A stretch of DNA of 64,000 nt from Crocinitomicaceae bacterium. GTDB lineage: Bacteria; Bacteroidota; Bacteroidia; Flavobacteriales_D; Crocinitomicaceae. The stretch spans positions 1 to 64,000 of the forward strand of contig JAQXCN010000045.1 in NCBI GenBank assembly GCA_029251865.1, read 5' to 3'. The notes under the pieces are model-generated. The model did not search any database, was not told the DNA's origin, and was given only the letters and a program-made list of their open reading frames with translations. Made by a program: the position numbers and the translations under genes. Shown here one piece after another: positions 1-64,000 of the stretch (position 1 is its first letter; each line of letters starts with the position of its first letter).

Positions 1-1
1 A

Positions 2-70
2 AAGGCCTTTATATTGATTATTTGTGCTACTGCAATTTTGTTTAAGGTACAGGAACTTCTCATGCAATGA
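2..70 (+). CDS. possible 3' end of a membrane protein gene (partial)
   Basis: The second forward frame is open from the window edge to a TGA at 68-70. The 22 codons give a mostly hydrophobic stretch (KAFILIICATAILF) followed by a short polar tail, as expected for the last transmembrane helix of a membrane protein. A small hairpin starts at the stop codon. The piece is too short to name a family and could be a chance open frame. Confidence 0.3.
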   Translation, partial: KAFILIICATAILFKVQELLMQ

Positions 71-82
71 CCCAAGTGGGTC
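69..82. other. small hairpin GACCC-AAGT-GGGTC
   Basis: Perfect 5-bp inverted repeat with a 4-nt loop, directly at the stop of the possible partial gene ending at 70. No T-run follows, so it is not a convincing terminator by itself. Confidence 0.35.
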
Positions 83-117
83 GACTAAAACTATTAAACT
101 CTTATCAAACTAGAAAT

Positions 118-137
118 AACTGCTTCTCCAAGCAGTT
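118..137. other. stem-loop AACTGCTT-CTCC-AAGCAGTT
   Basis: Perfect 8-bp stem with a 4-nt loop in the gene-free stretch at the left edge. On the + strand it is followed by GGATTTTGC, a weak T-rich tail. It may be a terminator for a gene ending near 70 or part of a small RNA. Nothing else was recognised between 83 and 250. Confidence 0.4.
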
Positions 138-250
138 GGATTTTGCATAAGAAGTTGCCTGTGTCTCTCCTTATTTCACTTCTAAGATATGTAGATGTTG
201 TGTAGGATTTGGATGTAATGAATAAACATACCTTTAAGATGAAGATAAAT

Positions 251-280
251 GTGATTTGATTGATTATTTTATCAAATCAC
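251..280 (-). terminator. possible weak terminator overlapping the acetyltransferase stop
   Basis: A perfect 10-bp inverted repeat (251-260 with 271-280, 10-nt loop) spans the TAA stop (264-266) of the minus-strand acetyltransferase gene. The stem is AT-rich and the following bases are only moderately T-rich, so termination is plausible but not certain. Confidence 0.35.
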
Positions 281-722
281 CGAATTCAAATTTGCCTGTA
301 ATCCAGTTTTTATCGAGTGAAGCTTTATGTTTTTTATAAAAGTTGATAGCTGGCTCGTTCCATTCTAGTACGAGCCATTCCATACGTTTGACTTTACTGT
401 TTTTCGCCCTATTTACGACTTTCTCAAACAACAGTCCTCCAATGCCTAACGTCCTTTTGTTTTCTTGGACATATAAGTCTTCGAGGTATAGGCATTTACC
501 TTTCCATGTGGAATAGGAAGTGTAGTACAAGGCAAAACCAATGATTCCTGAGGCGTCTTCAGCTACAAATGCGTTACAAATCTTTTCTTCAAATAAGTGG
601 TTTTCAAGATCTGCAACGGTATTTTCAACGGCATTTGGTTCCCTTTCATATTCGGCTAGCGCCTTTATAAGTCTCAATATGGAAGGAACATCTTCGCGGG
701 AAGCATCTCTTATTTGTATCAC
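264..722 (-). CDS. GNAT family N-acetyltransferase, diamine/SAT1-like
   Basis: 152 residues, predicted to move an acetyl group from acetyl-CoA to a small amine. The core resembles the spermidine/spermine N-acetyltransferase (SAT1-like) branch: IRDASREDVPSILRLIKALAEYE at the start, then the GFALYYTSYSTWKG and YLEDLYV strands, the acetyl-CoA loop KRTLGIGGLL (R-x-x-G-I-G), and WNEPAINFYKK near the end. The start is a GTG (720-722) whose last two bases begin the TGA stop of sprA, a 4-base overlap suggesting translational coupling. It is the last gene of the maeB-ruvA-sprA operon. The substrate cannot be told from sequence, and a role in secretion or motility is not implied by position alone. Confidence 0.85.
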   Translation of the reverse strand: MIQIRDASREDVPSILRLIKALAEYEREPNAVENTVADLENHLFEEKICNAFVAEDASGIIGFALYYTSYSTWKGKCLYLEDLYVQENKRTLGIGGLLFEKVVNRAKNSKVKRMEWLVLEWNEPAINFYKKHKASLDKNWITGKFEFGDLIK

Positions 723-3700
723 TGAACTCCGGCTAAATTAAATCTAATTTTAAAACCGGTATTTATATTCCCTGTAGGATATGACGTTTGAACTTTGGGC
801 GTATTCAAGTTTTGATCATAGTAGAACATAAGCGTTAAATTGTTCGTCAAATTATAATCTGCAGAGATTTTGATAGCGACTGTTTTTTGACCCGCAGTGG
901 CCTGATTCGTGTTTTCAACAATCTTGCGAATCACAGTTAGATTGTCTCTAAATGAGAAATCAAACTTGATATTTACATCACTAGACTTGATATTTCGGAA
1001 GGGTAATTTGACATCTTTTATTCGTGCTGCAGTTCCAACCACAATCTCTTCCGATAAGGACTCTGTGACTTGGTTGTTACTAAGTGCTAATGTAGCTTGC
1101 CTGTCTTTTTTATATTCAAATCTTGTTTGAAGTGTATGGCCTCCTATGATCCAGTTTGCATCAATACCGATAAGCGGAGAAAAACGCTCGCTGATCACAA
1201 CGTTTTGAATTTGCATATTCGGAATATAATTGTTGTCAATATCCAGAGCTGTTAAGTTTCCTTGGTTGTCTGATTCAGAATTTAAATTCGTCTGCATACC
1301 GTTTAATGAAATTGTTGAGCTGTATCCATGTCTTACAATAAAGGACTTTAGGAACTTCTTAGTCCATTTGTACTTTGTCAATCCGCTATAATTCACGGAC
1401 CAATTTGGTAGTGGAATACTTTGCATTGGATCGATATTCCTACTATTAACGGTTGCATCGTTAAATGCAGTCATGAACGCACCTAAAACAACATCTTGTT
1501 GGCTTCCAGAATAGCCACTGTAATAGCCACTTGTGCCTGTTAATGATGAGTTTGAGTTTTGACTACCAACAATCTGAGATACGGCAGTACGGTTATTTAA
1601 TAAATTATCAAATATGGAAGATTGGTATTGTGTGCCTTGTTTTATAAATGATGTCCCCAAAGTAATTGTAGAATAGGTAAGGGTAGAGGTTTGAAATTGA
1701 CTTTGTCCTTCAAAAGCCTCAGTACCTTCGTTCCAACGGTAAAATTCACCGGAGTTGTTGGAGTAGTTTCTATTCAAGTTTAAATCGATATTTACATCTT
1801 TGAAGGGTTCTAAGGTTGCGCGCATGGATAGATTTGCAGAATGTGTTGTTGCATATTGGGTATTAAGGTTTTCATTACGAACCAACCAATTGTTCTCAGT
1901 CGCTAAACTCGAAATATTATAGCCGTTGGCCCTACCAAAAACATCATATCCTTGCTGCCCAAATACAAACCCACTGAGTTTGGAGGTGGAATTATTCATG
2001 CCTAAGAATCTGGATTCTTCTGCAAAACCAGGAAGAATAGTCCCATCTGTCAAAGCATAAGTCCCTGAGATATTTCGGACGGTCATGATCATTCGTGCAA
2101 AGAAACCTAGAACTTTTGGCACCTTTCGTTTTGCTCTTTCTTCTTTTCGTGTCTTCTTTTTGTGCGCTCTATTCTTTTTCTTGTAGGCTTTAAGTTGCTC
2201 TTTGGTCATAGAGTCCAGTGGGATTTCTGGTTCTAAATCTTCAACAATAATCCACTCCCATTTTTTGTTTTCATCTGTGTCTTTATTCACGGATTGGCCA
2301 TCGGATGATTTGCTTCCAGGGCCACTTCTTGGATTAATTCTCCCTCTAGAGTTTCTGCCTTCCGATAATATTTTTTTGAAAAAGGGAACTTTGTTATAGA
2401 GATTCACGAAGTTCGCCTGCGTTGTCATATTTATATTTCGGCTATTTTGAATTGTATTCCCAAAGGCACTTTGACCTAGTGGAGCTCTAGACCAATTGTA
2501 ACCTCCGGTGTATTTTACATTGGCGTTAAGCCAATTGGTTAATGGGAATTTATTGAAAGGAACTTTATAGTTAATGGTTACGTTTTGATTGTATTGCATT
2601 GTACGACCTAAGGTTGTCATTTGCGAACGGATTGTATCAAGAAACTCGCGGTATCCTTCAGGATTAGAAATGCGGTCTACGCTATTGTTCCCTTCCTCGA
2701 AAATAGCCTGATTTCTTGCGCTAAATGTGGTTTTCAGATTTCGTGTAATGTCGTATCCAAGCTCATATTTTCGATTCCAATCAAAACGCTTTAAAAATAT
2801 AGGGTCAAATTCATAGTCAGGTACGAGATTATTTCTTACTTGGCGTTCATTGTAAATTCTCGAGTAATCATTCGTGAAAGAAATATTTTTTGGCATTAGG
2901 AAAAGGTTGAAGTCTTTAACCAACTTCAAGTATTTGTTCTTCTGTACGGGTTTCCATTTTTTAAAGGGTTGAAAAGGTTTTCCCTTAAAAGTGTAATTGT
3001 AATTGAGAGCTCCAGTCCATGTTTTAGTAAGGTCTTTTTTCGTATTAAAATCTCTTTGGAGATTTTCAGAGAATGCATAGCTTGCAGCCCAATTCGAAAT
3101 TCTCCAAAAATGATTTTTACTTCCTGCTTTCGCTTCCTTTCGAACATTGCTGAAGTTAAACGATTTTCTTTCGTTGAAATCTTGACCTAATTTTTTACGC
3201 GCTCTTCTCGTTGCATCATCATAGTCCGCTAATTTGATGTCTGGATTAAATGGATCATACTCGGGATTGACGAGGCCAAGTGAGTACCCATAAAAAAACG
3301 GTAAGGAGACACGGGCTTGTTTTCCAAAAAACTGACCGAGCTGTACTGTTGAATTTAGGTCAAATCCTATCTGTTCATTTCTCTGTCTGTCTTGGACACG
3401 GCTGTCTACACTCCCCCAATTAATGCCAGAGTAATTTCCTGAGGCATTAATATTCGCAAAGTCAGCTAGTTTCAATTGTAATTGTCCTACTGCTGCAGAA
3501 CCGCCTTCACTCACGAAGTCCGTAAGCCGCATTTCATTGACCCAAACGTTGACGCATTCTGCATCGCCATCATCTGGTAGCCAAATGTTATTGGGATCGT
3601 TTTGAAGGGGATTACGCACACCAATCATGATTGTTTTAAGTCCTTGTAGGTTTGGGCTTCCTTTTACCTTTATTCTTCTTTCATTATTTTTTGGATCCGT

Positions 3701-6700
3701 CTTAGCGTACTCCACGATGTATGAAATACCCGTACCACCTTCCTCAACAATCGCGTTTCGCTCTTTTTTTAAATTGATTAAATCATCGAAAACAATTTCT
3801 ATGTCATTGGTAGAAGGCCAAATGTTATCAGCCCCATTTTCATACCATTCTGAGACATCCATCGGAAGCTCATATTCATAATAATTATCAACAAAATCTG
3901 TACCTAAACGAACAAATAGGGTAAGCTCATGATCATCTAGCGTATTTTGAATAACTTCCTCAGCATGCACAAACATTTTTAGTTTTTTATACGTACGTAC
4001 GTCAAATTGAACGTTTCGGTATGCTGCGCGCGCATCACCATCTTGAAGGTTGCAAATTTCCAGCACCAGTGACTGCTCATTCATTTGACGCGCATATGGT
4101 TGTGAAGGATCGACTTCTCTCTGAATTCCTGGAGGGACGCTATAGTTTATAGGTTCTCTTTGTTCATTTTCTTGAATGTTAACAGCTCCAATGTTGAAGG
4201 TGGTTAGATTGGGGTCTGGCTGAATGCTCAATCCGGGCTGACTTAAGTCCTCATTAAAACGTCTCCACTCTCCTCGAATGAGCTCAAGTCTTGCAAATCG
4301 AACAACAACTTCTTCATCAAAATTCTTGAGGAACATTCTCATAAATCGAATCGATCGAAAATCCTGTATACCATTCACACGTTTTTCGTAATCAGTTATG
4401 GGCACTTTAAATTGATACCAGGTTTCATTTTTATTTCCGTTGGTATATACTTGCTTGTTGGTGATATAATTACTGCCTTCTTGCATGTCATTTCTTCTCA
4501 GACTTACCTTGTACTGGAAATAGCTTTCAGTTTCAGATAAGTTATTGTCTTGGTTAATATCTTCGATATCTGGCATGTTAGTGGCTTGTGTAGGATAGCC
4601 ATTTGCATTGATTGCTGAGGAGATTTCTGTGGTAGGGGAGTTGCCCTCCATGCCGTTATACCTTTTATATCGTTTTAGAATGTCTGCCTCTGCACTGTCA
4701 TAATCATCATCGAGATAGTAATTATAGTTGTCACCTGAAGGATCATTGATTAGTTGTTGCTTTATTTCAGCGGTCATGTTAGGGTGATTGTTAACCCATG
4801 AAACATAATTTTGAAAAGCGATGCTTTCTTCTGAGTTATCCCAGCCATCGAGGCCAACATCTTGATTGAGCCTTGAATTAGGGTCGTTATCAAATGCGTT
4901 CACAACAACTTGCTGTGTTGATACTCTAGCCCAATCGGTAGTGTCTATGTTATCATCAACTGAGACGCCTTGTGGAGGCAACCCATTTTCAAAACTTTTT
5001 CTCGAATCAGGTAAAACATCTTCAGAAATATTACCTAAATTGAAGTAGAGATCTCCTCCATTATGAAATGCGTTATTATCCACAGCCTCTGCGTCTTCGT
5101 TAAAAGGGTCTAGCACCCAGAATTGGATGAATTCAATATTAGCTACCTCAAAATCGTTCGTGGTTAGACCTCTCATAATGCCACCCCACCTTTCTTCTGG
5201 ATTTACAAATTGACCAATAGAATCAACCGTATTTGTTGTATCATAGTTATACATTCCCCGTTCTTTTGGATAATAAGCCAAGTCAAGCACAGGTAGATTT
5301 TGTATGCCGCCATATGGAATATCAACGAGCGGGAATATGTCATTTTGATTGACTTGGCGCATGCGACTATCACTTGTAATCGCACCACCATTCTCCTGAA
5401 TATGCTGGGGTGTTAAAGAAGTTCCTTGAAAGAAAACAGGATCAATTACATACCATGCTGTTCTCGCTCTATTAAATCCAGCACTTAGGTCCTTTTTTGT
5501 GGCTTCAGGAAATAAACTAGGCTGACCTTGGGGAATTGATGCCAGTCTCCAAGCGCTTACGTTTCTGAGGTCTATGGCACTTTGAGCCGCCTCGAAGTCG
5601 TCAATATAAGAGGTCCCTTCTTTTTCTATGGCTTTTGGTTGTCCCGGGATTAAATGCGCAAATTCTCCTGTGAAAGACAAAGTAGACATCTGTTTGGTTG
5701 AAATCACAGGTAAGAAATCTACTAGCTTTGTTAGAAATGGTATATCCGTTCTTAACGCGATATCTGCACCAATCACATTATTTTTAAACGGCTCGCTGCC
5801 GAAGTCAACTTTTTGTGTTACCGGTCGCTCCATCATTCGAACCCATGTTGCACCCAATTTTAAACGATCACTGAAGCGGTACTGGTACCTTCCCCCAACC
5901 ATGGATCGCGCCTGAAAGCCAAATACCGAGTTACTCTCAATAGAAATTTTTATTGGTGTATTAGATTCTAAAATACCCGTATTTAATATTTTTACTCGTC
6001 CAAAGGCGTAGTCTACTGTGTAATCTACACCTTCAATTAATCGTATACCGCCGGCAGTAACAGAAACTGATCCTTCTGGCACCGACATAACATTTAGTGG
6101 AATATCAGAGGTGATTGAGGACTGATACTCTCCTTTGAAAACAAATCTGTTTTTACTAGGTATTTGTTGTGCAGCTGTTTTTGTAGAATCATAGAGTTCG
6201 TAAAAAGCTATTTTATCTACTGTAATTTGAGGAATTCCTGCATCTGTAAGTTTATCTGCTAAAGTTTGACCGAAGGGTTCAACTGTGGAAAAGAAGATGC
6301 GACCATTTTTTTTGTTTATAGTTCCGCCATTATCAATTTTGTTGTTTACTTGGTTAAAAGGAGCAAAATCAAATACACCGTCGGAGAATGGTTGGTTATT
6401 TTGATTGATTTTATCCATATCAATTAAGGTGACAATTTGCTTTTTATCTACTCCATCAAAAGGAATAATAGGCAGCTCAACAGAGGTCTCAGGATTGTTA
6501 TATAATACATCAATTTTAAAGCCAAGTTGATCGACTTGATAGGCGCCTATGGAGTAAACATTTTTCATCATCAAGTCCCAAACTTTATTTTTTGGATTGG
6601 TGATGGTAGGTTTTAGAAGTTTTAAGATTAAGGCGTCTTGACCAGTTGATCCATCCGTTGAAAATTCACCAATTTGGTAAGTCTCTCCACGATACGTATA

Positions 6701-8071
6701 CTCGTAAGCAACAGATAAAATCTCATCATTATTTAGTGGACTATTTAAAGAGATATAACCTAACAGAGCATTGTAAGTGAAATCACTAGTTTCAAGACGG
6801 CGTGCATTTTCTAACTTTTCATATTCCACCGCTTGTCCAAATGGTCCAGGACTTGAGAATTGCGCATTTAATGCGCTTACTGAATTTGCAAAACCGCGAA
6901 TCGCAGGTTGATTTGAAGCCCAATTATACAGTCCGTTGGCTTCATTTTGTGGGATTTCGTTTACAGAGAATGAGCCAGGTTGTCCCTGACAATTGTCAGC
7001 TAATGCTTCTCCGAGATCAGAAAATGCAATAATATTTCTTGTGTTTTCAATACTGTTGTTTCTGTTTGTAACCCACACCTCAATCCGTGTGATATACATG
7101 GTCGAATTGACCACGGGTAATGTAGACATTGCCTCATCATAATGCTGCTGATGGTATAAATTTAAGAAGTAGTGTCTGTTCGCTTCGTAGTTGTCTGCCG
7201 TAAGTTCAAATTCCTGCACCTGAGCTTTACCACTAACATTAATTTCATTACGCTGACCCTTTGAAGAGGCAGCGATCAAGTCCACGGTCGCACGCCCGAA
7301 TTTTAATTGTGTCTTTGCACCAAAAAGCGTTTGAGAACCCTGAATTAGAGATGTAGGAAGTTCTAAAGCAACATTACCAAGTGCAATTTTCTGTAAGATT
7401 TGATCTTCATCCCCGGTATGTTCGAGTTTAGAAATATTTTCAAAGTCAAAAGAGGCTTGTGTATTATACTTTGCTCCGATTTTAAGTTTAGTTCCAATTT
7501 GTCCAACAATATCCATATTGATGTTTTGCTGAAAGTCAAAGCGCGTAACTCTTCTTTGACGCAATGGAAGCAATGGATTTTCATATCTACTGTGATTCGC
7601 GCCAAGAGAGAGCTCAATATTACCTTGTGGTTTAATTGTGATTTCATCTGAGCCAAAAAAGTTTTCGAAAGCTTTACTTCCTATTTTTATTGGCAGTTCG
7701 AAAGCACGATTCTCTTCGGTCTCCTCTTCAATGATTTCAAGCCAATCTTGAGACATAGACTTCTCTCTTTTGAATTCGAGATATTCGTCAAGCGTTAAGA
7801 ATGAGGGGTTTCTAAAATCTAATCCATTTCCTAGGGTTTCTGAAAAGATGAAGGTTCCAGTTAGTGGATCATAAGAGATGTTTTGTTCTAACGACGTTGG
7901 GTCTCCAAGATCAAAACTTTGGGTTTCAACTTGAAAAGGGTTTTGAGGGTTGTAAATCGGGAAAGGAAGTTGGATACTATCACCCTGACTGAAAGCCGAC
8001 AAGCTGATCAGGAGAAATAAGAGCAAAAACCCTAATTTCGTTGTCTTTCCGTATGTTTTACAAGTGTTCAA
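719..8071 (-). CDS. sprA: SprA, type IX secretion outer-membrane translocon
   Basis: 2450 residues, close to the roughly 2400 of known SprA/Sov proteins. SprA is the giant beta-barrel pore through which T9SS cargo crosses the outer membrane, and is needed for gliding motility in gliding species. A signal peptide covers about residues 1-28 (hydrophobic GFLLLFLLISLSAFS). The body has the family's repeating outer-membrane strands, the GVDYTVDYAFGRVKI type hairpins, and long YDFEA/DDYDSAE-like acidic loops. The only start ahead of the signal peptide that fits is TTG (8069-8071), one base after the ruvA stop; the frame closes shortly upstream. The order maeB-ruvA-sprA is a recurring Bacteroidota arrangement. 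Candidate cargo in this window: 15128-17536, 47364-49124 and 49362-51350. Confidence 0.96.
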   Translation of the reverse strand: MNTCKTYGKTTKLGFLLLFLLISLSAFSQGDSIQLPFPIYNPQNPFQVETQSFDLGDPTSLEQNISYDPLTGTFIFSETLGNGLDFRNPSFLTLDEYLEFKREKSMSQDWLEIIEEETEENRAFELPIKIGSKAFENFFGSDEITIKPQGNIELSLGANHSRYENPLLPLRQRRVTRFDFQQNINMDIVGQIGTKLKIGAKYNTQASFDFENISKLEHTGDEDQILQKIALGNVALELPTSLIQGSQTLFGAKTQLKFGRATVDLIAASSKGQRNEINVSGKAQVQEFELTADNYEANRHYFLNLYHQQHYDEAMSTLPVVNSTMYITRIEVWVTNRNNSIENTRNIIAFSDLGEALADNCQGQPGSFSVNEIPQNEANGLYNWASNQPAIRGFANSVSALNAQFSSPGPFGQAVEYEKLENARRLETSDFTYNALLGYISLNSPLNNDEILSVAYEYTYRGETYQIGEFSTDGSTGQDALILKLLKPTITNPKNKVWDLMMKNVYSIGAYQVDQLGFKIDVLYNNPETSVELPIIPFDGVDKKQIVTLIDMDKINQNNQPFSDGVFDFAPFNQVNNKIDNGGTINKKNGRIFFSTVEPFGQTLADKLTDAGIPQITVDKIAFYELYDSTKTAAQQIPSKNRFVFKGEYQSSITSDIPLNVMSVPEGSVSVTAGGIRLIEGVDYTVDYAFGRVKILNTGILESNTPIKISIESNSVFGFQARSMVGGRYQYRFSDRLKLGATWVRMMERPVTQKVDFGSEPFKNNVIGADIALRTDIPFLTKLVDFLPVISTKQMSTLSFTGEFAHLIPGQPKAIEKEGTSYIDDFEAAQSAIDLRNVSAWRLASIPQGQPSLFPEATKKDLSAGFNRARTAWYVIDPVFFQGTSLTPQHIQENGGAITSDSRMRQVNQNDIFPLVDIPYGGIQNLPVLDLAYYPKERGMYNYDTTNTVDSIGQFVNPEERWGGIMRGLTTNDFEVANIEFIQFWVLDPFNEDAEAVDNNAFHNGGDLYFNLGNISEDVLPDSRKSFENGLPPQGVSVDDNIDTTDWARVSTQQVVVNAFDNDPNSRLNQDVGLDGWDNSEESIAFQNYVSWVNNHPNMTAEIKQQLINDPSGDNYNYYLDDDYDSAEADILKRYKRYNGMEGNSPTTEISSAINANGYPTQATNMPDIEDINQDNNLSETESYFQYKVSLRRNDMQEGSNYITNKQVYTNGNKNETWYQFKVPITDYEKRVNGIQDFRSIRFMRMFLKNFDEEVVVRFARLELIRGEWRRFNEDLSQPGLSIQPDPNLTTFNIGAVNIQENEQREPINYSVPPGIQREVDPSQPYARQMNEQSLVLEICNLQDGDARAAYRNVQFDVRTYKKLKMFVHAEEVIQNTLDDHELTLFVRLGTDFVDNYYEYELPMDVSEWYENGADNIWPSTNDIEIVFDDLINLKKERNAIVEEGGTGISYIVEYAKTDPKNNERRIKVKGSPNLQGLKTIMIGVRNPLQNDPNNIWLPDDGDAECVNVWVNEMRLTDFVSEGGSAAVGQLQLKLADFANINASGNYSGINWGSVDSRVQDRQRNEQIGFDLNSTVQLGQFFGKQARVSLPFFYGYSLGLVNPEYDPFNPDIKLADYDDATRRARKKLGQDFNERKSFNFSNVRKEAKAGSKNHFWRISNWAASYAFSENLQRDFNTKKDLTKTWTGALNYNYTFKGKPFQPFKKWKPVQKNKYLKLVKDFNLFLMPKNISFTNDYSRIYNERQVRNNLVPDYEFDPIFLKRFDWNRKYELGYDITRNLKTTFSARNQAIFEEGNNSVDRISNPEGYREFLDTIRSQMTTLGRTMQYNQNVTINYKVPFNKFPLTNWLNANVKYTGGYNWSRAPLGQSAFGNTIQNSRNINMTTQANFVNLYNKVPFFKKILSEGRNSRGRINPRSGPGSKSSDGQSVNKDTDENKKWEWIIVEDLEPEIPLDSMTKEQLKAYKKKNRAHKKKTRKEERAKRKVPKVLGFFARMIMTVRNISGTYALTDGTILPGFAEESRFLGMNNSTSKLSGFVFGQQGYDVFGRANGYNISSLATENNWLVRNENLNTQYATTHSANLSMRATLEPFKDVNIDLNLNRNYSNNSGEFYRWNEGTEAFEGQSQFQTSTLTYSTITLGTSFIKQGTQYQSSIFDNLLNNRTAVSQIVGSQNSNSSLTGTSGYYSGYSGSQQDVVLGAFMTAFNDATVNSRNIDPMQSIPLPNWSVNYSGLTKYKWTKKFLKSFIVRHGYSSTISLNGMQTNLNSESDNQGNLTALDIDNNYIPNMQIQNVVISERFSPLIGIDANWIIGGHTLQTRFEYKKDRQATLALSNNQVTESLSEEIVVGTAARIKDVKLPFRNIKSSDVNIKFDFSFRDNLTVIRKIVENTNQATAGQKTVAIKISADYNLTNNLTLMFYYDQNLNTPKVQTSYPTGNINTGFKIRFNLAGVQ

Positions 8072-8072
8072 T

Positions 8073-8648
8073 TTACAATAGCTTCAGTGCCTCTTTAATG
8101 AGTTCTTCAACCGAATTGGAACCTGAATCTAACCTGTTTAAAGTTTTTTCTGCCGCTTTTTTGTCGAACCCTAGAGAAACTAATGCATTTAACGCATCAA
8201 ACCTATTTGTATTGTTTGTTCCACCAATATTTTCCGCATCTGATTCAAATGCTAAAACCTTCCCTTTTAAATCGATAATAACACGTTGTGCTGTTTTTGC
8301 ACCAATCCCTTTAACACTTTGAATTGTTGCAACATCATCACTTTGAATGGCATGTGCGACATCCGCAGGGGTTAAAGAAGAGAGCATAATCATGGCGGTA
8401 TTCGGTCCAATACCGGATACACTTATCAGTAAATTGAACATATCACGCTCCTCTTTGGCGTAAAATCCATAAAGTATTTGTGCGTCTTCTCGAACAATTA
8501 ATTTGGTATGTACACGAATAAACTCGGTGTCTGGAAGGGCGCTGAATGTATTGAGTGATATCTTGATTTCATAACCAACGCCGTTGCAATCAACAAGTAA
8601 GTCTGTTGGGTTTTTTTCAATGAGTTTACCTTGGATTTGCGCTATCAT
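8073..8648 (-). CDS. ruvA: Holliday junction branch migration protein RuvA
   Basis: 191 residues, slightly shorter than E. coli RuvA (203). RuvA tetramers bind four-way DNA junctions and load the RuvB motor during recombination repair. Seen: the N-terminal OB-fold (MIAQIQGKLIEK, GVGYEI), two helix-hairpin-helix elements (VSGIGPNTAMIML near residue 80 and VKGIGAKTAQRVI near 115), and the small C-terminal domain III (FDALNALVSLGF to the end) that touches RuvB. ATG at 8646-8648. Two bases separate it from maeB and one base from sprA, so it is the second gene of that operon; ruvB and ruvC are not in the window. Confidence 0.97.
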   Translation of the reverse strand: MIAQIQGKLIEKNPTDLLVDCNGVGYEIKISLNTFSALPDTEFIRVHTKLIVREDAQILYGFYAKEERDMFNLLISVSGIGPNTAMIMLSSLTPADVAHAIQSDDVATIQSVKGIGAKTAQRVIIDLKGKVLAFESDAENIGGTNNTNRFDALNALVSLGFDKKAAEKTLNRLDSGSNSVEELIKEALKLL

Positions 8649-8650
8649 AT

Positions 8651-10915
8651 TTATTTGTTTTTAGCGTCAATAACAGCAATCTTTACCATGTTGACGATTT
8701 CTCTAACACTCGCACCGAGTTGTAAGATATGTATGGACTTTTTAAGACCTATTAGAATAGGTCCAACAGCATCTCCATCCACCATGTTTTGAAGTAGTTT
8801 ATAGGAGATGTTTCCGGAAGAAAGGTTCGGAAAGATTAAGGTATTAACATCCCTATTCGCAATTTGTGAAAACGAAAACTTTTCATTCATCATTTCTGAG
8901 TCTAAAGCAAAATTTGCTTGAACTTCACCATCAACAATGATATTAGGATGGTTCTCGTGAAGAATTTTAACGGCTTCACCCATTTTAACTGCATCTTCTC
9001 CTGGTGAAGAGCCGAAGTTAGAATAACTCAGCAATGCAATACGAGGGTTCACCTGAAATTTTCGAATGGTTTTCGCCACATTTACGGTGATTTCTGCAAT
9101 CTCTTCAGCCGATGGATTCAAATTAATGGTTGTATCTGCTAAAAATAATGGGCCTCTCTTCGTATTTAAAATGTACATTCCAGAAATCACCTTTACATCT
9201 TTCTGCATGCCTACTGAACTTAAAGCCGGTTTAATGCATGAGCGATATCCTCTTGTTACACCCGTAATCATAGCGTCAGCCTCTCCTTCATTAACCATCA
9301 TTGAGCCAAAGTAATTGCGCTCTCTCATGATTTGAACTGCTTCATATTCGGTAAAACCTTTTCTTTTTCTAATCTCAAAGAATGATTGGCCGTATTGTTC
9401 TCTTCGCTCATTTTCTTCGTCGCCTTTCGGATCAACGATTTCAACTTCGGGAAGTTCAATTGAATACTCTTCCATTAGTTCGAGAATTTTAGTCTTTCTT
9501 CCCAATAAAACTGGTGTCGCGATACCTTCTTCAAAGGCAATTTGAGCAGCTTTCAATATTTTTATGTTATCACCTTCCGTAAAGACAACTTTTTTTGGAC
9601 TGTTTTGTGCTTTTATTGTAATGTCTCGAAGTAACTTATTGTCAAGCCCTAAACGTTTTTTAAGTTGATGTTCATATTTTTCCCAATCATCGATTGGTTG
9701 TTTCGCGACCTTTGAAGCCATAGCTGCTTTCGCTACAGCTGGGGCCACTTTGTAAATCAATCTTGGATCTAAAGGTTTAGGGATGATTTGATCTTTCCCA
9801 AAGGAAATTGATTTTTCTCCATAAGCTTCAACAACTTCTTCGGGAATAGTTTCTTTTGCCAACTCAGCAATTGCTTTAACAGCAGCCAGTTTCATCTCTT
9901 CATTTATTGTTGTCGCCCTGACATCAAGAGCGCCTCTAAATATAAATGGGAAGCCTAAAACATTGTTAACTTGGTTAGGATGATCTGATCTACCTGTAGC
10001 CATTATAATGTCTTCCCTTGCTGAAGTTGCTTGTTTGTATGATATCTCGGGTTCGGGATTTGCTAAGGCAAAAACGATTGGATTTTTCGCCATGGCAGCA
10101 ATCATTTCTTTGGAAACAAGTCCGGCACGTGACAAACCAAGAAAAACATCAGCATCTTTAAATGCTTCATCAAAGGAACAGTCCGCTTTGTGTACAGCAT
10201 ATGTTTTTTTCATCTTGTCTAATCCTTCTCGACCTTTCCAAATTAGACCTTTAGAGTCGAACATGTAGATGTTTTGAAGCATTACGCCTAGAGATCTATA
10301 TAGTTTGACGCATGACATAGCAGATGCACCAGCGCCAGAAACAACAACTTTAATCTTTTCTATTTTTTTATTTGCGATTTCTAATGCATTCAATAAGGCT
10401 GCAGAGGAAATAATCGCTGTGCCATGTTGGTCGTCGTGCATTATAGGAATATTCAATTCCTCTTTTAAACGACTTTCGATTTCAAAAGCTTCTGGGGCCT
10501 TTATGTCTTCAAGATTTATACCTCCAAATGTTGGTGCAATAGCCTTTACAGTTTGTATAAATAGCTCTGGATCTTTTGCGTCAATTTCAATGTCAAAAAC
10601 ATCGATGTCAGCAAATATTTTAAATAGGAGTCCTTTTCCCTCCATAACAGGTTTTGAGGCTTCGGGACCGATATCTCCTAAACCCAACACCGCCGTTCCA
10701 TTTGAAATTACAGCTACGAGATTGGCTTTGCTAGTATATTTGTAAACGTCATCTATATTCTCTGAAATACGCAAACAGGGCTCAGCCACACCTGGCGAAT
10801 AAGCCAGTGATAAATCACGTTGTGATGCGTATGGTTTCGTGGGTATGACTTCAATTTTTCCTGGTTTACCGGAAGAATGATAATCTAATGCTTCTTGTTT
10901 TCTTACTTTGGACAT
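8651..10915 (-). CDS. maeB: NADP-dependent malic enzyme (malic + phosphotransacetylase domains)
   Basis: 754 residues, the normal MaeB length. It decarboxylates malate to pyruvate, making NADPH. The malic enzyme part (about 1-420) shows AYSPGVAEPC, LEDIKAP, MHDDQHGTA and the GAGASAMSC nucleotide-binding turn. The second half (about 425-754) is a phosphate-acetyltransferase-like domain (VFTEGDN, GGEQ-like core replaced by ITGVTRGYRS, ALLSYSNFGSS); in studied MaeB proteins this domain has regulatory rather than catalytic use (acetyl-CoA sensing). It is the first gene of the operon maeB-ruvA-sprA-acetyltransferase, with a Bacteroidota -7 box 20 bases upstream (10935-10942). Confidence 0.96.
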   Translation of the reverse strand: MSKVRKQEALDYHSSGKPGKIEVIPTKPYASQRDLSLAYSPGVAEPCLRISENIDDVYKYTSKANLVAVISNGTAVLGLGDIGPEASKPVMEGKGLLFKIFADIDVFDIEIDAKDPELFIQTVKAIAPTFGGINLEDIKAPEAFEIESRLKEELNIPIMHDDQHGTAIISSAALLNALEIANKKIEKIKVVVSGAGASAMSCVKLYRSLGVMLQNIYMFDSKGLIWKGREGLDKMKKTYAVHKADCSFDEAFKDADVFLGLSRAGLVSKEMIAAMAKNPIVFALANPEPEISYKQATSAREDIIMATGRSDHPNQVNNVLGFPFIFRGALDVRATTINEEMKLAAVKAIAELAKETIPEEVVEAYGEKSISFGKDQIIPKPLDPRLIYKVAPAVAKAAMASKVAKQPIDDWEKYEHQLKKRLGLDNKLLRDITIKAQNSPKKVVFTEGDNIKILKAAQIAFEEGIATPVLLGRKTKILELMEEYSIELPEVEIVDPKGDEENERREQYGQSFFEIRKRKGFTEYEAVQIMRERNYFGSMMVNEGEADAMITGVTRGYRSCIKPALSSVGMQKDVKVISGMYILNTKRGPLFLADTTINLNPSAEEIAEITVNVAKTIRKFQVNPRIALLSYSNFGSSPGEDAVKMGEAVKILHENHPNIIVDGEVQANFALDSEMMNEKFSFSQIANRDVNTLIFPNLSSGNISYKLLQNMVDGDAVGPILIGLKKSIHILQLGASVREIVNMVKIAVIDAKNK

Positions 10916-10934
10916 CTTAGCTTGTTAAGGGGGC

Positions 10935-10942
10935 CAAATATA
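10935..10942 (-). promoter_or_regulatory. promoter -7 box for maeB-ruvA-sprA operon
   Basis: The minus strand reads TATATTTG, an exact match to the Bacteroidota -7 consensus TAnnTTTG, 19 bases before the maeB ATG. A convincing -33 element (TTTG) was not found; only a T-run lies at about the right distance. Confidence 0.6.
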
Positions 10943-10994
10943 CGAAAATAGAAGCCTTAAAACACGTGTATAAGCTCAGAAGGCTCCTTTTGTT

Positions 10995-12242
10995 TTATAG
11001 ACCTAAAAGGATTTCTTTTGGATCTTTGGATCCAAAAATCATTTTATCAGGGTTTTCGAGCATTTCCTTAACTTTTACCAAAAAGCTCACGGATTCTTTT
11101 CCGTCTATAATTCTGTGATCATAAGATAGGGCCAAGTACATTATTGGTCTAATTTCTACCTTCCCGTTAATGGCGACAGGTCTTTCTACGATGTTGTGCA
11201 TGCCTAATATAGCCGATTGTGGTGGGTTTATAATAGGTGTGGATAGCATAGAACCAAATACACCTCCATTCGTTATTGTGAAAGTACCCCCAGTCATTTC
11301 ATCAGGTGTAATTTTACCATCTCTGGCCTTAATCGCGAGTCTTTTGATTTCACTTTCAATCTCAGCCAAGCTCATGCTTTCTGCGTTTCTTACAACAGGA
11401 ACCATAAGGCCTTTTGGAGACGATACTGCTATGCCGATGTCCGCGTAGTCATGAAGTATTACTTCATTCCCGTCAATTTGTGCATTTACTGCAGGGAACA
11501 ATTGTAAAGCCTCGGTTACGGCTTTCGTGAAGAAAGACATGAATCCAAGATTTACTTCATGTTTTTTGGCAAAAGCTTCCTTGTATTTTTTTCGAAGATC
11601 CATGATGGGTTTCATGTCGATTTCGTTGAAAGTTGTCAGCATTGCTGTTTCGTTTTTCACAGCAACAAGCCGTTGCGCTATTTTTCTACGAAGCATTGAC
11701 ATTCTTTCTCTTGAGGTTTCTCTGCTGCTAGACCATCCTTTTTGTGTAGGCATTTCAATCCCTTTTGAAAGCGCTTCTAAAACATCACTTTTAAGAATTC
11801 TACCATCTTTTCCTGAACCAGAAATTTGTTCAGAGACAACCTTATTCTCTGCCATTATTTTTGCTGCTGCAGGACTTGGTGTTCCCTCAGCATACCCGGG
11901 CTTTTTTGAAGGTGTATCTGCAGGCGTTTCTTTTATTACTTCATTTTTTGGTTGTGGCGCTTCTTCTTTGCTTACAATCGGTTCAGTCCTTTTAGGTGCC
12001 TCTGCCGACGTATCGATGATACAAACGACTTGACCCACTTCTACTACGTCGCCTTCTTCTGCCTTGAATTGAATCGTTCCACTTTCCTCTGCAGGAAGTT
12101 CTAAGGTCGCCTTATCAGAATCAACCTCTGCGATAGCCTGGTCTTTCTCTACATAATCCCCTTCACTAACGAGCCAAGCTGCAATTTCAACCTCGGAAAT
12201 TGATTCTCCTGGACTAGGAACTTTCATTTCTAACAAACTCAT
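10995..12242 (-). CDS. sucB: dihydrolipoyl succinyltransferase, E2 of 2-oxoglutarate dehydrogenase
   Basis: 415 residues, typical SucB/OdhB length. It transfers the succinyl group from lipoate to CoA in the TCA cycle. Domains in order: one lipoyl domain (residues 1-77) with the lipoylated lysine K44 in [11 protein letters not shown]; a proline/threonine/lysine-rich linker (about 85-115); the small E1/E3-binding domain ([13 protein letters not shown] to [10 protein letters not shown], about 120-155); and the acyltransferase core ending in SYDHRIIDG, giving catalytic H376 and D380. Eleven bases downstream of sucA and surely co-transcribed. The E3 gene (lpd) is not here. Confidence 0.96.
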
Positions 12243-12253
12243 GTCTTTATATT

Positions 12254-14980
12254 TTATAAATGAACTTTTGTTTTGGCAAAAGAAAAGAGCGTTTTAAATA
12301 GTTTCGCCAATCTCTTTTCGTGTAATTTCTTAGAGCCCTCCGCTGAAGCAGCAGATGCAGGTCGAGAAATACCGATAATAGGTAAGTTTCTATTTTGCAT
12401 CGCTACATACTGCCATGCACCCATGTTCTCTGGCTCTTCTTGTGCCCAAATAATATGCTTTGCTTCGTATTTACTCAGTATTTTATCTATCTGTTTTTGA
12501 GGCCAAGGGTACAACTGCTCAACTCTTATGAAAGCCATATTTTCAACACCTAGCTCTTCAGCTTTAATCTTCATTTCGTAATAAAACTTACCAGTACATA
12601 ACACTAAAGTGTCTATTTTCTTGACTTTCATGTCTGAATCGTCAAGAACTTCTTGAAATCCTCCCTTAGCTAACGCCGCCATTTTGGAGGTTGCCAAAGG
12701 ATGTCTTAAAAGCATTTTTGGCGTAAAAATAACCAGTGGTTTTCTGAATTCTCTTTTTAATTGTCTTCTTAGTAGATGGAAGTGATTTGCCGGTGTTGAA
12801 GTATTAACAATCTGCATGTTTTGGTCCGCACATTGTTGTAGGAATCTTTCCATTCGTCCACTTGAATGTTCGGCTCCTTGTCCCTCATAACCGTGTGGTA
12901 ATAACATTACTAAGCCAGATTGGGTAGCCCATTTGTCTTCACCAGCTGAAATGAATTGATCAACTACGATTTGAGCACCATTAAAGAAATCACCAAACTG
13001 AGCTTCCCAAATGGTCAATCCCTGAGGACAAGCTAAAGAATAGCCGTATTCAAAACCCAAAACACCATATTCACTTAAAAGCGAGTTGTAGATTGTGAAT
13101 TTTGCCTGAGATTCTTCTAGTAAGTTTAAGGTTTCAACCTCTTCCTCAGTATCTTCAGTCTTAACAACTGCGTGTCTATGAGAAAAAGTTCCTCTTTCTA
13201 CATCTTGACCGGAAATTCTAATGGGATGTCCCTCAATAAGTAGAGAGGCGTATGCAAGCATTTCAGCGCTTCCCCAATCTAAGGCATCACTATTAAAAGC
13301 CATTAATCTATCCTTGAATATTTTTCCAATTTTCCTGTAGTATTTATTGCCTTCAGGAAGTGTAGATAGCTTTATGCCTAGTTCTTGAAGTGCTTTGAGA
13401 TTTACTTTGGTAGTAGGAGAAACATTGAAGTCTTTGCCATTACAATGGCGATAACCTTCCCATATTTCACTTAAGAAATCATGAACTAATGCTTTCTCAG
13501 ATTGATTCGCTAAGTCAAATTCTTTTTCCAGATGCGAATTGTATGCATTTTCAATTTTTTTCGCTTCAATCTTATCCAAAATACCATCGGCTTCGAGTTG
13601 ACTGAAGTAAATTTCTTTTGGGTTTGGATGTTTGGCAATTAGATTGTAAAGTTTCGGTTGGGTAAATTTAGGTTCGTCCCCTTCATTATGCCCGAATTTT
13701 CTGTAGCATAAGAGGTCAATAAAAACATCTCTATGGAATTGTTGTCTATATTCCATAGCAATTTCAACCGCTGTTAATACCGCTTCAACATCGTCTCCAT
13801 TGACATGAAAAACGGGACTTAGCGTTGTTTTGGCAACATCTGTACAGTAAGTTGAAGACCTGCCATCTAGATAGTTCGTAGTAAAACCAACCTGATTGTT
13901 TACAACAATATGTATCGTTCCTCCTGTTCTGTATCCATCAAGCTCTGCCATTTGAATCGTTTCATAGACAATTCCTTGACCGGCAATAGCCGCGTCTCCG
14001 TGAATGAGGACAGGACAAACCTTTTGTTCGTCTTTATAGATGTGGTCGATTTTTGCTCTTGCTATTCCTTCTACGACACCATTGACTGCTTCGAGGTGAG
14101 AAGGGTTAGGGGCAAGTGTTAAGCCAACCTTTTTTCCACTATCAAGAGTAATATTTGAGGTGAATCCTTGATGGTATTTTACATCACCGTCAAAAGTAGT
14201 TTCAAAATCAAATTCTTTCCCTTCAAATTCCGCAAAAATATCTTTAGGTCTTTTTTTGAAGATGTTAGTCAGGGTGTTGAGACGGCCACGATGCGCCATT
14301 CCCATGATAAAATTCTCAACCCCAAGTTCCGATCCTTTTGTGATTAATGTCTGCAGCGCAGGGATTAATGATTCGCCTCCTTCAATGGAGAACCTTTTCT
14401 GCCCGACAAATTTTTTTCCAAGGAACGATTCAAACCCATGTGTATGAATCAGTGATTCAAAAAGTTTAAGCTTGCGCTCTTTATTAAAAGTAGGTCTATT
14501 TTTGATTTCAATTTTATTCCTAAACCATTCTGTCCTTATTGGGCCTCGGATATACATGAATTCAATTCCGATTGATTGACAATAGGTCAATTCTAAATGC
14601 TCGATAATTTCTTTTAGTGTTGCAGGTCCTATATTTACATCCTCACCAGCCTGAAACACTGTGTTTAAGTCTTTCTCAGTTAATCCGAAGTTTTCAAAAG
14701 ATAAATCAGGGGAATATTTTCGTCTTTCACGAACAGGATTCGTTTTTGTGAAAAGGTGGCCTCTTGTTCTGTATCCGTTAATGAGATTAAGAACCTTGAA
14801 CTCTTTTTGAAAGTTTTCAGGGATTTCATCTGTCGACTCAAAATTTGTTTGTGCAAATTCAAATCCTTCAAAGAATTTTTTCCATCCAATGTCGACACTC
14901 TCCGGGTCGTTCAGGTATTGCTTGTATAAGTAATCAATAGCAGTGGGGTCTGCATTGCCTATATATGAAGTTTTATCCAT
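12254..14980 (-). CDS. sucA: 2-oxoglutarate dehydrogenase E1 component
   Basis: 908 residues, thiamine-diphosphate-dependent decarboxylase of 2-oxoglutarate that passes the succinyl group to SucB. Seen: the N-terminal E1-specific segment ([16 protein letters not shown]) that docks to the complex, then [20 protein letters not shown], the thiamine-binding [24 protein letters not shown], and the C-terminal transketolase-like part with [24 protein letters not shown] and EEPENMGAW. Start ATG 14978-14980 lies about 20 bases below the predicted transcription start. It heads the sucA-sucB operon. Confidence 0.97.
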
Positions 14981-15005
14981 TAAAATCAGAATGTTTACTA
15001 CACAA

Positions 15006-15013
15006 CAAAGTTA
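15006..15013 (-). promoter_or_regulatory. promoter -7 box for sucA-sucB
   Basis: The minus strand reads TAACTTTG, an exact TAnnTTTG match, 25 bases before the sucA ATG. A CTTG that could act as -33 element lies 21 bases further upstream on the same strand. Confidence 0.65.
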
Positions 15014-15085
15014 TGAATTTCCTCAATCTGAGCACAAGGATGTGTAATTAAATTGCATTTCGAAAGTAAAACGAATTAAATGCCA

Positions 15086-15110
15086 TAAAAAAAGGGCCCG
15101 CAGGCCCTTT
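15086..15110 (-). terminator. rho-independent terminator of the secreted protease gene
   Basis: Perfect GC-rich stem (AAAGGGCC, 15091-15098, with GGCCCTTT, 15103-15110) and a 4-nt loop. On the minus strand it is followed by an unbroken run of T. It starts 17 bases after the stop of the minus-strand gene ending at 15128, so it terminates that transcript and also shields the sucA promoter. Confidence 0.92.
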
Positions 15111-15127
15111 AACATTTAGGTTTAATT

Positions 15128-17536
15128 TTATTTTTTTACAAATTGTTTTACTGTAAATCCCTGTGAGGTTGCCATTCGCACTTGATAAACACCACTAGCA
15201 AAGTCTATAAGGTTTACAATATTAATCTTACTTGGATTCAAAGCCGTCTCATAGATAATTTTGCCTGTGATATCTGTAATTGAAATTAGCGTAGATTCGC
15301 TTGATGTTTTTGACGCATCAATGATAAGTTCACTTTGAGCTGGATTCGGATAAAGCATAACTTGTCCTTCAGAAAAGCTATCAACTCCGGTTGTGCCCCC
15401 TGTAATATTGACACTATAATCTTCAACTTCACCGTATGTACTTTCACCACACGCTTCAATTGCTCCATCTGGTGAATATGAAATTCTTGCACGCATTGCA
15501 ACTGCTCCTGTTGAAGCATTGTTTGGAACAGTAAATGTAAATTCATTACTCCATCCCGCAGCAACTAAAACATAACCTACTTGCTCTCCTGCATCATCAA
15601 AATCTAAATCATCATTGAAATCAATCCAAACTGCGATTTCATCATCTGTATATGCGGAACCAATATTCGTGCCTACAGCTGGAACTACTGTTACGGTGTA
15701 GCTTCCTCCTTGAGCAAGGGTAGTCGATGTGGATAAGTAATTTCCATAACCTCCGCTTGAGCAATCTGATGAGTTATCGATTGTGTTTAAGGTTACATTT
15801 GCAATGTATTCATCACATGCCGCGCCATTCCCTTCACAAGGAGCTGATGCTTCTTCCACAATAATGTAGTTGGATTTAGTCTCTGAGTCAGAGCCAAGAG
15901 AATTTGATGCTGTCAAAGAGACAGTGTATTGACCTACAGTGTTAAAGGTTACTTGTGGATTTTGAGAAGATGCTGATGAGCCACCCGCATAAGCCCAACC
16001 CGAAGTTGGAGAAATTGACCAAGTCCATGCAGTAGGAACGCCACTTGTTATATCGCTAAAATTTACCGTTGTTCCTGGTGAAACACTTGTAGCACTTGCT
16101 GAAAAATCTGTTGAAGGGGCACTCGGCGCCGAACATGGATCAGAAGAACCATTAAGGGTTGTTAAATTTGAATTTGTCGGGTCTAGCCAAGGCTTGAGTT
16201 TTTCGTTATTTGCTGACCCATTTGAAGTCCAGTGGTATGACATTTTTCCATATAGGTCTGGAGAAGTTTGGTTGGTGCAAAAGGAGCTTCCTCCTGTAAG
16301 TGTGCCTATAATTAAACCACTATTGTTAAATAGTGGAGATCCTGAGGACCCACCTTCAGTAACCCCATGCCCATTTGAATTTGAGGACCAAGACATTTGC
16401 CAATGAGAACCACTTGCAGATCCCCATGATGTACTTTGCGTATTTCCATTAAAGGTTGATATTTTCTTAATATCTCCTGCAGGGTGGTGAATACCGGCCC
16501 CTCCTTGAGACGCAGAAGATGCCGCCTTCCATCCATTCCAATATGCACTGAAGTTAGACGATTTTAAGGCGTTGATAACAGTAGATTCATTATTGGCATT
16601 TCCGAGTTGAAGTAATAAAAAGTCAGAACCAGAGTTCCCACCACCATCATCAGAATCTGAGAGTCTGACACATCCTGTAATATAGTGATCATCTAAAGTT
16701 CCTGCCGAGGAAGGATTATTACAGTTAGGAGATTCGTACCTAAAGTAAAAACGCCACTGGTTCATATTGCTTGCACTGGTGCTTACACCACAATGTAAGG
16801 CTGTCAAAAAATAGGGTTTGCAATTTTGTGCTGTATTATTGACTAAAGAACCGGTGCACCATCCAGCGCTTCCGCCTTCTACAATATAGATTCTAGCAAC
16901 ACCATCTTTTTCATCTTGCCATGAGTCACCAACAGGAGAACAATTTACATTTACTTCGCAAGACTGAGATTCGTTTATTTTTTGAGTATTTGGATTACCT
17001 GTTGCTCTATAATTATAGACAACGCGGTCTATCTCAATTTCACTCGATTGTGTATTTGCAGGTTCGTGAATGGTCAATATTAAATCATCTCCAAAGCACA
17101 AGGCCGCATTTTGCATTCTGTGTGCAAGGTTGTCTTTACTCGTCATTAATTTGTGAACAAGAACACCGTCTATATTTCTTACAGTTAGGGATGTTTCTCC
17201 GAATAATTGAAAATCTGAAAATAGGAAGCTCAAGGCTTCTGCACCTGTTGATTTAACACGTAAATTCCAAGTTCGAGAACCATCGTTATAAGAGGTCCAA
17301 GTTCCGCTCGAATTTGGGTTTATGTTTGTTGCGATTGTTGCGCCAATTCTATACAACTCTCCATTTTTTTCACGCGCATCGTCTTCTTGATGTATCTGTT
17401 CAAGATTAGGTGCGTTGAGTGTTAAGGTAGAAATCGTTTTAAGATTTTCGAAAGGTTGAGAAATAAGAACCTTTTCTTGAGCGAGTATATTGAGCGATAC
17501 TACTGCACAAAAAATAAGTGTAAAAAAGTTTTTCAT
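15128..17536 (-). CDS. secreted lysyl-endopeptidase-like serine protease with PKD, GEVED and T9SS type A sorting domain
   Basis: 802 residues. Signal peptide about 1-20. After a pro-region comes a trypsin-fold (S1, lysyl endopeptidase-like) domain at about 190-465 with an intact triad: H248 in FLTALHCG, D305 in GSDFLLLQ, S398 in GGSSGSPLF; many paired cysteines. Then a PKD domain (about 475-560), a GEVED domain (about 570-720, ending in YGEVEDYSVNI), and a C-terminal type A sorting domain (VMLYPNPAQSELIID onward, about 728-802) that directs T9SS export and surface attachment. Single-gene unit with its own -7 box (17609-17616) and a strong terminator. Predicted role: extracellular protein digestion. 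Cleavage after lysine is the family habit, not proven here. Confidence 0.9.
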   Translation of the reverse strand: MKNFFTLIFCAVVSLNILAQEKVLISQPFENLKTISTLTLNAPNLEQIHQEDDAREKNGELYRIGATIATNINPNSSGTWTSYNDGSRTWNLRVKSTGAEALSFLFSDFQLFGETSLTVRNIDGVLVHKLMTSKDNLAHRMQNAALCFGDDLILTIHEPANTQSSEIEIDRVVYNYRATGNPNTQKINESQSCEVNVNCSPVGDSWQDEKDGVARIYIVEGGSAGWCTGSLVNNTAQNCKPYFLTALHCGVSTSASNMNQWRFYFRYESPNCNNPSSAGTLDDHYITGCVRLSDSDDGGGNSGSDFLLLQLGNANNESTVINALKSSNFSAYWNGWKAASSASQGGAGIHHPAGDIKKISTFNGNTQSTSWGSASGSHWQMSWSSNSNGHGVTEGGSSGSPLFNNSGLIIGTLTGGSSFCTNQTSPDLYGKMSYHWTSNGSANNEKLKPWLDPTNSNLTTLNGSSDPCSAPSAPSTDFSASATSVSPGTTVNFSDITSGVPTAWTWSISPTSGWAYAGGSSASSQNPQVTFNTVGQYTVSLTASNSLGSDSETKSNYIIVEEASAPCEGNGAACDEYIANVTLNTIDNSSDCSSGGYGNYLSTSTTLAQGGSYTVTVVPAVGTNIGSAYTDDEIAVWIDFNDDLDFDDAGEQVGYVLVAAGWSNEFTFTVPNNASTGAVAMRARISYSPDGAIEACGESTYGEVEDYSVNITGGTTGVDSFSEGQVMLYPNPAQSELIIDASKTSSESTLISITDITGKIIYETALNPSKINIVNLIDFASGVYQVRMATSQGFTVKQFVKK

Positions 17537-17608
17537 AGGTTTGTTTTAGTTTTAGACGATGGTTTTAAGGAATTCCTCCTATCGTTCAGTTTTGTTAATT
17601 TTACCAAA

Positions 17609-17616
17609 CAAATATA
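17609..17616 (-). promoter_or_regulatory. promoter -7 box for the secreted protease gene
   Basis: The minus strand reads TATATTTG (exact TAnnTTTG), giving a leader of roughly 65 bases. Within that leader the minus strand has a 10-bp palindrome AGGAATTCCT (17568-17577) followed, 13 bases after GGAATTC, by TCTAA; this could be an alternative ECF-like promoter nearer the gene, but the spacing is short. Confidence 0.5.
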
Positions 17617-17639
17617 AGTGATGTAATTCAAAATTAAAA

Positions 17640-18332
17640 ATGCCTAGAATTTGCCTTATCGAAGATGAAGAAAGTCTAGTTGAGTTGATTAAACTCAACT
17701 TAGAATTGGAGGGGTTTGATGTGCTCGTTTTTAGCAATGGCAAATTGGCTATTGAGCATGTTGGGGATATTATTAATTGTGATCTCGTTGTTTTAGATGT
17801 CATGCTTCCCGAGAATAGTGGTTTTGATGTTTGTAAGGAAATTCGAGTTAAAAGTCAAGTACCAATATTGTTTTTGTCTGCCAAAGGTATCGCCGCTGAT
17901 CGCATACACGGATTAAAGCTAGGAGCAAATGATTATCTTCCAAAACCGTTTGATTTAGAAGAGCTTATTTTACGCATTCAAAATCTTTTGCCATCAGAAA
18001 GCCCAACAAAATCGGATGATAAGATTTTTGTAATAGGAACGAAATCAATTGATTTTACGAGCTATGAACTCTTAGATATTATTACCGGCTCAAAACATAT
18101 TTTTTCAAAAAGGGAAATAGAGCTTCTTAAGCTTTTTCGTGCATCAGAGGGGATCGTTGTTTCAAGAGACGAAATTTTAGATAAACTTTGGGGTAAGGAT
18201 AATTTTCCGACTTCTCGAACAATTGACAATTATATACTTACTTTTAGAAAACTATTTGAACCTCATCCTAAAAATCCGATTTATTTCCACTCCATCAGAG
18301 GCGTAGGATATAAGTTTACATTGCAACGCTAA
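17640..18332 (+). CDS. OmpR/PhoB-family response regulator
   Basis: 230 residues, the usual size. Receiver domain (about 1-118) with acidic pocket E8-D9-E10, phospho-acceptor D53 in VVLDVMLPENSG, a conserved T/S switch (FLSAKG) and the lysine in YLPKPF. Winged-helix DNA-binding domain (about 130-230) with FSKREIELLKLF, VVSRDEILDKLWG, SRTIDNYILTFRKLFE and the C-terminal RGVGYKF hairpin, all normal for the family. No histidine kinase is adjacent. The stop TAA overlaps by one base the ATG of the TonB-dependent receptor, so it probably belongs to one transcript with the receptor and the metal-binding protein and may regulate them. Confidence 0.93.
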   Translation: MPRICLIEDEESLVELIKLNLELEGFDVLVFSNGKLAIEHVGDIINCDLVVLDVMLPENSGFDVCKEIRVKSQVPILFLSAKGIAADRIHGLKLGANDYLPKPFDLEELILRIQNLLPSESPTKSDDKIFVIGTKSIDFTSYELLDIITGSKHIFSKREIELLKLFRASEGIVVSRDEILDKLWGKDNFPTSRTIDNYILTFRKLFEPHPKNPIYFHSIRGVGYKFTLQR

Positions 18333-20524
18333 TGATTCGCTTTATTCTTCTTTTTTTCATTTTACCTTTTATTGGTTTAGGTCAAGTTACAGGTTTGATT
18401 CAAGGCCAGAATGGAGAAAAGTTGAAGCCATTGTACGGCGCCAAAGTCAAGTTGTTAAGTTCAAAGTCAGGCGTCATAACGGAAGAGGACGGTCAGTTTG
18501 AGTTGGTTCTTCCGAGATTACTTCCAGATACTTTGGTTATAAGTGCCAGGGGTTATTTTTCAGATACGATTCCGGTAACAAAAGATGATCGCTTTACGGC
18601 CTTTAATATCGTTTTATTTTCACAGCAGTTATTGCCAGAGGTAATCGTAGATTATCGAAAAAAAACAACTTCAATCTCGAGATTAAAAGTGTTGCATGTC
18701 GAGGAACTAACTTCTGCTGAGTTGAGAAAGGCAGCCTGCTGTAATCTTTCTGAGTCTTTTGAAACAAATGCCTCTGTTGATGTAAACATGACAGACGCGG
18801 TATCAGGAGCCAAGAAAATACAAATGATGGGCCTTGAAGGGATTTATACTCAAATTCAATTTGAGAACATTCCTTACCTCCGCGGTATTGAAAGCTCTTT
18901 CGGTTTAGAAACGATTCCTGGTACTTGGATTGAGTCAATACAAATCACAAAAGGAACAGGAAATGTTGTTAATGGATATGAATCGATGGCTGGGTTAATC
19001 AACTTGGAGTTTCAAAAGCCTGATGAAATGGAACGTATCTTTGTAAATGCTTACCAAAATAGATTAGGCAGAAGTGAGTTAAACTTTCACTCAGGTATTG
19101 CGCTCAGCGATAAATGGTCAACTGGTATTTTCGGATTTGTGACTTCTCAATGGAATTCTGTAGATGAAAACAATGACGGTTTTCGAGATCTCCCGATAGG
19201 TAAAGGTTTTGCTTTAAATAACCGTTGGAGTTTTGAAGGTGAAAACATGGAAGCTAAATTTGGTGTAAATGCACATTTAGACGAAAAGCTAGGCGGTCAA
19301 ATGAATACGGAGTTTAACAATTCTAATGAGGATTATGGTGTGTTACTTCAAAATGAGCATATTGACTTTTACACGAAGACCGGTTTTTTCGGAAAGTCTC
19401 CAGGTCAGTCTTTTGGTATTGTAAGCAATTGGAAATATCAAAAACTGAATGGTTATTTTGGCAATAGAAATTTTTATGGTTTAGAGAAACGGGGCTATTT
19501 AAACCTAATTTATGATGATATTATTAAGACAACTGACCACAAAATTAAACTAGGCGCGAGCTACACTTACATTGATATATTACAGTTGGTGGACTCAATA
19601 GACAATTCTCGAATTGAGCATATACCTGGGGTTTTTGGCGAGTACACCTACACAGGCTCTCGTATAACGTCTGTATTGGGTGTGCGATACGATTATCATC
19701 TGTTATTTGGCCAGCAATTTGTTCCGCGAGCGCATTTGAAGTATAAAATATCACCTCGAACAGACTTGAGACTGACCTCCGGGAAAGGTTGGCGTGTTCC
19801 TAATTATTTGATTGATAATGTCTCTCTATTAGCAAATTCATTCTCTTGGATACCTAATACTGAGATTGTGCCCGAGGTATCTTGGAATTTGGGAGGTTCT
19901 GTCTTTCAAGAGTTTCAGATATTCGATAATGAGGCGAGTATAACCGTAGATTATTATCGTACCTGGTTCGAGAATCAACTTGTTGTAGATAGGGAGTATG
20001 ACATCATTCGTTTTCAAAATCAAAAAAATGAATCGTTCTCTAATAGTTTGCAAGCTGAACTTTCTGTTGAGCCAATAAATAATTTGACCTTGAGGATGGC
20101 CTACAAGTATTTAGATGTGAAGGCAAGATACGGAGGTGAGATTCAAAATAAGGTGATGATCCCAAGTCATAGAGGTTTTATGAATGCAGGCTATCAAACG
20201 CGGAATAAACGTTGGGAATTCGACATGACTTTATCTATATTTGGTAAGGCGCGACTTGCTGCATCCTCAAACTCAACTCAAGAATTCAGTGATGTGTTTC
20301 CAAAATTAAACGCTCAAGTTACGCATCGTTTAAAAAAATGGGAGTTCTATCTCGGAGGTGAGAATTTGACCAATTACAAACAAGAGAACCCAATTGTTGA
20401 ACCGGAAAATCCATTTGGTTCCTCATTTGATGCAACAAGGGCATGGGGACCTATTATAGGTTATAATTTGTATTTTGGTATCCGTTTTGCTATAATTAAA
20501 TCCAAACAAGAAAATGAAGAATAA
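18332..20524 (+). CDS. TonB-dependent receptor with carboxypeptidase-regulatory-like N-terminal domain
   Basis: 730 residues. Signal peptide about 1-17; a CarboxypepD_reg-like beta-sandwich (about 18-105, GLIQGQNGEKLKPLYGAKVKL, SARGYFSD); the plug (about 115-235) with paired cysteines C136-C137 in KAACCNLSESFETN and the MMGLEGIYTQIQFENIPYLRG segment; then a 22-strand-type barrel ending in an aromatic-tipped strand (YNLYFGIRFAI). It imports an unknown ligand across the outer membrane using TonB energy. The CC-containing plug and the following heavy-metal-domain protein point to a metal or metal complex, copper being one possibility; this is inference. It overlaps its upstream neighbour by 1 base and its downstream neighbour by 11 bases. 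Confidence 0.9.
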   Translation: MIRFILLFFILPFIGLGQVTGLIQGQNGEKLKPLYGAKVKLLSSKSGVITEEDGQFELVLPRLLPDTLVISARGYFSDTIPVTKDDRFTAFNIVLFSQQLLPEVIVDYRKKTTSISRLKVLHVEELTSAELRKAACCNLSESFETNASVDVNMTDAVSGAKKIQMMGLEGIYTQIQFENIPYLRGIESSFGLETIPGTWIESIQITKGTGNVVNGYESMAGLINLEFQKPDEMERIFVNAYQNRLGRSELNFHSGIALSDKWSTGIFGFVTSQWNSVDENNDGFRDLPIGKGFALNNRWSFEGENMEAKFGVNAHLDEKLGGQMNTEFNNSNEDYGVLLQNEHIDFYTKTGFFGKSPGQSFGIVSNWKYQKLNGYFGNRNFYGLEKRGYLNLIYDDIIKTTDHKIKLGASYTYIDILQLVDSIDNSRIEHIPGVFGEYTYTGSRITSVLGVRYDYHLLFGQQFVPRAHLKYKISPRTDLRLTSGKGWRVPNYLIDNVSLLANSFSWIPNTEIVPEVSWNLGGSVFQEFQIFDNEASITVDYYRTWFENQLVVDREYDIIRFQNQKNESFSNSLQAELSVEPINNLTLRMAYKYLDVKARYGGEIQNKVMIPSHRGFMNAGYQTRNKRWEFDMTLSIFGKARLAASSNSTQEFSDVFPKLNAQVTHRLKKWEFYLGGENLTNYKQENPIVEPENPFGSSFDATRAWGPIIGYNLYFGIRFAIIKSKQENEE

Positions 20525-20867
20525 TATTAAGCCTTTATCGATCATCATTGTGATGATGATTTTTACCCTATTCACAGGTCAAATAAGTGCACAAAAATCA
20601 AAAACTATAGAATTCCATACTTCGGCGCAATGTGGCATGTGCAAGAACACTATAGAAGAAGCTATGAATTTTGAGCGCGGGATTCAATTTGTGGAGCTCA
20701 ATATGGAAAACATGTTCCTAACTGTTGTGTATAAAACAAAAATTCACAACGAGGAAAGCGTTAAGAATCTAGTAGCTGAATTAGGTTATTCTGCTGGTGA
20801 GGTCAATGCAAATCAAAAGGCAATGAATGAATTGCCAAAATGTTGTCAGCCAGGCGCACACCTTTAG
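20514..20867 (+). CDS. exported heavy-metal-associated (HMA) domain protein
   Basis: 117 residues. Signal peptide about 1-26 ending in GQISAQ. The mature part is a ferredoxin-like HMA fold with metal motif C40-G-M-C43 (HTSAQCGMCKNTIEEAM), spaced C-x-x-C as in copper and mercury chaperones, and a second paired cysteine site C110-C111 near the C-terminus (LPKCCQPGAHL). Expected location: periplasm. Its gene starts inside the end of the TonB-dependent receptor gene, so the two are co-translated. Likely role: binding metal delivered by, or sensed together with, the receptor. The metal is not determined by sequence. Confidence 0.82.
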   Translation: MKNNIKPLSIIIVMMIFTLFTGQISAQKSKTIEFHTSAQCGMCKNTIEEAMNFERGIQFVELNMENMFLTVVYKTKIHNEESVKNLVAELGYSAGEVNANQKAMNELPKCCQPGAHL

Positions 20868-20898
20868 TTTTTTTGATTTCGTTTCGCTCAAAAATGTT

Positions 20899-20906
20899 TA
20901 CCTTCG
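20899..20906 (+). promoter_or_regulatory. probable -7 box for purF
   Basis: TACCTTCG matches TAnnTTTG at all but one position and lies 17 bases before the purF ATG. A TTTG at 20872-20875 is a possible -33 element, though the spacing (23) is longer than ideal. Confidence 0.4.
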
Positions 20907-20923
20907 CCACCTAGTTAAAAGCA

Positions 20924-22825
20924 ATGAGTGATTCAATCCAGCACGAATGTGGCATCGCCCTTATTCGTTTAAAGAAACCAATTCAGTACTTCATAGATAA
21001 TTATGGCTCTGCCTTTTATGGTGTGAATAAGCTTCATCTATTGATGGAAAAACAACACAACCGTGGTCAAGATGGTGCGGGAGTTGCGAATATTAAGCTA
21101 GACATGCGTCCGGGAGAACGATATATTTCTCGTGTGCGTTCGGTTCAAAAAGCACCTATTCAAGACATTTTTGACCAAATCAATTTAAAGTTCAAGGATT
21201 TGTACGATGCTAACCCTGATTCAATTCAAGATGTTGACTTCTTGAAAAGAAATGTTGGTTTTACCGGAGAGCTTTTTTTGGGGCATTTACGTTACGGTAC
21301 TTTTGGAAGAAATTCAAAAGAGAGCTGTCACCCCTTTTTAAGACAAAACAATTGGATTACAAGAAACCTTGTTGTTGCAGGTAATTTTAATCTGACCAAT
21401 GTGGATGAGTTGTTTGATGTGCTTTTAAACGTTGGTCAACATCCAAAAGAAAAATCTGATACGGTTACGGTTCTGGAAAAAATAGGTCATTTTTTAGATG
21501 TTGAAAATGATGAGCTATACAACGAATTCAAATCAGAAGGTCTTTCTAATGATGAGGTATATGCCAAAATTGCGAATGAGATAGGCATTGAAAAAATCCT
21601 AAAGAAAGCAAGTGAAGATTGGGATGGTGGTTATACGATGGCAGGTTTATTGGGTCATGGGGATGCTTTTGTACTCAGGGATCCTTCGGGTATTCGCCCT
21701 GCGTTCTGGTTTGAAAACGATGAGGTCTGTGTCGTTGCCTCTGAGCGCCCGGCTATACAAACCGCATTTAATGTTCAAGTAGAAGACGTAAACGAATTGA
21801 CTCCTGGCCATGCTTTGATTATCAAAAAGAATGGTGCTGTAAAAGAAACATTAATTAACGAGCCAAATGAACCAAGAAAGTGTTCTTTTGAGCGTATTTA
21901 TTTTTCAAGAGGTTCGGATAAAGATATTTATACAGAACGAAAAGCGCTTGGTAAGCTTATTGTACCTCCAGTTTTGGAGACCATTAACCATGATTTAGAC
22001 AATACGGTTTTCTCTTTTATACCGAATACCGCGGAAATATCTTTTTACGGCTTAGTGAAAGGATTGGACCAACATTTGAATGAAAAGAAAATTGCTCAAA
22101 TTCAGGCATTGGGTTCAAATCCAACCGAGGAAGAAATTCAAAAAGTGATTCGTCAACGTGCGCGTATTGAAAAAATTGCAATTAAGGATGCGAAGCTTAG
22201 AACATTCATTACTCAAGACGATTCTAGAGATGATTTAGTTTCTCACATATACGATATAACTTATGGTGGTATTCGTGCGGACCAAGATAACCTCGTTGTT
22301 ATTGACGACAGCATTGTTCGTGGAACGACTCTACGAAAGAGTATCTTCAAGATTTTGGATCGCTTGAAACCCAAAAAGATTGTAATCGTCTCTTCAGCAC
22401 CTCAAATCCGTTACCCGGATTGTTATGGTATTGACATGGCGAAGCTTGGTGATTTTATCGCATTTAATGCGGCGATTGCATTGTTGAAGGAACGTGGAAT
22501 GGAACAGGTTATAGAGGATGTTTACACAAAGAGCCTAGGTCAAATGGATCTTCCCAAAGAAGAGGTTATCAACTTTGTAAAGGAAATCTATTCTCCATTT
22601 AAACCTGAAGAAATCTCAGCAAAAATATCTGAATTATTGACGCCAAATGACATGAAATCCCCTGTGGAGATTGTTTTTCAATCGATTGAAAACTTGCATA
22701 AAGCATGTCCGAATAATACTGGGGACTGGTATTTTACGGGTAACTATCCAACGCCAGGTGGGAATAAGGTTGTAAACAAGGCTTTTATAAACTGGAAAGA
22801 AAACCGAAACGAAAGGGCTTATTAG
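20924..22825 (+). CDS. purF: amidophosphoribosyltransferase (long Bacteroidota form)
   Basis: 633 residues, longer than the roughly 500 of E. coli PurF and matching the extended Bacteroidota form. It makes 5-phosphoribosylamine from PRPP and glutamine, the first step of purine synthesis. The N-terminal nucleophile hydrolase part begins at HECGIALIRL; C9 would be the catalytic residue once the first eight residues are removed. Also seen: EKQHNRGQDGAG, GHLRYGTFG, VAGNFNLTN. The phosphoribosyltransferase part has the PRPP loop LVVIDDSIVRGTTLRKSI and ISSAPQIRYPDCYGIDM. Stands alone; ends 11 bases before the convergent YwqK-like gene. Confidence 0.94.
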   Translation: MSDSIQHECGIALIRLKKPIQYFIDNYGSAFYGVNKLHLLMEKQHNRGQDGAGVANIKLDMRPGERYISRVRSVQKAPIQDIFDQINLKFKDLYDANPDSIQDVDFLKRNVGFTGELFLGHLRYGTFGRNSKESCHPFLRQNNWITRNLVVAGNFNLTNVDELFDVLLNVGQHPKEKSDTVTVLEKIGHFLDVENDELYNEFKSEGLSNDEVYAKIANEIGIEKILKKASEDWDGGYTMAGLLGHGDAFVLRDPSGIRPAFWFENDEVCVVASERPAIQTAFNVQVEDVNELTPGHALIIKKNGAVKETLINEPNEPRKCSFERIYFSRGSDKDIYTERKALGKLIVPPVLETINHDLDNTVFSFIPNTAEISFYGLVKGLDQHLNEKKIAQIQALGSNPTEEEIQKVIRQRARIEKIAIKDAKLRTFITQDDSRDDLVSHIYDITYGGIRADQDNLVVIDDSIVRGTTLRKSIFKILDRLKPKKIVIVSSAPQIRYPDCYGIDMAKLGDFIAFNAAIALLKERGMEQVIEDVYTKSLGQMDLPKEEVINFVKEIYSPFKPEEISAKISELLTPNDMKSPVEIVFQSIENLHKACPNNTGDWYFTGNYPTPGGNKVVNKAFINWKENRNERAY

Positions 22826-22836
22826 TCAGAGTTGAT

Positions 22837-23520
22837 TTAATCACATTCGATTTTATTACCCTCCTCGTCCCAGCATTCATTTTTGCCGGAGTTATTCAAC
22901 CATTTTGCTTTTTTTTTGATTTGGCCATTTTCATACCAATAGGTTTGAACAATTTTACTTTTTTTAACTTGACGTGCTTCCCTAGACTTGATTTGCCCAT
23001 TATCATACCATTCTTTGAATAAATGCTTAAATGGACCACCGGCAACCAAATCAATAGTCTTTTCTTTCGATAAAAGATTTCCATTTTTATGATAATATTT
23101 TATTTTCCAAGCACCGTCATACGAATCTATTTGTTCTGAATACAACCATCTTCTCTTTTTTTTATTGAGAGAAAATATTGCAACACCACTAATTCCATTC
23201 TCATACCAGATTCTACTTTTCCCAAGTCTTACACCGTTTTTCATACTAGTTTCATATTTGAGTTGGCCGTTGGATAATGTATCATAAATTATCCCAGTAA
23301 CAGGTTCATCATTTTTTTTAAGCAGTACTGGCCCAATGTATTTGGTAACTGTATATTCATGCAGGGCTCTAGGAGAGGGCTCTTGAACATGCACCCATGG
23401 TCCTGTTGTTGTCTTAATATAGATCTCATCAACATGATACCTGTTCTGCCCAGTGGAGTTCAGAGAAAGCCCCATCATTAAGCAGTGTAATAAATATATC
23501 AAAAAGTTATTTTTCATCAC
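22837..23520 (-). CDS. exported YwqK-like repeat protein
   Basis: 227 residues with a probable signal peptide (about 1-24). The rest consists of YwqK/MORN-like repeats of the form WYENGQIK...: IWYENGISGVAIF, KYYHKNGNLLSKEKT, EWYDNGQIKSREARQ, YWYENGQIKKKAKW and a last CWDEEGNKIE copy. Such repeats are often annotated as antitoxin components, but here no toxin partner is present and export argues against that reading. Its ATG overlaps the end of waaA by 4 bases, so it is the third gene of an outer-membrane-protein/waaA operon. Function unknown; an envelope role is the simplest guess. Confidence 0.75.
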   Translation of the reverse strand: MMKNNFLIYLLHCLMMGLSLNSTGQNRYHVDEIYIKTTTGPWVHVQEPSPRALHEYTVTKYIGPVLLKKNDEPVTGIIYDTLSNGQLKYETSMKNGVRLGKSRIWYENGISGVAIFSLNKKKRRWLYSEQIDSYDGAWKIKYYHKNGNLLSKEKTIDLVAGGPFKHLFKEWYDNGQIKSREARQVKKSKIVQTYWYENGQIKKKAKWLNNSGKNECWDEEGNKIECD

Positions 23521-24746
23521 GGTTTAAGCGAATTAGTTGTAAAGGAATGATTTACAATTTTGTCCGTGGCTCCTACTTGACTTTTCATAAAGGACTCAAT
23601 TTTTTGTTTGAGTTCTTGCTGGTCTCCGAGTGTATTCATCTTTTCAGATAGCTGCTCGGCATTTTCAACTGCAAACCCGATCCCTCCATCAATAAAGCTT
23701 TGTGCTTCAGGGAACTTCTGATGATGCGGCCCAAAAAACACAGGAAGTCCATAAGCACCTGCCTCTAAGATATTATGTAGACTGCCAGAAAACCCACCTC
23801 CAATCAAAGCATAATCAGCATATTGATATGCAGATGACAACTGCCCCATGGTATCCAAAATGAGGATACGCTCGACATGTTCTTCGTTGAACTCAGTGTA
23901 TCGAGTGACGGGCAGATCTAATAGTGTTTCTATGCGCGAAACATTTGATTTATTCACGTTGTGAGGGGCGATAATTACTTTGGTTTCGGGATTTGACACC
24001 AAAAATTCTTTGATAATTTTTTCTTCCGATGCCCAGGAGCTTCCTGCGATTAAAACCGGTCCTTGTGCCGTAAACTTTGACAAAATCGAATGGGTTGAGG
24101 CGTTGGCTTCTTTATTTAGCAAGACGTTGTCGTATCGGGTATCTCCGGAGACTTCTGTATTCCGAATCCCGATAGATTCGAGTAAAGATTTGGTCTCTTC
24201 ATTTTGAACAAAAAAGTAATCTATATTTTTTAGAACGCGCGCAAAAAAGCCACCATATCCTTTGAAATAAATTTGGTTTTTGCGCAATAGTGTTGAAATC
24301 GATATCAGCTTAACGTTTGACGCGCGACATTCTAGAATAAAATTTGGCCAAAATTCATATTTCACAAAAATCGCAAGCTTTGGTTTCGCCTTTCGTATAA
24401 AAGTAAGGGCGTTTATTTTTGTGTCAAAAGGTAGGTAAAGTGCTTGGTCTACAGGATGTGTTCTTTTATCATAGTGCACCATGCCTGAAGGCGAGAAAAA
24501 GGTTACTAGAATAAAAGCATTTGGTGTATTGTTTTTGAGCGCATGCATTACCGGTAACCCCTGGTCAAACTCCCCAAGTGAGGCACAGTGAAACCAGATT
24601 ACTTGCGCATCTTTTGGAATGTCTTCCAATTCGGAAATCCAGTTCTTCCGCCCTTCTAGGCCAATTCTGACTTTTTGATTGAATAGCGATATGATTCTCA
24701 GGAAAAGAATGAAAAAATGTATGCTTATTTGGTAGAGGACAGCCAT
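23517..24746 (-). CDS. waaA: 3-deoxy-D-manno-octulosonic acid (Kdo) transferase
   Basis: 409 residues, normal WaaA length. It adds Kdo from CMP-Kdo to lipid A precursor at the inner membrane's cytoplasmic face. An N-terminal hydrophobic anchor (about 1-22) precedes the glycosyltransferase N-domain with WFHCASLGEFDQG, where E59 matches the catalytic base. The C-terminal nucleotide-sugar domain shows LIAGSSWASEE, IIAPHNVNKS, and the GGGFSGSLHNILEAGAYGLPVFFGPHHQKFPEA signature region. The start overlaps the preceding gene's stop by one base. Part of the 25504-22837 operon. Confidence 0.95.
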   Translation of the reverse strand: MAVLYQISIHFFILFLRIISLFNQKVRIGLEGRKNWISELEDIPKDAQVIWFHCASLGEFDQGLPVMHALKNNTPNAFILVTFFSPSGMVHYDKRTHPVDQALYLPFDTKINALTFIRKAKPKLAIFVKYEFWPNFILECRASNVKLISISTLLRKNQIYFKGYGGFFARVLKNIDYFFVQNEETKSLLESIGIRNTEVSGDTRYDNVLLNKEANASTHSILSKFTAQGPVLIAGSSWASEEKIIKEFLVSNPETKVIIAPHNVNKSNVSRIETLLDLPVTRYTEFNEEHVERILILDTMGQLSSAYQYADYALIGGGFSGSLHNILEAGAYGLPVFFGPHHQKFPEAQSFIDGGIGFAVENAEQLSEKMNTLGDQQELKQKIESFMKSQVGATDKIVNHSFTTNSLKP

Positions 24747-25504
24747 TAGTCAAAGTAAAACTCTTGTGGTTGCCTTTTATAGATGGGAATTACCCAGCCC
24801 AATTTTACTCCAAATTGAAGATCAAGACGCGTTTCTGAGGGTACCGGTTCATCGGGGCGATCATAAAACAAGTCACGTCGATTTTTAGTCAGTCCTTGTT
24901 GCGCATATATTCCACCATAAAAATGATAGCCTCGTGATTCCGCCATGAAATTGTAGCCAATAAATTGATGAAAATTAATCCCAGTAGTGAGCCGATCATA
25001 GCCTTTTTTGTAGTCGAGTTCGAGCTGCGGAATAACTTGTTCATTGGTCTCGATTTTCATTTTATGTAATAGATAACCTACACCGCCATGAATAAAAACA
25101 CCGGAGTTTGGGTTAGGACTTAAGACAGAAAAAACTTTTCCGAATGTGAGATTTGAACTAAACCCTCGAGGGAATACGACCACAGCTGCGATATCCCCAT
25201 TGATATCTGTAATGTTTCCGTAGCTATCGGTAAGGTGGTCAAATACTTCTGTTAGTCTCACGGTGTTGCCAAAAAGAAAAGTTGAATTCAAGCCAAAAAA
25301 TAAATTCCCTTTGGTTTTTACACCGGTCATTAGACCTACATGATTTAAAAAACCATAACGTTCTGCAAGCGCTCCAAATGTTCCATTTGCACCGTATTCA
25401 AAAGCCACCCAAGTTCGCAAATCAGGTGCATTAATGTCGGATTCTTGTCCATATATTCCCGATGTAGAGATGAGAAGAGAAAGTAAAATAAAGAGTGTCT
25501 TCAT
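24746..25504 (-). CDS. uncharacterised outer-membrane protein upstream of waaA
   Basis: 252 residues; signal peptide about 1-19 (MKTLFILLSLLISTSGIYG). The mature part has alternating aromatic/polar strands (WVAFEYGANGTFG, GLNSTFLFG, GVFIHGGVGYLLHKMKI, YHFYGGIYAQQGL, LDLQFGVKLGWVIPIY), as in an 8-to-10-strand barrel. The family is commonly found beside waaA in Bacteroidota, but no function is known to me. It heads the operon and its start lies 6 bases after an exact -7 box, so its transcript is predicted to have almost no leader. A link to lipopolysaccharide core assembly is inference from position. Confidence 0.72.
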   Translation of the reverse strand: MKTLFILLSLLISTSGIYGQESDINAPDLRTWVAFEYGANGTFGALAERYGFLNHVGLMTGVKTKGNLFFGLNSTFLFGNTVRLTEVFDHLTDSYGNITDINGDIAAVVVFPRGFSSNLTFGKVFSVLSPNPNSGVFIHGGVGYLLHKMKIETNEQVIPQLELDYKKGYDRLTTGINFHQFIGYNFMAESRGYHFYGGIYAQQGLTKNRRDLFYDRPDEPVPSETRLDLQFGVKLGWVIPIYKRQPQEFYFD

Positions 25505-25510
25505 GCCTCA

Positions 25511-25518
25511 CAAAAATA
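25511..25518 (-). promoter_or_regulatory. promoter -7 box for OMP-waaA-ywqK operon, nearly leaderless
   Basis: The minus strand reads TATTTTTG, an exact TAnnTTTG match, with only 6 bases before the ATG at 25502-25504. A TTTTC lies 20 bases upstream, a weak -33 element. Confidence 0.6.
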
Positions 25519-25624
25519 CAAGCAATTTTCGTGCTTTTGAAAATACCGTCCAATGATTCTGTTTTTCTTTATTTTTCGCAATTAACATCACCAAAAGGAG
25601 CTTCAGATTTCATTGTTAATTGCT

Positions 25625-25632
25625 TATATTTG
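25625..25632 (+). promoter_or_regulatory. promoter -7 box for the nucleotide-sugar cluster
   Basis: TATATTTG, an exact TAnnTTTG match, 18 bases before the ATG at 25651. This also supports 25651 rather than the upstream frame extension as the start of the aminotransferase gene. Confidence 0.6.
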
Positions 25633-25650
25633 TTGTCGTTAATCGCAAAG

Positions 25651-26775
25651 ATGAAAAAAATACAAATGGTTGATTTGGTTTCTCAATATGAAAAAATCAA
25701 ATCAACCGTACTTCCAATAATTGAAGACATCATGTCGAAGGCTCAATTTATTAATGGCCCCGAGGTGTCAGCCTTTAAAAATGAGCTCCAGGATTATCTA
25801 GATGTTAAACATGTTATTCCATGCGCGAATGGGACGGATGCACTTCAAATTGCTCTGATGTCTCTTGGTCTAAAGCCTGGAGACGAGGTGATCACGCCCT
25901 CCTTTACATACATTGCAACGACGGAGGTGATCGCATTGCTTGGATTAAAACCAGTGTTTGTCGAAGTAGACCCTCAAACATTTTGTATTGATATCAAGCA
26001 ACTTTCAGCTGTTCTTACCCCCAAAACAAAGGCGATTGTCCCTGTTCATCTCTACGGACAGTCTTCCGATATGGAGGGGCTTATGGAATTTGCAAATGCA
26101 AATGATCTTTATGTTGTTGAGGATAATGCACAAGCAATTGGTTCTTCGTACACTTTTAGTGGTGGAAATCAAAGGAAAACAGGAACGATTGGGCATATTG
26201 GATGCACTTCTTTTTTTCCGTCTAAAAATCTAGGTTGTTTTGGTGATGGAGGCGCAATTTGCACGAATGATGATGATTTAGCGGATAAACTGAAGATGAT
26301 TGCCAATCATGGACAGCGTATAAAGTACCATCATGATCTTGTGGGTTGTAATTCGAGATTAGATAACCTTCAAGCTGGAGTTTTACGCGTAAAACTCAGA
26401 TTATTGGATTCTTACATTGATGCTCGACGAAAAGCTGCAGCACAATATGACGAAGCTTTTGCGGATAATGAGCGCATAACCATCCCTTATCGTTCATCAA
26501 GTTCAACGCATGTATTTCATCAATATACAATGAAACTTAATGGTGTTAATCGAGATGAGGTTCATGAGGCACTAGCCTCAAAGGGAATTCCTTCGATGAT
26601 TTATTATCCAATTCCAGCGCATAAGCAAAAAATGTTTGCTCATTTTAATTTGCAATGTACGCTTCCCGAGACTGATTTATTGACGACTCAAGTATTGTCT
26701 CTTCCGATGCATACAGAACTTCAAGAAGATCAAATGAAATTTATTATTAATTCAGTGCTAGATTGCATTAAATAA
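25651..26775 (+). CDS. DegT/DnrJ/EryC1-family sugar aminotransferase (WbpE/WlbC-like)
   Basis: 374 residues from ATG 25651; the frame is open from 25495 but the upstream part lies before the promoter box and does not resemble the family. PLP-dependent aminotransferase acting on a nucleotide-linked keto sugar. Seen: FINGPEVSAFK, CANGTDALQIALM, PSFTYIATTEV, VEDNAQAIGS, and FFPSKNLGCFGDGGA with the PLP lysine K192. With the acetyltransferase, oxidoreductase and UDP-GlcNAc dehydrogenase downstream it fits the step that adds the 3-amino group of UDP-2-acetamido-3-amino-glucuronate (WbpE in Pseudomonas). First gene of a tightly packed operon to 33790. Confidence 0.9.
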   Translation: MKKIQMVDLVSQYEKIKSTVLPIIEDIMSKAQFINGPEVSAFKNELQDYLDVKHVIPCANGTDALQIALMSLGLKPGDEVITPSFTYIATTEVIALLGLKPVFVEVDPQTFCIDIKQLSAVLTPKTKAIVPVHLYGQSSDMEGLMEFANANDLYVVEDNAQAIGSSYTFSGGNQRKTGTIGHIGCTSFFPSKNLGCFGDGGAICTNDDDLADKLKMIANHGQRIKYHHDLVGCNSRLDNLQAGVLRVKLRLLDSYIDARRKAAAQYDEAFADNERITIPYRSSSSTHVFHQYTMKLNGVNRDEVHEALASKGIPSMIYYPIPAHKQKMFAHFNLQCTLPETDLLTTQVLSLPMHTELQEDQMKFIINSVLDCIK

Positions 26776-26781
26776 CAAAGA

Positions 26782-28098
26782 ATGAAGAAGATAACTGTTG
26801 TTGGTACGGGTTATGTCGGTCTTGTTACAGGCACTTGTTTTGCTGAAACAGGCAATGATGTGCTCTGCGTCGACATTGATGTTAATAAAGTTGAGATGAT
26901 GCGGCAAGGTAAAGTTCCGATTTATGAACCTAACCTGGATACCTATTTTGAAAGAAATATTTCTGCAGGGCGCTTAAATTTCACGACTTCATTAAAGGAA
27001 GGTGTTGATCATGGAAATATTATATTTTTAGCACTGCCGACCCCTCCTGGTGAAGATGGTTCTGCCGACCTGTCTTATATTCTTAACGTCGCTGATCAGC
27101 TTGGTGTGCTTATGCAAGATTATAAGGTGGTTGTGGATAAAAGTACAGTTCCTGTTGGGACAGCTGAAAAAGTCCATGACGCAATTGCAAAGAAAGCAAC
27201 TGTTGATTTTGCTGTGGTTTCAAATCCAGAATTTTTAAGAGAAGGCTTTGCCGTTTCGGATTTTATGAGGCCGGATAGAGTTGTAATCGGAACCCAGGAC
27301 GAAAGAGCGATGAAAGAAATGAAGCGTTTATATCAGCCTTTTGTTCGACAGGGGAACCCAATATACTTCATGGATGAAAAGTCAGCCGAATTGACTAAAT
27401 ATGCTGCAAATTCTTTTCTTGCAACAAAAATCACCTTCATGAATGAAGTTGCTAATTTTTGTGAATTAGTGGGAGCGGATGTAGACAATGTTAGAGTGGG
27501 TATTGGATCTGATACAAGAATCGGAAAGCGTTTTTTATTCCCAGGGATAGGTTACGGTGGGTCATGTTTTCCAAAAGATGTTCAAGCGCTCGTGAAATCG
27601 GGAGTTGAAAATGGATTTCAATTTCAGATTCTTGACGCGGTCACGAAAGTGAATCATGATCAGAAAACAATTCTTTATCCTAAGATTAAAAATTACTTTA
27701 GAGGTGACTTGAAAGATAAGAAAATCGCGATTTGGGGGCTGTCTTTTAAACCTGATACCGACGATATTCGTGAGGCTCCTGCACTATACATGATAGAAAA
27801 ACTACTTGAGGGAGGGGCAAAGGTTATAGCACACGACCCAGAAGCAATGGAAAATGTAAAAGCACATCCCATAGGTAAGAAAATATCATTTTCTGATAAT
27901 GAATATGAAGCAGTCTCAGGAGCCGATGCTTTATTAATCTGTACGGAATGGGGTCTTTATAGAAATCCTGACTTTGAAAAGATGAAGGCGCTTCTAAACG
28001 ATACTGTGATTTTTGATGGAAGAAATTTATTTGATGTTCAAGAAATGAATCAAAGGGGTTATTTTTACTCGAGTATTGGAAGGAATTTAAATTTTTAG
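26782..28098 (+). CDS. ugd: UDP-glucose 6-dehydrogenase
   Basis: 438 residues. Oxidises UDP-glucose to UDP-glucuronate with two NAD+. Rossmann start [17 protein letters not shown], then [36 protein letters not shown], substrate lysine K206 in [14 protein letters not shown], and catalytic cysteine C262 in [12 protein letters not shown]. The C-terminal nucleotide-binding domain has [17 protein letters not shown]. Next gene (UDP-xylose synthase) uses its product. Distinguished from the second dehydrogenase at 30686 by GGSCFPKD versus GGHCIGVDP. Confidence 0.94.
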
Positions 28099-28100
28099 TT

Positions 28101-29087
28101 GTGAAGTCAATTTTAATTACCGGAGCAGCTGGGTTTTTAGGTTCTCATTTATGTGATCGGTTCGTAAAAGAGGGCTATCATGTAATTGGCATGGATAATC
28201 TTATTACGGGACGTATGTCGAATATTGACCATCTGATGAAACGTTCAAGTTTCGAATTTCACCATCACGATGTAACTAAACATATTCATATTTCTTGTGA
28301 TTTGGATTATATTCTCCATTTCGCCTCTCCCGCAAGTCCAATAGATTATTTAAAGATTCCAATTCAAACATTGAAAGTAGGCTCATTGGGAATTCATAAT
28401 TGTCTCGGTCTCGCAAGAGTAAAAAAAGCTCGGGTTTTAATCGCGTCCACATCTGAGGTGTATGGAGATCCTAGTGTGCATCCACAGCCAGAAAGTTATT
28501 GGGGCAATGTGAATCCAGTAGGTCCACGTGGTGTTTATGATGAAGCTAAAAGATTTCAAGAGGCAATGACCATGGCTTACCATACGTTTCACGGAGTGGA
28601 AACGAGAATTGTGAGGATTTTCAATACCTATGGTCCAAGAATGCGATTGAATGATGGGCGCGCGCTCCCTGCTTTTATTGGACAGGCTTTGAGGGGAGAG
28701 GATTTGACTGTTTTCGGGGATGGTTCTCAGACAAGGTCTTTTTGCTTTGTTGGCGATTTAGTAGAAGGCGTTTATCGTCTGTTAAAAAGTAATTACACCC
28801 AACCTGTCAATATTGGCAATCCATCAGAGATTTCTATTTCCCAGTTTGCAGAGGAAATTATTAAATTAACCGGGACTGCACAAAAAGTCATTTATAAAGA
28901 TCTTCCAGTTGATGATCCAAAGCAAAGGAGACCGGATATCAGTCTCGCTAAATCCTTATTGGATTGGTCACCGAAAGTATCTCGGGAGGAGGGTTTAAAG
29001 ATTACCTATGAATATTTTAAATCACTTTCGAAGGAAGAACTATTTAAAAAGGACCATATGAATTTCGATAAATATAATGTTCGATGA
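28101..29087 (+). CDS. UDP-glucuronate decarboxylase (UDP-xylose synthase)
   Basis: 328 residues from a GTG at 28101, two bases after the ugd stop. Extended short-chain dehydrogenase fold: [10 protein letters not shown] cofactor loop, [38 protein letters not shown] with the catalytic Y146-x-x-x-K150, [20 protein letters not shown] and [18 protein letters not shown]. These are the hallmark segments of the UXS family, which turns UDP-glucuronate into UDP-xylose. Overlaps the following acetyltransferase gene by 4 bases. Confidence 0.93.
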
Positions 29088-29656
29088 TGGATTATTTTGC
29101 ACATGAAACTGCTGTTGTTGATATGGGTTGCTCCATTGGAAAAGGAACAAAAATCTGGCATTTTTCCCACATTATGCCTGATTGTAGCATTGGGGATGGC
29201 TGCAGCATTGGTCAAAATGTTGTTGTTTCACCCTCTGTAATTCTTGGTAAAAACGTTAAAGTTCAAAACAATGTCTCCATTTACACAGGTGTAGTTTGTG
29301 AGGATGACGTTTTTTTGGGTCCTTCAATGGTTTTTACAAATGTTGTTAATCCAAGAAGCGCTGTGAATCGAAGAGGTACATACGCTAAGACGATTGTAAA
29401 AAAGGGTGCAAGTATAGGCGCAAATGCAACGATTGTTTGTGGGCATGATATAGGTGAATTTGCATTTGTAGGTGCTGGTGCGGTAGTTACAAAAACAGTT
29501 CCCGCATATGCTTTAGTTATAGGTAATCCAGCGCGGCAGATAGGCTGGATGAGTGAATACGGTCACCGACTTGAGTTTAATAATGAAGGGGAAGCGATAT
29601 GCCAGGAAAGCAATGAAGTTTATTCTTTGATTGATAACAAGGTGAATAAAAAATAA
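29084..29656 (+). CDS. left-handed beta-helix sugar N-acetyltransferase (WbpD/WlbB-like)
   Basis: 190 residues of hexapeptide repeats ([73 protein letters not shown]) forming a left-handed parallel beta-helix. Predicted to acetylate the 3-amino group of UDP-2-acetamido-3-amino-2,3-dideoxy-glucuronate, the last step before UDP-GlcNAc(3NAc)[10 protein letters not shown] and [14 protein letters not shown] are typical for this branch. Overlaps its neighbour by 4 bases (ATGA). Confidence 0.9.
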
Positions 29657-29658
29657 AC

Positions 29659-30693
29659 ATGGAGAAAAAAGTAAAATTTGCCGTCGTTGGTGCAGGCCAT
29701 ATAGGGAAGCGTCACGCTGAAATGATTAAACGAGAACCTGAGGCGGAATTGGTGGCCTTAGTGGATTGCCGTTCTCAAGAAGAATGTGATGCTTCACGCT
29801 TTGAGGTTCCTTTTTTTTCAAGTATTGATGAATTACTGGGTGGTGACTTGGAAATAGATGTAGTAAATATTTGTACACCAAATGGTCTTCATGCAGGTCA
29901 ATCCTTAAAGGCGCTTGCGAAAAAGAAGCATGTCGTTTGTGAAAAGCCAATGGGTTTATCCAAAGACAACTGTGAGAAAATTATATTTAAAGCATTGCAA
30001 GTATCTCGGCAAGTTTTCTGTGTGATGCAAAACCGGTATTCTCCGCCTTCAGAGTGGATCAAATCTATTGTTGAAGAGGGCATCTTAGGTGAAATATTTA
30101 TGGTTCAGTTAAATTGCTACTGGAATCGAGATGACCGTTATTATAAAAAAGGGGGGTGGAAAGGCACATCAGATTTAGATGGTGGAACTTTATTTACACA
30201 GTTTTCTCATTTTATTGATATTATGTATTGGCTGTTTGGAGATATAGATAATATTGAAGGTAAATTCAAAGACTTTACGCATAAAAACTCCACTGATTTT
30301 GAAGATTCCGGGATGGTGAGTTTTGATTTTATTAACGGGGGTATGGGGTGCTTGAACTATTCCACCTCTGTTGCCAATCAAAATTTAGAATCATCCATGA
30401 CCATAATAGGTAAGAACGGAAGTGTTAAGATCGGAGGGCAATATATGAATGAGGTTGAAATATGTAATATTAAAGATTACGAAATGCCAGAACTAAAGCC
30501 CTCGAACCCTGCTAATGATTATGGACCTTACAAAGGTTCAGCTGCAAACCATAATTATGTAATTTCCAATGTTATTGATAGTGTGAAAGGTAGAACGTCG
30601 CCTACAACAAATGCTTTAGAAGGTCTAAAAGTGGTTGAAATAATAGAAAGAATATACAAAGTGAAAAACGAAAATAAGAAAAGAGATGAGTGA
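29659..30693 (+). CDS. Gfo/Idh/MocA oxidoreductase (WbpB/WlbA-like)
   Basis: 344 residues. NAD-dependent sugar dehydrogenase with Rossmann loop GAGHIGKRH (11-19), NICTPNGLHAG, and the catalytic-lysine motif CEKPMGL (K96). The C-terminal part has the WNRDDRYYKKGGWKGTSDLDGGTLFTQ-SHFIDIMYWLFGD region seen in UDP-2-acetamido-2-deoxy-glucuronate 3-dehydrogenases (WbpB, WlbA). Predicted to make the 3-keto sugar for the aminotransferase at 25651. Overlaps the following dehydrogenase gene by 8 bases. Confidence 0.9.
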   Translation: MEKKVKFAVVGAGHIGKRHAEMIKREPEAELVALVDCRSQEECDASRFEVPFFSSIDELLGGDLEIDVVNICTPNGLHAGQSLKALAKKKHVVCEKPMGLSKDNCEKIIFKALQVSRQVFCVMQNRYSPPSEWIKSIVEEGILGEIFMVQLNCYWNRDDRYYKKGGWKGTSDLDGGTLFTQFSHFIDIMYWLFGDIDNIEGKFKDFTHKNSTDFEDSGMVSFDFINGGMGCLNYSTSVANQNLESSMTIIGKNGSVKIGGQYMNEVEICNIKDYEMPELKPSNPANDYGPYKGSAANHNYVISNVIDSVKGRTSPTTNALEGLKVVEIIERIYKVKNENKKRDE

Positions 30694-31990
30694 TTTGATC
30701 TATGATAGAATGTTAAAAGGAGAGTCAAAACTTGCCGTAATCGGCTTGGGTTATGTTGGTTTACCTATTGCTTTAGATTTTGCACGAAAGATTAAGGTTG
30801 TCGGCTTCGATATCAATCAAGAACGCGTCGATTTAATGAAAAACAATGTCGATCCCAGTAATGAGCTTGAAACCAAAGACTTTGAAGGTTGCGATATTTT
30901 ATTTACTGCAAATATCGATGACCTTAAAGATGTTGAGTTTTTCATTGTTGCCGTACCAACACCTATAGACGATGCAAATTTACCTGACTTAACGCCTTTA
31001 CTAGGTGCGAGTAAGACGGTTTCACAAGTTTTAAAGAAGGGGGATTATGTAGTCTATGAATCTACGGTTTATCCAGGATGTACCGAAGAAGATTGTATTC
31101 CTGTACTTGAAAAAGGATCAGGGTTGAAGTTTCAAGATGATTTTAAGGTTGGTTATTCTCCTGAAAGAATAAATCCAGGAGATAAAGTTCATACTTTACA
31201 AAATGTTGTTAAGGTTTCCTCAGGATGTTGTGCTGAATCTTCAGAAGAAATAGCTAAAACTTATGAACTAGTTGTTGGTGCAGGAGTTCATAGGGCACCA
31301 AACATCAAAGTGGCTGAAGCTGCAAAAATAATTGAAAACACACAGAGAGATGTCAATATTGCATTGATCAATGAGCTTTCTATTATTTTTAATAAACTTA
31401 ATATCAACACATTTGATGTTTTAGAAGCTGCAGGTACAAAATGGAATTTTTTAAAGTTTTCCCCGGGTTTGGTGGGTGGCCATTGTATCGGTGTTGATCC
31501 ATATTATCTTACACACAAAGCCCAGCAGGCGGGTTATCATGCAAAAGTAATTACGAGTGGTCGATATGTTAATGATTCAATGGGTTTTTATATTGCCAAA
31601 CAAACGGTTAAAAAGATACTAGCTCAGGGCAAGCATATTCAAGATGCGAAGGTATTGGTGATGGGTGCAACATTCAAAGAGGACGTTTCAGATATTAGGA
31701 ACTCAAAGGTTATTGATATTGTAAATGAACTAAAATCATTTCAAGTACAAGTAGACTTGGTTGACCCTCATGCAAGTTCGGTAGAAATGGAACATGAATA
31801 TGGTATCCCTTTAGCTTCAGAAATCTCTAAAGATTATGATGCTGTTATTGTTGCTGTAAATCATGCTGTTTATATCAAACATGATGAGGCTTATTTCCAA
31901 TCCTTATTAAAGGATAAAAACGGTGTATTTGTCGATGTAAAGGGGGTTTTTAAGGGTCAGATGCATGATTTAGAATATTGGAGCCTATAA
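30686..31990 (+). CDS. UDP-N-acetyl-glucosamine 6-dehydrogenase (WbpA/TviB-like)
   Basis: 434 residues. Nucleotide-sugar dehydrogenase of the VipA/TviB/WbpA branch: VIGLGYVGLPIALDFA, VAVPTPIDDANLPDL, ESTVYPGCTEEDCIPVLE, GYSPERINPGDK, AAKIIENTQRDVNIALINEL, and the catalytic cysteine in GLVGGHCIGVDPYYL. The C-terminal domain has VMGATFKEDVSDIRNSKV. Predicted to open the UDP-GlcNAc(3NAc)A route by oxidising UDP-GlcNAc to UDP-GlcNAcA. Different in motif and length from the Ugd at 26782, so the two are not redundant. Confidence 0.92.
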   Translation: MSDLIYDRMLKGESKLAVIGLGYVGLPIALDFARKIKVVGFDINQERVDLMKNNVDPSNELETKDFEGCDILFTANIDDLKDVEFFIVAVPTPIDDANLPDLTPLLGASKTVSQVLKKGDYVVYESTVYPGCTEEDCIPVLEKGSGLKFQDDFKVGYSPERINPGDKVHTLQNVVKVSSGCCAESSEEIAKTYELVVGAGVHRAPNIKVAEAAKIIENTQRDVNIALINELSIIFNKLNINTFDVLEAAGTKWNFLKFSPGLVGGHCIGVDPYYLTHKAQQAGYHAKVITSGRYVNDSMGFYIAKQTVKKILAQGKHIQDAKVLVMGATFKEDVSDIRNSKVIDIVNELKSFQVQVDLVDPHASSVEMEHEYGIPLASEISKDYDAVIVAVNHAVYIKHDEAYFQSLLKDKNGVFVDVKGVFKGQMHDLEYWSL

Positions 31991-31991
31991 T

Positions 31992-33047
31992 ATGAGTAAA
32001 CGAACGATTTTAATTACTGGAGGAGCGGGATTTATAGGTTCACATGTCATAAGAAGATTTGTAAATAATTATCCGAACGATACGATCATAAATGGCGACG
32101 CCTTGACTTATGCCGGAAACTTGGAGAATTTACGTGATATTGAGGCGGCTCCAAATTATGTATTTGAAAAGCTTAATATAACAGATAATGCTGCTGTTCG
32201 TTCCGTTTTTGAGCGTTTTAAGGTTTCTCATGTCATTCATTTGGCTGCAGAGTCTCACGTCGACCGATCTATTGAAGGGCCAATGGAGTTTGTGCTTTCA
32301 AATGTAGTGGGTACTGTCAATTTATTAAATGCGGCGAAAGAGTTTTGGACTTCAGGGGAACATGTTTTTCATCATGTTTCAACAGATGAGGTTTATGGTT
32401 CATTAGGTGACCAAGGGCTATTTACTGAGGACACATCTTATGACCCTAGAAGTCCATATTCAGCTTCGAAGGCGTCATCTGATCACTTTGTACGAGCTTA
32501 TTTTCATACTTATGGATTGCCAATCAAAATATCGAATTGTTCCAATAACTATGGAAGTCATCATTTCCCTGAGAAATTGATTCCACTTATGATTCATAAT
32601 ATTCTGAATAAAAAGGCGCTTCCTATTTATGGTAAAGGAGATAATATTCGCGACTGGTTATGGGTCGAAGATCACGCCAGCGCAATAGATGCGATTTTTA
32701 CAAGTGGTCGTCTCGGAGAGGCTTATAACGTTGGTGGTCTAAATGAATGGACAAACATAGAACTGGTTCGTTTCTTGTGTCGTTTGATGGATGAAAAATT
32801 GGGCAGAAAAGAAGGAGAATCAGAGCAATTGATTACCTATGTAAAAGACCGCGCTGGTCATGATAAACGTTATGCCATTGATGCGACAAAGCTAGAAGAA
32901 GAACTTGGCTGGAAACCATCTATTACTTTTGAGGAGGGTCTCTCTAAAACGGTAGATTGGTATTTAGAAAATAAGAGTTGGGTTGAACAAGTTACAAGTG
33001 GTTCTTATAAAGATTATTATCAGAAGATGTATAGTGATCGCAAATAA
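31992..33047 (+). CDS. rmlB: dTDP-glucose 4,6-dehydratase
   Basis: 351 residues. Makes dTDP-4-keto-6-deoxyglucose from dTDP-glucose. Seen: ITGGAGFIGSHVIRRF, HLAAESHVDRSIEGP, HHVSTDEVYGSLG with the T-D-E catalytic residues, SPYSASKASSDH with Y-x-x-x-K, NNYGSHHFPEKLIPLMI, DNIRDWLWVEDH, and DRAGHDKRYAIDA. rmlA, rmlC and rmlD are absent from the window, so the keto sugar may feed rhamnose or an aminodeoxy sugar made elsewhere. Overlaps the next gene by one base. Confidence 0.94.
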   Translation: MSKRTILITGGAGFIGSHVIRRFVNNYPNDTIINGDALTYAGNLENLRDIEAAPNYVFEKLNITDNAAVRSVFERFKVSHVIHLAAESHVDRSIEGPMEFVLSNVVGTVNLLNAAKEFWTSGEHVFHHVSTDEVYGSLGDQGLFTEDTSYDPRSPYSASKASSDHFVRAYFHTYGLPIKISNCSNNYGSHHFPEKLIPLMIHNILNKKALPIYGKGDNIRDWLWVEDHASAIDAIFTSGRLGEAYNVGGLNEWTNIELVRFLCRLMDEKLGRKEGESEQLITYVKDRAGHDKRYAIDATKLEEELGWKPSITFEEGLSKTVDWYLENKSWVEQVTSGSYKDYYQKMYSDRK

Positions 33048-33790
33048 TGGGTTTTTTTGCAAACATATTTAAAAAGCAAGAAAAGCTCGAGCCTTTTGAT
33101 ATCGGTAGGCTTAAAGTTGATATCCATTCTCATTTAATACCAGGTATTGACGATGGTGCACAAGATATGGATCAAGCTATTGCCATGCTTGCGAAATTCG
33201 AACGTTTAGGCTTCAAAAAGGTAGTTACCACGCCTCATGTGATGACAGATTCTTTTCCGAATACAAATAAAATCATTTTGGATGGGCTTGAGGCATTAAG
33301 GAATGAAGCAAAGAAATCTGGCTTGAAGATCGAAATAGATGCCGCCGCTGAATATTATTTTGATGAGACCTTAATGCCAAAAATTGCGAATAAGGAGCTT
33401 TTAACTTTTGGTGACAATTATGTTCTTGTTGAGTTTGCATTTCATTCAAAACCTCAATTTTTAGAGCAACTATTTTTTGAATTAAAAGCAAAAGGTTACC
33501 GTCCTGTCGTAGCTCATTTTGAGCGTTATATGTACTATTTAGGCGCCATAGATAAGGCTGAAGCGTGGCGTAAAAACGGCGTAAATATTCAAATTAATCT
33601 TAATTCTTTGTCAGGTCAATATGGTCCGGAAGTAAAAAAGCAAGCGGAAAGACTAATCGATGCTGGAGCCTTTGATTTCGTTGGTACCGATTGTCATCGT
33701 ATTGAACACTTGATATTACTTGAGGAAAACCTCACCAATCCATATATTCATAAAATCGGAAATTACTTGGTGAAAAATTTAGTGATTTGA
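33047..33790 (+). CDS. CpsB/CapC (YwqE)-type PHP-fold tyrosine phosphatase
   Basis: 247 residues. Metal-dependent protein-tyrosine phosphatase of the PHP fold that usually acts on the tyrosine kinase controlling polysaccharide chain export. Metal-binding motifs are all present: VDIHSHLIPGIDDG, TTPHVM, the glutamate in AAEYYF, VEFAF, VVAHFERY and FVGTDCHR. No Wzc-type kinase is in the window. It sits at the end of the nucleotide-sugar operon, suggesting that the sugars are for an exported polysaccharide. Confidence 0.88.
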   Translation: MGFFANIFKKQEKLEPFDIGRLKVDIHSHLIPGIDDGAQDMDQAIAMLAKFERLGFKKVVTTPHVMTDSFPNTNKIILDGLEALRNEAKKSGLKIEIDAAAEYYFDETLMPKIANKELLTFGDNYVLVEFAFHSKPQFLEQLFFELKAKGYRPVVAHFERYMYYLGAIDKAEAWRKNGVNIQINLNSLSGQYGPEVKKQAERLIDAGAFDFVGTDCHRIEHLILLEENLTNPYIHKIGNYLVKNLVI

Positions 33791-34251
33791 GGCTTTATCT
33801 ATTGCGACATGCAGATGCCTCATCTTCATCTAAGGGAGATTTTCAACGGGAATTATCCAAAAAAGGAATCGCTCAATGTAAAGCTTTAAGTGGTTTTTTA
33901 TCACCAAAAATAAAAGAAGACGCAGTAACCATTCATAGTTCAGCTTCACAAAGAACGAGGCAGACACATTCGTATGTTTTTGATACATTAAATACAACAT
34001 TCCATCAAACTCTTTATTTGGCTACAGCACAAGACCTGCTTCAATTTATATGCGGGCTAAATACGACAAGAAATATTATTTTGTTGGGGCATAATAATGG
34101 GCTTTCTAATTTCGCGAGTTATTTAACAGGAATTTCTGTTGGGATGCAAACAGCATCTTGTTTAGCACTAGAGTTTTCATGTGAGCAATCGAATATGATT
34201 TCTAAAGGGACGGCGGAAATAATAACCTTTTATAGATGTCAAATAAGTTAA
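33787..34251 (+). CDS. sixA: SixA-type phosphohistidine phosphatase
   Basis: 154 residues from a TTG that overlaps the stop of the upstream gene (TTGA). Histidine-phosphatase-superfamily core: LYLLRHADASS with the catalytic R-H-A start, KGIAQCKAL, IHSSASQRTRQT, and the second histidine in ILLGHNNGLSNFASYL. Known SixA proteins remove phosphate from histidine, for example on phosphotransfer domains. The substrate here is not known. Confidence 0.85.
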   Translation: MRLYLLRHADASSSSKGDFQRELSKKGIAQCKALSGFLSPKIKEDAVTIHSSASQRTRQTHSYVFDTLNTTFHQTLYLATAQDLLQFICGLNTTRNIILLGHNNGLSNFASYLTGISVGMQTASCLALEFSCEQSNMISKGTAEIITFYRCQIS

Positions 34252-34275
34252 TTGCCCTATTTTTAATCCTCAGCT

Positions 34276-34878
34276 ATGCTCAAAAATGAATTAGAAAAAC
34301 GATTTGCTGCACTTCACCCGTTATCACAGGACGGAGAAGATTATTTTTTTATTCCAAAACCCGATGATACAGCCTGTAATATATTGATGACCTCGGGCCT
34401 TAACGAATATGGGATGCCTACACAAGTTTCGACTAAATCCTTAGTACATAAAGAACTTTATTTTTTATTGCCCGAATATTGGGTTGTTGCAGATATAGAA
34501 AAAGAGCAATTTCAGTGGTTGTTTCAAACTTTGCGGAAACTTAAGAAGCACGTGATTGAAAAGAAAACTTGGTTTGCAGAGGGTCATACCATGCGTGCGA
34601 ATGAAGAAGGGAAACAATTATCAGATCAAATGAAACAAACATATTTAATGTTGAGTGATCCTGTTTTTTTAGAAAAAGAATTGGCGCCAATGTTCGTTGA
34701 TTCAAGGGACGTGAGCTTTTTATCAGTTGTTCCAATTTTTCGTAATGAATTTCAGCATAAACAAGCATTTGGAACGGATAAACTCATTTCGCTTTTTGAA
34801 ACCTATCAGGTGACCGAGCGACTTGACGAATACAGAACGAATTTAGTTAAATCCCGCTGGAGAAGAATTTTTGGATAA
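34276..34878 (+). CDS. suppressor-of-fused (SUFU)-domain protein
   Basis: 200 residues, cytoplasmic, no signal peptide. The pattern fits the bacterial SUFU family: ILMTSGLNEYGMP, then KELYFLLPEYW, W..LRKLKKH, WFAEGHTM, and the closing FLSVVPIFRNEFQHKQAFGTDKLISLFETYQVTE segment with a final conserved arginine. Bacterial SUFU proteins are uncharacterised or act as immunity proteins of toxin systems; no toxin gene is adjacent. Its last base is shared with the next gene's start, suggesting coupling to the EamA transporter. Confidence 0.72.
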   Translation: MLKNELEKRFAALHPLSQDGEDYFFIPKPDDTACNILMTSGLNEYGMPTQVSTKSLVHKELYFLLPEYWVVADIEKEQFQWLFQTLRKLKKHVIEKKTWFAEGHTMRANEEGKQLSDQMKQTYLMLSDPVFLEKELAPMFVDSRDVSFLSVVPIFRNEFQHKQAFGTDKLISLFETYQVTERLDEYRTNLVKSRWRRIFG

Positions 34879-35795
34879 TGAAGCAGGACAATCTTAAAGC
34901 ACATGTTGCGCTGTTTCTTGTGAATGTATTGTATGGTGCGGGTCATCTGTTGGCAAAGGGTGTAATGCCGCAGTTCTTATCTCCACCTGTATTTATATTT
35001 TTAAGGGTCTCAGGTGCAGTGCTCTTTTTTTGGGTCCTTTCTCTTTTTATTAAAAAAATAAAAATAGCTAGAGCTGATCTACCCAGATTTTTAGCTTGTG
35101 GTTTATTCGGGGTTGCCTTGAATCAGATGTTCTTTTTTCATGGATTAAACTTGTCTTCTTCAATAAATTCAGGGATTATAATGAGTATGAATCCAATAAT
35201 GGTAGCTGTTTTATCTTTTTTTCTTGTGAAGGAAAAGCCATCTTACCTGCGTTCCATAGGTGTACTTATTGGTGCGATTGGCGCAATATTACTCACGTTA
35301 AAAGGCTCCGTGCAGGCCGGGGAATCTACGCTTGGCGACATCTTTCTTTTCATTAATGCGATTTCTTATGCCTTTTACTTGGTTTTGGTTAAACCCTTAA
35401 TGTTAAAATATGCGCCGATAACAGTTATAACTTGGGTCTTTACATTCGGGCTCTTATTTATTTGTCTTTATCCGCCAACAATTCAAGAATTAGTGCAAAC
35501 AAGTTTTTCTGGTTTTCCAAATGCGATTTACATTAAGATTGCCTATATCATCGTAGGTGTTACCTTCTTGACCTATCTTCTGACGATATACGGCTTGAAA
35601 TTCTTGAGTGCTACGGTCTCGAGTTCCTACATATATTTTCAACCGGTTCTCGTCATATTATTTGCATTTTTATTTTCGTATATCGGTTGGTCCGAAGATT
35701 ATACAGATACAATTACCCTTCAAAAGTTGGGATATATGCTGCTTATTTTTGTGGGGGTATATCTTACTTCAAGAACATCAAAAAAACGACAATGA
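34878..35795 (+). CDS. EamA/DMT-family transporter
   Basis: 305 residues with ten predicted transmembrane helices arranged as two EamA repeats (first from AHVALFLVNVLYGAGHLLAKG, second from LGDIFLFINAISYAFYLVLVK). Typical of drug/metabolite exporters for amino acids or small metabolites; the substrate is not predictable. One-base overlap with the SUFU gene upstream and a 4-base ATGA overlap with the peptidase downstream. Confidence 0.88.
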   Translation: MKQDNLKAHVALFLVNVLYGAGHLLAKGVMPQFLSPPVFIFLRVSGAVLFFWVLSLFIKKIKIARADLPRFLACGLFGVALNQMFFFHGLNLSSSINSGIIMSMNPIMVAVLSFFLVKEKPSYLRSIGVLIGAIGAILLTLKGSVQAGESTLGDIFLFINAISYAFYLVLVKPLMLKYAPITVITWVFTFGLLFICLYPPTIQELVQTSFSGFPNAIYIKIAYIIVGVTFLTYLLTIYGLKFLSATVSSSYIYFQPVLVILFAFLFSYIGWSEDYTDTITLQKLGYMLLIFVGVYLTSRTSKKRQ

Positions 35796-38572
35796 CAAAA
35801 CAACTCGTTATTCATTTTATTATTGGTTTAAATATTATTTCAGTAGTTGCTCAAAAAAGAGGGATCGAAGCTCAGGATTACAAGACATGGAGGTCTATTT
35901 CATCCAGTTCCATATCAAATGATGGAACTTTGATTGGATATGAAACAAAACCACTAGAAGGAGATCCAACAATGTATATCCGCAGGGAATTACCAAATTC
36001 CAAACAATTTGTACTTGATTCTTTTGAGCGGGGAACGGATATTTATTTTAACAAAAAAAGTAAACTCGCTGTTTTTCGAATTGTACCAGGATATGACACC
36101 ATTCGTTCGCTGAAGCTGAAAAAAGTAAAGAATAGTAAATGGCCAAAAGATTCGCTTTGTATTATCGATAATAACGAGAAAACAATAGTAAAAGTACCCA
36201 AGCTTAAAAAGTTTCATTTGTCAGCAAAGGGAAATACTTTTTGTTATCTGTATCAGCGTTCAACTAAGAAAGGAAGTCCGTGGCATTTATTTTCTAAACA
36301 CAAACCTCAAAAGCACGAAAATGTTCTTAGGGTATATACAAAGTATCCGGAAATTTTACTAGAAATAGAAGGGGTTTCTGATTTTATTTTATCTGAAAAT
36401 GGAATGCGCTTGGCTATTCTTAAGAAGGCTAAATCTGAAAAGTCATTTAGTGTTTTTATTTTTGATTTAAGATCTAAAAATCCAGTTCGTGAATTTGATG
36501 CGGCTCAGAAATTCAAGCTTTCTGCGTGGTCTGAGTCTGGTGACAAGTTCGCTTTCTTTCAAAATCAGGATTCAAGTCTCGAGAATTATGAGTTGCATGT
36601 TTATGACTTGAGTAAAAATAAATCAACGGTGATAGGAGCTTCGTTTATTGAAAACGCCGGATTTAAGGATAGCTTGCCCTCTATTTATCAGACGCCAAAG
36701 TTTTCTAAAAACGGACGGTTTTTGGTGTTAGGTATGTCAAAGCGATTAACCGAGGAGCCAAAGGATTCAATATTAGAATCGGAGAAGGCGCATGTGGATG
36801 TTTGGCATTATTTAGACTTAAAGATTCAGCCCCAGCAGCTCAAAGAAGTAAAGCGAGAAAAAAAGAAATCAAACTGGTTTGTCTATAATTTTGATGCTCT
36901 TGAATTAAATAGATTAAATAACGACACTTTAGCACTTAGTTTTGAGGAGGACTTTGAGAACCGTTACCATTTGGCGAGGTCTTATGAAGCTTATGCTATT
37001 TCATCTCAATGGAGTTACCCATGGTCAAGAGACCTATACCGTTTGGATATAGAAACACAAAAAAGAGATCTTGTTGCTACCAATGTTCTTTTTGGCGGCG
37101 CACTTTCTCCTAATGGTGAAGTCTATACCTATTTCGATCCGATTCAATCACAGCATATGGCGCTTAACATAGAGCTTCAGGATACCATTTGTTTAACTTG
37201 TGGTATCGATTCTATAAAATGGGCAAGAGATAAAAATGGATTACCGGCACTCGCAGGTCCTGAGCAGATTTATGGCTTTTCAAGAGATATGTGTTATTAT
37301 TTTCAGTCTCGGAGAGACATCTGGTTTTATGATTTTAAAACGAATAGTCTACAATGTCTAACGAGTTATGAAGGAAAGGCAAGAAACATTAAACTTTCTC
37401 TTCGAAAGAAGGAAACAGACAGTCTATATGTAGATCTGGAAAACGCATACATCTCAGGATTTAATAAAGTGAATAAGGGACTTCATATATTTGAATTACG
37501 CCTTCATGAAGGGCATTATGATCTCATTGAAAACTTAGTATCTCCTCATAAATTATTGAGTCTAGATTGGGCGAATGAAGCCGATAAAGTATTGATCAGA
37601 AGAAGTACTGTAAACGAGTATCCCGATCTTTATTTAGGAGATTCAGGATTTAAGAATCTCGAACGTATTTCGGATGTAAACCCGCAACAGAAAGACCTTA
37701 AATGGTCTACTGTAGAGCTTGTTTCTTGGAAGAGTTATGATTCTGTTCAATTAGAAGGACTCGTTTATCTTCCCGAAGATTATGACAATGCCAAAAGATA
37801 CCCAATGCTTGTCTATTATTATGAACTGAATGCTGACAATCTTCATCGTTACCGTTCCCCGCGCCCTTCGGCGAGTATAATAAATCCTGTTGAATGCGCT
37901 TCAAACGATTATATCGTTTTTGTTCCAGATATTAGATATAGAATTGGTTACCCCGCAAGGTCTGCTTATGATGCGGTGATGAGTGGAACCGATTTCATGC
38001 TCAAAAATTATGCGGTAGATTCGTTAAAAATGGGTTTGCAAGGTCAAAGTTGGGGTGGGTATCAAACCGCACAACTCATTACGATGACAGAGCGGTATGC
38101 TGCCGCAATGGCTGGTGCTCCAGTGAGTAATATGTTCTCTGCATACGGAGGGATTCGATGGGGTTCAGGATTGAATCGACAATTTCAGTATGAAGCAACG
38201 CAAAGTAGGATAGGGCAAACCATTTGGGAGGCGCCAGAGTTGTATTATGAAAACTCGCCAATCTTCCATCTTCCTAAAGTCACAACACCTTTATTAATCA
38301 TGCATAATGATGCAGATGGGGCTGTGCCATGGTATCAAGGTATTGAAATGTATAACGGAATGCGTAGACTCGGAAAGCCCTGCTGGATGTTGGTTTACAA
38401 TAAGGATGGCCACAATTTGAAGAAATTACCGAACAAGTATGATTTAAGTAAACGAATGGGTCAATTTTTTGATCATTATCTCAAGTCTGCGCCAATGCCG
38501 ATATGGATGAGTAGCGGTATTCGCGCTATCGACAAAGGAGAAAAGAATGGCTATGGTTATGACGAGGAATAA
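35792..38572 (+). CDS. exported S9-family prolyl oligopeptidase-like peptidase
   Basis: 926 residues from ATG 35792, which overlaps the EamA stop (ATGA) and begins a signal peptide (about 1-20); the longer upstream frame runs through the EamA gene and is discarded. An N-terminal beta-propeller (about 25-640) precedes an alpha/beta-hydrolase domain with intact triad: S753 in GQSWGGYQ, D842 in HNDADGAVP, H874 in KDGHNLKK. Likely a periplasmic or surface exopeptidase similar to dipeptidyl/acylaminoacyl peptidases. Confidence 0.9.
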   Translation: MTKQLVIHFIIGLNIISVVAQKRGIEAQDYKTWRSISSSSISNDGTLIGYETKPLEGDPTMYIRRELPNSKQFVLDSFERGTDIYFNKKSKLAVFRIVPGYDTIRSLKLKKVKNSKWPKDSLCIIDNNEKTIVKVPKLKKFHLSAKGNTFCYLYQRSTKKGSPWHLFSKHKPQKHENVLRVYTKYPEILLEIEGVSDFILSENGMRLAILKKAKSEKSFSVFIFDLRSKNPVREFDAAQKFKLSAWSESGDKFAFFQNQDSSLENYELHVYDLSKNKSTVIGASFIENAGFKDSLPSIYQTPKFSKNGRFLVLGMSKRLTEEPKDSILESEKAHVDVWHYLDLKIQPQQLKEVKREKKKSNWFVYNFDALELNRLNNDTLALSFEEDFENRYHLARSYEAYAISSQWSYPWSRDLYRLDIETQKRDLVATNVLFGGALSPNGEVYTYFDPIQSQHMALNIELQDTICLTCGIDSIKWARDKNGLPALAGPEQIYGFSRDMCYYFQSRRDIWFYDFKTNSLQCLTSYEGKARNIKLSLRKKETDSLYVDLENAYISGFNKVNKGLHIFELRLHEGHYDLIENLVSPHKLLSLDWANEADKVLIRRSTVNEYPDLYLGDSGFKNLERISDVNPQQKDLKWSTVELVSWKSYDSVQLEGLVYLPEDYDNAKRYPMLVYYYELNADNLHRYRSPRPSASIINPVECASNDYIVFVPDIRYRIGYPARSAYDAVMSGTDFMLKNYAVDSLKMGLQGQSWGGYQTAQLITMTERYAAAMAGAPVSNMFSAYGGIRWGSGLNRQFQYEATQSRIGQTIWEAPELYYENSPIFHLPKVTTPLLIMHNDADGAVPWYQGIEMYNGMRRLGKPCWMLVYNKDGHNLKKLPNKYDLSKRMGQFFDHYLKSAPMPIWMSSGIRAIDKGEKNGYGYDEE

Positions 38573-38900
38573 GCTACTCATTCTATCTTTTTCCTGCGTA
38601 TTCATAGGGGTTGGGATACTGAGCTTAATCCCCCCTAGTTCAGGAATTGAGATGGGTGAGCATGATAAATGGAATCACTTTATCGCATATCTGATCCTTG
38701 CCTTGAATTGGTGCTTCATCAAGAATAAGCGAGGTTTTTTTTTCGTGGGGCTTTTGCTTTGTGCCTGTTATGGTTTATCGCTTGAATACTTTCAAGGTTT
38801 TGTGCCTGGAAGAGTCCCTTCATGGTTGGATGCCTTGGCCAACGCAGGAGGCGTTGTGACAGGGCTTATATTGTTTACGAGTAAGAAACGTTTCTTCTAA
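38547..38900 (+). CDS. VanZ-family membrane protein
   Basis: 117 residues with three to four hydrophobic helices and the VanZ pattern: IPPSSGIEMGEHDKWNHFIAYLILAL near the start and GLSLEYFQGFVPGRVPSWLDALANAGGVVTG near the end (D and N of the DxxAN motif). Function of the family is poorly known, apart from teicoplanin tolerance for the founding member. Three in-frame ATGs (38547, 38553, 38559) all lie inside the end of the peptidase gene; the third needs the least overlap. Confidence 0.82.
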   Translation: MAMVMTRNKLLILSFSCVFIGVGILSLIPPSSGIEMGEHDKWNHFIAYLILALNWCFIKNKRGFFFVGLLLCACYGLSLEYFQGFVPGRVPSWLDALANAGGVVTGLILFTSKKRFF

Positions 38901-38910
38901 ACCAAGTTAT

Positions 38911-39681
38911 TCAATTTATTTTAGGAGGTGTTGTACCCTTTTGATTTTTGATATGATAAATGACTTTTAATTCCTTCTCCTTTTCTGAGGATTCTTCCTC
39001 ATCTTCTCGAATTTTCTGCCAGTATTGGCCCTCAAGGTCAGGAGGTTCAATCCCCAATTCTTTTTCTATTTCGTATACATATTTGGGGCGCTGAGGCCCT
39101 TGTTTTCGGTATACAAAACCTAAAATGATACCAACAATGAATCCCATGAAATGACCCTCCCAAGATATTCTAGGTGAAATCGGAAGGATTCCCCAGATCA
39201 AGCTGCCATAAACAAACACAATAAAAAGTGATATCGCTTGTAAGGGTTTATATTTCCTGAGTGTACCCGATGTGAAGAGAAAGGCAACTAGGCTGTATAT
39301 TACACCACTCATCCCAATATGATAAGCCCCCCTGTTCGCAGCAAAAAGCCAAACACCAAGTCCCGTAAAAACCCAGCTGAAAATCAGTACTCGAAATGCA
39401 ATCTCCTTATAAAAGTAGAAGAGAAGGGTTGTGAGAAGGAAGATTGGAATAGAGTTGTTAAATATGTGATTGAAGCTTTCACTTGAATGTACAAAGGGCA
39501 TTAGTAATATACCTTTCAGACCTGATAGGTCTGTTGGTAAAACTCCTAGCTTATAGAACGGGAATAAAAATAAGGTATCGGCCCAAAAGACAACCCAAAT
39601 CGAAAGTAGTAGAAGAAATGCTGGGAGTATTGATCTTCCAAAACTTTTATCAAATTGATTTTGTTCTATCATAAGAGTCAT
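38911..39681 (-). CDS. rhomboid-family intramembrane serine protease
   Basis: 256 residues, about six transmembrane helices then a charged cytoplasmic tail (about 190-256). Catalytic dyad intact: S125 in HIGMSGVIYS and H177 in WEGHFMGFIVG; the conserved HxxxN is SFNHIFNN (71-76). Cleaves membrane proteins within the bilayer; target unknown. ATG at 39679-39681, with a second possible start at 39672. Divergent from DUF2480 with an 88-base shared upstream region containing a palindrome. Confidence 0.88.
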   Translation of the reverse strand: MTLMIEQNQFDKSFGRSILPAFLLLLSIWVVFWADTLFLFPFYKLGVLPTDLSGLKGILLMPFVHSSESFNHIFNNSIPIFLLTTLLFYFYKEIAFRVLIFSWVFTGLGVWLFAANRGAYHIGMSGVIYSLVAFLFTSGTLRKYKPLQAISLFIVFVYGSLIWGILPISPRISWEGHFMGFIVGIILGFVYRKQGPQRPKYVYEIEKELGIEPPDLEGQYWQKIREDEEESSEKEKELKVIYHIKNQKGTTPPKIN

Positions 39682-39711
39682 GCTTCAAAGAGTATGCCTT
39701 TATAAAAATCA

Positions 39712-39724
39712 TGACAGAATGTCA
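39712..39724. promoter_or_regulatory. palindrome TGACA-GAA-TGTCA between divergent genes
   Basis: Perfect 5-bp inverted repeat with a 3-base centre, about 30 bases upstream of the rhomboid start and 45 before DUF2480. A candidate operator; the half-site ATGACA also occurs twice upstream of hemA. Confidence 0.35.
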
Positions 39725-39755
39725 ATCAAGATATTAAAATTTGCGTTCGAAGTTG

Positions 39756-39763
39756 TAATTTTG
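39756..39763 (+). promoter_or_regulatory. promoter -7 box for DUF2480 gene, nearly leaderless
   Basis: TAATTTTG is an exact TAnnTTTG match only 6 bases before the ATG at 39770. No clear -33 element. Confidence 0.6.
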
Positions 39764-39769
39764 TAATAC

Positions 39770-40276
39770 ATGGAAATTCGAAATAAAGTTAAGGAAAGTA
39801 GTTTGATTCAAATGGACTTGGCATCTTTCAAGCCAAATTGTGAAATTATTTCTATTGATTTGTCTGAGCAGCTATGGAAGGGGCTTGTCCTTAAAGAAAA
39901 AGAGTTTCGTAGTTGGATAAAAGATACTGATTGGACTTATTATAAAGATAAAGCGGTTTTTATTTATTGTTCAACAGAAGCTATAATTCCTACATGGGCA
40001 TTTATGCTTGTGACTGCTAGCTTGAATGATATTTGTTCAATTTCTCTTGTTGGTTCTGAAGAAGATTTACAGCGTATTTTAATTGTAAAAAATATTGAAA
40101 AACTGGCGCTAAACGATTTCACGGATGAACGGGTGATTATCAAGGGGTGTGCCGATATACCGGAACCCGCTTTTGCCATGTCTGAGCTTGTTAAAAAATT
40201 GCAACCTGTAGTCAAATCAATTATGTACGGTGAGCCTTGTTCAACTGTACCTATCTACAAGCGTAAAAAGCCTTAA
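39770..40276 (+). CDS. DUF2480 family protein
   Basis: 168 residues, cytoplasmic. Matches the Bacteroidota-specific DUF2480 family: an N-terminal EIRNKVKESSLIQMDL, the central LKEKEFRSWIKDTDW, AIIPTWAFMLV, and the strongly conserved end RVIIKGCADIPEP..LQPVVKSIMYGEPCSTVPIYK. Function unknown. Ten bases upstream of aroC and likely co-transcribed with it. Confidence 0.88.
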   Translation: MEIRNKVKESSLIQMDLASFKPNCEIISIDLSEQLWKGLVLKEKEFRSWIKDTDWTYYKDKAVFIYCSTEAIIPTWAFMLVTASLNDICSISLVGSEEDLQRILIVKNIEKLALNDFTDERVIIKGCADIPEPAFAMSELVKKLQPVVKSIMYGEPCSTVPIYKRKKP

Positions 40277-40285
40277 TTTTAACAT

Positions 40286-41353
40286 ATGGCAGGTTCATCA
40301 TTTGGTACAATTTTTAAACTTACTTCTTTTGGAGAATCTCATGGCATAGCATTGGGTGGTATTATAGATGGCTGTCCTTCTGGCGTAAAAATAGATTTCG
40401 ACCTTATTCAAAATGAACTGAACCGAAGAAGACCAGGTCAAAACAACTTTGTTACAGAAAGAAAAGAGGCGGATGAGGTTGTTTTTCTGTCTGGTATGTT
40501 TGAAGGTAAAACAACAGGGACTCCCATTGGCTTTACAATTCAGAATAAAGATCAAAAATCAAAAGACTATTCACATCTTAAAGATAACTACAGACCCTCT
40601 CATGCAGATTTTACGTATGATAAAAAATATCGCGTACGAGATTATCGGGGTGGCGGACGTTCAAGTGCACGAGAGACGGTTTGTCGTGTTGTTGCAGGAG
40701 CAATAGCGAAACAAGTGTTGAGGAAGGTCGGGATACAATTCTCCACTTATGTCACTCGGATCGGAACTGTTGACTATGATTCCTCGATATTTTTTAGTCA
40801 AAAGGAAATTGATGTCTCACCGTTGAAATGCCCGAGCAAAGATGTGTCCGGTGAAATGGAGAGGTTGCTTTCTGACTTTAAATCAAAAGGGGATACTTTA
40901 GGCGGTATAATTCAGTGCGTAATAAAGGACGTTCCCATAGGGTTAGGTGAACCTGTATTTGATAAACTGCATGCAGATCTTGGGAAAGCCATGCTTTCAA
41001 TCAATGCCGTGAAGGGTTTTGAATATGGCTCAGGTTTTCAGTCTGTTGGTATGACAGGAAGTGTTCATAATGATTCTTTTGATACAAATGGCAAAACAAA
41101 AACTAATAATTCAGGCGGTATTCAAGGCGGCATTTCAAATGGTATGCCAATTGTGTGTAGAGTTGCATTTAAACCTGTTGCCACAATTATGAAAGACCAA
41201 GAAACGATCAACTCAAAAGGGAAACCCGTCATTATAGAAGGTAAAGGGAGGCATGATGTATGTGTTGTCCCCCGAGCTGTGCCGATTGTAGAGGCAATGG
41301 CAGCGCTTACTATTCTTGATCATTTTTTAAGACAAAAATCAAATCAGATATAA
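40286..41353 (+). CDS. aroC: chorismate synthase
   Basis: 355 residues, normal length. Makes chorismate from EPSP using reduced flavin, the last shikimate step. Family signatures: [84 protein letters not shown] and [17 protein letters not shown]. The SHG, RRRPGQ and RGGGRSSAR segments line the FMN and substrate site. Other shikimate genes are absent from the window. Confidence 0.97.
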
Positions 41354-41360
41354 AACAGTT

Positions 41361-41834
41361 ATGATTCAAAGAGTTCAATCAATTTATCTTTTTCTAGCTA
41401 TCCTTTGCTTGGGGGCAACCTGTACTGGCCTGGAATTCTTTCGTTTTGTTCAGGCAAACGAGATAGTTTACTTAAATGTTTTTGGAGCGCAGACTATTGT
41501 GGATGGTGCTGCTTCTGAAATCTATAAAGAAGTGCCAATTTATTTATCAGTCATTGGATTGTGTTTGTTTATGTTCATGACACTCATGAGCTACAAAAAC
41601 ATAAAACGTCAGCTAAAGTGGGTTCGTAGTTTGACTTTTCTATACTTCTTGATTTTAATTGCCTCTATTGTTTATTATTACTTCGGAGGCACTCTCTTCT
41701 TTAGTGGGGCATATTTAAAAGAGTTGGGCATAGGTTACGCTTTACTTGTAGCGGGTTTTCCTTTTTGTTTTTTTTTACAACTCGGGGTTAAAAAGGACAA
41801 GAAATTGCTTGATTCTTTAAATAGATTGCGATAA
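41361..41834 (+). CDS. DUF4293 membrane protein
   Basis: 157 residues with four predicted transmembrane helices and the family opening MIQRVQSIYLFLA, then YKNIKRQLKWVRSL between helices two and three. DUF4293 is a Bacteroidota-specific family of unknown role. It follows aroC by 7 bases. Confidence 0.82.
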   Translation: MIQRVQSIYLFLAILCLGATCTGLEFFRFVQANEIVYLNVFGAQTIVDGAASEIYKEVPIYLSVIGLCLFMFMTLMSYKNIKRQLKWVRSLTFLYFLILIASIVYYYFGGTLFFSGAYLKELGIGYALLVAGFPFCFFLQLGVKKDKKLLDSLNRLR

Positions 41835-41844
41835 AATAACGCGT

Positions 41845-43500
41845 CTAGTCCTTTTGATTGATTGCTGTGGTTTTATCTTGAATCAATAAAGAAACACTTT
41901 TTTGAAGGGTTTCTAACTCCACTTTTAAATCTTGAAATTCCTCATTCTTTAATTTTAATGCTGCGTTTTCAAGTTCAAGTGCTTCTACTCTTTTAAGTAA
42001 AGCTTGTGTTGCAGATACATTCAGCATCGATATGGCCTGATAGTCAACAGTTCTAAAGTCGTTGACTTCTCTACCATAAACGAATACTTTACCTGTGTGA
42101 TTTTGATTCGTTTTAATTAAGTTCGCGGTAGCTGAAACTACCGTTGTGATCTCCTCCTTATTTTCAAAAATCAAACGAATACGCTCACCTGAACTTAAAT
42201 TGTTTTGAATCTGAATTATTCCTGCTTTACAGTCGGCCAGTTTATAAATGTCAGGAATGCAGTTCGTCGATTTTGAAACAGCCTGAGGGTAGACTTTTTC
42301 AAGCTGTTGCGCAATGGCCTTTTTTACTGGCTTTTCTCCATGAGAAGGGTCTATCATGTGATAATCTGTTACCTCTATTTCATTCAGCGTTGCAAGATCT
42401 TGTTTTGAATTTGAAAGCCCGTCAATATTTTTTATTCTCTCATCAGAAATCGCATTAAATTCTCCAGCAACAATGCGGTGTGTAGCGAAAATACTTGTAT
42501 TTAAGTTTGTGCCTGCTGCGGTACCTGTATTCGGTCCAGTCGCATAGTATGTAAAATTCCCAAAGGGATCGGAATAGTAGCCGTTTACATGAAGTAGCCC
42601 TTGTGAAGGCGTATTAGTATTGATCCCCACACGGCCATTTCTAACCACTAAATCTTGACCGTTAGTCGCATTCGTACCATCTGTTGTCGTAATAAAAACA
42701 GCATCGTATCCATTAAGTCTTATTCCGTCGACTGTCGGTTCATACATGAGGAAATTGTCCCCATCTATAGCGTCTTTAACTTTGTATTTGAAGGGGGAAT
42801 TTATGGAAATATCACCATTTGCAACCTCTAATTTAGTTCCAGGTAATGAGGTGCCTAATCCAATATTCCCACCTGCATTAAATAAATTATTGTTGTCTAC
42901 TACCCACGTTGTTCCATCCCAGAAAGTTGTATTTCCAACCAATGTACCATTTGGTAGAATGCCATCATCACCAGTTTCACCTTGAATTCCTTGTGGGCCA
43001 GTTTCACCTTGAATTCCTTGTGCGCCAGTTTCACCTTGAATTCCTTGTGCGCCAGTTTCACCTTGAATTCCTTGTTCACCCTGAACGCCCTGTGGACCGT
43101 TACCTGCTGTTTTAGCGTATAGGGCATAAGGTACACTCATAAGTTCTTGAGCGCCCATTGTTTCGTAATTCGACCCTCCATTTTCATCTACCGCTATTTC
43201 TAGATAAAATGGCCCATTACTCCAATCTACAAGCTCAAATGAACCACTAGTGACATTACCTTGACCGATAACGAGATTAACAAGTCCAAAAACATCTGTC
43301 GAAGCATCAAATGTTTCTTGGTAAACCATAGTGCCTCCAGCGGTATTTTGATAAAGGGTAATTTGAAGGCCAACGGCATTGTTCGATAGAACGTCACCCG
43401 TGTTGGTTCGAATAACAGCCTGATAATTTACGCCCTCAGGTGCTTGAGCAAATGAAAGTACGTGAATACAAACAAGGCAAATGATCAATAGATTTTTCAT
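41845..43500 (-). CDS. surface adhesin with collagen-like repeats and S74 (endosialidase chaperone) domain
   Basis: 551 residues from ATG 43498-43500, which begins a signal peptide (about 1-18); the frame is open upstream without support. N-terminal beta-rich region (APEGVNYQAVIRTNTGDVLSN) is common in Bacteroidota surface proteins. Then a collagen-like stretch (GPQGVQGEQGIQGETGAQG...), a fibre region, and a C-terminal intramolecular chaperone (peptidase S74) domain beginning ISDERIKNIDGL with IAQQLEKVYPQAV, followed by a coiled coil (VEALELENAALKLKNEE). S74 domains cut themselves off phage tail spikes and assist trimer folding. Here it is likely a trimeric surface fibre. No phage genes are near. 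Confidence 0.82.
   Translation of the reverse strand: MKNLLIICLVCIHVLSFAQAPEGVNYQAVIRTNTGDVLSNNAVGLQITLYQNTAGGTMVYQETFDASTDVFGLVNLVIGQGNVTSGSFELVDWSNGPFYLEIAVDENGGSNYETMGAQELMSVPYALYAKTAGNGPQGVQGEQGIQGETGAQGIQGETGAQGIQGETGPQGIQGETGDDGILPNGTLVGNTTFWDGTTWVVDNNNLFNAGGNIGLGTSLPGTKLEVANGDISINSPFKYKVKDAIDGDNFLMYEPTVDGIRLNGYDAVFITTTDGTNATNGQDLVVRNGRVGINTNTPSQGLLHVNGYYSDPFGNFTYYATGPNTGTAAGTNLNTSIFATHRIVAGEFNAISDERIKNIDGLSNSKQDLATLNEIEVTDYHMIDPSHGEKPVKKAIAQQLEKVYPQAVSKSTNCIPDIYKLADCKAGIIQIQNNLSSGERIRLIFENKEEITTVVSATANLIKTNQNHTGKVFVYGREVNDFRTVDYQAISMLNVSATQALLKRVEALELENAALKLKNEEFQDLKVELETLQKSVSLLIQDKTTAINQKD
42971..43078 (-). repeat. 27-bp tandem repeats coding collagen-like G-E-T-G-A-Q-G-I-Q units
   Basis: Four copies of a 27-base unit starting at 42971, 42998, 43025 and 43052, differing at only a few positions. 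Each codes nine residues (three Gly-x-y triplets). Near-identity of copies suggests recent duplication or gene conversion, so copy number may vary between strains. Confidence 0.9.
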
Positions 43501-43569
43501 TTTTAAACATTTAATGTGGTTGTGTAGCAATAAAGAGAGTGGTCAGTTTACCCTCGCCCATGACTAAAT

Positions 43570-43599
43570 CTAAAGTACGGATATTTTATAAATTACAAA
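43570..43599 (-). promoter_or_regulatory. promoter (-33 and -7) for the collagen-like adhesin
   Basis: On the minus strand TTTG (43596-43599) and TACTTTAG (43570-43577) are separated by 18 bases, fitting the Bacteroidota TTTG-N18/19-TAnnTTTG pattern with one mismatch in the -7 box. The leader would be about 65 bases. Confidence 0.6.
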
Positions 43600-43616
43600 G
43601 ATGGTATTTCTGTTCT

Positions 43617-45194
43617 CTACGAAAGCTGATCTGAAACCAACTTGTATGTAGGGTCTTCCATCACATTAACATCTATAATCTTTTCAGCATTTTTAAGTAG
43701 TCTAGAACAGTCTTTGCTTAAGTGTTTTAGTTGTACTTTTTTTCCAGCCTCACGGTAACGTTCTGTTATCTTGTTAAGAGCTTCTATAGCTGACATGTCA
43801 ACGACTCGACTTTCTGCAAAGTCAATAATTACATCTGTCGGGTCAGCTTGAACATCAAATTTTTCATTGAAAACGCTTATTGAACCAAAAAATAGAGGTC
43901 CGTAAATTTCGTAATGTTTCACACCATCCTTGTCAATATGTTTTCTTGCGCGAATTCTTTTCGCATTATCCCATGAAAATACAAGTGCTGCAATGACCAC
44001 ACCGAGAAGCACAGCCAAAGCTAGGTTATGAAGAAGAACTGTAATAAGTGTAACTGCAAGCATAACAATAACATCCGATTTGGGCATCCTATTGAAGGTT
44101 CTAAAACTTGCCCATTCGAACGTACCAATTGAAACCATAATCATCAAACCTGTCAAAGCTGCCATAGGTAACTTTTCTATGAGGCTTGAACCGAACATTA
44201 TGAATACAAGTAGCATTATTGCCGCAACAATTCCCGAAAGTCTCGCTCTTGCTCCTGATGATATATTAATTAGACTTTGTCCAATCATAGCACATCCTCC
44301 CATACCTGATAATAAACCTGATAGAATATTCGCGGCCCCTTGTGCAACGGCTTCTTTATTTCCACGTCCTCTAGTTTGCGTGATTTCGTCAATAATATTT
44401 AAAGTCAAAAGACTTTCAATAAGTCCAACCCCAGCAACAATTGCGGCGTAAGGAAAAATAAGCTCTAATGTCTCTAATGAAAGTGGAATGCTCGGTAGGT
44501 TGAAAGGAGGAAAACCACCTTGAATAGATGCGATATCACCTACCGTCGTTGTAGAAATATCGAAAAAATAGACAATTCCAAATATGGCTAAAATTGCGGT
44601 TAAGGCTGCCGGAATCACCTTTGTTATTTTGGGGAGGCCCCAAATTATAACCATTGCGGTTACAACTAGACCAATAAATATATAGAGTTCTTGCCCCGAC
44701 ATCCAAGGTGCATTAGGGTCAGTGCTATCCGTAGTGAATTGGCTCAGCTGTGAAAGAAATATGATGATCGCCAAACCATTTACAAAGCCAAAAATAACGG
44801 GTTGAGGCACGAGTCTCATGAATTTTCCGAGCTTAAGAATACCTGCGATTATTTGAATTATTCCTGCTAAAATAACAGTGGCAAATACATATTGCGTTAT
44901 TTCATCAACTGTAATATTGGGATTGATTTGCTTTAATGAGGTTACGAGTCCAAAAAACACAACTGCAATTGCTCCCGTCGCACCTGATATCATTCCCGGA
45001 CGCCCACCGAATATTGCCGTAATAATCCCCATTATGAATGCGGCATAAAGTCCTGTAAGTGGAGATAATCCTGCGATAAGAGCGAAAGCGACGGCTTCAG
45101 GAATTAAGGCCATTGCTACCGTTAAACCTGAAAGTATTTCAGTTCTATAATTTACCTTTTGTTTTAAATCGAAAAGGTTGAAGTATTTATGCAT
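43617..45194 (-). CDS. SulP-family anion transporter with STAS domain
   Basis: 525 residues from ATG 45192-45194 (the upstream frame extension crosses a palindromic region and has no homology). About 10-14 transmembrane helices with the SulP core (LSGLTVAMALIPEAVAFALIAGLSPLTGLYAAF near the start, GMISGATGAIAVV, MGGCAMIGQSLINI) followed by a C-terminal STAS domain (about 425-525, DVIIDFAESRVVDMSAIEALNKI). Transports sulfate, bicarbonate or a related anion; the PEAVAFALIAG version is seen in bicarbonate/sodium and sulfate types alike, so substrate is open. Confidence 0.9.
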   Translation of the reverse strand: MHKYFNLFDLKQKVNYRTEILSGLTVAMALIPEAVAFALIAGLSPLTGLYAAFIMGIITAIFGGRPGMISGATGAIAVVFFGLVTSLKQINPNITVDEITQYVFATVILAGIIQIIAGILKLGKFMRLVPQPVIFGFVNGLAIIIFLSQLSQFTTDSTDPNAPWMSGQELYIFIGLVVTAMVIIWGLPKITKVIPAALTAILAIFGIVYFFDISTTTVGDIASIQGGFPPFNLPSIPLSLETLELIFPYAAIVAGVGLIESLLTLNIIDEITQTRGRGNKEAVAQGAANILSGLLSGMGGCAMIGQSLINISSGARARLSGIVAAIMLLVFIMFGSSLIEKLPMAALTGLMIMVSIGTFEWASFRTFNRMPKSDVIVMLAVTLITVLLHNLALAVLLGVVIAALVFSWDNAKRIRARKHIDKDGVKHYEIYGPLFFGSISVFNEKFDVQADPTDVIIDFAESRVVDMSAIEALNKITERYREAGKKVQLKHLSKDCSRLLKNAEKIIDVNVMEDPTYKLVSDQLS

Positions 45195-45207
45195 GTTTAT
45201 TGTATTC

Positions 45208-45221
45208 TTTGAACGTTCAAA
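45208..45221. promoter_or_regulatory. 14-bp perfect palindrome TTTGAACGTTCAAA upstream of sulP
   Basis: A perfect palindrome 13 bases upstream of the SulP start and about 90 before the ABC-F start, in the 116-base gap between divergent genes. It overlaps a sequence resembling a -7 box on the minus strand. A dimeric repressor site is the simplest reading. Confidence 0.45.
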
Positions 45222-45310
45222 TAAAAAAGAGGGCAAAAATACCATTTAATCCACGTTTTAGAGAATTATCAAGAACTATTCTTCTAATTTCGCGCCATAT
45301 AACAATACTT

Positions 45311-47176
45311 ATGAATTTTCTTTCGATTGAAGGTGTTACTAAATCTTTTGGTGATCGTGTTTTATTCTCAGATGTTTCCTTTGGTATTGATCAAGGTCAA
45401 AAGGTCGCAATAGTTGCAAAAAATGGCGCAGGTAAAACAACGCTTTTAAATTGTCTAATGGGCAAAGAAGCAAAAGATTCCGGTAACATTGTTTTTCGAA
45501 ATGACATTGAAGTTGCCTTTATGGAACAAGCAGAAAGTCTGCCACTTGACCAGACGATTTACGATGTTATTTTCGACCATGCCAATCCCAAACTTCAACT
45601 GATTAAGAGATATAATGATGCATTAGTTAAAAATGACGAAGATGCCTTATCGAACCTTTACCAGGAGTTAACCGATCTTGATGCCTGGGATTTGGAAAGC
45701 CAAGTCAAACAATTTTTATCTGTTTTTAAGCTTGAGGATGTTCAGCAAAAGATAGCAGATTTATCCGGTGGCCAGAAAAAAAGAATTACCCTAATTAAAG
45801 TCCTACTTTCAGACGCTGATTTTTTATTGTTAGATGAGCCAACAAACCACCTGGATTTAGATATGATTGAATGGCTCGAAAACTATTTATCGAATTCAAA
45901 ATCGACATTGCTTATGGTTACGCATGACCGTTATTTTCTTGAGGTAGTGTGTGATACAATTCTGGAGTTGGCTAATGAAACGTTATATAAATACAAAGGA
46001 AATTTTTCATATTACTTAGAAAAGAAGGCAGAACGCGAAGAGCAGCTTCAGTCAACCGTTGAAAAGGCAAGAAATACTTTTAGAAAGGAGCTTGATTGGA
46101 TCAGAAGACAGCCTAAAGCCAGGGGGACAAAGCAAAAGGCTAGGATTGATTCTTTTCATGAGGTTAAAAAAGTTGCCTCAACTAATTTGAGTGAAACAGA
46201 ATTAGAATTACCGGTCAAAATGGAACGATTAGGCTCTAAAATCGTGGAGTTTCACAAAGTGTTTAAATCCTATGATGCCAAGAAAATATTGTCAAGTTTC
46301 TCCTACAACGTGCAGCGGAAAGAGCGACTAGGTATTGTTGGTAAAAATGGAACAGGAAAAACGACGTTTTTAAAAATGATGATGGGGGAGACACCTATCG
46401 ATTCAGGTAAGATTGTTATTGGTGAAACCGTAGTTTTTGGTCACTTTAGTCAGGAGCTAGGGGAAGTAGATCCTGACTTTAAGGTGATTGACGTTGTTAA
46501 GGAGGTTGCCGAATTTATACCCCTAGAAAAAGGAAAACAATTATCAGCAGCACAACTTTTGGAGCGGTTTTTATTTCCGCGAAGTATGCATTATAATTTC
46601 GTGCGAAAACTTAGTGGAGGGGAAAGAAGAAGGTTGAAACTATTAAGGGTTTTGATGTCTAATCCGAACTTCTTGGTTTTAGATGAGCCAACAAATGACT
46701 TGGATATTTTCGCTATGGCAGTTCTCGAAGAATATTTGAGAGGTTTTCAAGGTTGTCTTATTGTCGTCTCTCATGATCGATATTTCATGGATAAAATGGT
46801 AGACCATCTTTTTGTTTTTGAATCCGAGGCTGAAATTGTGGACGTCATTGGTAACTACACAACCTATCGAAAAAAGCAAAAGGCAATTACTAAGAATAAG
46901 GCAAAAGAAAATTCAGAGACTAAACCCCAATCGGTTCATGTTGAACAAAGAGTAAAAGAAAAGAAGAAGCTTTCATTTAAAGAAAAGCAAGAATATGAAT
47001 CTTTGGAGCATGAAATTGAGCAATTGGAGAAGAGCAAACAGCAGTACACAGATATGTTATCTCAAGGTGTTTTACAGGGAGAAGAATTATACGAAACAGG
47101 TGAAAAACTGGCTAAAGTAGTGGAATCTATTGAGTTGAAAACAAATAGGTGGCTTTTGTTGTCTGAATACATCTAA
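45311..47176 (+). CDS. ABC-F family ATPase, Uup-like
   Basis: 621 residues from ATG 45311 (MNFLSIEGVTKSFG), preceded by a TAATTTCG box at 45285-45292 (one mismatch to TAnnTTTG). Two ABC domains without membrane helices: first Walker A AKNGAGKTT, signature LSGGQKK, Walker B LLLDEPTNHLD; second Walker A GKNGTGKTT, signature LSGGERRR, Walker B LVLDEPTNDLD. The linker RRQPKARGTKQKARIDSF and a C-terminal coiled coil (KEKQEYESLEHEIEQLEKS) are as in Uup. ABC-F proteins act on ribosomes; Uup is also linked to DNA and ribosome stability. Confidence 0.92.
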   Translation: MNFLSIEGVTKSFGDRVLFSDVSFGIDQGQKVAIVAKNGAGKTTLLNCLMGKEAKDSGNIVFRNDIEVAFMEQAESLPLDQTIYDVIFDHANPKLQLIKRYNDALVKNDEDALSNLYQELTDLDAWDLESQVKQFLSVFKLEDVQQKIADLSGGQKKRITLIKVLLSDADFLLLDEPTNHLDLDMIEWLENYLSNSKSTLLMVTHDRYFLEVVCDTILELANETLYKYKGNFSYYLEKKAEREEQLQSTVEKARNTFRKELDWIRRQPKARGTKQKARIDSFHEVKKVASTNLSETELELPVKMERLGSKIVEFHKVFKSYDAKKILSSFSYNVQRKERLGIVGKNGTGKTTFLKMMMGETPIDSGKIVIGETVVFGHFSQELGEVDPDFKVIDVVKEVAEFIPLEKGKQLSAAQLLERFLFPRSMHYNFVRKLSGGERRRLKLLRVLMSNPNFLVLDEPTNDLDIFAMAVLEEYLRGFQGCLIVVSHDRYFMDKMVDHLFVFESEAEIVDVIGNYTTYRKKQKAITKNKAKENSETKPQSVHVEQRVKEKKKLSFKEKQEYESLEHEIEQLEKSKQQYTDMLSQGVLQGEELYETGEKLAKVVESIELKTNRWLLLSEYI

Positions 47177-47310
47177 TAGCTAACGAAATCACAAGGTATT
47201 GATTAACAAGTATTTAAGTTAAAATATTTGCTGTCCTTATTTAATTGTTTGTGTTTCTACCAATTTTCTGTTTTGTCAAATTATTTTTTTTTCAATAAAT
47301 TGCATGTTCC

Positions 47311-47342
47311 GTGCAACTTTTAATACAATAAACTTGTCTATA
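47311..47342 (+). promoter_or_regulatory. ECF-like promoter shared with the paralogous downstream gene
   Basis: GTGCAACTTTT (47311-47321) and TTGTCTATA (47334-47342) with a 12-base spacer, matching exactly the two blocks upstream of the next gene. GCAACT to GTCT spacing is 17 bases, as in promoters of ECF sigma factors. Predicted start of transcription is about 15-20 bases before the GTG at 47364. A weaker alternative is TAAACTTG at 47329-47336, one mismatch from the housekeeping -7 box. Confidence 0.55.
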
Positions 47343-47363
47343 CGTTGTAAGATTAATATTTAA

Positions 47364-49124
47364 GTGAATAACAAAGTTAACATATCACCCTTTTTAAACA
47401 ACTTGTCAGCCCTGATGACATCAATTGTTTTGATGCTTTTTGTATTTGACGCAAAAGCCACTGTTTATACTTCAATTGCTGATGGCAACTACAATAATTG
47501 TGCAATTTGGGATGTTGGTTGCCCAAATAATACCATTCAAAATGGTGATACAGTAATCATTAATCATGTTATCAGTGCTTCTTCTTCAATGAATATAAAA
47601 GGAGTTCTTGAAATTAATCCTTCGGGCTCTTTTTCGAACACCAATACCATTGATGTTAATGCCTTGGGTGTTGTATCAAATGACGGTTACTTTTCGACTT
47701 TAGGTGAATTACACTTAGACGGTTATTTCTTCAACTCCTCGGTTTCAGCGATTCAAGATTTACATGTTGATGGATACGTGTGCAATACTGGGACGATTCA
47801 GGTTAGTGACGAAACCTTTATACACGGCGGTATCATTGAATGTAATGGAACGCTCAATACATGTGAATTAGACATGGATAATAATAACGCGTCTGAACCA
47901 GTCACAGGTTCGTCAAGCTCCTTTTTACAAGGTCAAGACATTTGTTGTAATGCAAACAGTTCAAATCCATTAGATGATTTATCGGCAGATTGGTTGATAG
48001 ACTCTTCGTCGGTATCTATTTGTGGACTTCCATTGATCCCAAACGCAGGAGACGATGCAAATCTTTCTATTTGTAATTCAGTTGATTCTGAAATAAACCT
48101 CAATGACCTTCTATCCTTGAACACCGGGGGGGTGTTCACGGAATTAACCTCTTCCGGTTCTTTTGACGCACTCACAGGTATTTTGAATGCTAATGGCTTG
48201 GCTTCCGGCAACTATGTTTTTGAATATACAGCTCAAGGTTACAATAACACCTCTGACGTTGCGGAATTCACAATTACAGTGAGCGCTGAATTATTTTCAG
48301 AAGAGACAATTGCTGTTTGTGAAAATGAAATCCCATTTGAATGGAATGGTACAACGGTTTCTGAATCAGGTTCAGTTTCAGTCATGTTATCGAGTGCTGT
48401 TTCTGGTTGTGATTCAACAGTAACTTTAAATTTAATTGTCAACGCCATTCCTACAAGCATGAATGATACTCTTGTCTGTGGCTCTCAACTTCCTTTTTCT
48501 TGGAATGGTTCGACAATTAGTGGTCCAGGTTCAGAAACAGTCACTTTAACAAGTTCTAATGGTTGTGATTCAGTTGCAGTCCTCAATGTTTCAATAGAAC
48601 AGCTTGAAGTCCCTGTGGTTGACTTTAGTGGTCCTGTCTCGTGTCCTAAAGATTTAGTAACGTTTTCCATTTTGAACGAAAATAGTGACGCAGTTTATGA
48701 GTGGAATGGTCCGAATGGTTTTGTTTCCTCAGAAATTTTTAATGAATTCGAACTTACCGAAGATCTCATGGGTACTTATGAAGTCAACTATTCCCTAAAT
48801 TCTTGTATCTCAGAAACAACTTTCATTGATCTCGAGATTGAAAACATTTTCGAATACAAAACCTTTAAGTTTCCAAATGTAATAACGGCAAACGGTGATG
48901 ATGTTAACGATAAAATTATCCTCGAAGATTTTCTTGGTTCTTGTACAGAATTTGAATTGACGATTAGAGACCGTTGGGGAAGTGAGGTTTTTCGACAAAA
49001 TAGAGGTGAAGAATCTTTCCAGGGATTATCTATTGATGGCACTGATTTGCCGGAAGGCACCTATTTCTACAGGTTGACTTTTGCCCAAGGCGATGTTTCT
49101 GGATTCATGCACATCATTCGCTAG
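47364..49124 (+). CDS. T9SS type B sorting-domain surface protein
   Basis: 586 residues from a GTG; a later ATG at 47415 is possible but the promoter position favours the GTG. Signal peptide ends near DAKA (about residue 32). The N-terminal region (VYTSIADGNYNNCAIWDVGCPN...) resembles a beta-helix-like adhesive stretch; two modules of roughly 45 residues follow, each with C......W.G and GCDSxVxLN (from CENEIPFEWNG and CGSQLPFSWNG). The C-terminus (about 505-586) is a gliding-motility-associated (CHU_C, type B) sorting domain: FPNVITANGDDVNDKI, IRDRWGSEVF, GTYFYRL. Predicted cargo of SprA, exported to the surface. Paralogous to the next gene. Confidence 0.88.
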   Translation: MNNKVNISPFLNNLSALMTSIVLMLFVFDAKATVYTSIADGNYNNCAIWDVGCPNNTIQNGDTVIINHVISASSSMNIKGVLEINPSGSFSNTNTIDVNALGVVSNDGYFSTLGELHLDGYFFNSSVSAIQDLHVDGYVCNTGTIQVSDETFIHGGIIECNGTLNTCELDMDNNNASEPVTGSSSSFLQGQDICCNANSSNPLDDLSADWLIDSSSVSICGLPLIPNAGDDANLSICNSVDSEINLNDLLSLNTGGVFTELTSSGSFDALTGILNANGLASGNYVFEYTAQGYNNTSDVAEFTITVSAELFSEETIAVCENEIPFEWNGTTVSESGSVSVMLSSAVSGCDSTVTLNLIVNAIPTSMNDTLVCGSQLPFSWNGSTISGPGSETVTLTSSNGCDSVAVLNVSIEQLEVPVVDFSGPVSCPKDLVTFSILNENSDAVYEWNGPNGFVSSEIFNEFELTEDLMGTYEVNYSLNSCISETTFIDLEIENIFEYKTFKFPNVITANGDDVNDKIILEDFLGSCTEFELTIRDRWGSEVFRQNRGEESFQGLSIDGTDLPEGTYFYRLTFAQGDVSGFMHIIR

Positions 49125-49286
49125 AACGTCTTCTAAATTTTTATTGTAAATCAATATTTTACTTGTAAGTCCCACAGGTATTAACACTATTCGAATTTTT
49201 TCTGTGCCATTAATCTAGATGAAAGAGTCTTCAATAACCTCTTGATTTTAAAATTAATTTCTGTAATGCCTTTTTTGCTTAATTTA

Positions 49287-49318
49287 GTGCAACTTTTTGT
49301 GTTTGGTTATTGTCTATA
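49287..49318 (+). promoter_or_regulatory. ECF-like promoter, second copy
   Basis: GTGCAACTTTT (49287-49297) and TTGTCTATA (49310-49318), identical in sequence and spacing to the copy at 47311-47342, while the spacer differs. Its location places transcription start downstream of the in-frame ATG at 49266, which argues against that start. Confidence 0.55.
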
Positions 49319-49361
49319 TTACGTGGTGTTTGAAGGAATAAATATAATAGTATTATACACT

Positions 49362-51350
49362 TTGAAAGGAAAGAATATTCCTACCATTCTTCTTGTTTTC
49401 TTGTTTTTTAATGGATTTTCTTCTTTGTATGCTCAAAATTCTGTTAGTTCAGAGGGTGTAGGTCAGAAATGGGTAAATTTCAATGATGCAGATGTCAGTG
49501 GCAATCAAATAACGATTGAGGCGATAATTAGACGTCCTTTTACAAATAACGGTAATATCGTGTCGAAACACGATGGTACTAATGATTGCAATTATCTGTT
49601 TAGACCCAATAGTTTTCAAATTTCAACAACTGACGGCTTTCAATTTGTTTTAAATCCTATAACACTTCCTAATAATGCCTGGTTCCACATCGCTGGTTCC
49701 TATGATGGTACTTCAATTAAATATTATGTCGACGGTTGTTTGGTCAACGAAGTGGCACATTCTGGAGACTTGATCACAAATAATTGGGATGCTGCCATTG
49801 GTAACCGTTCGAATTGGCCTAACGGACCTGAACATTTTAGAGGGAAAATAGACGAAGTTCGTATATGGAATGAGGCAAGAACCGAAAGTGAAATAAGATT
49901 AAATATAAACACGATACTTGATCCGGCTTCAGAAGCGCAACTCGTAGCTTATTATAAATTTGATGGTGATTACATAAATCAGCAAGGTAATGCAGCATTT
50001 AATGGTTCATATGTAGGGACTCCATCTTTTGATTTATCTCCTCCTGTATTTATTCCCTTTACAATTGTAACTATCGATCAAACTGATATATCTTGCTTCG
50101 GTTCAGAAGATGGATCAATATCTATTGTGGCTACAGGTAATAATGTTGAGTATTCTATCGACGGGGCTAGTTTTTCTTCAAGTCCAAATTTTGCAAATTT
50201 ACCAGCAGGAACCTATAATGTGCAGGTTCGCTCAGGCAATTGCGAAGAGACAGTAGAAGTAATATTAATAGAACCCGATCAAATCCCTATTCCCGATATT
50301 GTAGTAAACGCGCCAATCTGTTCGACAGAAGACTTGTCCTTGTTTACGTCTCCTGTGGCTAATGCCTCTTATTTTTGGAATGGCCCCAATGGTTTTACCT
50401 CTTTTGTGAATGATACAACGATCACTGATTTGGAATTAGTTGATTCTGGTATATATTCTATTTACTTGGAAGTTGATGGCTGTTACAGTGATACTACAAG
50501 TTCAGAAATAATAGTAAATGAAACTTATGATATTTTAATAGTTGATACGATTTGCGCTAATGAAACATTTAGTTTTGGCCCCGATGATCTAAATGAATCG
50601 GGAATTTACATTCAAAATTTACAATCAGCGGCAGGATGTGATTCCATAGTACAGCTTGAATTAATCGTCAATCCGTCCTATAGTTTCACTATAGATACAA
50701 GTTTATGTGAGGGAGAAACGATTGCGTTCGAAGGCGTCACAATGAGTTCAACTGGGACTTATCCTTTTAATCTATTCACGACATTGGGTTGTGATTCAAT
50801 AATCACTTATGAGTTAATTGTATATCCGATACCCGATGCACCTTCTGTTCTCTCCAATAGCCCACTCTCTTGTCCTGGTGATTTGTTTGAAGTCTCAACA
50901 GCCTCTGTTGCAGAAGGTCTATATGATTGGGTAGGGCCAAATAATTATTCTTTTGATGAATCGGATTTTTCCTTTGAGGCATATCCTGCCAATATGGGTA
51001 CTTACACTGTTTCAGTAACGGTCGATGGTTGTATTTCTCCAATAACTACTATAAATCTAGAAATTGTAAATATATACTCGTTTGAAGAGTCTGATTTACC
51101 AAATGTTTTTACCCCCAATGGAAATTCCGCTAATGAGGTTTTTGATTTGCAAGCCTATTTTAAGACTTGTGAAACCTATGAGGTCTTTTATTTTGACCGG
51201 TGGGGAAATGTGGTTTATCGACATACTCAGAATGAAACACCATTCTCGGGTAATGCATTCGATGGTTCTCAGCTGATGGATGGCGTTTACATGTATAAAA
51301 TTATTCTCGAAAATAGTGAGAAACAAGGGTATGTTCATCTCATTAGATAA
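49362..51350 (+). CDS. T9SS type B surface protein with LamG-like lectin domain
   Basis: 662 residues from a TTG at 49362, chosen because it gives a normal signal peptide (MKGKNIPTILLVFLFFNG...SLYAQ) and lies after the promoter; GTG 49326 or ATG 49266 are alternatives. Domains: LamG/concanavalin-like lectin (about 45-225: WVNFNDADVSGNQITIEAII, WFHIAGSYDGTSIKYYVDG, IDEVRIWNEARTESEI), a SprB-like repeat (TDISCFGSEDGSISI), PKD-like Ig stretches (YFWNGPNGFT), two C...GCDS modules, and a type B sorting domain (LPNVFTPNGNSANEVFDL, FDRWGNVVYRH, GVYMYKI). Predicted T9SS cargo that may bind glycans. Confidence 0.86.
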   Translation: MKGKNIPTILLVFLFFNGFSSLYAQNSVSSEGVGQKWVNFNDADVSGNQITIEAIIRRPFTNNGNIVSKHDGTNDCNYLFRPNSFQISTTDGFQFVLNPITLPNNAWFHIAGSYDGTSIKYYVDGCLVNEVAHSGDLITNNWDAAIGNRSNWPNGPEHFRGKIDEVRIWNEARTESEIRLNINTILDPASEAQLVAYYKFDGDYINQQGNAAFNGSYVGTPSFDLSPPVFIPFTIVTIDQTDISCFGSEDGSISIVATGNNVEYSIDGASFSSSPNFANLPAGTYNVQVRSGNCEETVEVILIEPDQIPIPDIVVNAPICSTEDLSLFTSPVANASYFWNGPNGFTSFVNDTTITDLELVDSGIYSIYLEVDGCYSDTTSSEIIVNETYDILIVDTICANETFSFGPDDLNESGIYIQNLQSAAGCDSIVQLELIVNPSYSFTIDTSLCEGETIAFEGVTMSSTGTYPFNLFTTLGCDSIITYELIVYPIPDAPSVLSNSPLSCPGDLFEVSTASVAEGLYDWVGPNNYSFDESDFSFEAYPANMGTYTVSVTVDGCISPITTINLEIVNIYSFEESDLPNVFTPNGNSANEVFDLQAYFKTCETYEVFYFDRWGNVVYRHTQNETPFSGNAFDGSQLMDGVYMYKIILENSEKQGYVHLIR

Positions 51351-51974
51351 TTAAATCCATTCTTCTATTTTTGAAAGATCACTCATTTTTTTATAGAATA
51401 AAGTGTTGAGATTTGCCTTTTTTGCACCTTCAATGTGTTGGGGAGAATCTTCGATAAATAAAACATCAGAGCCATCATAGTTCATATCGTTCAAAACCCA
51501 CTCGAAAGTTTCTTTCTCGGGTTTTCGTCTCTTTATTTGATGTGAATAGTAGCATTTTTTGAAGAATTTGTCAAGGTCTGAATGTCTCGTTTTCTTCAGT
51601 AAATTATTTACATAGTTCAAATGAATTTCATTGGTGTTACTCAGTAAATAACAGGGGATTTTTTGACTTATGTTTTCGATTCTTCGTAGTTTTTCTTCTT
51701 GAAAACCTAAAATCATACTATTCCATGCATTCGTAATAATTTCATGCGTAATATTTTGGTTGATCTCGTCTTGTATTTTTTGAATGAAGTTAGGAGCTGA
51801 TATACGTCCAGTTTCAAAGTCATCAAAAAGGTGATGTTGATTAAACTGATTGTATTTATTTTCAGCCCCAATTAAACCAATTTTTTCAAAGGCCTTTATG
51901 GTTTTTTGGTAGTCCAAGTCAACAATTACGCCGCCTAAATCAAATAAAAGCGCTTTAACCTTTTTTTTTGGCAT
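51351..51974 (-). CDS. HAD-superfamily phosphatase, YihX-like
   Basis: 207 residues, HAD subfamily IA. Motif I LLFDLGGVIVDLDY (nucleophile Asp; the usual second Asp replaced by Gly as in the YihX branch), motif II YLLSNTNEIH, motif III lysine in RRKPEKETF, motif IV LFIEDSPQHIEGAKKANL. YihX of E. coli acts on glucose-1-phosphate; the substrate here is open. It ends one base after the stop of the convergent surface protein gene. Confidence 0.88.
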   Translation of the reverse strand: MPKKKVKALLFDLGGVIVDLDYQKTIKAFEKIGLIGAENKYNQFNQHHLFDDFETGRISAPNFIQKIQDEINQNITHEIITNAWNSMILGFQEEKLRRIENISQKIPCYLLSNTNEIHLNYVNNLLKKTRHSDLDKFFKKCYYSHQIKRRKPEKETFEWVLNDMNYDGSDVLFIEDSPQHIEGAKKANLNTLFYKKMSDLSKIEEWI

Positions 51975-51995
51975 TTTGATAGTTTAGAATCAGTA

Positions 51996-52003
51996 CAAAT
52001 TTA
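51996..52003 (-). promoter_or_regulatory. promoter -7 box for the HAD phosphatase
   Basis: The minus strand reads TAAATTTG, an exact TAnnTTTG match, 21 bases before the ATG at 51972-51974. No clear -33. Confidence 0.5.
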
Positions 52004-52028
52004 TAGTCTTTCTTCTAATTTTTTAGTG

Positions 52029-52047
52029 TTATGACATTATTATGACA
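52029..52047. promoter_or_regulatory. direct repeat TTATGACA, 11-bp period, upstream of hemA
   Basis: Two exact copies (52029-52036 and 52040-52047), one DNA turn apart, in the 110-base gap between divergent HAD and hemA genes and just upstream of a hemA -7-like box (GATATTTG, 52068-52075, one mismatch). Spacing suggests a tandem binding site for a regulator. Confidence 0.4.
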
Positions 52048-52084
52048 AACAATCTTGGATGACTACCGATATTTGTATTAAGGA

Positions 52085-53320
52085 ATGAAAAACAACCTTA
52101 AACACTTAAAAATATTCGCTTTCACGCATCGGAAATTAGATGTGGTAAAGATAGGTCTTTTGCATATTGAGCCAAGTGAACAAGCTTCTCGATTGCAGGG
52201 TGTCAAGGTGCAGTTTGGTATTGATGAGATCATGTTTTTATCCACGTGTAATCGTGTGGAATTTACAATAGTTAGTTCCATTTCAATCGCTCCAGAGAAA
52301 CTAATTGAATCATTGTATCCTGAACTTCCTGCTGAAGAAACGGCTTTCTTAGCGCGGCATGTCGAAGAATACATTGCTGAAGAGGCAGTGAACCATGCAT
52401 TTTCTGTGGCCTCATCCATAGAGTCTATGATTGTTGGTGAAAGGGAAATAATTACCCAGGTTAGGAATGCTTTTGAAAGTGCCAATAAAAATAAACTTAC
52501 AGGTGACTTTTTACGTTTACTTATTCGTCAAGTTATTCAAACAGCGAAAAAAGTTTATACGCAAACGAGTATAGCCACAAAGCCTGTTTCTGTAGTTTCC
52601 TTAGCCTATCATAAGCTTAAAGAACTAAACATCCCTTTGGATTCCCGAATTTTAATTATCGGTTCAGGTGTCACTAATTCTACCATGTGTAAATTCTTAA
52701 AGAAGCATGGCTTTAGTAATTTTGCTGTCTTTAACAGGACGCTCAGTAATGCTGTGAATTTAGGAAAAGCTTTGAATGCCAAATGTTATGCTTTACCTGA
52801 TCTCCCGAATTATAAAAATGGATTTGATGTATTACTTTCATGCACAGGTGCGGATCACAACGTTGTATCTTTGGACCTTTATGAAAAAATTCTTCAAGGA
52901 GATACAGGGTTAAAAACACTTATAGATATTGCTATTCCACAAGATATTTCACCAGAAATTATCCGAAAACATAATGTGAATTATCTATCAATAGACCTTC
53001 TTCAGAAGATATCTAATGATAATTTAAAGGTTCGTGGTAAAGAGGTCGCATCTGTGAAAGCAATTGTTAATGAGGCTTTACATGAATTCATTCTTCTTGT
53101 TGAGGAACGCAATGTAGAATTAGTTATGCAAGATGTTCCAAGACAGATTAAAGCGATCAAAGAAACGGCGCTTGACGAAGTATTCAAAAGAGATATGGAA
53201 GAATTAGATCCTGAGGCTAGAGAAGTTCTAGATAAGGTTCTTGGGTATGTGGAAAAAAAGTACATTAGTGGTCCAATGAAACTAGCGAAAGAAATCATTC
53301 TTAAAAATGCCTCAAACTAA
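52085..53320 (+). CDS. hemA: glutamyl-tRNA reductase
   Basis: 411 residues. Reduces glutamyl-tRNA to glutamate-1-semialdehyde, first committed step of the C5 haem route. Catalytic C55 in FLSTCNRVEF; SMIVGEREIITQV; NADPH domain LIIGSGVTNSTMCKFLKKHG; VFNRTLSNA; DIAIPQDISPE; C-terminal dimerisation helices from RGKEVASVKAIV on. GKGE-like details of the family are shifted, but the catalytic and tRNA-binding segments are intact. Overlaps hemC by 14 bases. Confidence 0.95.
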   Translation: MKNNLKHLKIFAFTHRKLDVVKIGLLHIEPSEQASRLQGVKVQFGIDEIMFLSTCNRVEFTIVSSISIAPEKLIESLYPELPAEETAFLARHVEEYIAEEAVNHAFSVASSIESMIVGEREIITQVRNAFESANKNKLTGDFLRLLIRQVIQTAKKVYTQTSIATKPVSVVSLAYHKLKELNIPLDSRILIIGSGVTNSTMCKFLKKHGFSNFAVFNRTLSNAVNLGKALNAKCYALPDLPNYKNGFDVLLSCTGADHNVVSLDLYEKILQGDTGLKTLIDIAIPQDISPEIIRKHNVNYLSIDLLQKISNDNLKVRGKEVASVKAIVNEALHEFILLVEERNVELVMQDVPRQIKAIKETALDEVFKRDMEELDPEAREVLDKVLGYVEKKYISGPMKLAKEIILKNASN

Positions 53321-54203
53321 AGTTATCAAAATAGGAACGAGAGGAAGTGATCTTGCTTTGTGGCAAGCAAACTTTGTTCGTCAAGAGTTGGAAGATCGCG
53401 GATATCAAGTTGAAATAACGGTAATCAAAACACAAGGAGATAAAATCCAACATTTGAGTTTTGATAAAATGGAAGGTAAAGGTTTTTTTACCAAAGAAAT
53501 TGAAAATTCTTTATTGAACGAGGACGTAGATCTTGCGATTCATTCGCACAAAGACCTAGAGACGAATCAGCCGGAAGGATTGGAGATTGCTGCCGTTTCC
53601 TCACGGGCGAATCCATGTGAACTATTATTAATTCGAAAGCCTGCTCATGAGGAGCAAGCTTTGTGGGGTTTGAAAAAAGATGCGGTTGTAGGAACCTCCT
53701 CAGCAAGAAGAAAGTCACAACTTTTAGCTCTTCGTCCTGATGTTCAAATTAAAGACCTTAGGGGTAATGTGCCTACACGAGTAGATAAGTTGAAGTCTGG
53801 TGAGTATGATGCCATTTTACTTGCTAAGGCTGGCGTACTTAGGTTGCAATTAGAACTTGAAGGTTTGGTTGGGATCGATTTGACTCCTGACGAATTCGTT
53901 CCAGCTCCCGCTCAAGGCGTATTGGCACTTCAAATTCGTTCGAATGACACAGCGCTTAGATTGCTTTTAAGCGAAATTAATGACCCGGAAGTTCAGAAAA
54001 TTGTTCATCTAGAAAGATCTGTGCTTAATCTAATGGATGGTGGATGTCAATTGCCTCTTGGTGTATATTGCGACAATAAATATGTTCATGTGTCTTTCTC
54101 AGATGATGCATTGCATCCGTCAAGGTATTTTAGATTCCCTTATAAAGATGAGCAAGACTTTCCTAAGAAAATTGTAGAGCATTTGCAACATCAGCAGGTT
54201 TGA
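53307..54203 (+). CDS. hemC: porphobilinogen deaminase (hydroxymethylbilane synthase)
   Basis: 298 residues. Joins four porphobilinogens into hydroxymethylbilane. Seen: IGTRGSDLALWQAN, IKTQGDKI, GKGFFTKEIENSLL, AIHSHKDLE with the catalytic aspartate D83, GTSSARRKSQL, LRGNVPTRVDKL, PAPAQGVLALQ, and C247 in DGGCQLPLGVY that carries the dipyrromethane cofactor. Overlaps hemA upstream and hemD downstream (4 bases). Confidence 0.96.
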   Translation: MPQTKVIKIGTRGSDLALWQANFVRQELEDRGYQVEITVIKTQGDKIQHLSFDKMEGKGFFTKEIENSLLNEDVDLAIHSHKDLETNQPEGLEIAAVSSRANPCELLLIRKPAHEEQALWGLKKDAVVGTSSARRKSQLLALRPDVQIKDLRGNVPTRVDKLKSGEYDAILLAKAGVLRLQLELEGLVGIDLTPDEFVPAPAQGVLALQIRSNDTALRLLLSEINDPEVQKIVHLERSVLNLMDGGCQLPLGVYCDNKYVHVSFSDDALHPSRYFRFPYKDEQDFPKKIVEHLQHQQV

Positions 54204-54868
54204 AAACTGTTTTTATTTCAAAAGAACCCTCGGATGCACATGGGTTAAAAAAATCCATTAGAAGTCAGCAGTTTCAATTCCAGTTTAAATCATTACTTAA
54301 GTTTAAGCCATTACCTTTTATTATGCCTAATGCTTTTGATGTGGTATTCATCAGTAGTGTTCGTTCGGCAGAATTCTTAATTGAAGATGCACGACTAGAT
54401 TTAACGAAATGCACACTTGCTTGTGTTGGTTCACAGACTGCATTTAGATTAGAGAAAATAGGTTTGATACCAGATTTTATTGGTTCTAATGCGGGAAATC
54501 CTCTTTCGGTATCTAAGGCGTTTTCTAAGTGGCTCGGCTCAAGAAATGTTTTTATCCCGCATTCCAATCTTTCTTTACGTTCCATAGAATCTGAAATTTC
54601 AAAAGAACAAATTTATAGTGTGGAAATTTATGAAACCTTATTGCAAGAGGTGGAGATTGGTCCTAAAGATGTATATGTTTTTACCAGTCCTAGTAATGTT
54701 GATGCTTTCTTTCGAATCAATCACTTAAGTCATGCTTCATTTTTGATTGCCTGGGGTCATTCAACAAAATCCGCACTCCAAACTTATGCTAAGGAGCCAG
54801 ATTTCGTTTTGGAGCATGGAAGACTTGATGAACTTGAAGCAATACTTAATACTCTGATTAAGTCTTAA
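54200..54868 (+). CDS. hemD: uroporphyrinogen-III synthase
   Basis: 222 residues from a TTG overlapping the hemC stop (TTGA). The family is weakly conserved; identification rests on length, the two-lobe pattern (DVVFISSVRSAEFL; VYVFTSPSNVDAFFRIN; ACVGSQTAFRLEKIGLIPDF) and its place directly after hemA-hemC. Cyclises hydroxymethylbilane with inversion of ring D. Confidence 0.86.
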   Translation: MKTVFISKEPSDAHGLKKSIRSQQFQFQFKSLLKFKPLPFIMPNAFDVVFISSVRSAEFLIEDARLDLTKCTLACVGSQTAFRLEKIGLIPDFIGSNAGNPLSVSKAFSKWLGSRNVFIPHSNLSLRSIESEISKEQIYSVEIYETLLQEVEIGPKDVYVFTSPSNVDAFFRINHLSHASFLIAWGHSTKSALQTYAKEPDFVLEHGRLDELEAILNTLIKS

Positions 54869-54934
54869 TAAAAGCAATGGATTGTTGAAAATAGCGTTTT
54901 ACAGTTCAAGACCTTATATTGTTTGGGTAAATCA

Positions 54935-57900
54935 ATGATAAAAAACAGTTTTCTTTTTTTGCTTTGCTTGATGTCACAACTTCTTGTTGTTGCCCAAGAT
55001 GGTGGTTATCGGACTAAAAAACTATTAATTACTAAAGCCAAACGCATTGATACTTGTAGTATTTATCCAAATTCGTTTGAGGTATATGTGAACGACACTG
55101 TATTGCCTGACAATATGTACAGCCTTGATTACTCTTCAGCTTTGTTCACGCCAACTCAAAAAATTAATGACACCTTATCTTTCGCCTATCATGTCTTCCC
55201 TTTTGATTTATCAAAGACTTATAAATTAAGAGATAGCGCAAAAATATTTGATCAGACAGATGACAAAAGTGCCTTATTTAAAATTGAAAACATCTACTCT
55301 GTGGATGATGTTTTTGGAGGTAATGATTTGAATAAAAATGGTTCGATATCGCGGGGTGTATCTTTTGGTAACAATCAAGATCTTGGTATTAATTCCTCTT
55401 TGAATTTAGAGCTTGCCGGTAACATTGCGCCAGACCTGAAAATACTAGCCTCTGTATCCGATGCCAATATACCAATACAGCCAGAAGGGAATACGAATAA
55501 GCTTCAAGAATTTGATAAGGTATTTATTCAAGTCTATAATGACCGTTTAAAATTAATTGCTGGTGATTTTTGGTTGTCTAAACCGAAAGGGTATTTTATG
55601 AATTATCGTAAAAGAGCTCAAGGTTTAAGTATGAACTATAAATGGAATAGAGGTGAAGATAAATTTTGGAATATTCAATTGAGCGGGGCGCTTTCTAAGG
55701 GGAAGTTCAACCGACAAATCATTCAAGGAGTCGAATCAAACCAAGGACCTTATCGGCTTGTTGGTGCAGAAAATGAGCCGTTTATTATTGTATTATCAGG
55801 AACCGAGAAGATGTTCATAGATGGCCGCTTACTTCAGCGTGGTCAAGAGTATGATTACACCATTGATTACAACACCTCCGAGGTTATATTTACAGCACGA
55901 AATCTTATTACCAAAGACACGAGGATTGTCGCCGAATTTCAGTATTCTGATCAAAATTATGCACGTTCTTTAGTGCAACATTCACTAACCTATAATTCCA
56001 AAAAAATAGACTTTTGGTTTAATACTTATTCCGAGCAAGATGCTAAGAATCAACCTTTGCAACAAGATTTATCTATTGAACAAAGAGCATATTTAGCAGG
56101 GATTGGGGACGAACTTAGTTTGGCATCAGTTAGTTCAATTGACTCCGTAGGTTATTTTGAAAATCAAAATTTATATAAACTTGTGGATTCTTTAGGGTAT
56201 GATTCAGTTTTGGTTTTCAGTGTCAATCCCGATGCTGCCTTTTTTAGGGTGTTTTTTGAATACGTTGGTAATGGTAACGGAGATTATGTACTAGAGAATT
56301 ATAATGCGCTCGGAAAGGTTTTTAAATGGGTGGCTCCTCAGTCAGGTCTTTCCCAAGGAGATTATCGCGCCTCAAGAACGATTATCACTCCAAAAAGACA
56401 GCAGATGCTCACAAGTGGTTTAAAATGGAACTACGACGCGAACAGTTTTCTAGAGTCTGAATGGGCTTTGAGTAACTTCGATATAAATACTTATTCTAGT
56501 TTATCTGCAGAAGATAATGTTGGTTATTCAAACCGAACCAGATGGAACAATACTTCGTATTTTGGCAAGCCTGATTCAGTAAGTTTATGGTCTTTAAGGT
56601 CTAAGGCGGAATTCGAGTACCTATCTACCAGCTTTTCTCCTATTCAGCAGTATAGAGCCGTTGAGTTTGATCGTGATTGGAATACGCGTTTTAAGGGTTA
56701 TGTTGGGCAACAGATACTGGGTACGCTCGGCACGAAGCTTAGACATAAGGAATACGGTGTTGTAGATATAGATGCGCAACATTTTTCTATAGGCTCAGAT
56801 TATAGCGGTCAAAGGGCTTTTACTAAAGGTTCATGGAAACAAAAAGGCTGGGATGCCAACTGGGATGGAAGTTTTTTACAAGCTAGAGGTGTTTCAAGTA
56901 GTACTTTTTTAAGGCATAGATTAGCGCTGTCTAAAAAAGTTGGGCCATTCAGAATTGGTTATAAAGATGACCATGAGCGCAATAGATTTCAGGACACTTT
57001 ACTTACTACTCCAAGTTATGAATTTTTTGATTATCAGTTTTATGTTGGTAATTCCGATACCAGTGCGATGGATTACAAATTGTTTTATCGAGAAAGATAT
57101 GACCGTCGATTGATTAATTCTCAATTTCTAAGAACGGCAAAAGCAAAAACAACAGGGGCTGAATTCAATCTCAATGGTATAAAAAATCAAAAGCTAACCT
57201 TATTATCTGGTTACCGAACGTTAGAGGTTCTAGATACCGTTTTAATGAATCAAAGTCCAGAGAATTCATTGATAGGACGGCTAGAATATAACTTTAAAGC
57301 TTGGAAGAATGCTATACAATGGTCTACTTTTTATGAAATAGGATCTGGATTGGAACAGAAACGCGAGTTTTTGTATATACAAGTTAATGATGGTCAAGGG
57401 GTGTATACATGGATTGATTACAACTCAGACGGAATAAAGGATTTAAATGAGTTTGAGCTTTCTCAATTTATAGATCAGGCAAATTACATTCGTGTATTTG
57501 TGCCAAGTAACAGTTACGTAACTACCTATTTCAATGAGTTTAATCAGACCATATTTTTGAGGCCTGAAAGAGTTTGGTCTCGTAAAAAAGGGGTGCTAAG
57601 GTTTTTGTCCAAATTCTCAGATCAGGCACGGTTTAGAATAAATAAAAAATCAAATGCTTTTCTAGATGGCACCGTTTTTAATCCACTATCTAATAGAATT
57701 GCCGATACAAACCTTATATCAACGGCGGCTTTTGTGAGGAATTCCTTGTTTTTCAATCGTACTGGCTCTATTTTCGGCGCGCGTTACGTCTTTCAAAAAA
57801 ACCAGACAAAAACACTTCTAGCATCAGGGTTCGATTCAAGACTTTCATCTTATCATGAAATGAATGCAAGATGGAATGTTACACCAAAGTTTTCAATTGT

Positions 57901-58369
57901 TATGACCGCACAAGATGGTATTAAAAATGCATTAGCTGATTATACAACGGGGAGAAATTATGCGATAGATTTCAAATGGCTTAAGACGTCGCTAAGTTAT
58001 CAACCGAGTACTAACTTTAGGATAACACTTGACTCTAGGATTGCGTCGAAAAATAATATGATTCAAATTGCGGGCGAAACATGTACAATCAAGGACCTTG
58101 GTTCAACTTTTAAGTACAATCAGACGGATAAGGGCAGCCTTCAAGGCTCCTTTAAGCTGTTGAAAATTGATTTTATAGGTATTGAAAATTCAGCTGTTGG
58201 TTTTGAAATGCTTGAGGCTTTAAGGCCAGGAATGAATTATACGTGGAATATTGGCTATCAAAAAACAGTTTCAAAGAATCTGCAGTTAACCATTCAATAT
58301 TTGGGCCGAAAGTCTGAGAATACTAGAATGATACATTCTGGAGGAATGGAATTACGGGCTTTTTTTTAA
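54935..58369 (+). CDS. large SprA-like outer-membrane barrel protein of unknown function
   Basis: 1144 residues from ATG 54935 (a TTG at 54923 is possible); signal peptide about 1-20 (MIKNSFLFLLCLMSQLLVVA). Beyond this there is no catalytic motif. The N-terminal 300 residues hold features also in SprA: GSISRGVSFGNNQDLGINSSLNLELAGNIAPDLKI, and the hairpin MFIDGRLLQRGQEYDYTIDYNTSEVIF, matching SprA's GIRLIEGVDYTVDYAFGRVKI. The remaining 800 residues are short alternating strands with aromatic ends, finishing RMIHSGGMELRAFF, like a large outer-membrane barrel. An EF-hand-like IDYNSDGIKDLNEFEL lies near 830. No plug domain of a TonB receptor was seen. It lies between hemD and a fatty-acid hydroxylase, with no obvious link to either. 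Confidence 0.75.
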   Translation: MIKNSFLFLLCLMSQLLVVAQDGGYRTKKLLITKAKRIDTCSIYPNSFEVYVNDTVLPDNMYSLDYSSALFTPTQKINDTLSFAYHVFPFDLSKTYKLRDSAKIFDQTDDKSALFKIENIYSVDDVFGGNDLNKNGSISRGVSFGNNQDLGINSSLNLELAGNIAPDLKILASVSDANIPIQPEGNTNKLQEFDKVFIQVYNDRLKLIAGDFWLSKPKGYFMNYRKRAQGLSMNYKWNRGEDKFWNIQLSGALSKGKFNRQIIQGVESNQGPYRLVGAENEPFIIVLSGTEKMFIDGRLLQRGQEYDYTIDYNTSEVIFTARNLITKDTRIVAEFQYSDQNYARSLVQHSLTYNSKKIDFWFNTYSEQDAKNQPLQQDLSIEQRAYLAGIGDELSLASVSSIDSVGYFENQNLYKLVDSLGYDSVLVFSVNPDAAFFRVFFEYVGNGNGDYVLENYNALGKVFKWVAPQSGLSQGDYRASRTIITPKRQQMLTSGLKWNYDANSFLESEWALSNFDINTYSSLSAEDNVGYSNRTRWNNTSYFGKPDSVSLWSLRSKAEFEYLSTSFSPIQQYRAVEFDRDWNTRFKGYVGQQILGTLGTKLRHKEYGVVDIDAQHFSIGSDYSGQRAFTKGSWKQKGWDANWDGSFLQARGVSSSTFLRHRLALSKKVGPFRIGYKDDHERNRFQDTLLTTPSYEFFDYQFYVGNSDTSAMDYKLFYRERYDRRLINSQFLRTAKAKTTGAEFNLNGIKNQKLTLLSGYRTLEVLDTVLMNQSPENSLIGRLEYNFKAWKNAIQWSTFYEIGSGLEQKREFLYIQVNDGQGVYTWIDYNSDGIKDLNEFELSQFIDQANYIRVFVPSNSYVTTYFNEFNQTIFLRPERVWSRKKGVLRFLSKFSDQARFRINKKSNAFLDGTVFNPLSNRIADTNLISTAAFVRNSLFFNRTGSIFGARYVFQKNQTKTLLASGFDSRLSSYHEMNARWNVTPKFSIVMTAQDGIKNALADYTTGRNYAIDFKWLKTSLSYQPSTNFRITLDSRIASKNNMIQIAGETCTIKDLGSTFKYNQTDKGSLQGSFKLLKIDFIGIENSAVGFEMLEALRPGMNYTWNIGYQKTVSKNLQLTIQYLGRKSENTRMIHSGGMELRAFF

Positions 58370-58400
58370 ATTCTTTGTAACTTAGGGCATCACTATAATT

Positions 58401-59654
58401 ATGGTTGAATACGGTAAAATACTTCTTATAGCAATGCCTGCATTTTTGGTGCTTGTTATACTTGAAAAGCTCTATGGGTATTGGAAAGGAAATGATACGG
58501 TTCCCTTAGACGACGCTGTATCAAGTATGAGCTCTGGGATGACAAATGTTTTAAGAGACGTGATGGGCTTATCCATTGGAATTGTTTCTTACCAATGGCT
58601 TTACGCAAAGCTTTCTTTATTTTCGATACAAAATGAGTTTATAGTCTATGCCATTGCGTTTATAGTTATAGACTTTTACGGTTATTGGTCTCATAGGTTT
58701 TCTCATAAGATTAATTTTTTTTGGAACCAACATGTAATTCATCACTCAAGTGAAGAGTTTAATTTGGCATGTGCTCTGCGGCAACCGATCTCTGGGATAG
58801 TTAAATTCTTTACTTTTTTACTCATTCCGGCTGCCATAATGGGTGTTCCCCCTGAGGTCATCGCAATTGTACTTCCCTTGCATTTATTTATGCAGTTTTG
58901 GTACCATACCAGACATATTGGAAAGCTTGGAATCTTAGAATATATTCTTGTAACGCCCTCTCATCATCGTGTACATCATGCAATCAATCCCGAATACCTG
59001 GATAAGAATCTTAGTCAGGTATTCATCTTTTGGGACTTTCTTTTTGGGACTTTTCAGGAAGAACGCGACGATGTGCCTGCTGTTTATGGGATATCAAGAC
59101 CAGCTGGCACGCGAAATCCCTTTAAGATTAATTTTCAGCATGTATTTATTCTTATCAAAGATGCTTGGCGATCAAACCGCCTGGTTGATAAACTAACTAT
59201 ATGGTTCAGGCCAACAGGGTGGAGGCCTGAAGGGTTTGAGGAGCGTTATCCGATTAAAAAGATAGAGGATGTTTTTGCTTTTCCTAAATACAAACCTAGA
59301 CTTACGAAAGGAGAATTGTTCTGGAGTGTATCTCATTTATTTGTAGTCATGTTCTTTCTTTTAGATCTTTTTGCAAGGCTTGGCTCTTTGTCTTTTATGC
59401 ATGTTTTGGTATACGGAATGTACGTTTTTCTTACGATTTATGCGCTCACAGATCTTATGGATAGGCACAAATGGAATTTTATTATCGAGATCATAAGAAT
59501 TATTGCTGCCGCATCAATTTTTTACTGGCAAGGAGATTGGTTTGGTCATGGAATTTTACCATTTATTGTCCTGTATCATGTGCTGTCATTCCTTGCTTCA
59601 GTATGGGTTCACAGAAGGCTTGTTCAGAATGATGCATTAATCATTTTTGAATGA
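58401..59654 (+). CDS. sterol desaturase / fatty acid hydroxylase family protein
   Basis: 417 residues; membrane di-iron enzyme with four or more helices before and after the core. Histidine clusters: HRFSH (98-102), HVIHH (111-115), HTRHIGK, and SHHRVHHA, the eight-histidine set that holds two irons and uses oxygen. C-terminal third holds extra membrane helices (LFVVMFFLLDLFARL onward). The family includes C-4 sterol oxidases and alkylglycerol monooxygenase (TMEM195), which cleaves ether lipids. Overlaps the next gene, a YhhN/TMEM86-type protein, by 4 bases. Confidence 0.87.
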   Translation: MVEYGKILLIAMPAFLVLVILEKLYGYWKGNDTVPLDDAVSSMSSGMTNVLRDVMGLSIGIVSYQWLYAKLSLFSIQNEFIVYAIAFIVIDFYGYWSHRFSHKINFFWNQHVIHHSSEEFNLACALRQPISGIVKFFTFLLIPAAIMGVPPEVIAIVLPLHLFMQFWYHTRHIGKLGILEYILVTPSHHRVHHAINPEYLDKNLSQVFIFWDFLFGTFQEERDDVPAVYGISRPAGTRNPFKINFQHVFILIKDAWRSNRLVDKLTIWFRPTGWRPEGFEERYPIKKIEDVFAFPKYKPRLTKGELFWSVSHLFVVMFFLLDLFARLGSLSFMHVLVYGMYVFLTIYALTDLMDRHKWNFIIEIIRIIAAASIFYWQGDWFGHGILPFIVLYHVLSFLASVWVHRRLVQNDALIIFE

Positions 59655-60319
59655 TTGGCCGATGGTTTATTAAATTTTTTTTTGCGTTTTACTTGATTCT
59701 TCTTTTTTTAGAGTGGGAGTATTTTGCATTTTACTTCAAACCATTCCTAGTGCCATCATTGCTTTTTTTATTTATTGGAAATAGTTCGTTTTTTAGTAAC
59801 ACCAAACTTTTGTTTGCTCTATTCTTTTCAACGCTTGGGGATATATTTCTAATGGGAGAAGGTTCCCTGTTTTTCTTACTTGGATTATCTTCATTCTTGA
59901 TTGCTCATTTGGTGTATATCGCTCTCTTTTATTACCTATATAAGCCAATAAAAATAAACGTGGGAGCCATTATTTCATTTTTGGTACTTATTATTTTTGA
60001 GTCATTATTACTATCTTTTCTTTGGCCGTATCTCGGAAGTCTTTCTATTCCTGTTTTTGCTTATGCTACGGTTTTACTCCTTATGTTTTGGTTTTCCTTA
60101 TTCGCAGTAGCGCGCAATGGTGAATTAACTTCTGGATTTATAGTTATCGGTGCTTTATGCTTTGTTTGTTCTGATTCATTACTCTCGATACGCTTGTTTG
60201 TTCGTGAATTTGAAAAGGCACATTTTTTAGTGATGTTAAGTTATTTAGTAGCTCAATATTTAATAGTCTCGGGCGTACTTGATCAATCAAAAAAAACCAA
60301 GTCAAGCCCAATAAAGTAA
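59651..60319 (+). CDS. YhhN-family (lysoplasmalogenase-like) membrane protein
   Basis: 222 residues with eight predicted helices. Conserved family segments: FSTLGDIFLMGEGSLFFLLGLSSFLIAHLVYI and CFVCSDSLLSIRLF, with the two aspartates thought to be catalytic. The human relatives (TMEM86A/B) hydrolyse the vinyl-ether bond of lysoplasmalogens. Together with the overlapping di-iron hydroxylase it suggests handling of ether or plasmalogen-type lipids; that link is inference. Confidence 0.82.
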   Translation: MIGRWFIKFFFAFYLILLFLEWEYFAFYFKPFLVPSLLFLFIGNSSFFSNTKLLFALFFSTLGDIFLMGEGSLFFLLGLSSFLIAHLVYIALFYYLYKPIKINVGAIISFLVLIIFESLLLSFLWPYLGSLSIPVFAYATVLLLMFWFSLFAVARNGELTSGFIVIGALCFVCSDSLLSIRLFVREFEKAHFLVMLSYLVAQYLIVSGVLDQSKKTKSSPIK

Positions 60320-60328
60320 ACTAAACCT

Positions 60329-60336
60329 TATTTTTG
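60329..60336 (+). promoter_or_regulatory. promoter -7 box for the DXR-like gene, leaderless
   Basis: TATTTTTG is an exact TAnnTTTG match, with only four bases (TTTT) before the ATG at 60341. It would place the start of transcription at or within two bases of the ATG. Confidence 0.55.
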
Positions 60337-60340
60337 TTTT

Positions 60341-61492
60341 ATGTCAAATAAGAAAGGAGTTGCAATTCTTGGTTCAACCGGTTCGGTTGGGATTACTGCT
60401 TTTGACGTCATTACCTCTTTTCCGGACCATTTTGAATTAGAGGTTCTTACGGCATCATCAAATGCTGATCTCCTAATTGAGCAGGCGCTAAAATCACGAC
60501 CGAATAGTGTTGTCATTAGTGATGCGTCTCAATACAAAAAAGTCAATGACGCGCTCTGGAAAGAGGATATTCATGTTTATACTGGTAAAGAGGCGGTTTG
60601 TCAGGTTCTTGAATCTCAACATATTAATTTAGTTTTTAATGCGATTATCGGAATTGCAGGTATAGCGCCTACAATTGCATCCATTCATGCGAATAAACAT
60701 ATTGCACTTGCAAATAAAGATTCACTTGTTGTTTGTGGAGAGTTTGTAACAAGAAAAAAAAAAAAAAAAGGGGTTAATATCTATCCAGTGGACCCCAGTC
60801 ATTCTTCTGTTTTTCAGTGTTTAGTGGGTGAATTTCATAACAAGATTGATAAACTTTATCTCACGACTGATGGAGGTCCTTTTTACAATCAAACCACCAC
60901 GCAGTTAAATACTTTACTGAAAGAAAAGAGTTTTAAAAAAGGCGACTATGCACCAAAACAATATGTTGATTTATCATCTATGATTTACGCTGGGTTTAAG
61001 GTTGTTGAGGCCAAGTGGTTATTTAATTTAAAGCCAGAACAAATAGAGATTTTCATTCATGAGTCTGCCGTGATTAATGGTTTGATAGCATTTGAGGATG
61101 GAAGCGTAAAGGCGCAGATGGAGGATACTAATTTGAAGCGCTCTGTTCAGTTTGCGTTGACCTATCCGCAACGTTTTTCTACCAATTTGTCAAAGTTGAA
61201 TTTATTGGAGCAATCGAATTTATCTTTTGAGCGACCTGATAAAACAAAATTCCCAAACCTGAATCATGCATTAGAAGCACTAAAAAAAGGCGGCTCATTT
61301 TGTGCGGCACTTAGCGCATCAAATTCTGCAGCGGCTGAAGCTTTTTTGCAGGGAAAAATAAAATTTTCAGAGATAGCCGTGATTAATGAATCTGTTATGA
61401 ACAGTCATAAAAGTAATATTAACCGTAGTGTTGAAGATTTTCTTTTAGCTTACGATTTGGCCTATGAAAATGTATCAAAAATGATTAAATGA
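60341..61492 (+). CDS. DXR-like protein lacking the reductoisomerase active-site residues
   Basis: 383 residues, full DXR length and clearly homologous (VAILGSTGSVGITAFDVI, IALANKDSLVVCGEF, VVEAKWLFN, FEDGSVKAQM, YPQRFSTNL). The NADPH loop GSTGSVG (11-17) is intact. Compared with E. coli DXR: D150 is kept as D151, but metal ligand E152 is S153 and E231 is K220; substrate residue S186 is D177; the HPNW loop is replaced by KKGDY; S222, N227 and K228 are Y208, Y216 and A217; HPQSxIHS reads HESAVING; NAANE reads SASNS. A real MEP-pathway role is therefore unlikely: this looks like a pseudoenzyme or an enzyme with a new job. An A16 run codes K139-K143. Normal rseP neighbour is absent; a lipoprotein gene overlaps by 4 bases. 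Confidence 0.85.
   Translation: MSNKKGVAILGSTGSVGITAFDVITSFPDHFELEVLTASSNADLLIEQALKSRPNSVVISDASQYKKVNDALWKEDIHVYTGKEAVCQVLESQHINLVFNAIIGIAGIAPTIASIHANKHIALANKDSLVVCGEFVTRKKKKKGVNIYPVDPSHSSVFQCLVGEFHNKIDKLYLTTDGGPFYNQTTTQLNTLLKEKSFKKGDYAPKQYVDLSSMIYAGFKVVEAKWLFNLKPEQIEIFIHESAVINGLIAFEDGSVKAQMEDTNLKRSVQFALTYPQRFSTNLSKLNLLEQSNLSFERPDKTKFPNLNHALEALKKGGSFCAALSASNSAAAEAFLQGKIKFSEIAVINESVMNSHKSNINRSVEDFLLAYDLAYENVSKMIK
60754..60769 (+). repeat. 16-base poly-A tract inside the DXR-like coding sequence
   Basis: A16 followed by GGGG, coding part of an arginine and five lysines. Length matches the DXR family alignment (no net insertion), so the reading frame given is probably right. Such a tract is prone to polymerase slippage and to sequencing error. 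Confidence 0.95.
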
Positions 61493-61968
61493 AACAATTA
61501 ATAGTTCTTTTATTTAGCTGTTCACTGTGCTTAATTGGGTGTAAAATACCTGTACAGATTTCCGTTTCTGTTGCATCTTCTCATTGCGGTGGTGCACCGC
61601 CTTCTCAAGATCATTCATCCGTTTTTTTGCCGCTGCAAGAGGATATAATTCTTTTAAGTGAAGGTGATTCAATACTTATAAGATTAGATGAAAATGGATT
61701 TTCCAATTTAAAGTTGCACAAAGGGTTGTATCAGTGGTTTCGCGTTTCAAAGTCATATGATACAAAAATTGTAAAAATGAAATTATTGCAATTGGATAGC
61801 GACTTTTATGTATTTAGCGGAGATGCTTGTATTGATGAATGGAAACTAAAAGCGGACGGTTCATTTTTCGTCAATTCGAAATCAGAACAACTTAAGTTAA
61901 CGCTCAAAAGTTCCTGTTACACAAAACTCTATCCATGTGTAAAATATGTTGGTCCGCATTATAATTAA
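61489..61968 (+). CDS. putative lipoprotein of unknown function
   Basis: 159 residues. Signal peptide with lipobox L-I-G-C18 (SLCLIGCK), so probably lipid-anchored. The mature part has six cysteines (in SHCGGAPP, GDACIDEW, SSCYTKLYPCVKYVG) but no known domain. A middle segment (SEGDSILIRLDENGFSNLKLHKGLYQWFRV) looks like a carboxypeptidase-regulatory-like beta-sandwich. Overlaps the DXR-like gene by 4 bases (ATGA) and the convergent mfd stop by 4 bases. Confidence 0.7.
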   Translation: MKQLIVLLFSCSLCLIGCKIPVQISVSVASSHCGGAPPSQDHSSVFLPLQEDIILLSEGDSILIRLDENGFSNLKLHKGLYQWFRVSKSYDTKIVKMKLLQLDSDFYVFSGDACIDEWKLKADGSFFVNSKSEQLKLTLKSSCYTKLYPCVKYVGPHYN

Positions 61969-64000
61969 TGCAATACCTCTTCTTTGTGCAACACTTCAAG
62001 TTTAGAGAATGCATCTCTGATATCTTTTATAGGTTCTATTATAAGTCGAAGTTTGTCCTGTTTTTGAATTAACCGATAACCGTTTCCTTGGCTCGTTATT
62101 TCCTTCAAAATCTCTGTGAATAGATCTGATTTATAGAATGAAGAATCTGAATCAGAAATAAAAGAACAAACCATTTTTTCTGATTTTATCACAAGTCGTT
62201 CTATACCTATTTTTTTGGCCATCCAGCGTAATTCAAATGAAAAGAAAAGTTCTTTGACTTGAATTGGGATTGGGCCAAATCGATCTTTTAATCTGGTCTC
62301 AAAAGCTTTTAGCGCTGCTATGTTTTCTGTGTTGTCAAGTTCTTGATAGAGACTTAGTCGTTCAGCTACATCATTTACGTAGTCATCAGGTATGCGAACC
62401 TCATAGTCTGTTTCAAATATACATTCTGAGGCATAGCTCGTAAGCTGGTCACTTGTTCTTTCGTTAAAGAGCGCTTTGAATTCTTTTTCTCTCAGCTCTT
62501 TCATTGCTTCGTTTAATATTTTTTGATACATCTCAAATCCAATTTCTGAAATGAATCCACTTTGCTCTCCTCCTAGCATATTTCCAGCACCGCGAATATC
62601 TAAATCTTTCATGGCAATATTGAAGCCTGATCCGAGGTCAGAAAATTGAACTAATGCTTCAAGTCTTTTTCTTGCTTCTGTTGTAAGGACGGTAGTTTTT
62701 GGAGCGATTAAATAGCAGAATGCTTTTTTGTTACTTCTTCCAACCCGTCCTCTTAGCTGATGGAGGTCACTTAATCCAAAATTCTGTGCATCATTAATAA
62801 TAATAGTATTCGCATTAGAAATGTCTATACCAGATTCAATAATCGTGGTGGCTATTAGAACATCATACTTGCCTTCGATGAAGTCCATCATATTTCGCTC
62901 AAGAACCTTTCCATCCATTTGTCCATGTCCTACACCAACTTTAATTCCAGGACATAAACGTTGAATCATTCCGGCAATTTCTTTAATGTTTGAAATCCTA
63001 TTATTGACGAAAAATACTTGGCCTCCGCGCGATACTTCGTAAGAAATAGCATCTCTCAGTATTTCTTCATTAAAGGTTACGATTTCAGTGAGTACAGGTT
63101 GTCTATTAGGTGGAGGTGTATTAATGATACTCAAGTCTCTTGCTCCCATTAATGAGAACTGGAGTGTCCGTGGTATTGGTGTAGCTGTTAAGGTTAGAGT
63201 ATCTACAGTGGTTCTTAAGGTTTTAAGTTTGTCTTTTACAGAGACACCAAATTTTTGTTCCTCATCAATAATCATAAGACCTAAATCCTTGAATTTTATT
63301 CTGTTTGAGACGATTGCATGTGTTCCAATAAGAATATCTATTTCACCATTTTTAAGTTTGCTAATGGTCTCTGTAGTTTGTTTAGCACTTTTGAATCTAT
63401 TAATGAAATCAATGTTACATGGAAACTCTTTCAAGCGTTCTTGAAAACTTCTATAGTGCTGCAAAGAGAGAATTGTTGTTGGTACAAGAATTGCCACCTG
63501 TTTGCTGTCTGCAACAGCTTTAAATGCGGCACGAACAGCGACTTCAGTTTTTCCAAAGCCTACATCACCACAAATTAAACGATCCATCGGAGTCTTAGAC
63601 TCCATGTCTTTTTTAACATCCTGTGTCGCCTTGTATTGGTCTGGCGTATCTTCATACATAAAAGAAGCTTCTAGCTCATTCTGAAGATAGGTATCTGGTG
63701 TATATGAAAAGCCGGGTTGACTGCGTCTTTTTGCATACAATTGAATAAGATCAAAAGCGAGTTCTTTAATCTTTTTCTTGGTTTTGTTTTTAAGGGTAGT
63801 CCACGTCTGGGTTCCGAGCTTGTTCATCTTTGGAACAGACCCATCCTTTCCTGTAAACTTTGAAATGCGATGTAGAGAATGAATCCCGACATATAGCACA
63901 TCGCCCTCTTTGTATATTAGGCGAATTGTTTCCTGTGGTTTCCCGTTAACATCGATAGTTTCAAGACCCGAAAATTGACCAACACCGTGATCAATATGTG
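61965..64000 (-). CDS. mfd: transcription-repair coupling factor Mfd (N-terminal part outside the window)
   Basis: At least 677 residues are visible and the frame stays open through the window end, so an internal Met is not the real start. Mfd frees stalled RNA polymerase at DNA damage and recruits UvrA. Seen from the edge: the RNA-polymerase-interaction start HIDHGVGQFSGLETI, then translocase motifs: Walker A GDVGFGKTEVAVRAAF, DEEQ box IIDEEQKFGV, TLTATPIPRTLQFSLMG, IIESGIDISNANTIII, QLRGRVGRSNKKAFCY, and the C-terminal TRCF domain (RIPDDYVNDVAERLSLYQEL). Confidence 0.96.
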   Translation of the reverse strand, partial: HIDHGVGQFSGLETIDVNGKPQETIRLIYKEGDVLYVGIHSLHRISKFTGKDGSVPKMNKLGTQTWTTLKNKTKKKIKELAFDLIQLYAKRRSQPGFSYTPDTYLQNELEASFMYEDTPDQYKATQDVKKDMESKTPMDRLICGDVGFGKTEVAVRAAFKAVADSKQVAILVPTTILSLQHYRSFQERLKEFPCNIDFINRFKSAKQTTETISKLKNGEIDILIGTHAIVSNRIKFKDLGLMIIDEEQKFGVSVKDKLKTLRTTVDTLTLTATPIPRTLQFSLMGARDLSIINTPPPNRQPVLTEIVTFNEEILRDAISYEVSRGGQVFFVNNRISNIKEIAGMIQRLCPGIKVGVGHGQMDGKVLERNMMDFIEGKYDVLIATTIIESGIDISNANTIIINDAQNFGLSDLHQLRGRVGRSNKKAFCYLIAPKTTVLTTEARKRLEALVQFSDLGSGFNIAMKDLDIRGAGNMLGGEQSGFISEIGFEMYQKILNEAMKELREKEFKALFNERTSDQLTSYASECIFETDYEVRIPDDYVNDVAERLSLYQELDNTENIAALKAFETRLKDRFGPIPIQVKELFFSFELRWMAKKIGIERLVIKSEKMVCSFISDSDSSFYKSDLFTEILKEITSQGNGYRLIQKQDKLRLIIEPIKDIRDAFSKLEVLHKEEVLH

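Follow-up and report, generated by a model that had tools for sequence, protein, structure and literature searches.

The two pairs of sequence blocks that precede two tandem genes in the window (the whole 64,000-nt stretch of Crocinitomicaceae DNA analysed here) can be read as the −35 (TGCAACTTTT) and −10 (GTCT[A/T]) elements of one ECF sigma factor that is conserved in the Crocinitomicaceae, here the protein encoded on contig C10, which would drive its own operon and a small regulon. This reading is given a probability of about 0.82. The motif, its positions and conservation, the operon and the protein domains are all observed in the sequences, and promoter activity and sigma specificity are predicted from them. 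That the window blocks are promoters of ECF type, as the original prediction proposed, is strongly supported, and one candidate sigma factor could be traced through its own conserved promoter.

The arrangement GTGCAACTTTT-N12-TTGTCTATA is found directly 5' of both genes with the coordinates and spacing first reported for it, and the 12 spacer bases differ between the copies. Predicted promoter 1 (47311..47342, + strand) consists of GTGCAACTTTT at 47311-47321 and TTGTCTATA at 47334-47342, with the −35 TGCAACTTTT at 47312-47321 and the −10 GTCTA at 47336-47340, and its GTC stands 25 nt from the GTG start of gene 1. Predicted promoter 2 (49287..49318, + strand) has GTGCAACTTTT at 49287-49297 and TTGTCTATA at 49310-49318, with the −35 TGCAACTTTT at 49288-49297 and the −10 GTCTA at 49312-49316, and here the GTC lies 47 nt from the likely TTG start of gene 2 at 49362. 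The open frame of gene 2 begins at 49242, but position 49362 is the likely start because promoter 2 sits within the longer frame and a signal peptide opens the shorter one. A spacing of 17 had been given for the two elements, which is correct as a count between hexamers, but the distance from GCAAC to GTC is 18 in both promoters, and it is this value that is invariant.

Both genes were proposed to encode cargo of the type IX secretion system (T9SS) of type B, and the domain searches agree, both products exceeding the Pfam CHU_C cut-off and having N-termini that read like signal peptides. Gene 1 (47364..49124, + strand) specifies a secreted protein of 586 aa with a C-terminal CHU_C domain (Pfam, 62.3 bits, cut-off 27), while gene 2 (49362..51350, + strand) specifies Laminin_G_3 (Pfam), an SprB repeat and a CHU_C type B domain. 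The T9SS type B model TIGR04131 is passed by gene 2 only (40.6 bits, compared with 31.7 for gene 1, cut-off 35). Two other regions of the window may be mentioned: a gene at 41845-43530 (− strand) carries collagen-like repeats and a weak match to Peptidase_S74 (endosialidase chaperone), and an open frame at 54923-58369 (+ strand), slightly 3' of hemA/hemC-type genes, is 1148 aa long with no Pfam match.

Random occurrence of the motif pair, which would have spoken against a promoter function, is not what the genome contains. From base composition, 4e-6 matches of 20 bases of this kind would be expected between the two upstream regions. The form GCAACT-N15-TTGTCTA occurs exactly twice in the window, and TGCAAC-N18-GTC also exactly twice, at the two promoters, where 0.29 occurrences are expected and 5 of 100 shuffled sequences reach two. 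The strict form, GCAACTTT-N13/14-TGTCTA, is present at these two places only in the whole genome of 2.38 Mb. A loose version allowing two mismatches gave no excess in this genome (23 sites vs 34 in the backward control) and was not counted as evidence. What carries the argument is therefore the strict motif, together with its placement in front of genes and its retention in related genomes. A scan for sigma-70-type promoters gave no excess. Promoter 1 is kept in the gene 1 orthologs of three relatives (G026, G019 and G058) while the spacer and flanks have diverged, and a fourth (G017) has GCAACTATT...GTGTC at the equivalent position. Promoter 2 is kept in the gene 2 orthologs of G017 and G051, again with drifted spacer and flanks. 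Just 3' of the −10 element of promoter 1, at 47343-47350, the sequence GTTG[TA]A is also conserved in orthologs, unlike the spacer.

Looser scans of the genome placed the next-best matches before an ECF gene (C10), a gene for a T9SS type A protein (C37) and a tandem series that spans two contigs (C73/C29). The first of these genes, at C10:811-1341 (− strand, outside the window), encodes a candidate ECF sigma factor of 177 aa with a Sigma70_r2 domain (65.4 bits) and has the motif directly upstream. Its 98%-identical ortholog in G017 matches both Sigma70_r2 (62.3 bits) and Sigma70_r4_2 (55.7 bits) above the cut-offs. Orthologs were found throughout the genus, and the first 30 fetched all have TGCAAC...GTC shortly 5' of the start. 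A family-wide set of 80 orthologs, picked by protein only and including members of Fluviicola, Lishizhenia, Brumimicrobium and Crocinitomix, shows GCAAC-N18-GTC upstream in 77/80, the spacer being 18 in 77/77, and TGCAAC-N17/18-GTC within 110 nt upstream in 76/80, compared with 0/3109 control windows. Outside the genus the −35 element contains TGCAACC at many sites, and the strict form GCAACTTTN13-14TGTCTA returned almost nothing there. Self-regulation is common among ECF genes and, taken with the conserved motif before this one, it ties the motif to the C10 sigma factor, a connection that can be regarded as a strong inference. It could be argued that several ECF paralogs use the motif and that the regulon does not belong to the C10 protein alone, given that the genome has 14 sigma-like genes and that GTC-type −10 elements are common among ECF promoters. 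This is unlikely, since none of the remaining 13 has the motif upstream, and since the −35, the −10 and the spacer are all conserved before C10-type ECF genes across two families.

The tandem series is a predicted small-RNA array of five units (C73:33990-34204 and C29:1-560; loci L214 and L213), each with a motif promoter in which the spacer is 18 (5/5). The ends of the two contigs have 71 identical bases in common, the assembly having broken inside the small-RNA repeat. The array is placed between a gene for an OmpR-type regulator and one for a phosphodiesterase, and at least seven relatives retain it at this position. Each unit is made up of the promoter, a conserved unpaired stretch of ~25-45 nt and an intrinsic terminator, the stem of which shows compensatory, both-sided changes at four pairs. 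An Rfam search of the array, ECF and target loci gave no family at the gathering score. Perfect complements of the small-RNA core, GATAAGAGTWAA, were sought in seven genomes and proved to be mostly the small-RNA genes themselves; the five other matches do not recur near a start codon from genome to genome, and for this reason no target is proposed. The array also bears on whether the blocks are bound by a conventional transcription factor, for example a response regulator, rather than being sigma promoters. The block TGCAACTTTT is longer than a −35 element usually is, and the array adjoins response-regulator genes, but the two blocks stand at a fixed 18-nt distance in a single orientation, at a set distance to start codons and with a GTC-type −10, the motif precedes the ECF gene in 76/80 cases, and in the small-RNA units a terminator follows after ~60 nt, so that the start of transcription is put immediately 3' of the GTC block. 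Binding sites of that kind are considered very improbable.

Across 61 genomes of the genus, the strict motif occurs at 145 sites, compared with 19 in the backward control, these counts including orthologs and hence sites that are not independent. Thirty-five of the 145 lie 13-15 nt before the ECF gene, and another 24 precede genes with a complete type B domain, at 8-34 nt from the start; several further type B targets are cut by contig ends. The genus targets also include lipoproteins, small-RNA arrays and a family of small secreted proteins, 120-130 aa in length, with 22 cases. One representative had no match in Pfam or NCBIfam. Members of this family (L148, L181, L170 and ~20 others) end in ..KILVVKSKNVLSLEM.., start a short distance 3' of the motif and are usually preceded by TGCAACTTTTCAAC. 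In 11 cases among the genus genomes the motif stands at a constant distance of ~107 nt before the start of a gene for a LuxR-type regulator with a GerE domain (L149, L127, L140, L146, L156, L161, L163, L166, L188, L196 and L199), and this long leader may contain an additional element.

Genus-wide, three start-proximal classes together hold 54 protein targets, of which 24 are type B genes. Set against ~30 CHU_C genes per genome, this share is far above chance (nominal P 2e-30, a value that assumes ~2200 genes and ignores orthology), and the enrichment for sorting-domain proteins that the original prediction proposed as a check is present at the level of the genus. The regulon takes a subset of type B genes only, as this genome has ~30 CHU_C genes and the motif is found on just two of them. 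The C37 site precedes a gene for a type A protein (GEVED and Por_Secre_tail domains). In a blind scan of the order, extending to other genera and a second family, matches were found before orthologs of the ECF gene with partners bearing a C-terminal domain (CTD), and before type B genes. A possible weak target is at C28:1392, where GCAAC-N18-GTCTA, preceded by A instead of T, stands before a choice-of-anchor-L-like gene. Sites at C11:4541, C9:51708 and C43:699 are inside genes and were judged to be chance occurrences.

The ECF operon has a second gene, which is predicted, from its position and architecture, to encode an anti-sigma factor. Its product carries a CHU_C domain in 77/79 members (TIGR04131, 40.3 bits, cut-off 35) and a single transmembrane helix near residue 50 in 75/79, followed by a disordered tether with a median of 138 aa. 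The structure model has helices at 6-16 and 24-33, the transmembrane helix near 48-66, disorder to residue 213 and a confidently modelled C-terminal domain. In fold searches this domain resembles PorZ, PorU and translocon-bound T9SS substrates, at modest E-values and together with other Ig-like folds. No Pfam or NCBIfam model matches the N-terminal part, and a profile search against PDB sequences gave nothing. In two assemblies the contig ends within the CHU_C part of the gene (C10:1-167, and the end of C36 in G041).

The predicted anti-sigma factors differ from type B cargo in two respects. A signal peptide or N-terminal hydrophobic run was seen in 0/93, and the cargo-type last strand, G[FYH]x[HETQ][LIV], in 1/93 compared with 27/32 cargo domains. 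Because the domain ends unlike that of cargo, its engagement with the T9SS is uncertain. These same two features, along with the fact that Ig-like folds match many proteins, favour the view that the CHU_C domain is an Ig-like periplasmic sensor only, with no T9SS contact, which would be compatible with the ECF regulon. Its probability is put a little short of even; on the other side, the domain passes curated type B cut-offs, it is kept in 77/79 members, and the regulon itself includes type B cargo.

With a T9SS-linked anti-sigma factor, the mechanism would most likely be as follows, the anti-sigma function, the signal and the role of the small RNAs all being predictions. The C10 sigma factor would drive its own operon, including the gene for the predicted membrane-bound anti-sigma factor, as well as part of the type B cargo, here represented by the two genes of the window, a single gene for type A cargo and the five small-RNA genes. 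The anti-sigma factor would place its helices in the cytoplasm and, beyond the single transmembrane helix, extend a tether of ~140 residues, able to span the periplasm, to the type B-like domain at its C-terminus, which could contact T9SS components or compete with cargo for them. If secretion or the outer surface were disturbed, the sigma factor would be released, selected surface proteins would be renewed and the small RNAs made. The part of this scheme in which the T9SS is sensed is offered tentatively and is judged less likely than not. It can be speculated, with equally limited confidence, that the modified type B domain is a hook at the far end of its long tether and docks on the T9SS; the ECF factor would then be switched directly by whether secretion sites are free or blocked. 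If true, this would be a one-step sensor of secretion traffic, working without a two-component system, and its output would be new cargo together with a surge of the tandem small RNAs.

How the production of surface proteins is matched to T9SS capacity is an open question outside Porphyromonas gingivalis. With a conserved pair of sigma and predicted anti-sigma factors, the latter ending in a T9SS sorting-type domain, and a regulon that includes T9SS cargo, the question comes within reach of experiment in cultured Fluviicola, Crocinitomix, Brumimicrobium or Lishizhenia. The present analysis also supplies a precise ECF promoter sequence for a family that had none in the literature found, together with a set of small RNAs placed under it. 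The literature search, the coverage of which excluded subscription journals, returned no paper on an anti-sigma factor ending in CHU_C.

Sigma-E of Escherichia coli is a self-regulated ECF factor with an anti-sigma factor, envelope targets and small RNAs, and in outline its regulon is like the one proposed here. Its promoter and anti-sigma factor are unrelated, and the five-copy tandem small-RNA array is a feature of the present system.

The original prediction had linked the promoters to SigP, which works with PorX and PorY in P. gingivalis, and this part was not supported. SigP is a T9SS-tied ECF factor, in a signal path that has the CTD-bearing PorA upstream (PMC4800418, PMC8265659, PMC7712824), and it is said to control its own gene (PMC7712824). 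However, the published SigP target motif, 5'-C(T)AAA(G/C/T)A(T)A(C)T(A/G)A-3' (PMC4800418), differs from TGCAACTTTT-N-GTCTA, the conserved motif here. SigP acts on genes of the T9SS machinery (porT, porV, porP; PMC4800418), whereas the classified genus targets, part of the targets being annotated, comprise cargo, small RNAs and regulators with no machinery gene seen; in the window, the outer-membrane translocon gene sprA (719..8071, − strand; Pfam SprA_N, 571.7 bits) is without the motif. The SigP system is under two-component control, and a CTD-bearing operon partner, such as C10-type ECF genes have in the predicted anti-sigma factor itself, is not described for SigP in the cited literature. 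Ownership of these promoters by a SigP-like factor with PorX/PorY is accordingly judged highly unlikely.

The nearest match is provided by the SM6 promoters of Flavobacterium psychrophilum, which share the ECF-type −10 box and belong to a regulon in which a pair of ECF and anti-sigma factors is accompanied by T9SS-related genes and by Rfp11, a putative regulatory RNA (PMC9723704). The selected SM6 targets given there are genes of the T9SS machinery (GldN, PorU and a PG0189 homolog) and of Band-7 proteins, unlike the targets here, and the text consulted describes neither a −35 block resembling TGCAACTTTT nor a CTD on the anti-sigma factor (PMC9723704). For the anti-sigma factor, the closest parallel in architecture, as distinct from homology to Dma1, is with the dual membrane-spanning anti-sigma (Dma) proteins of Bacteroides thetaiotaomicron, which likewise combine an anti-sigma domain, a transmembrane helix and a long disordered tether beside an ECF factor; Dma proteins end in a beta-barrel (PMC13088901), and the predicted anti-sigma factor of the Crocinitomicaceae ends instead in a T9SS type B-like CHU_C domain.
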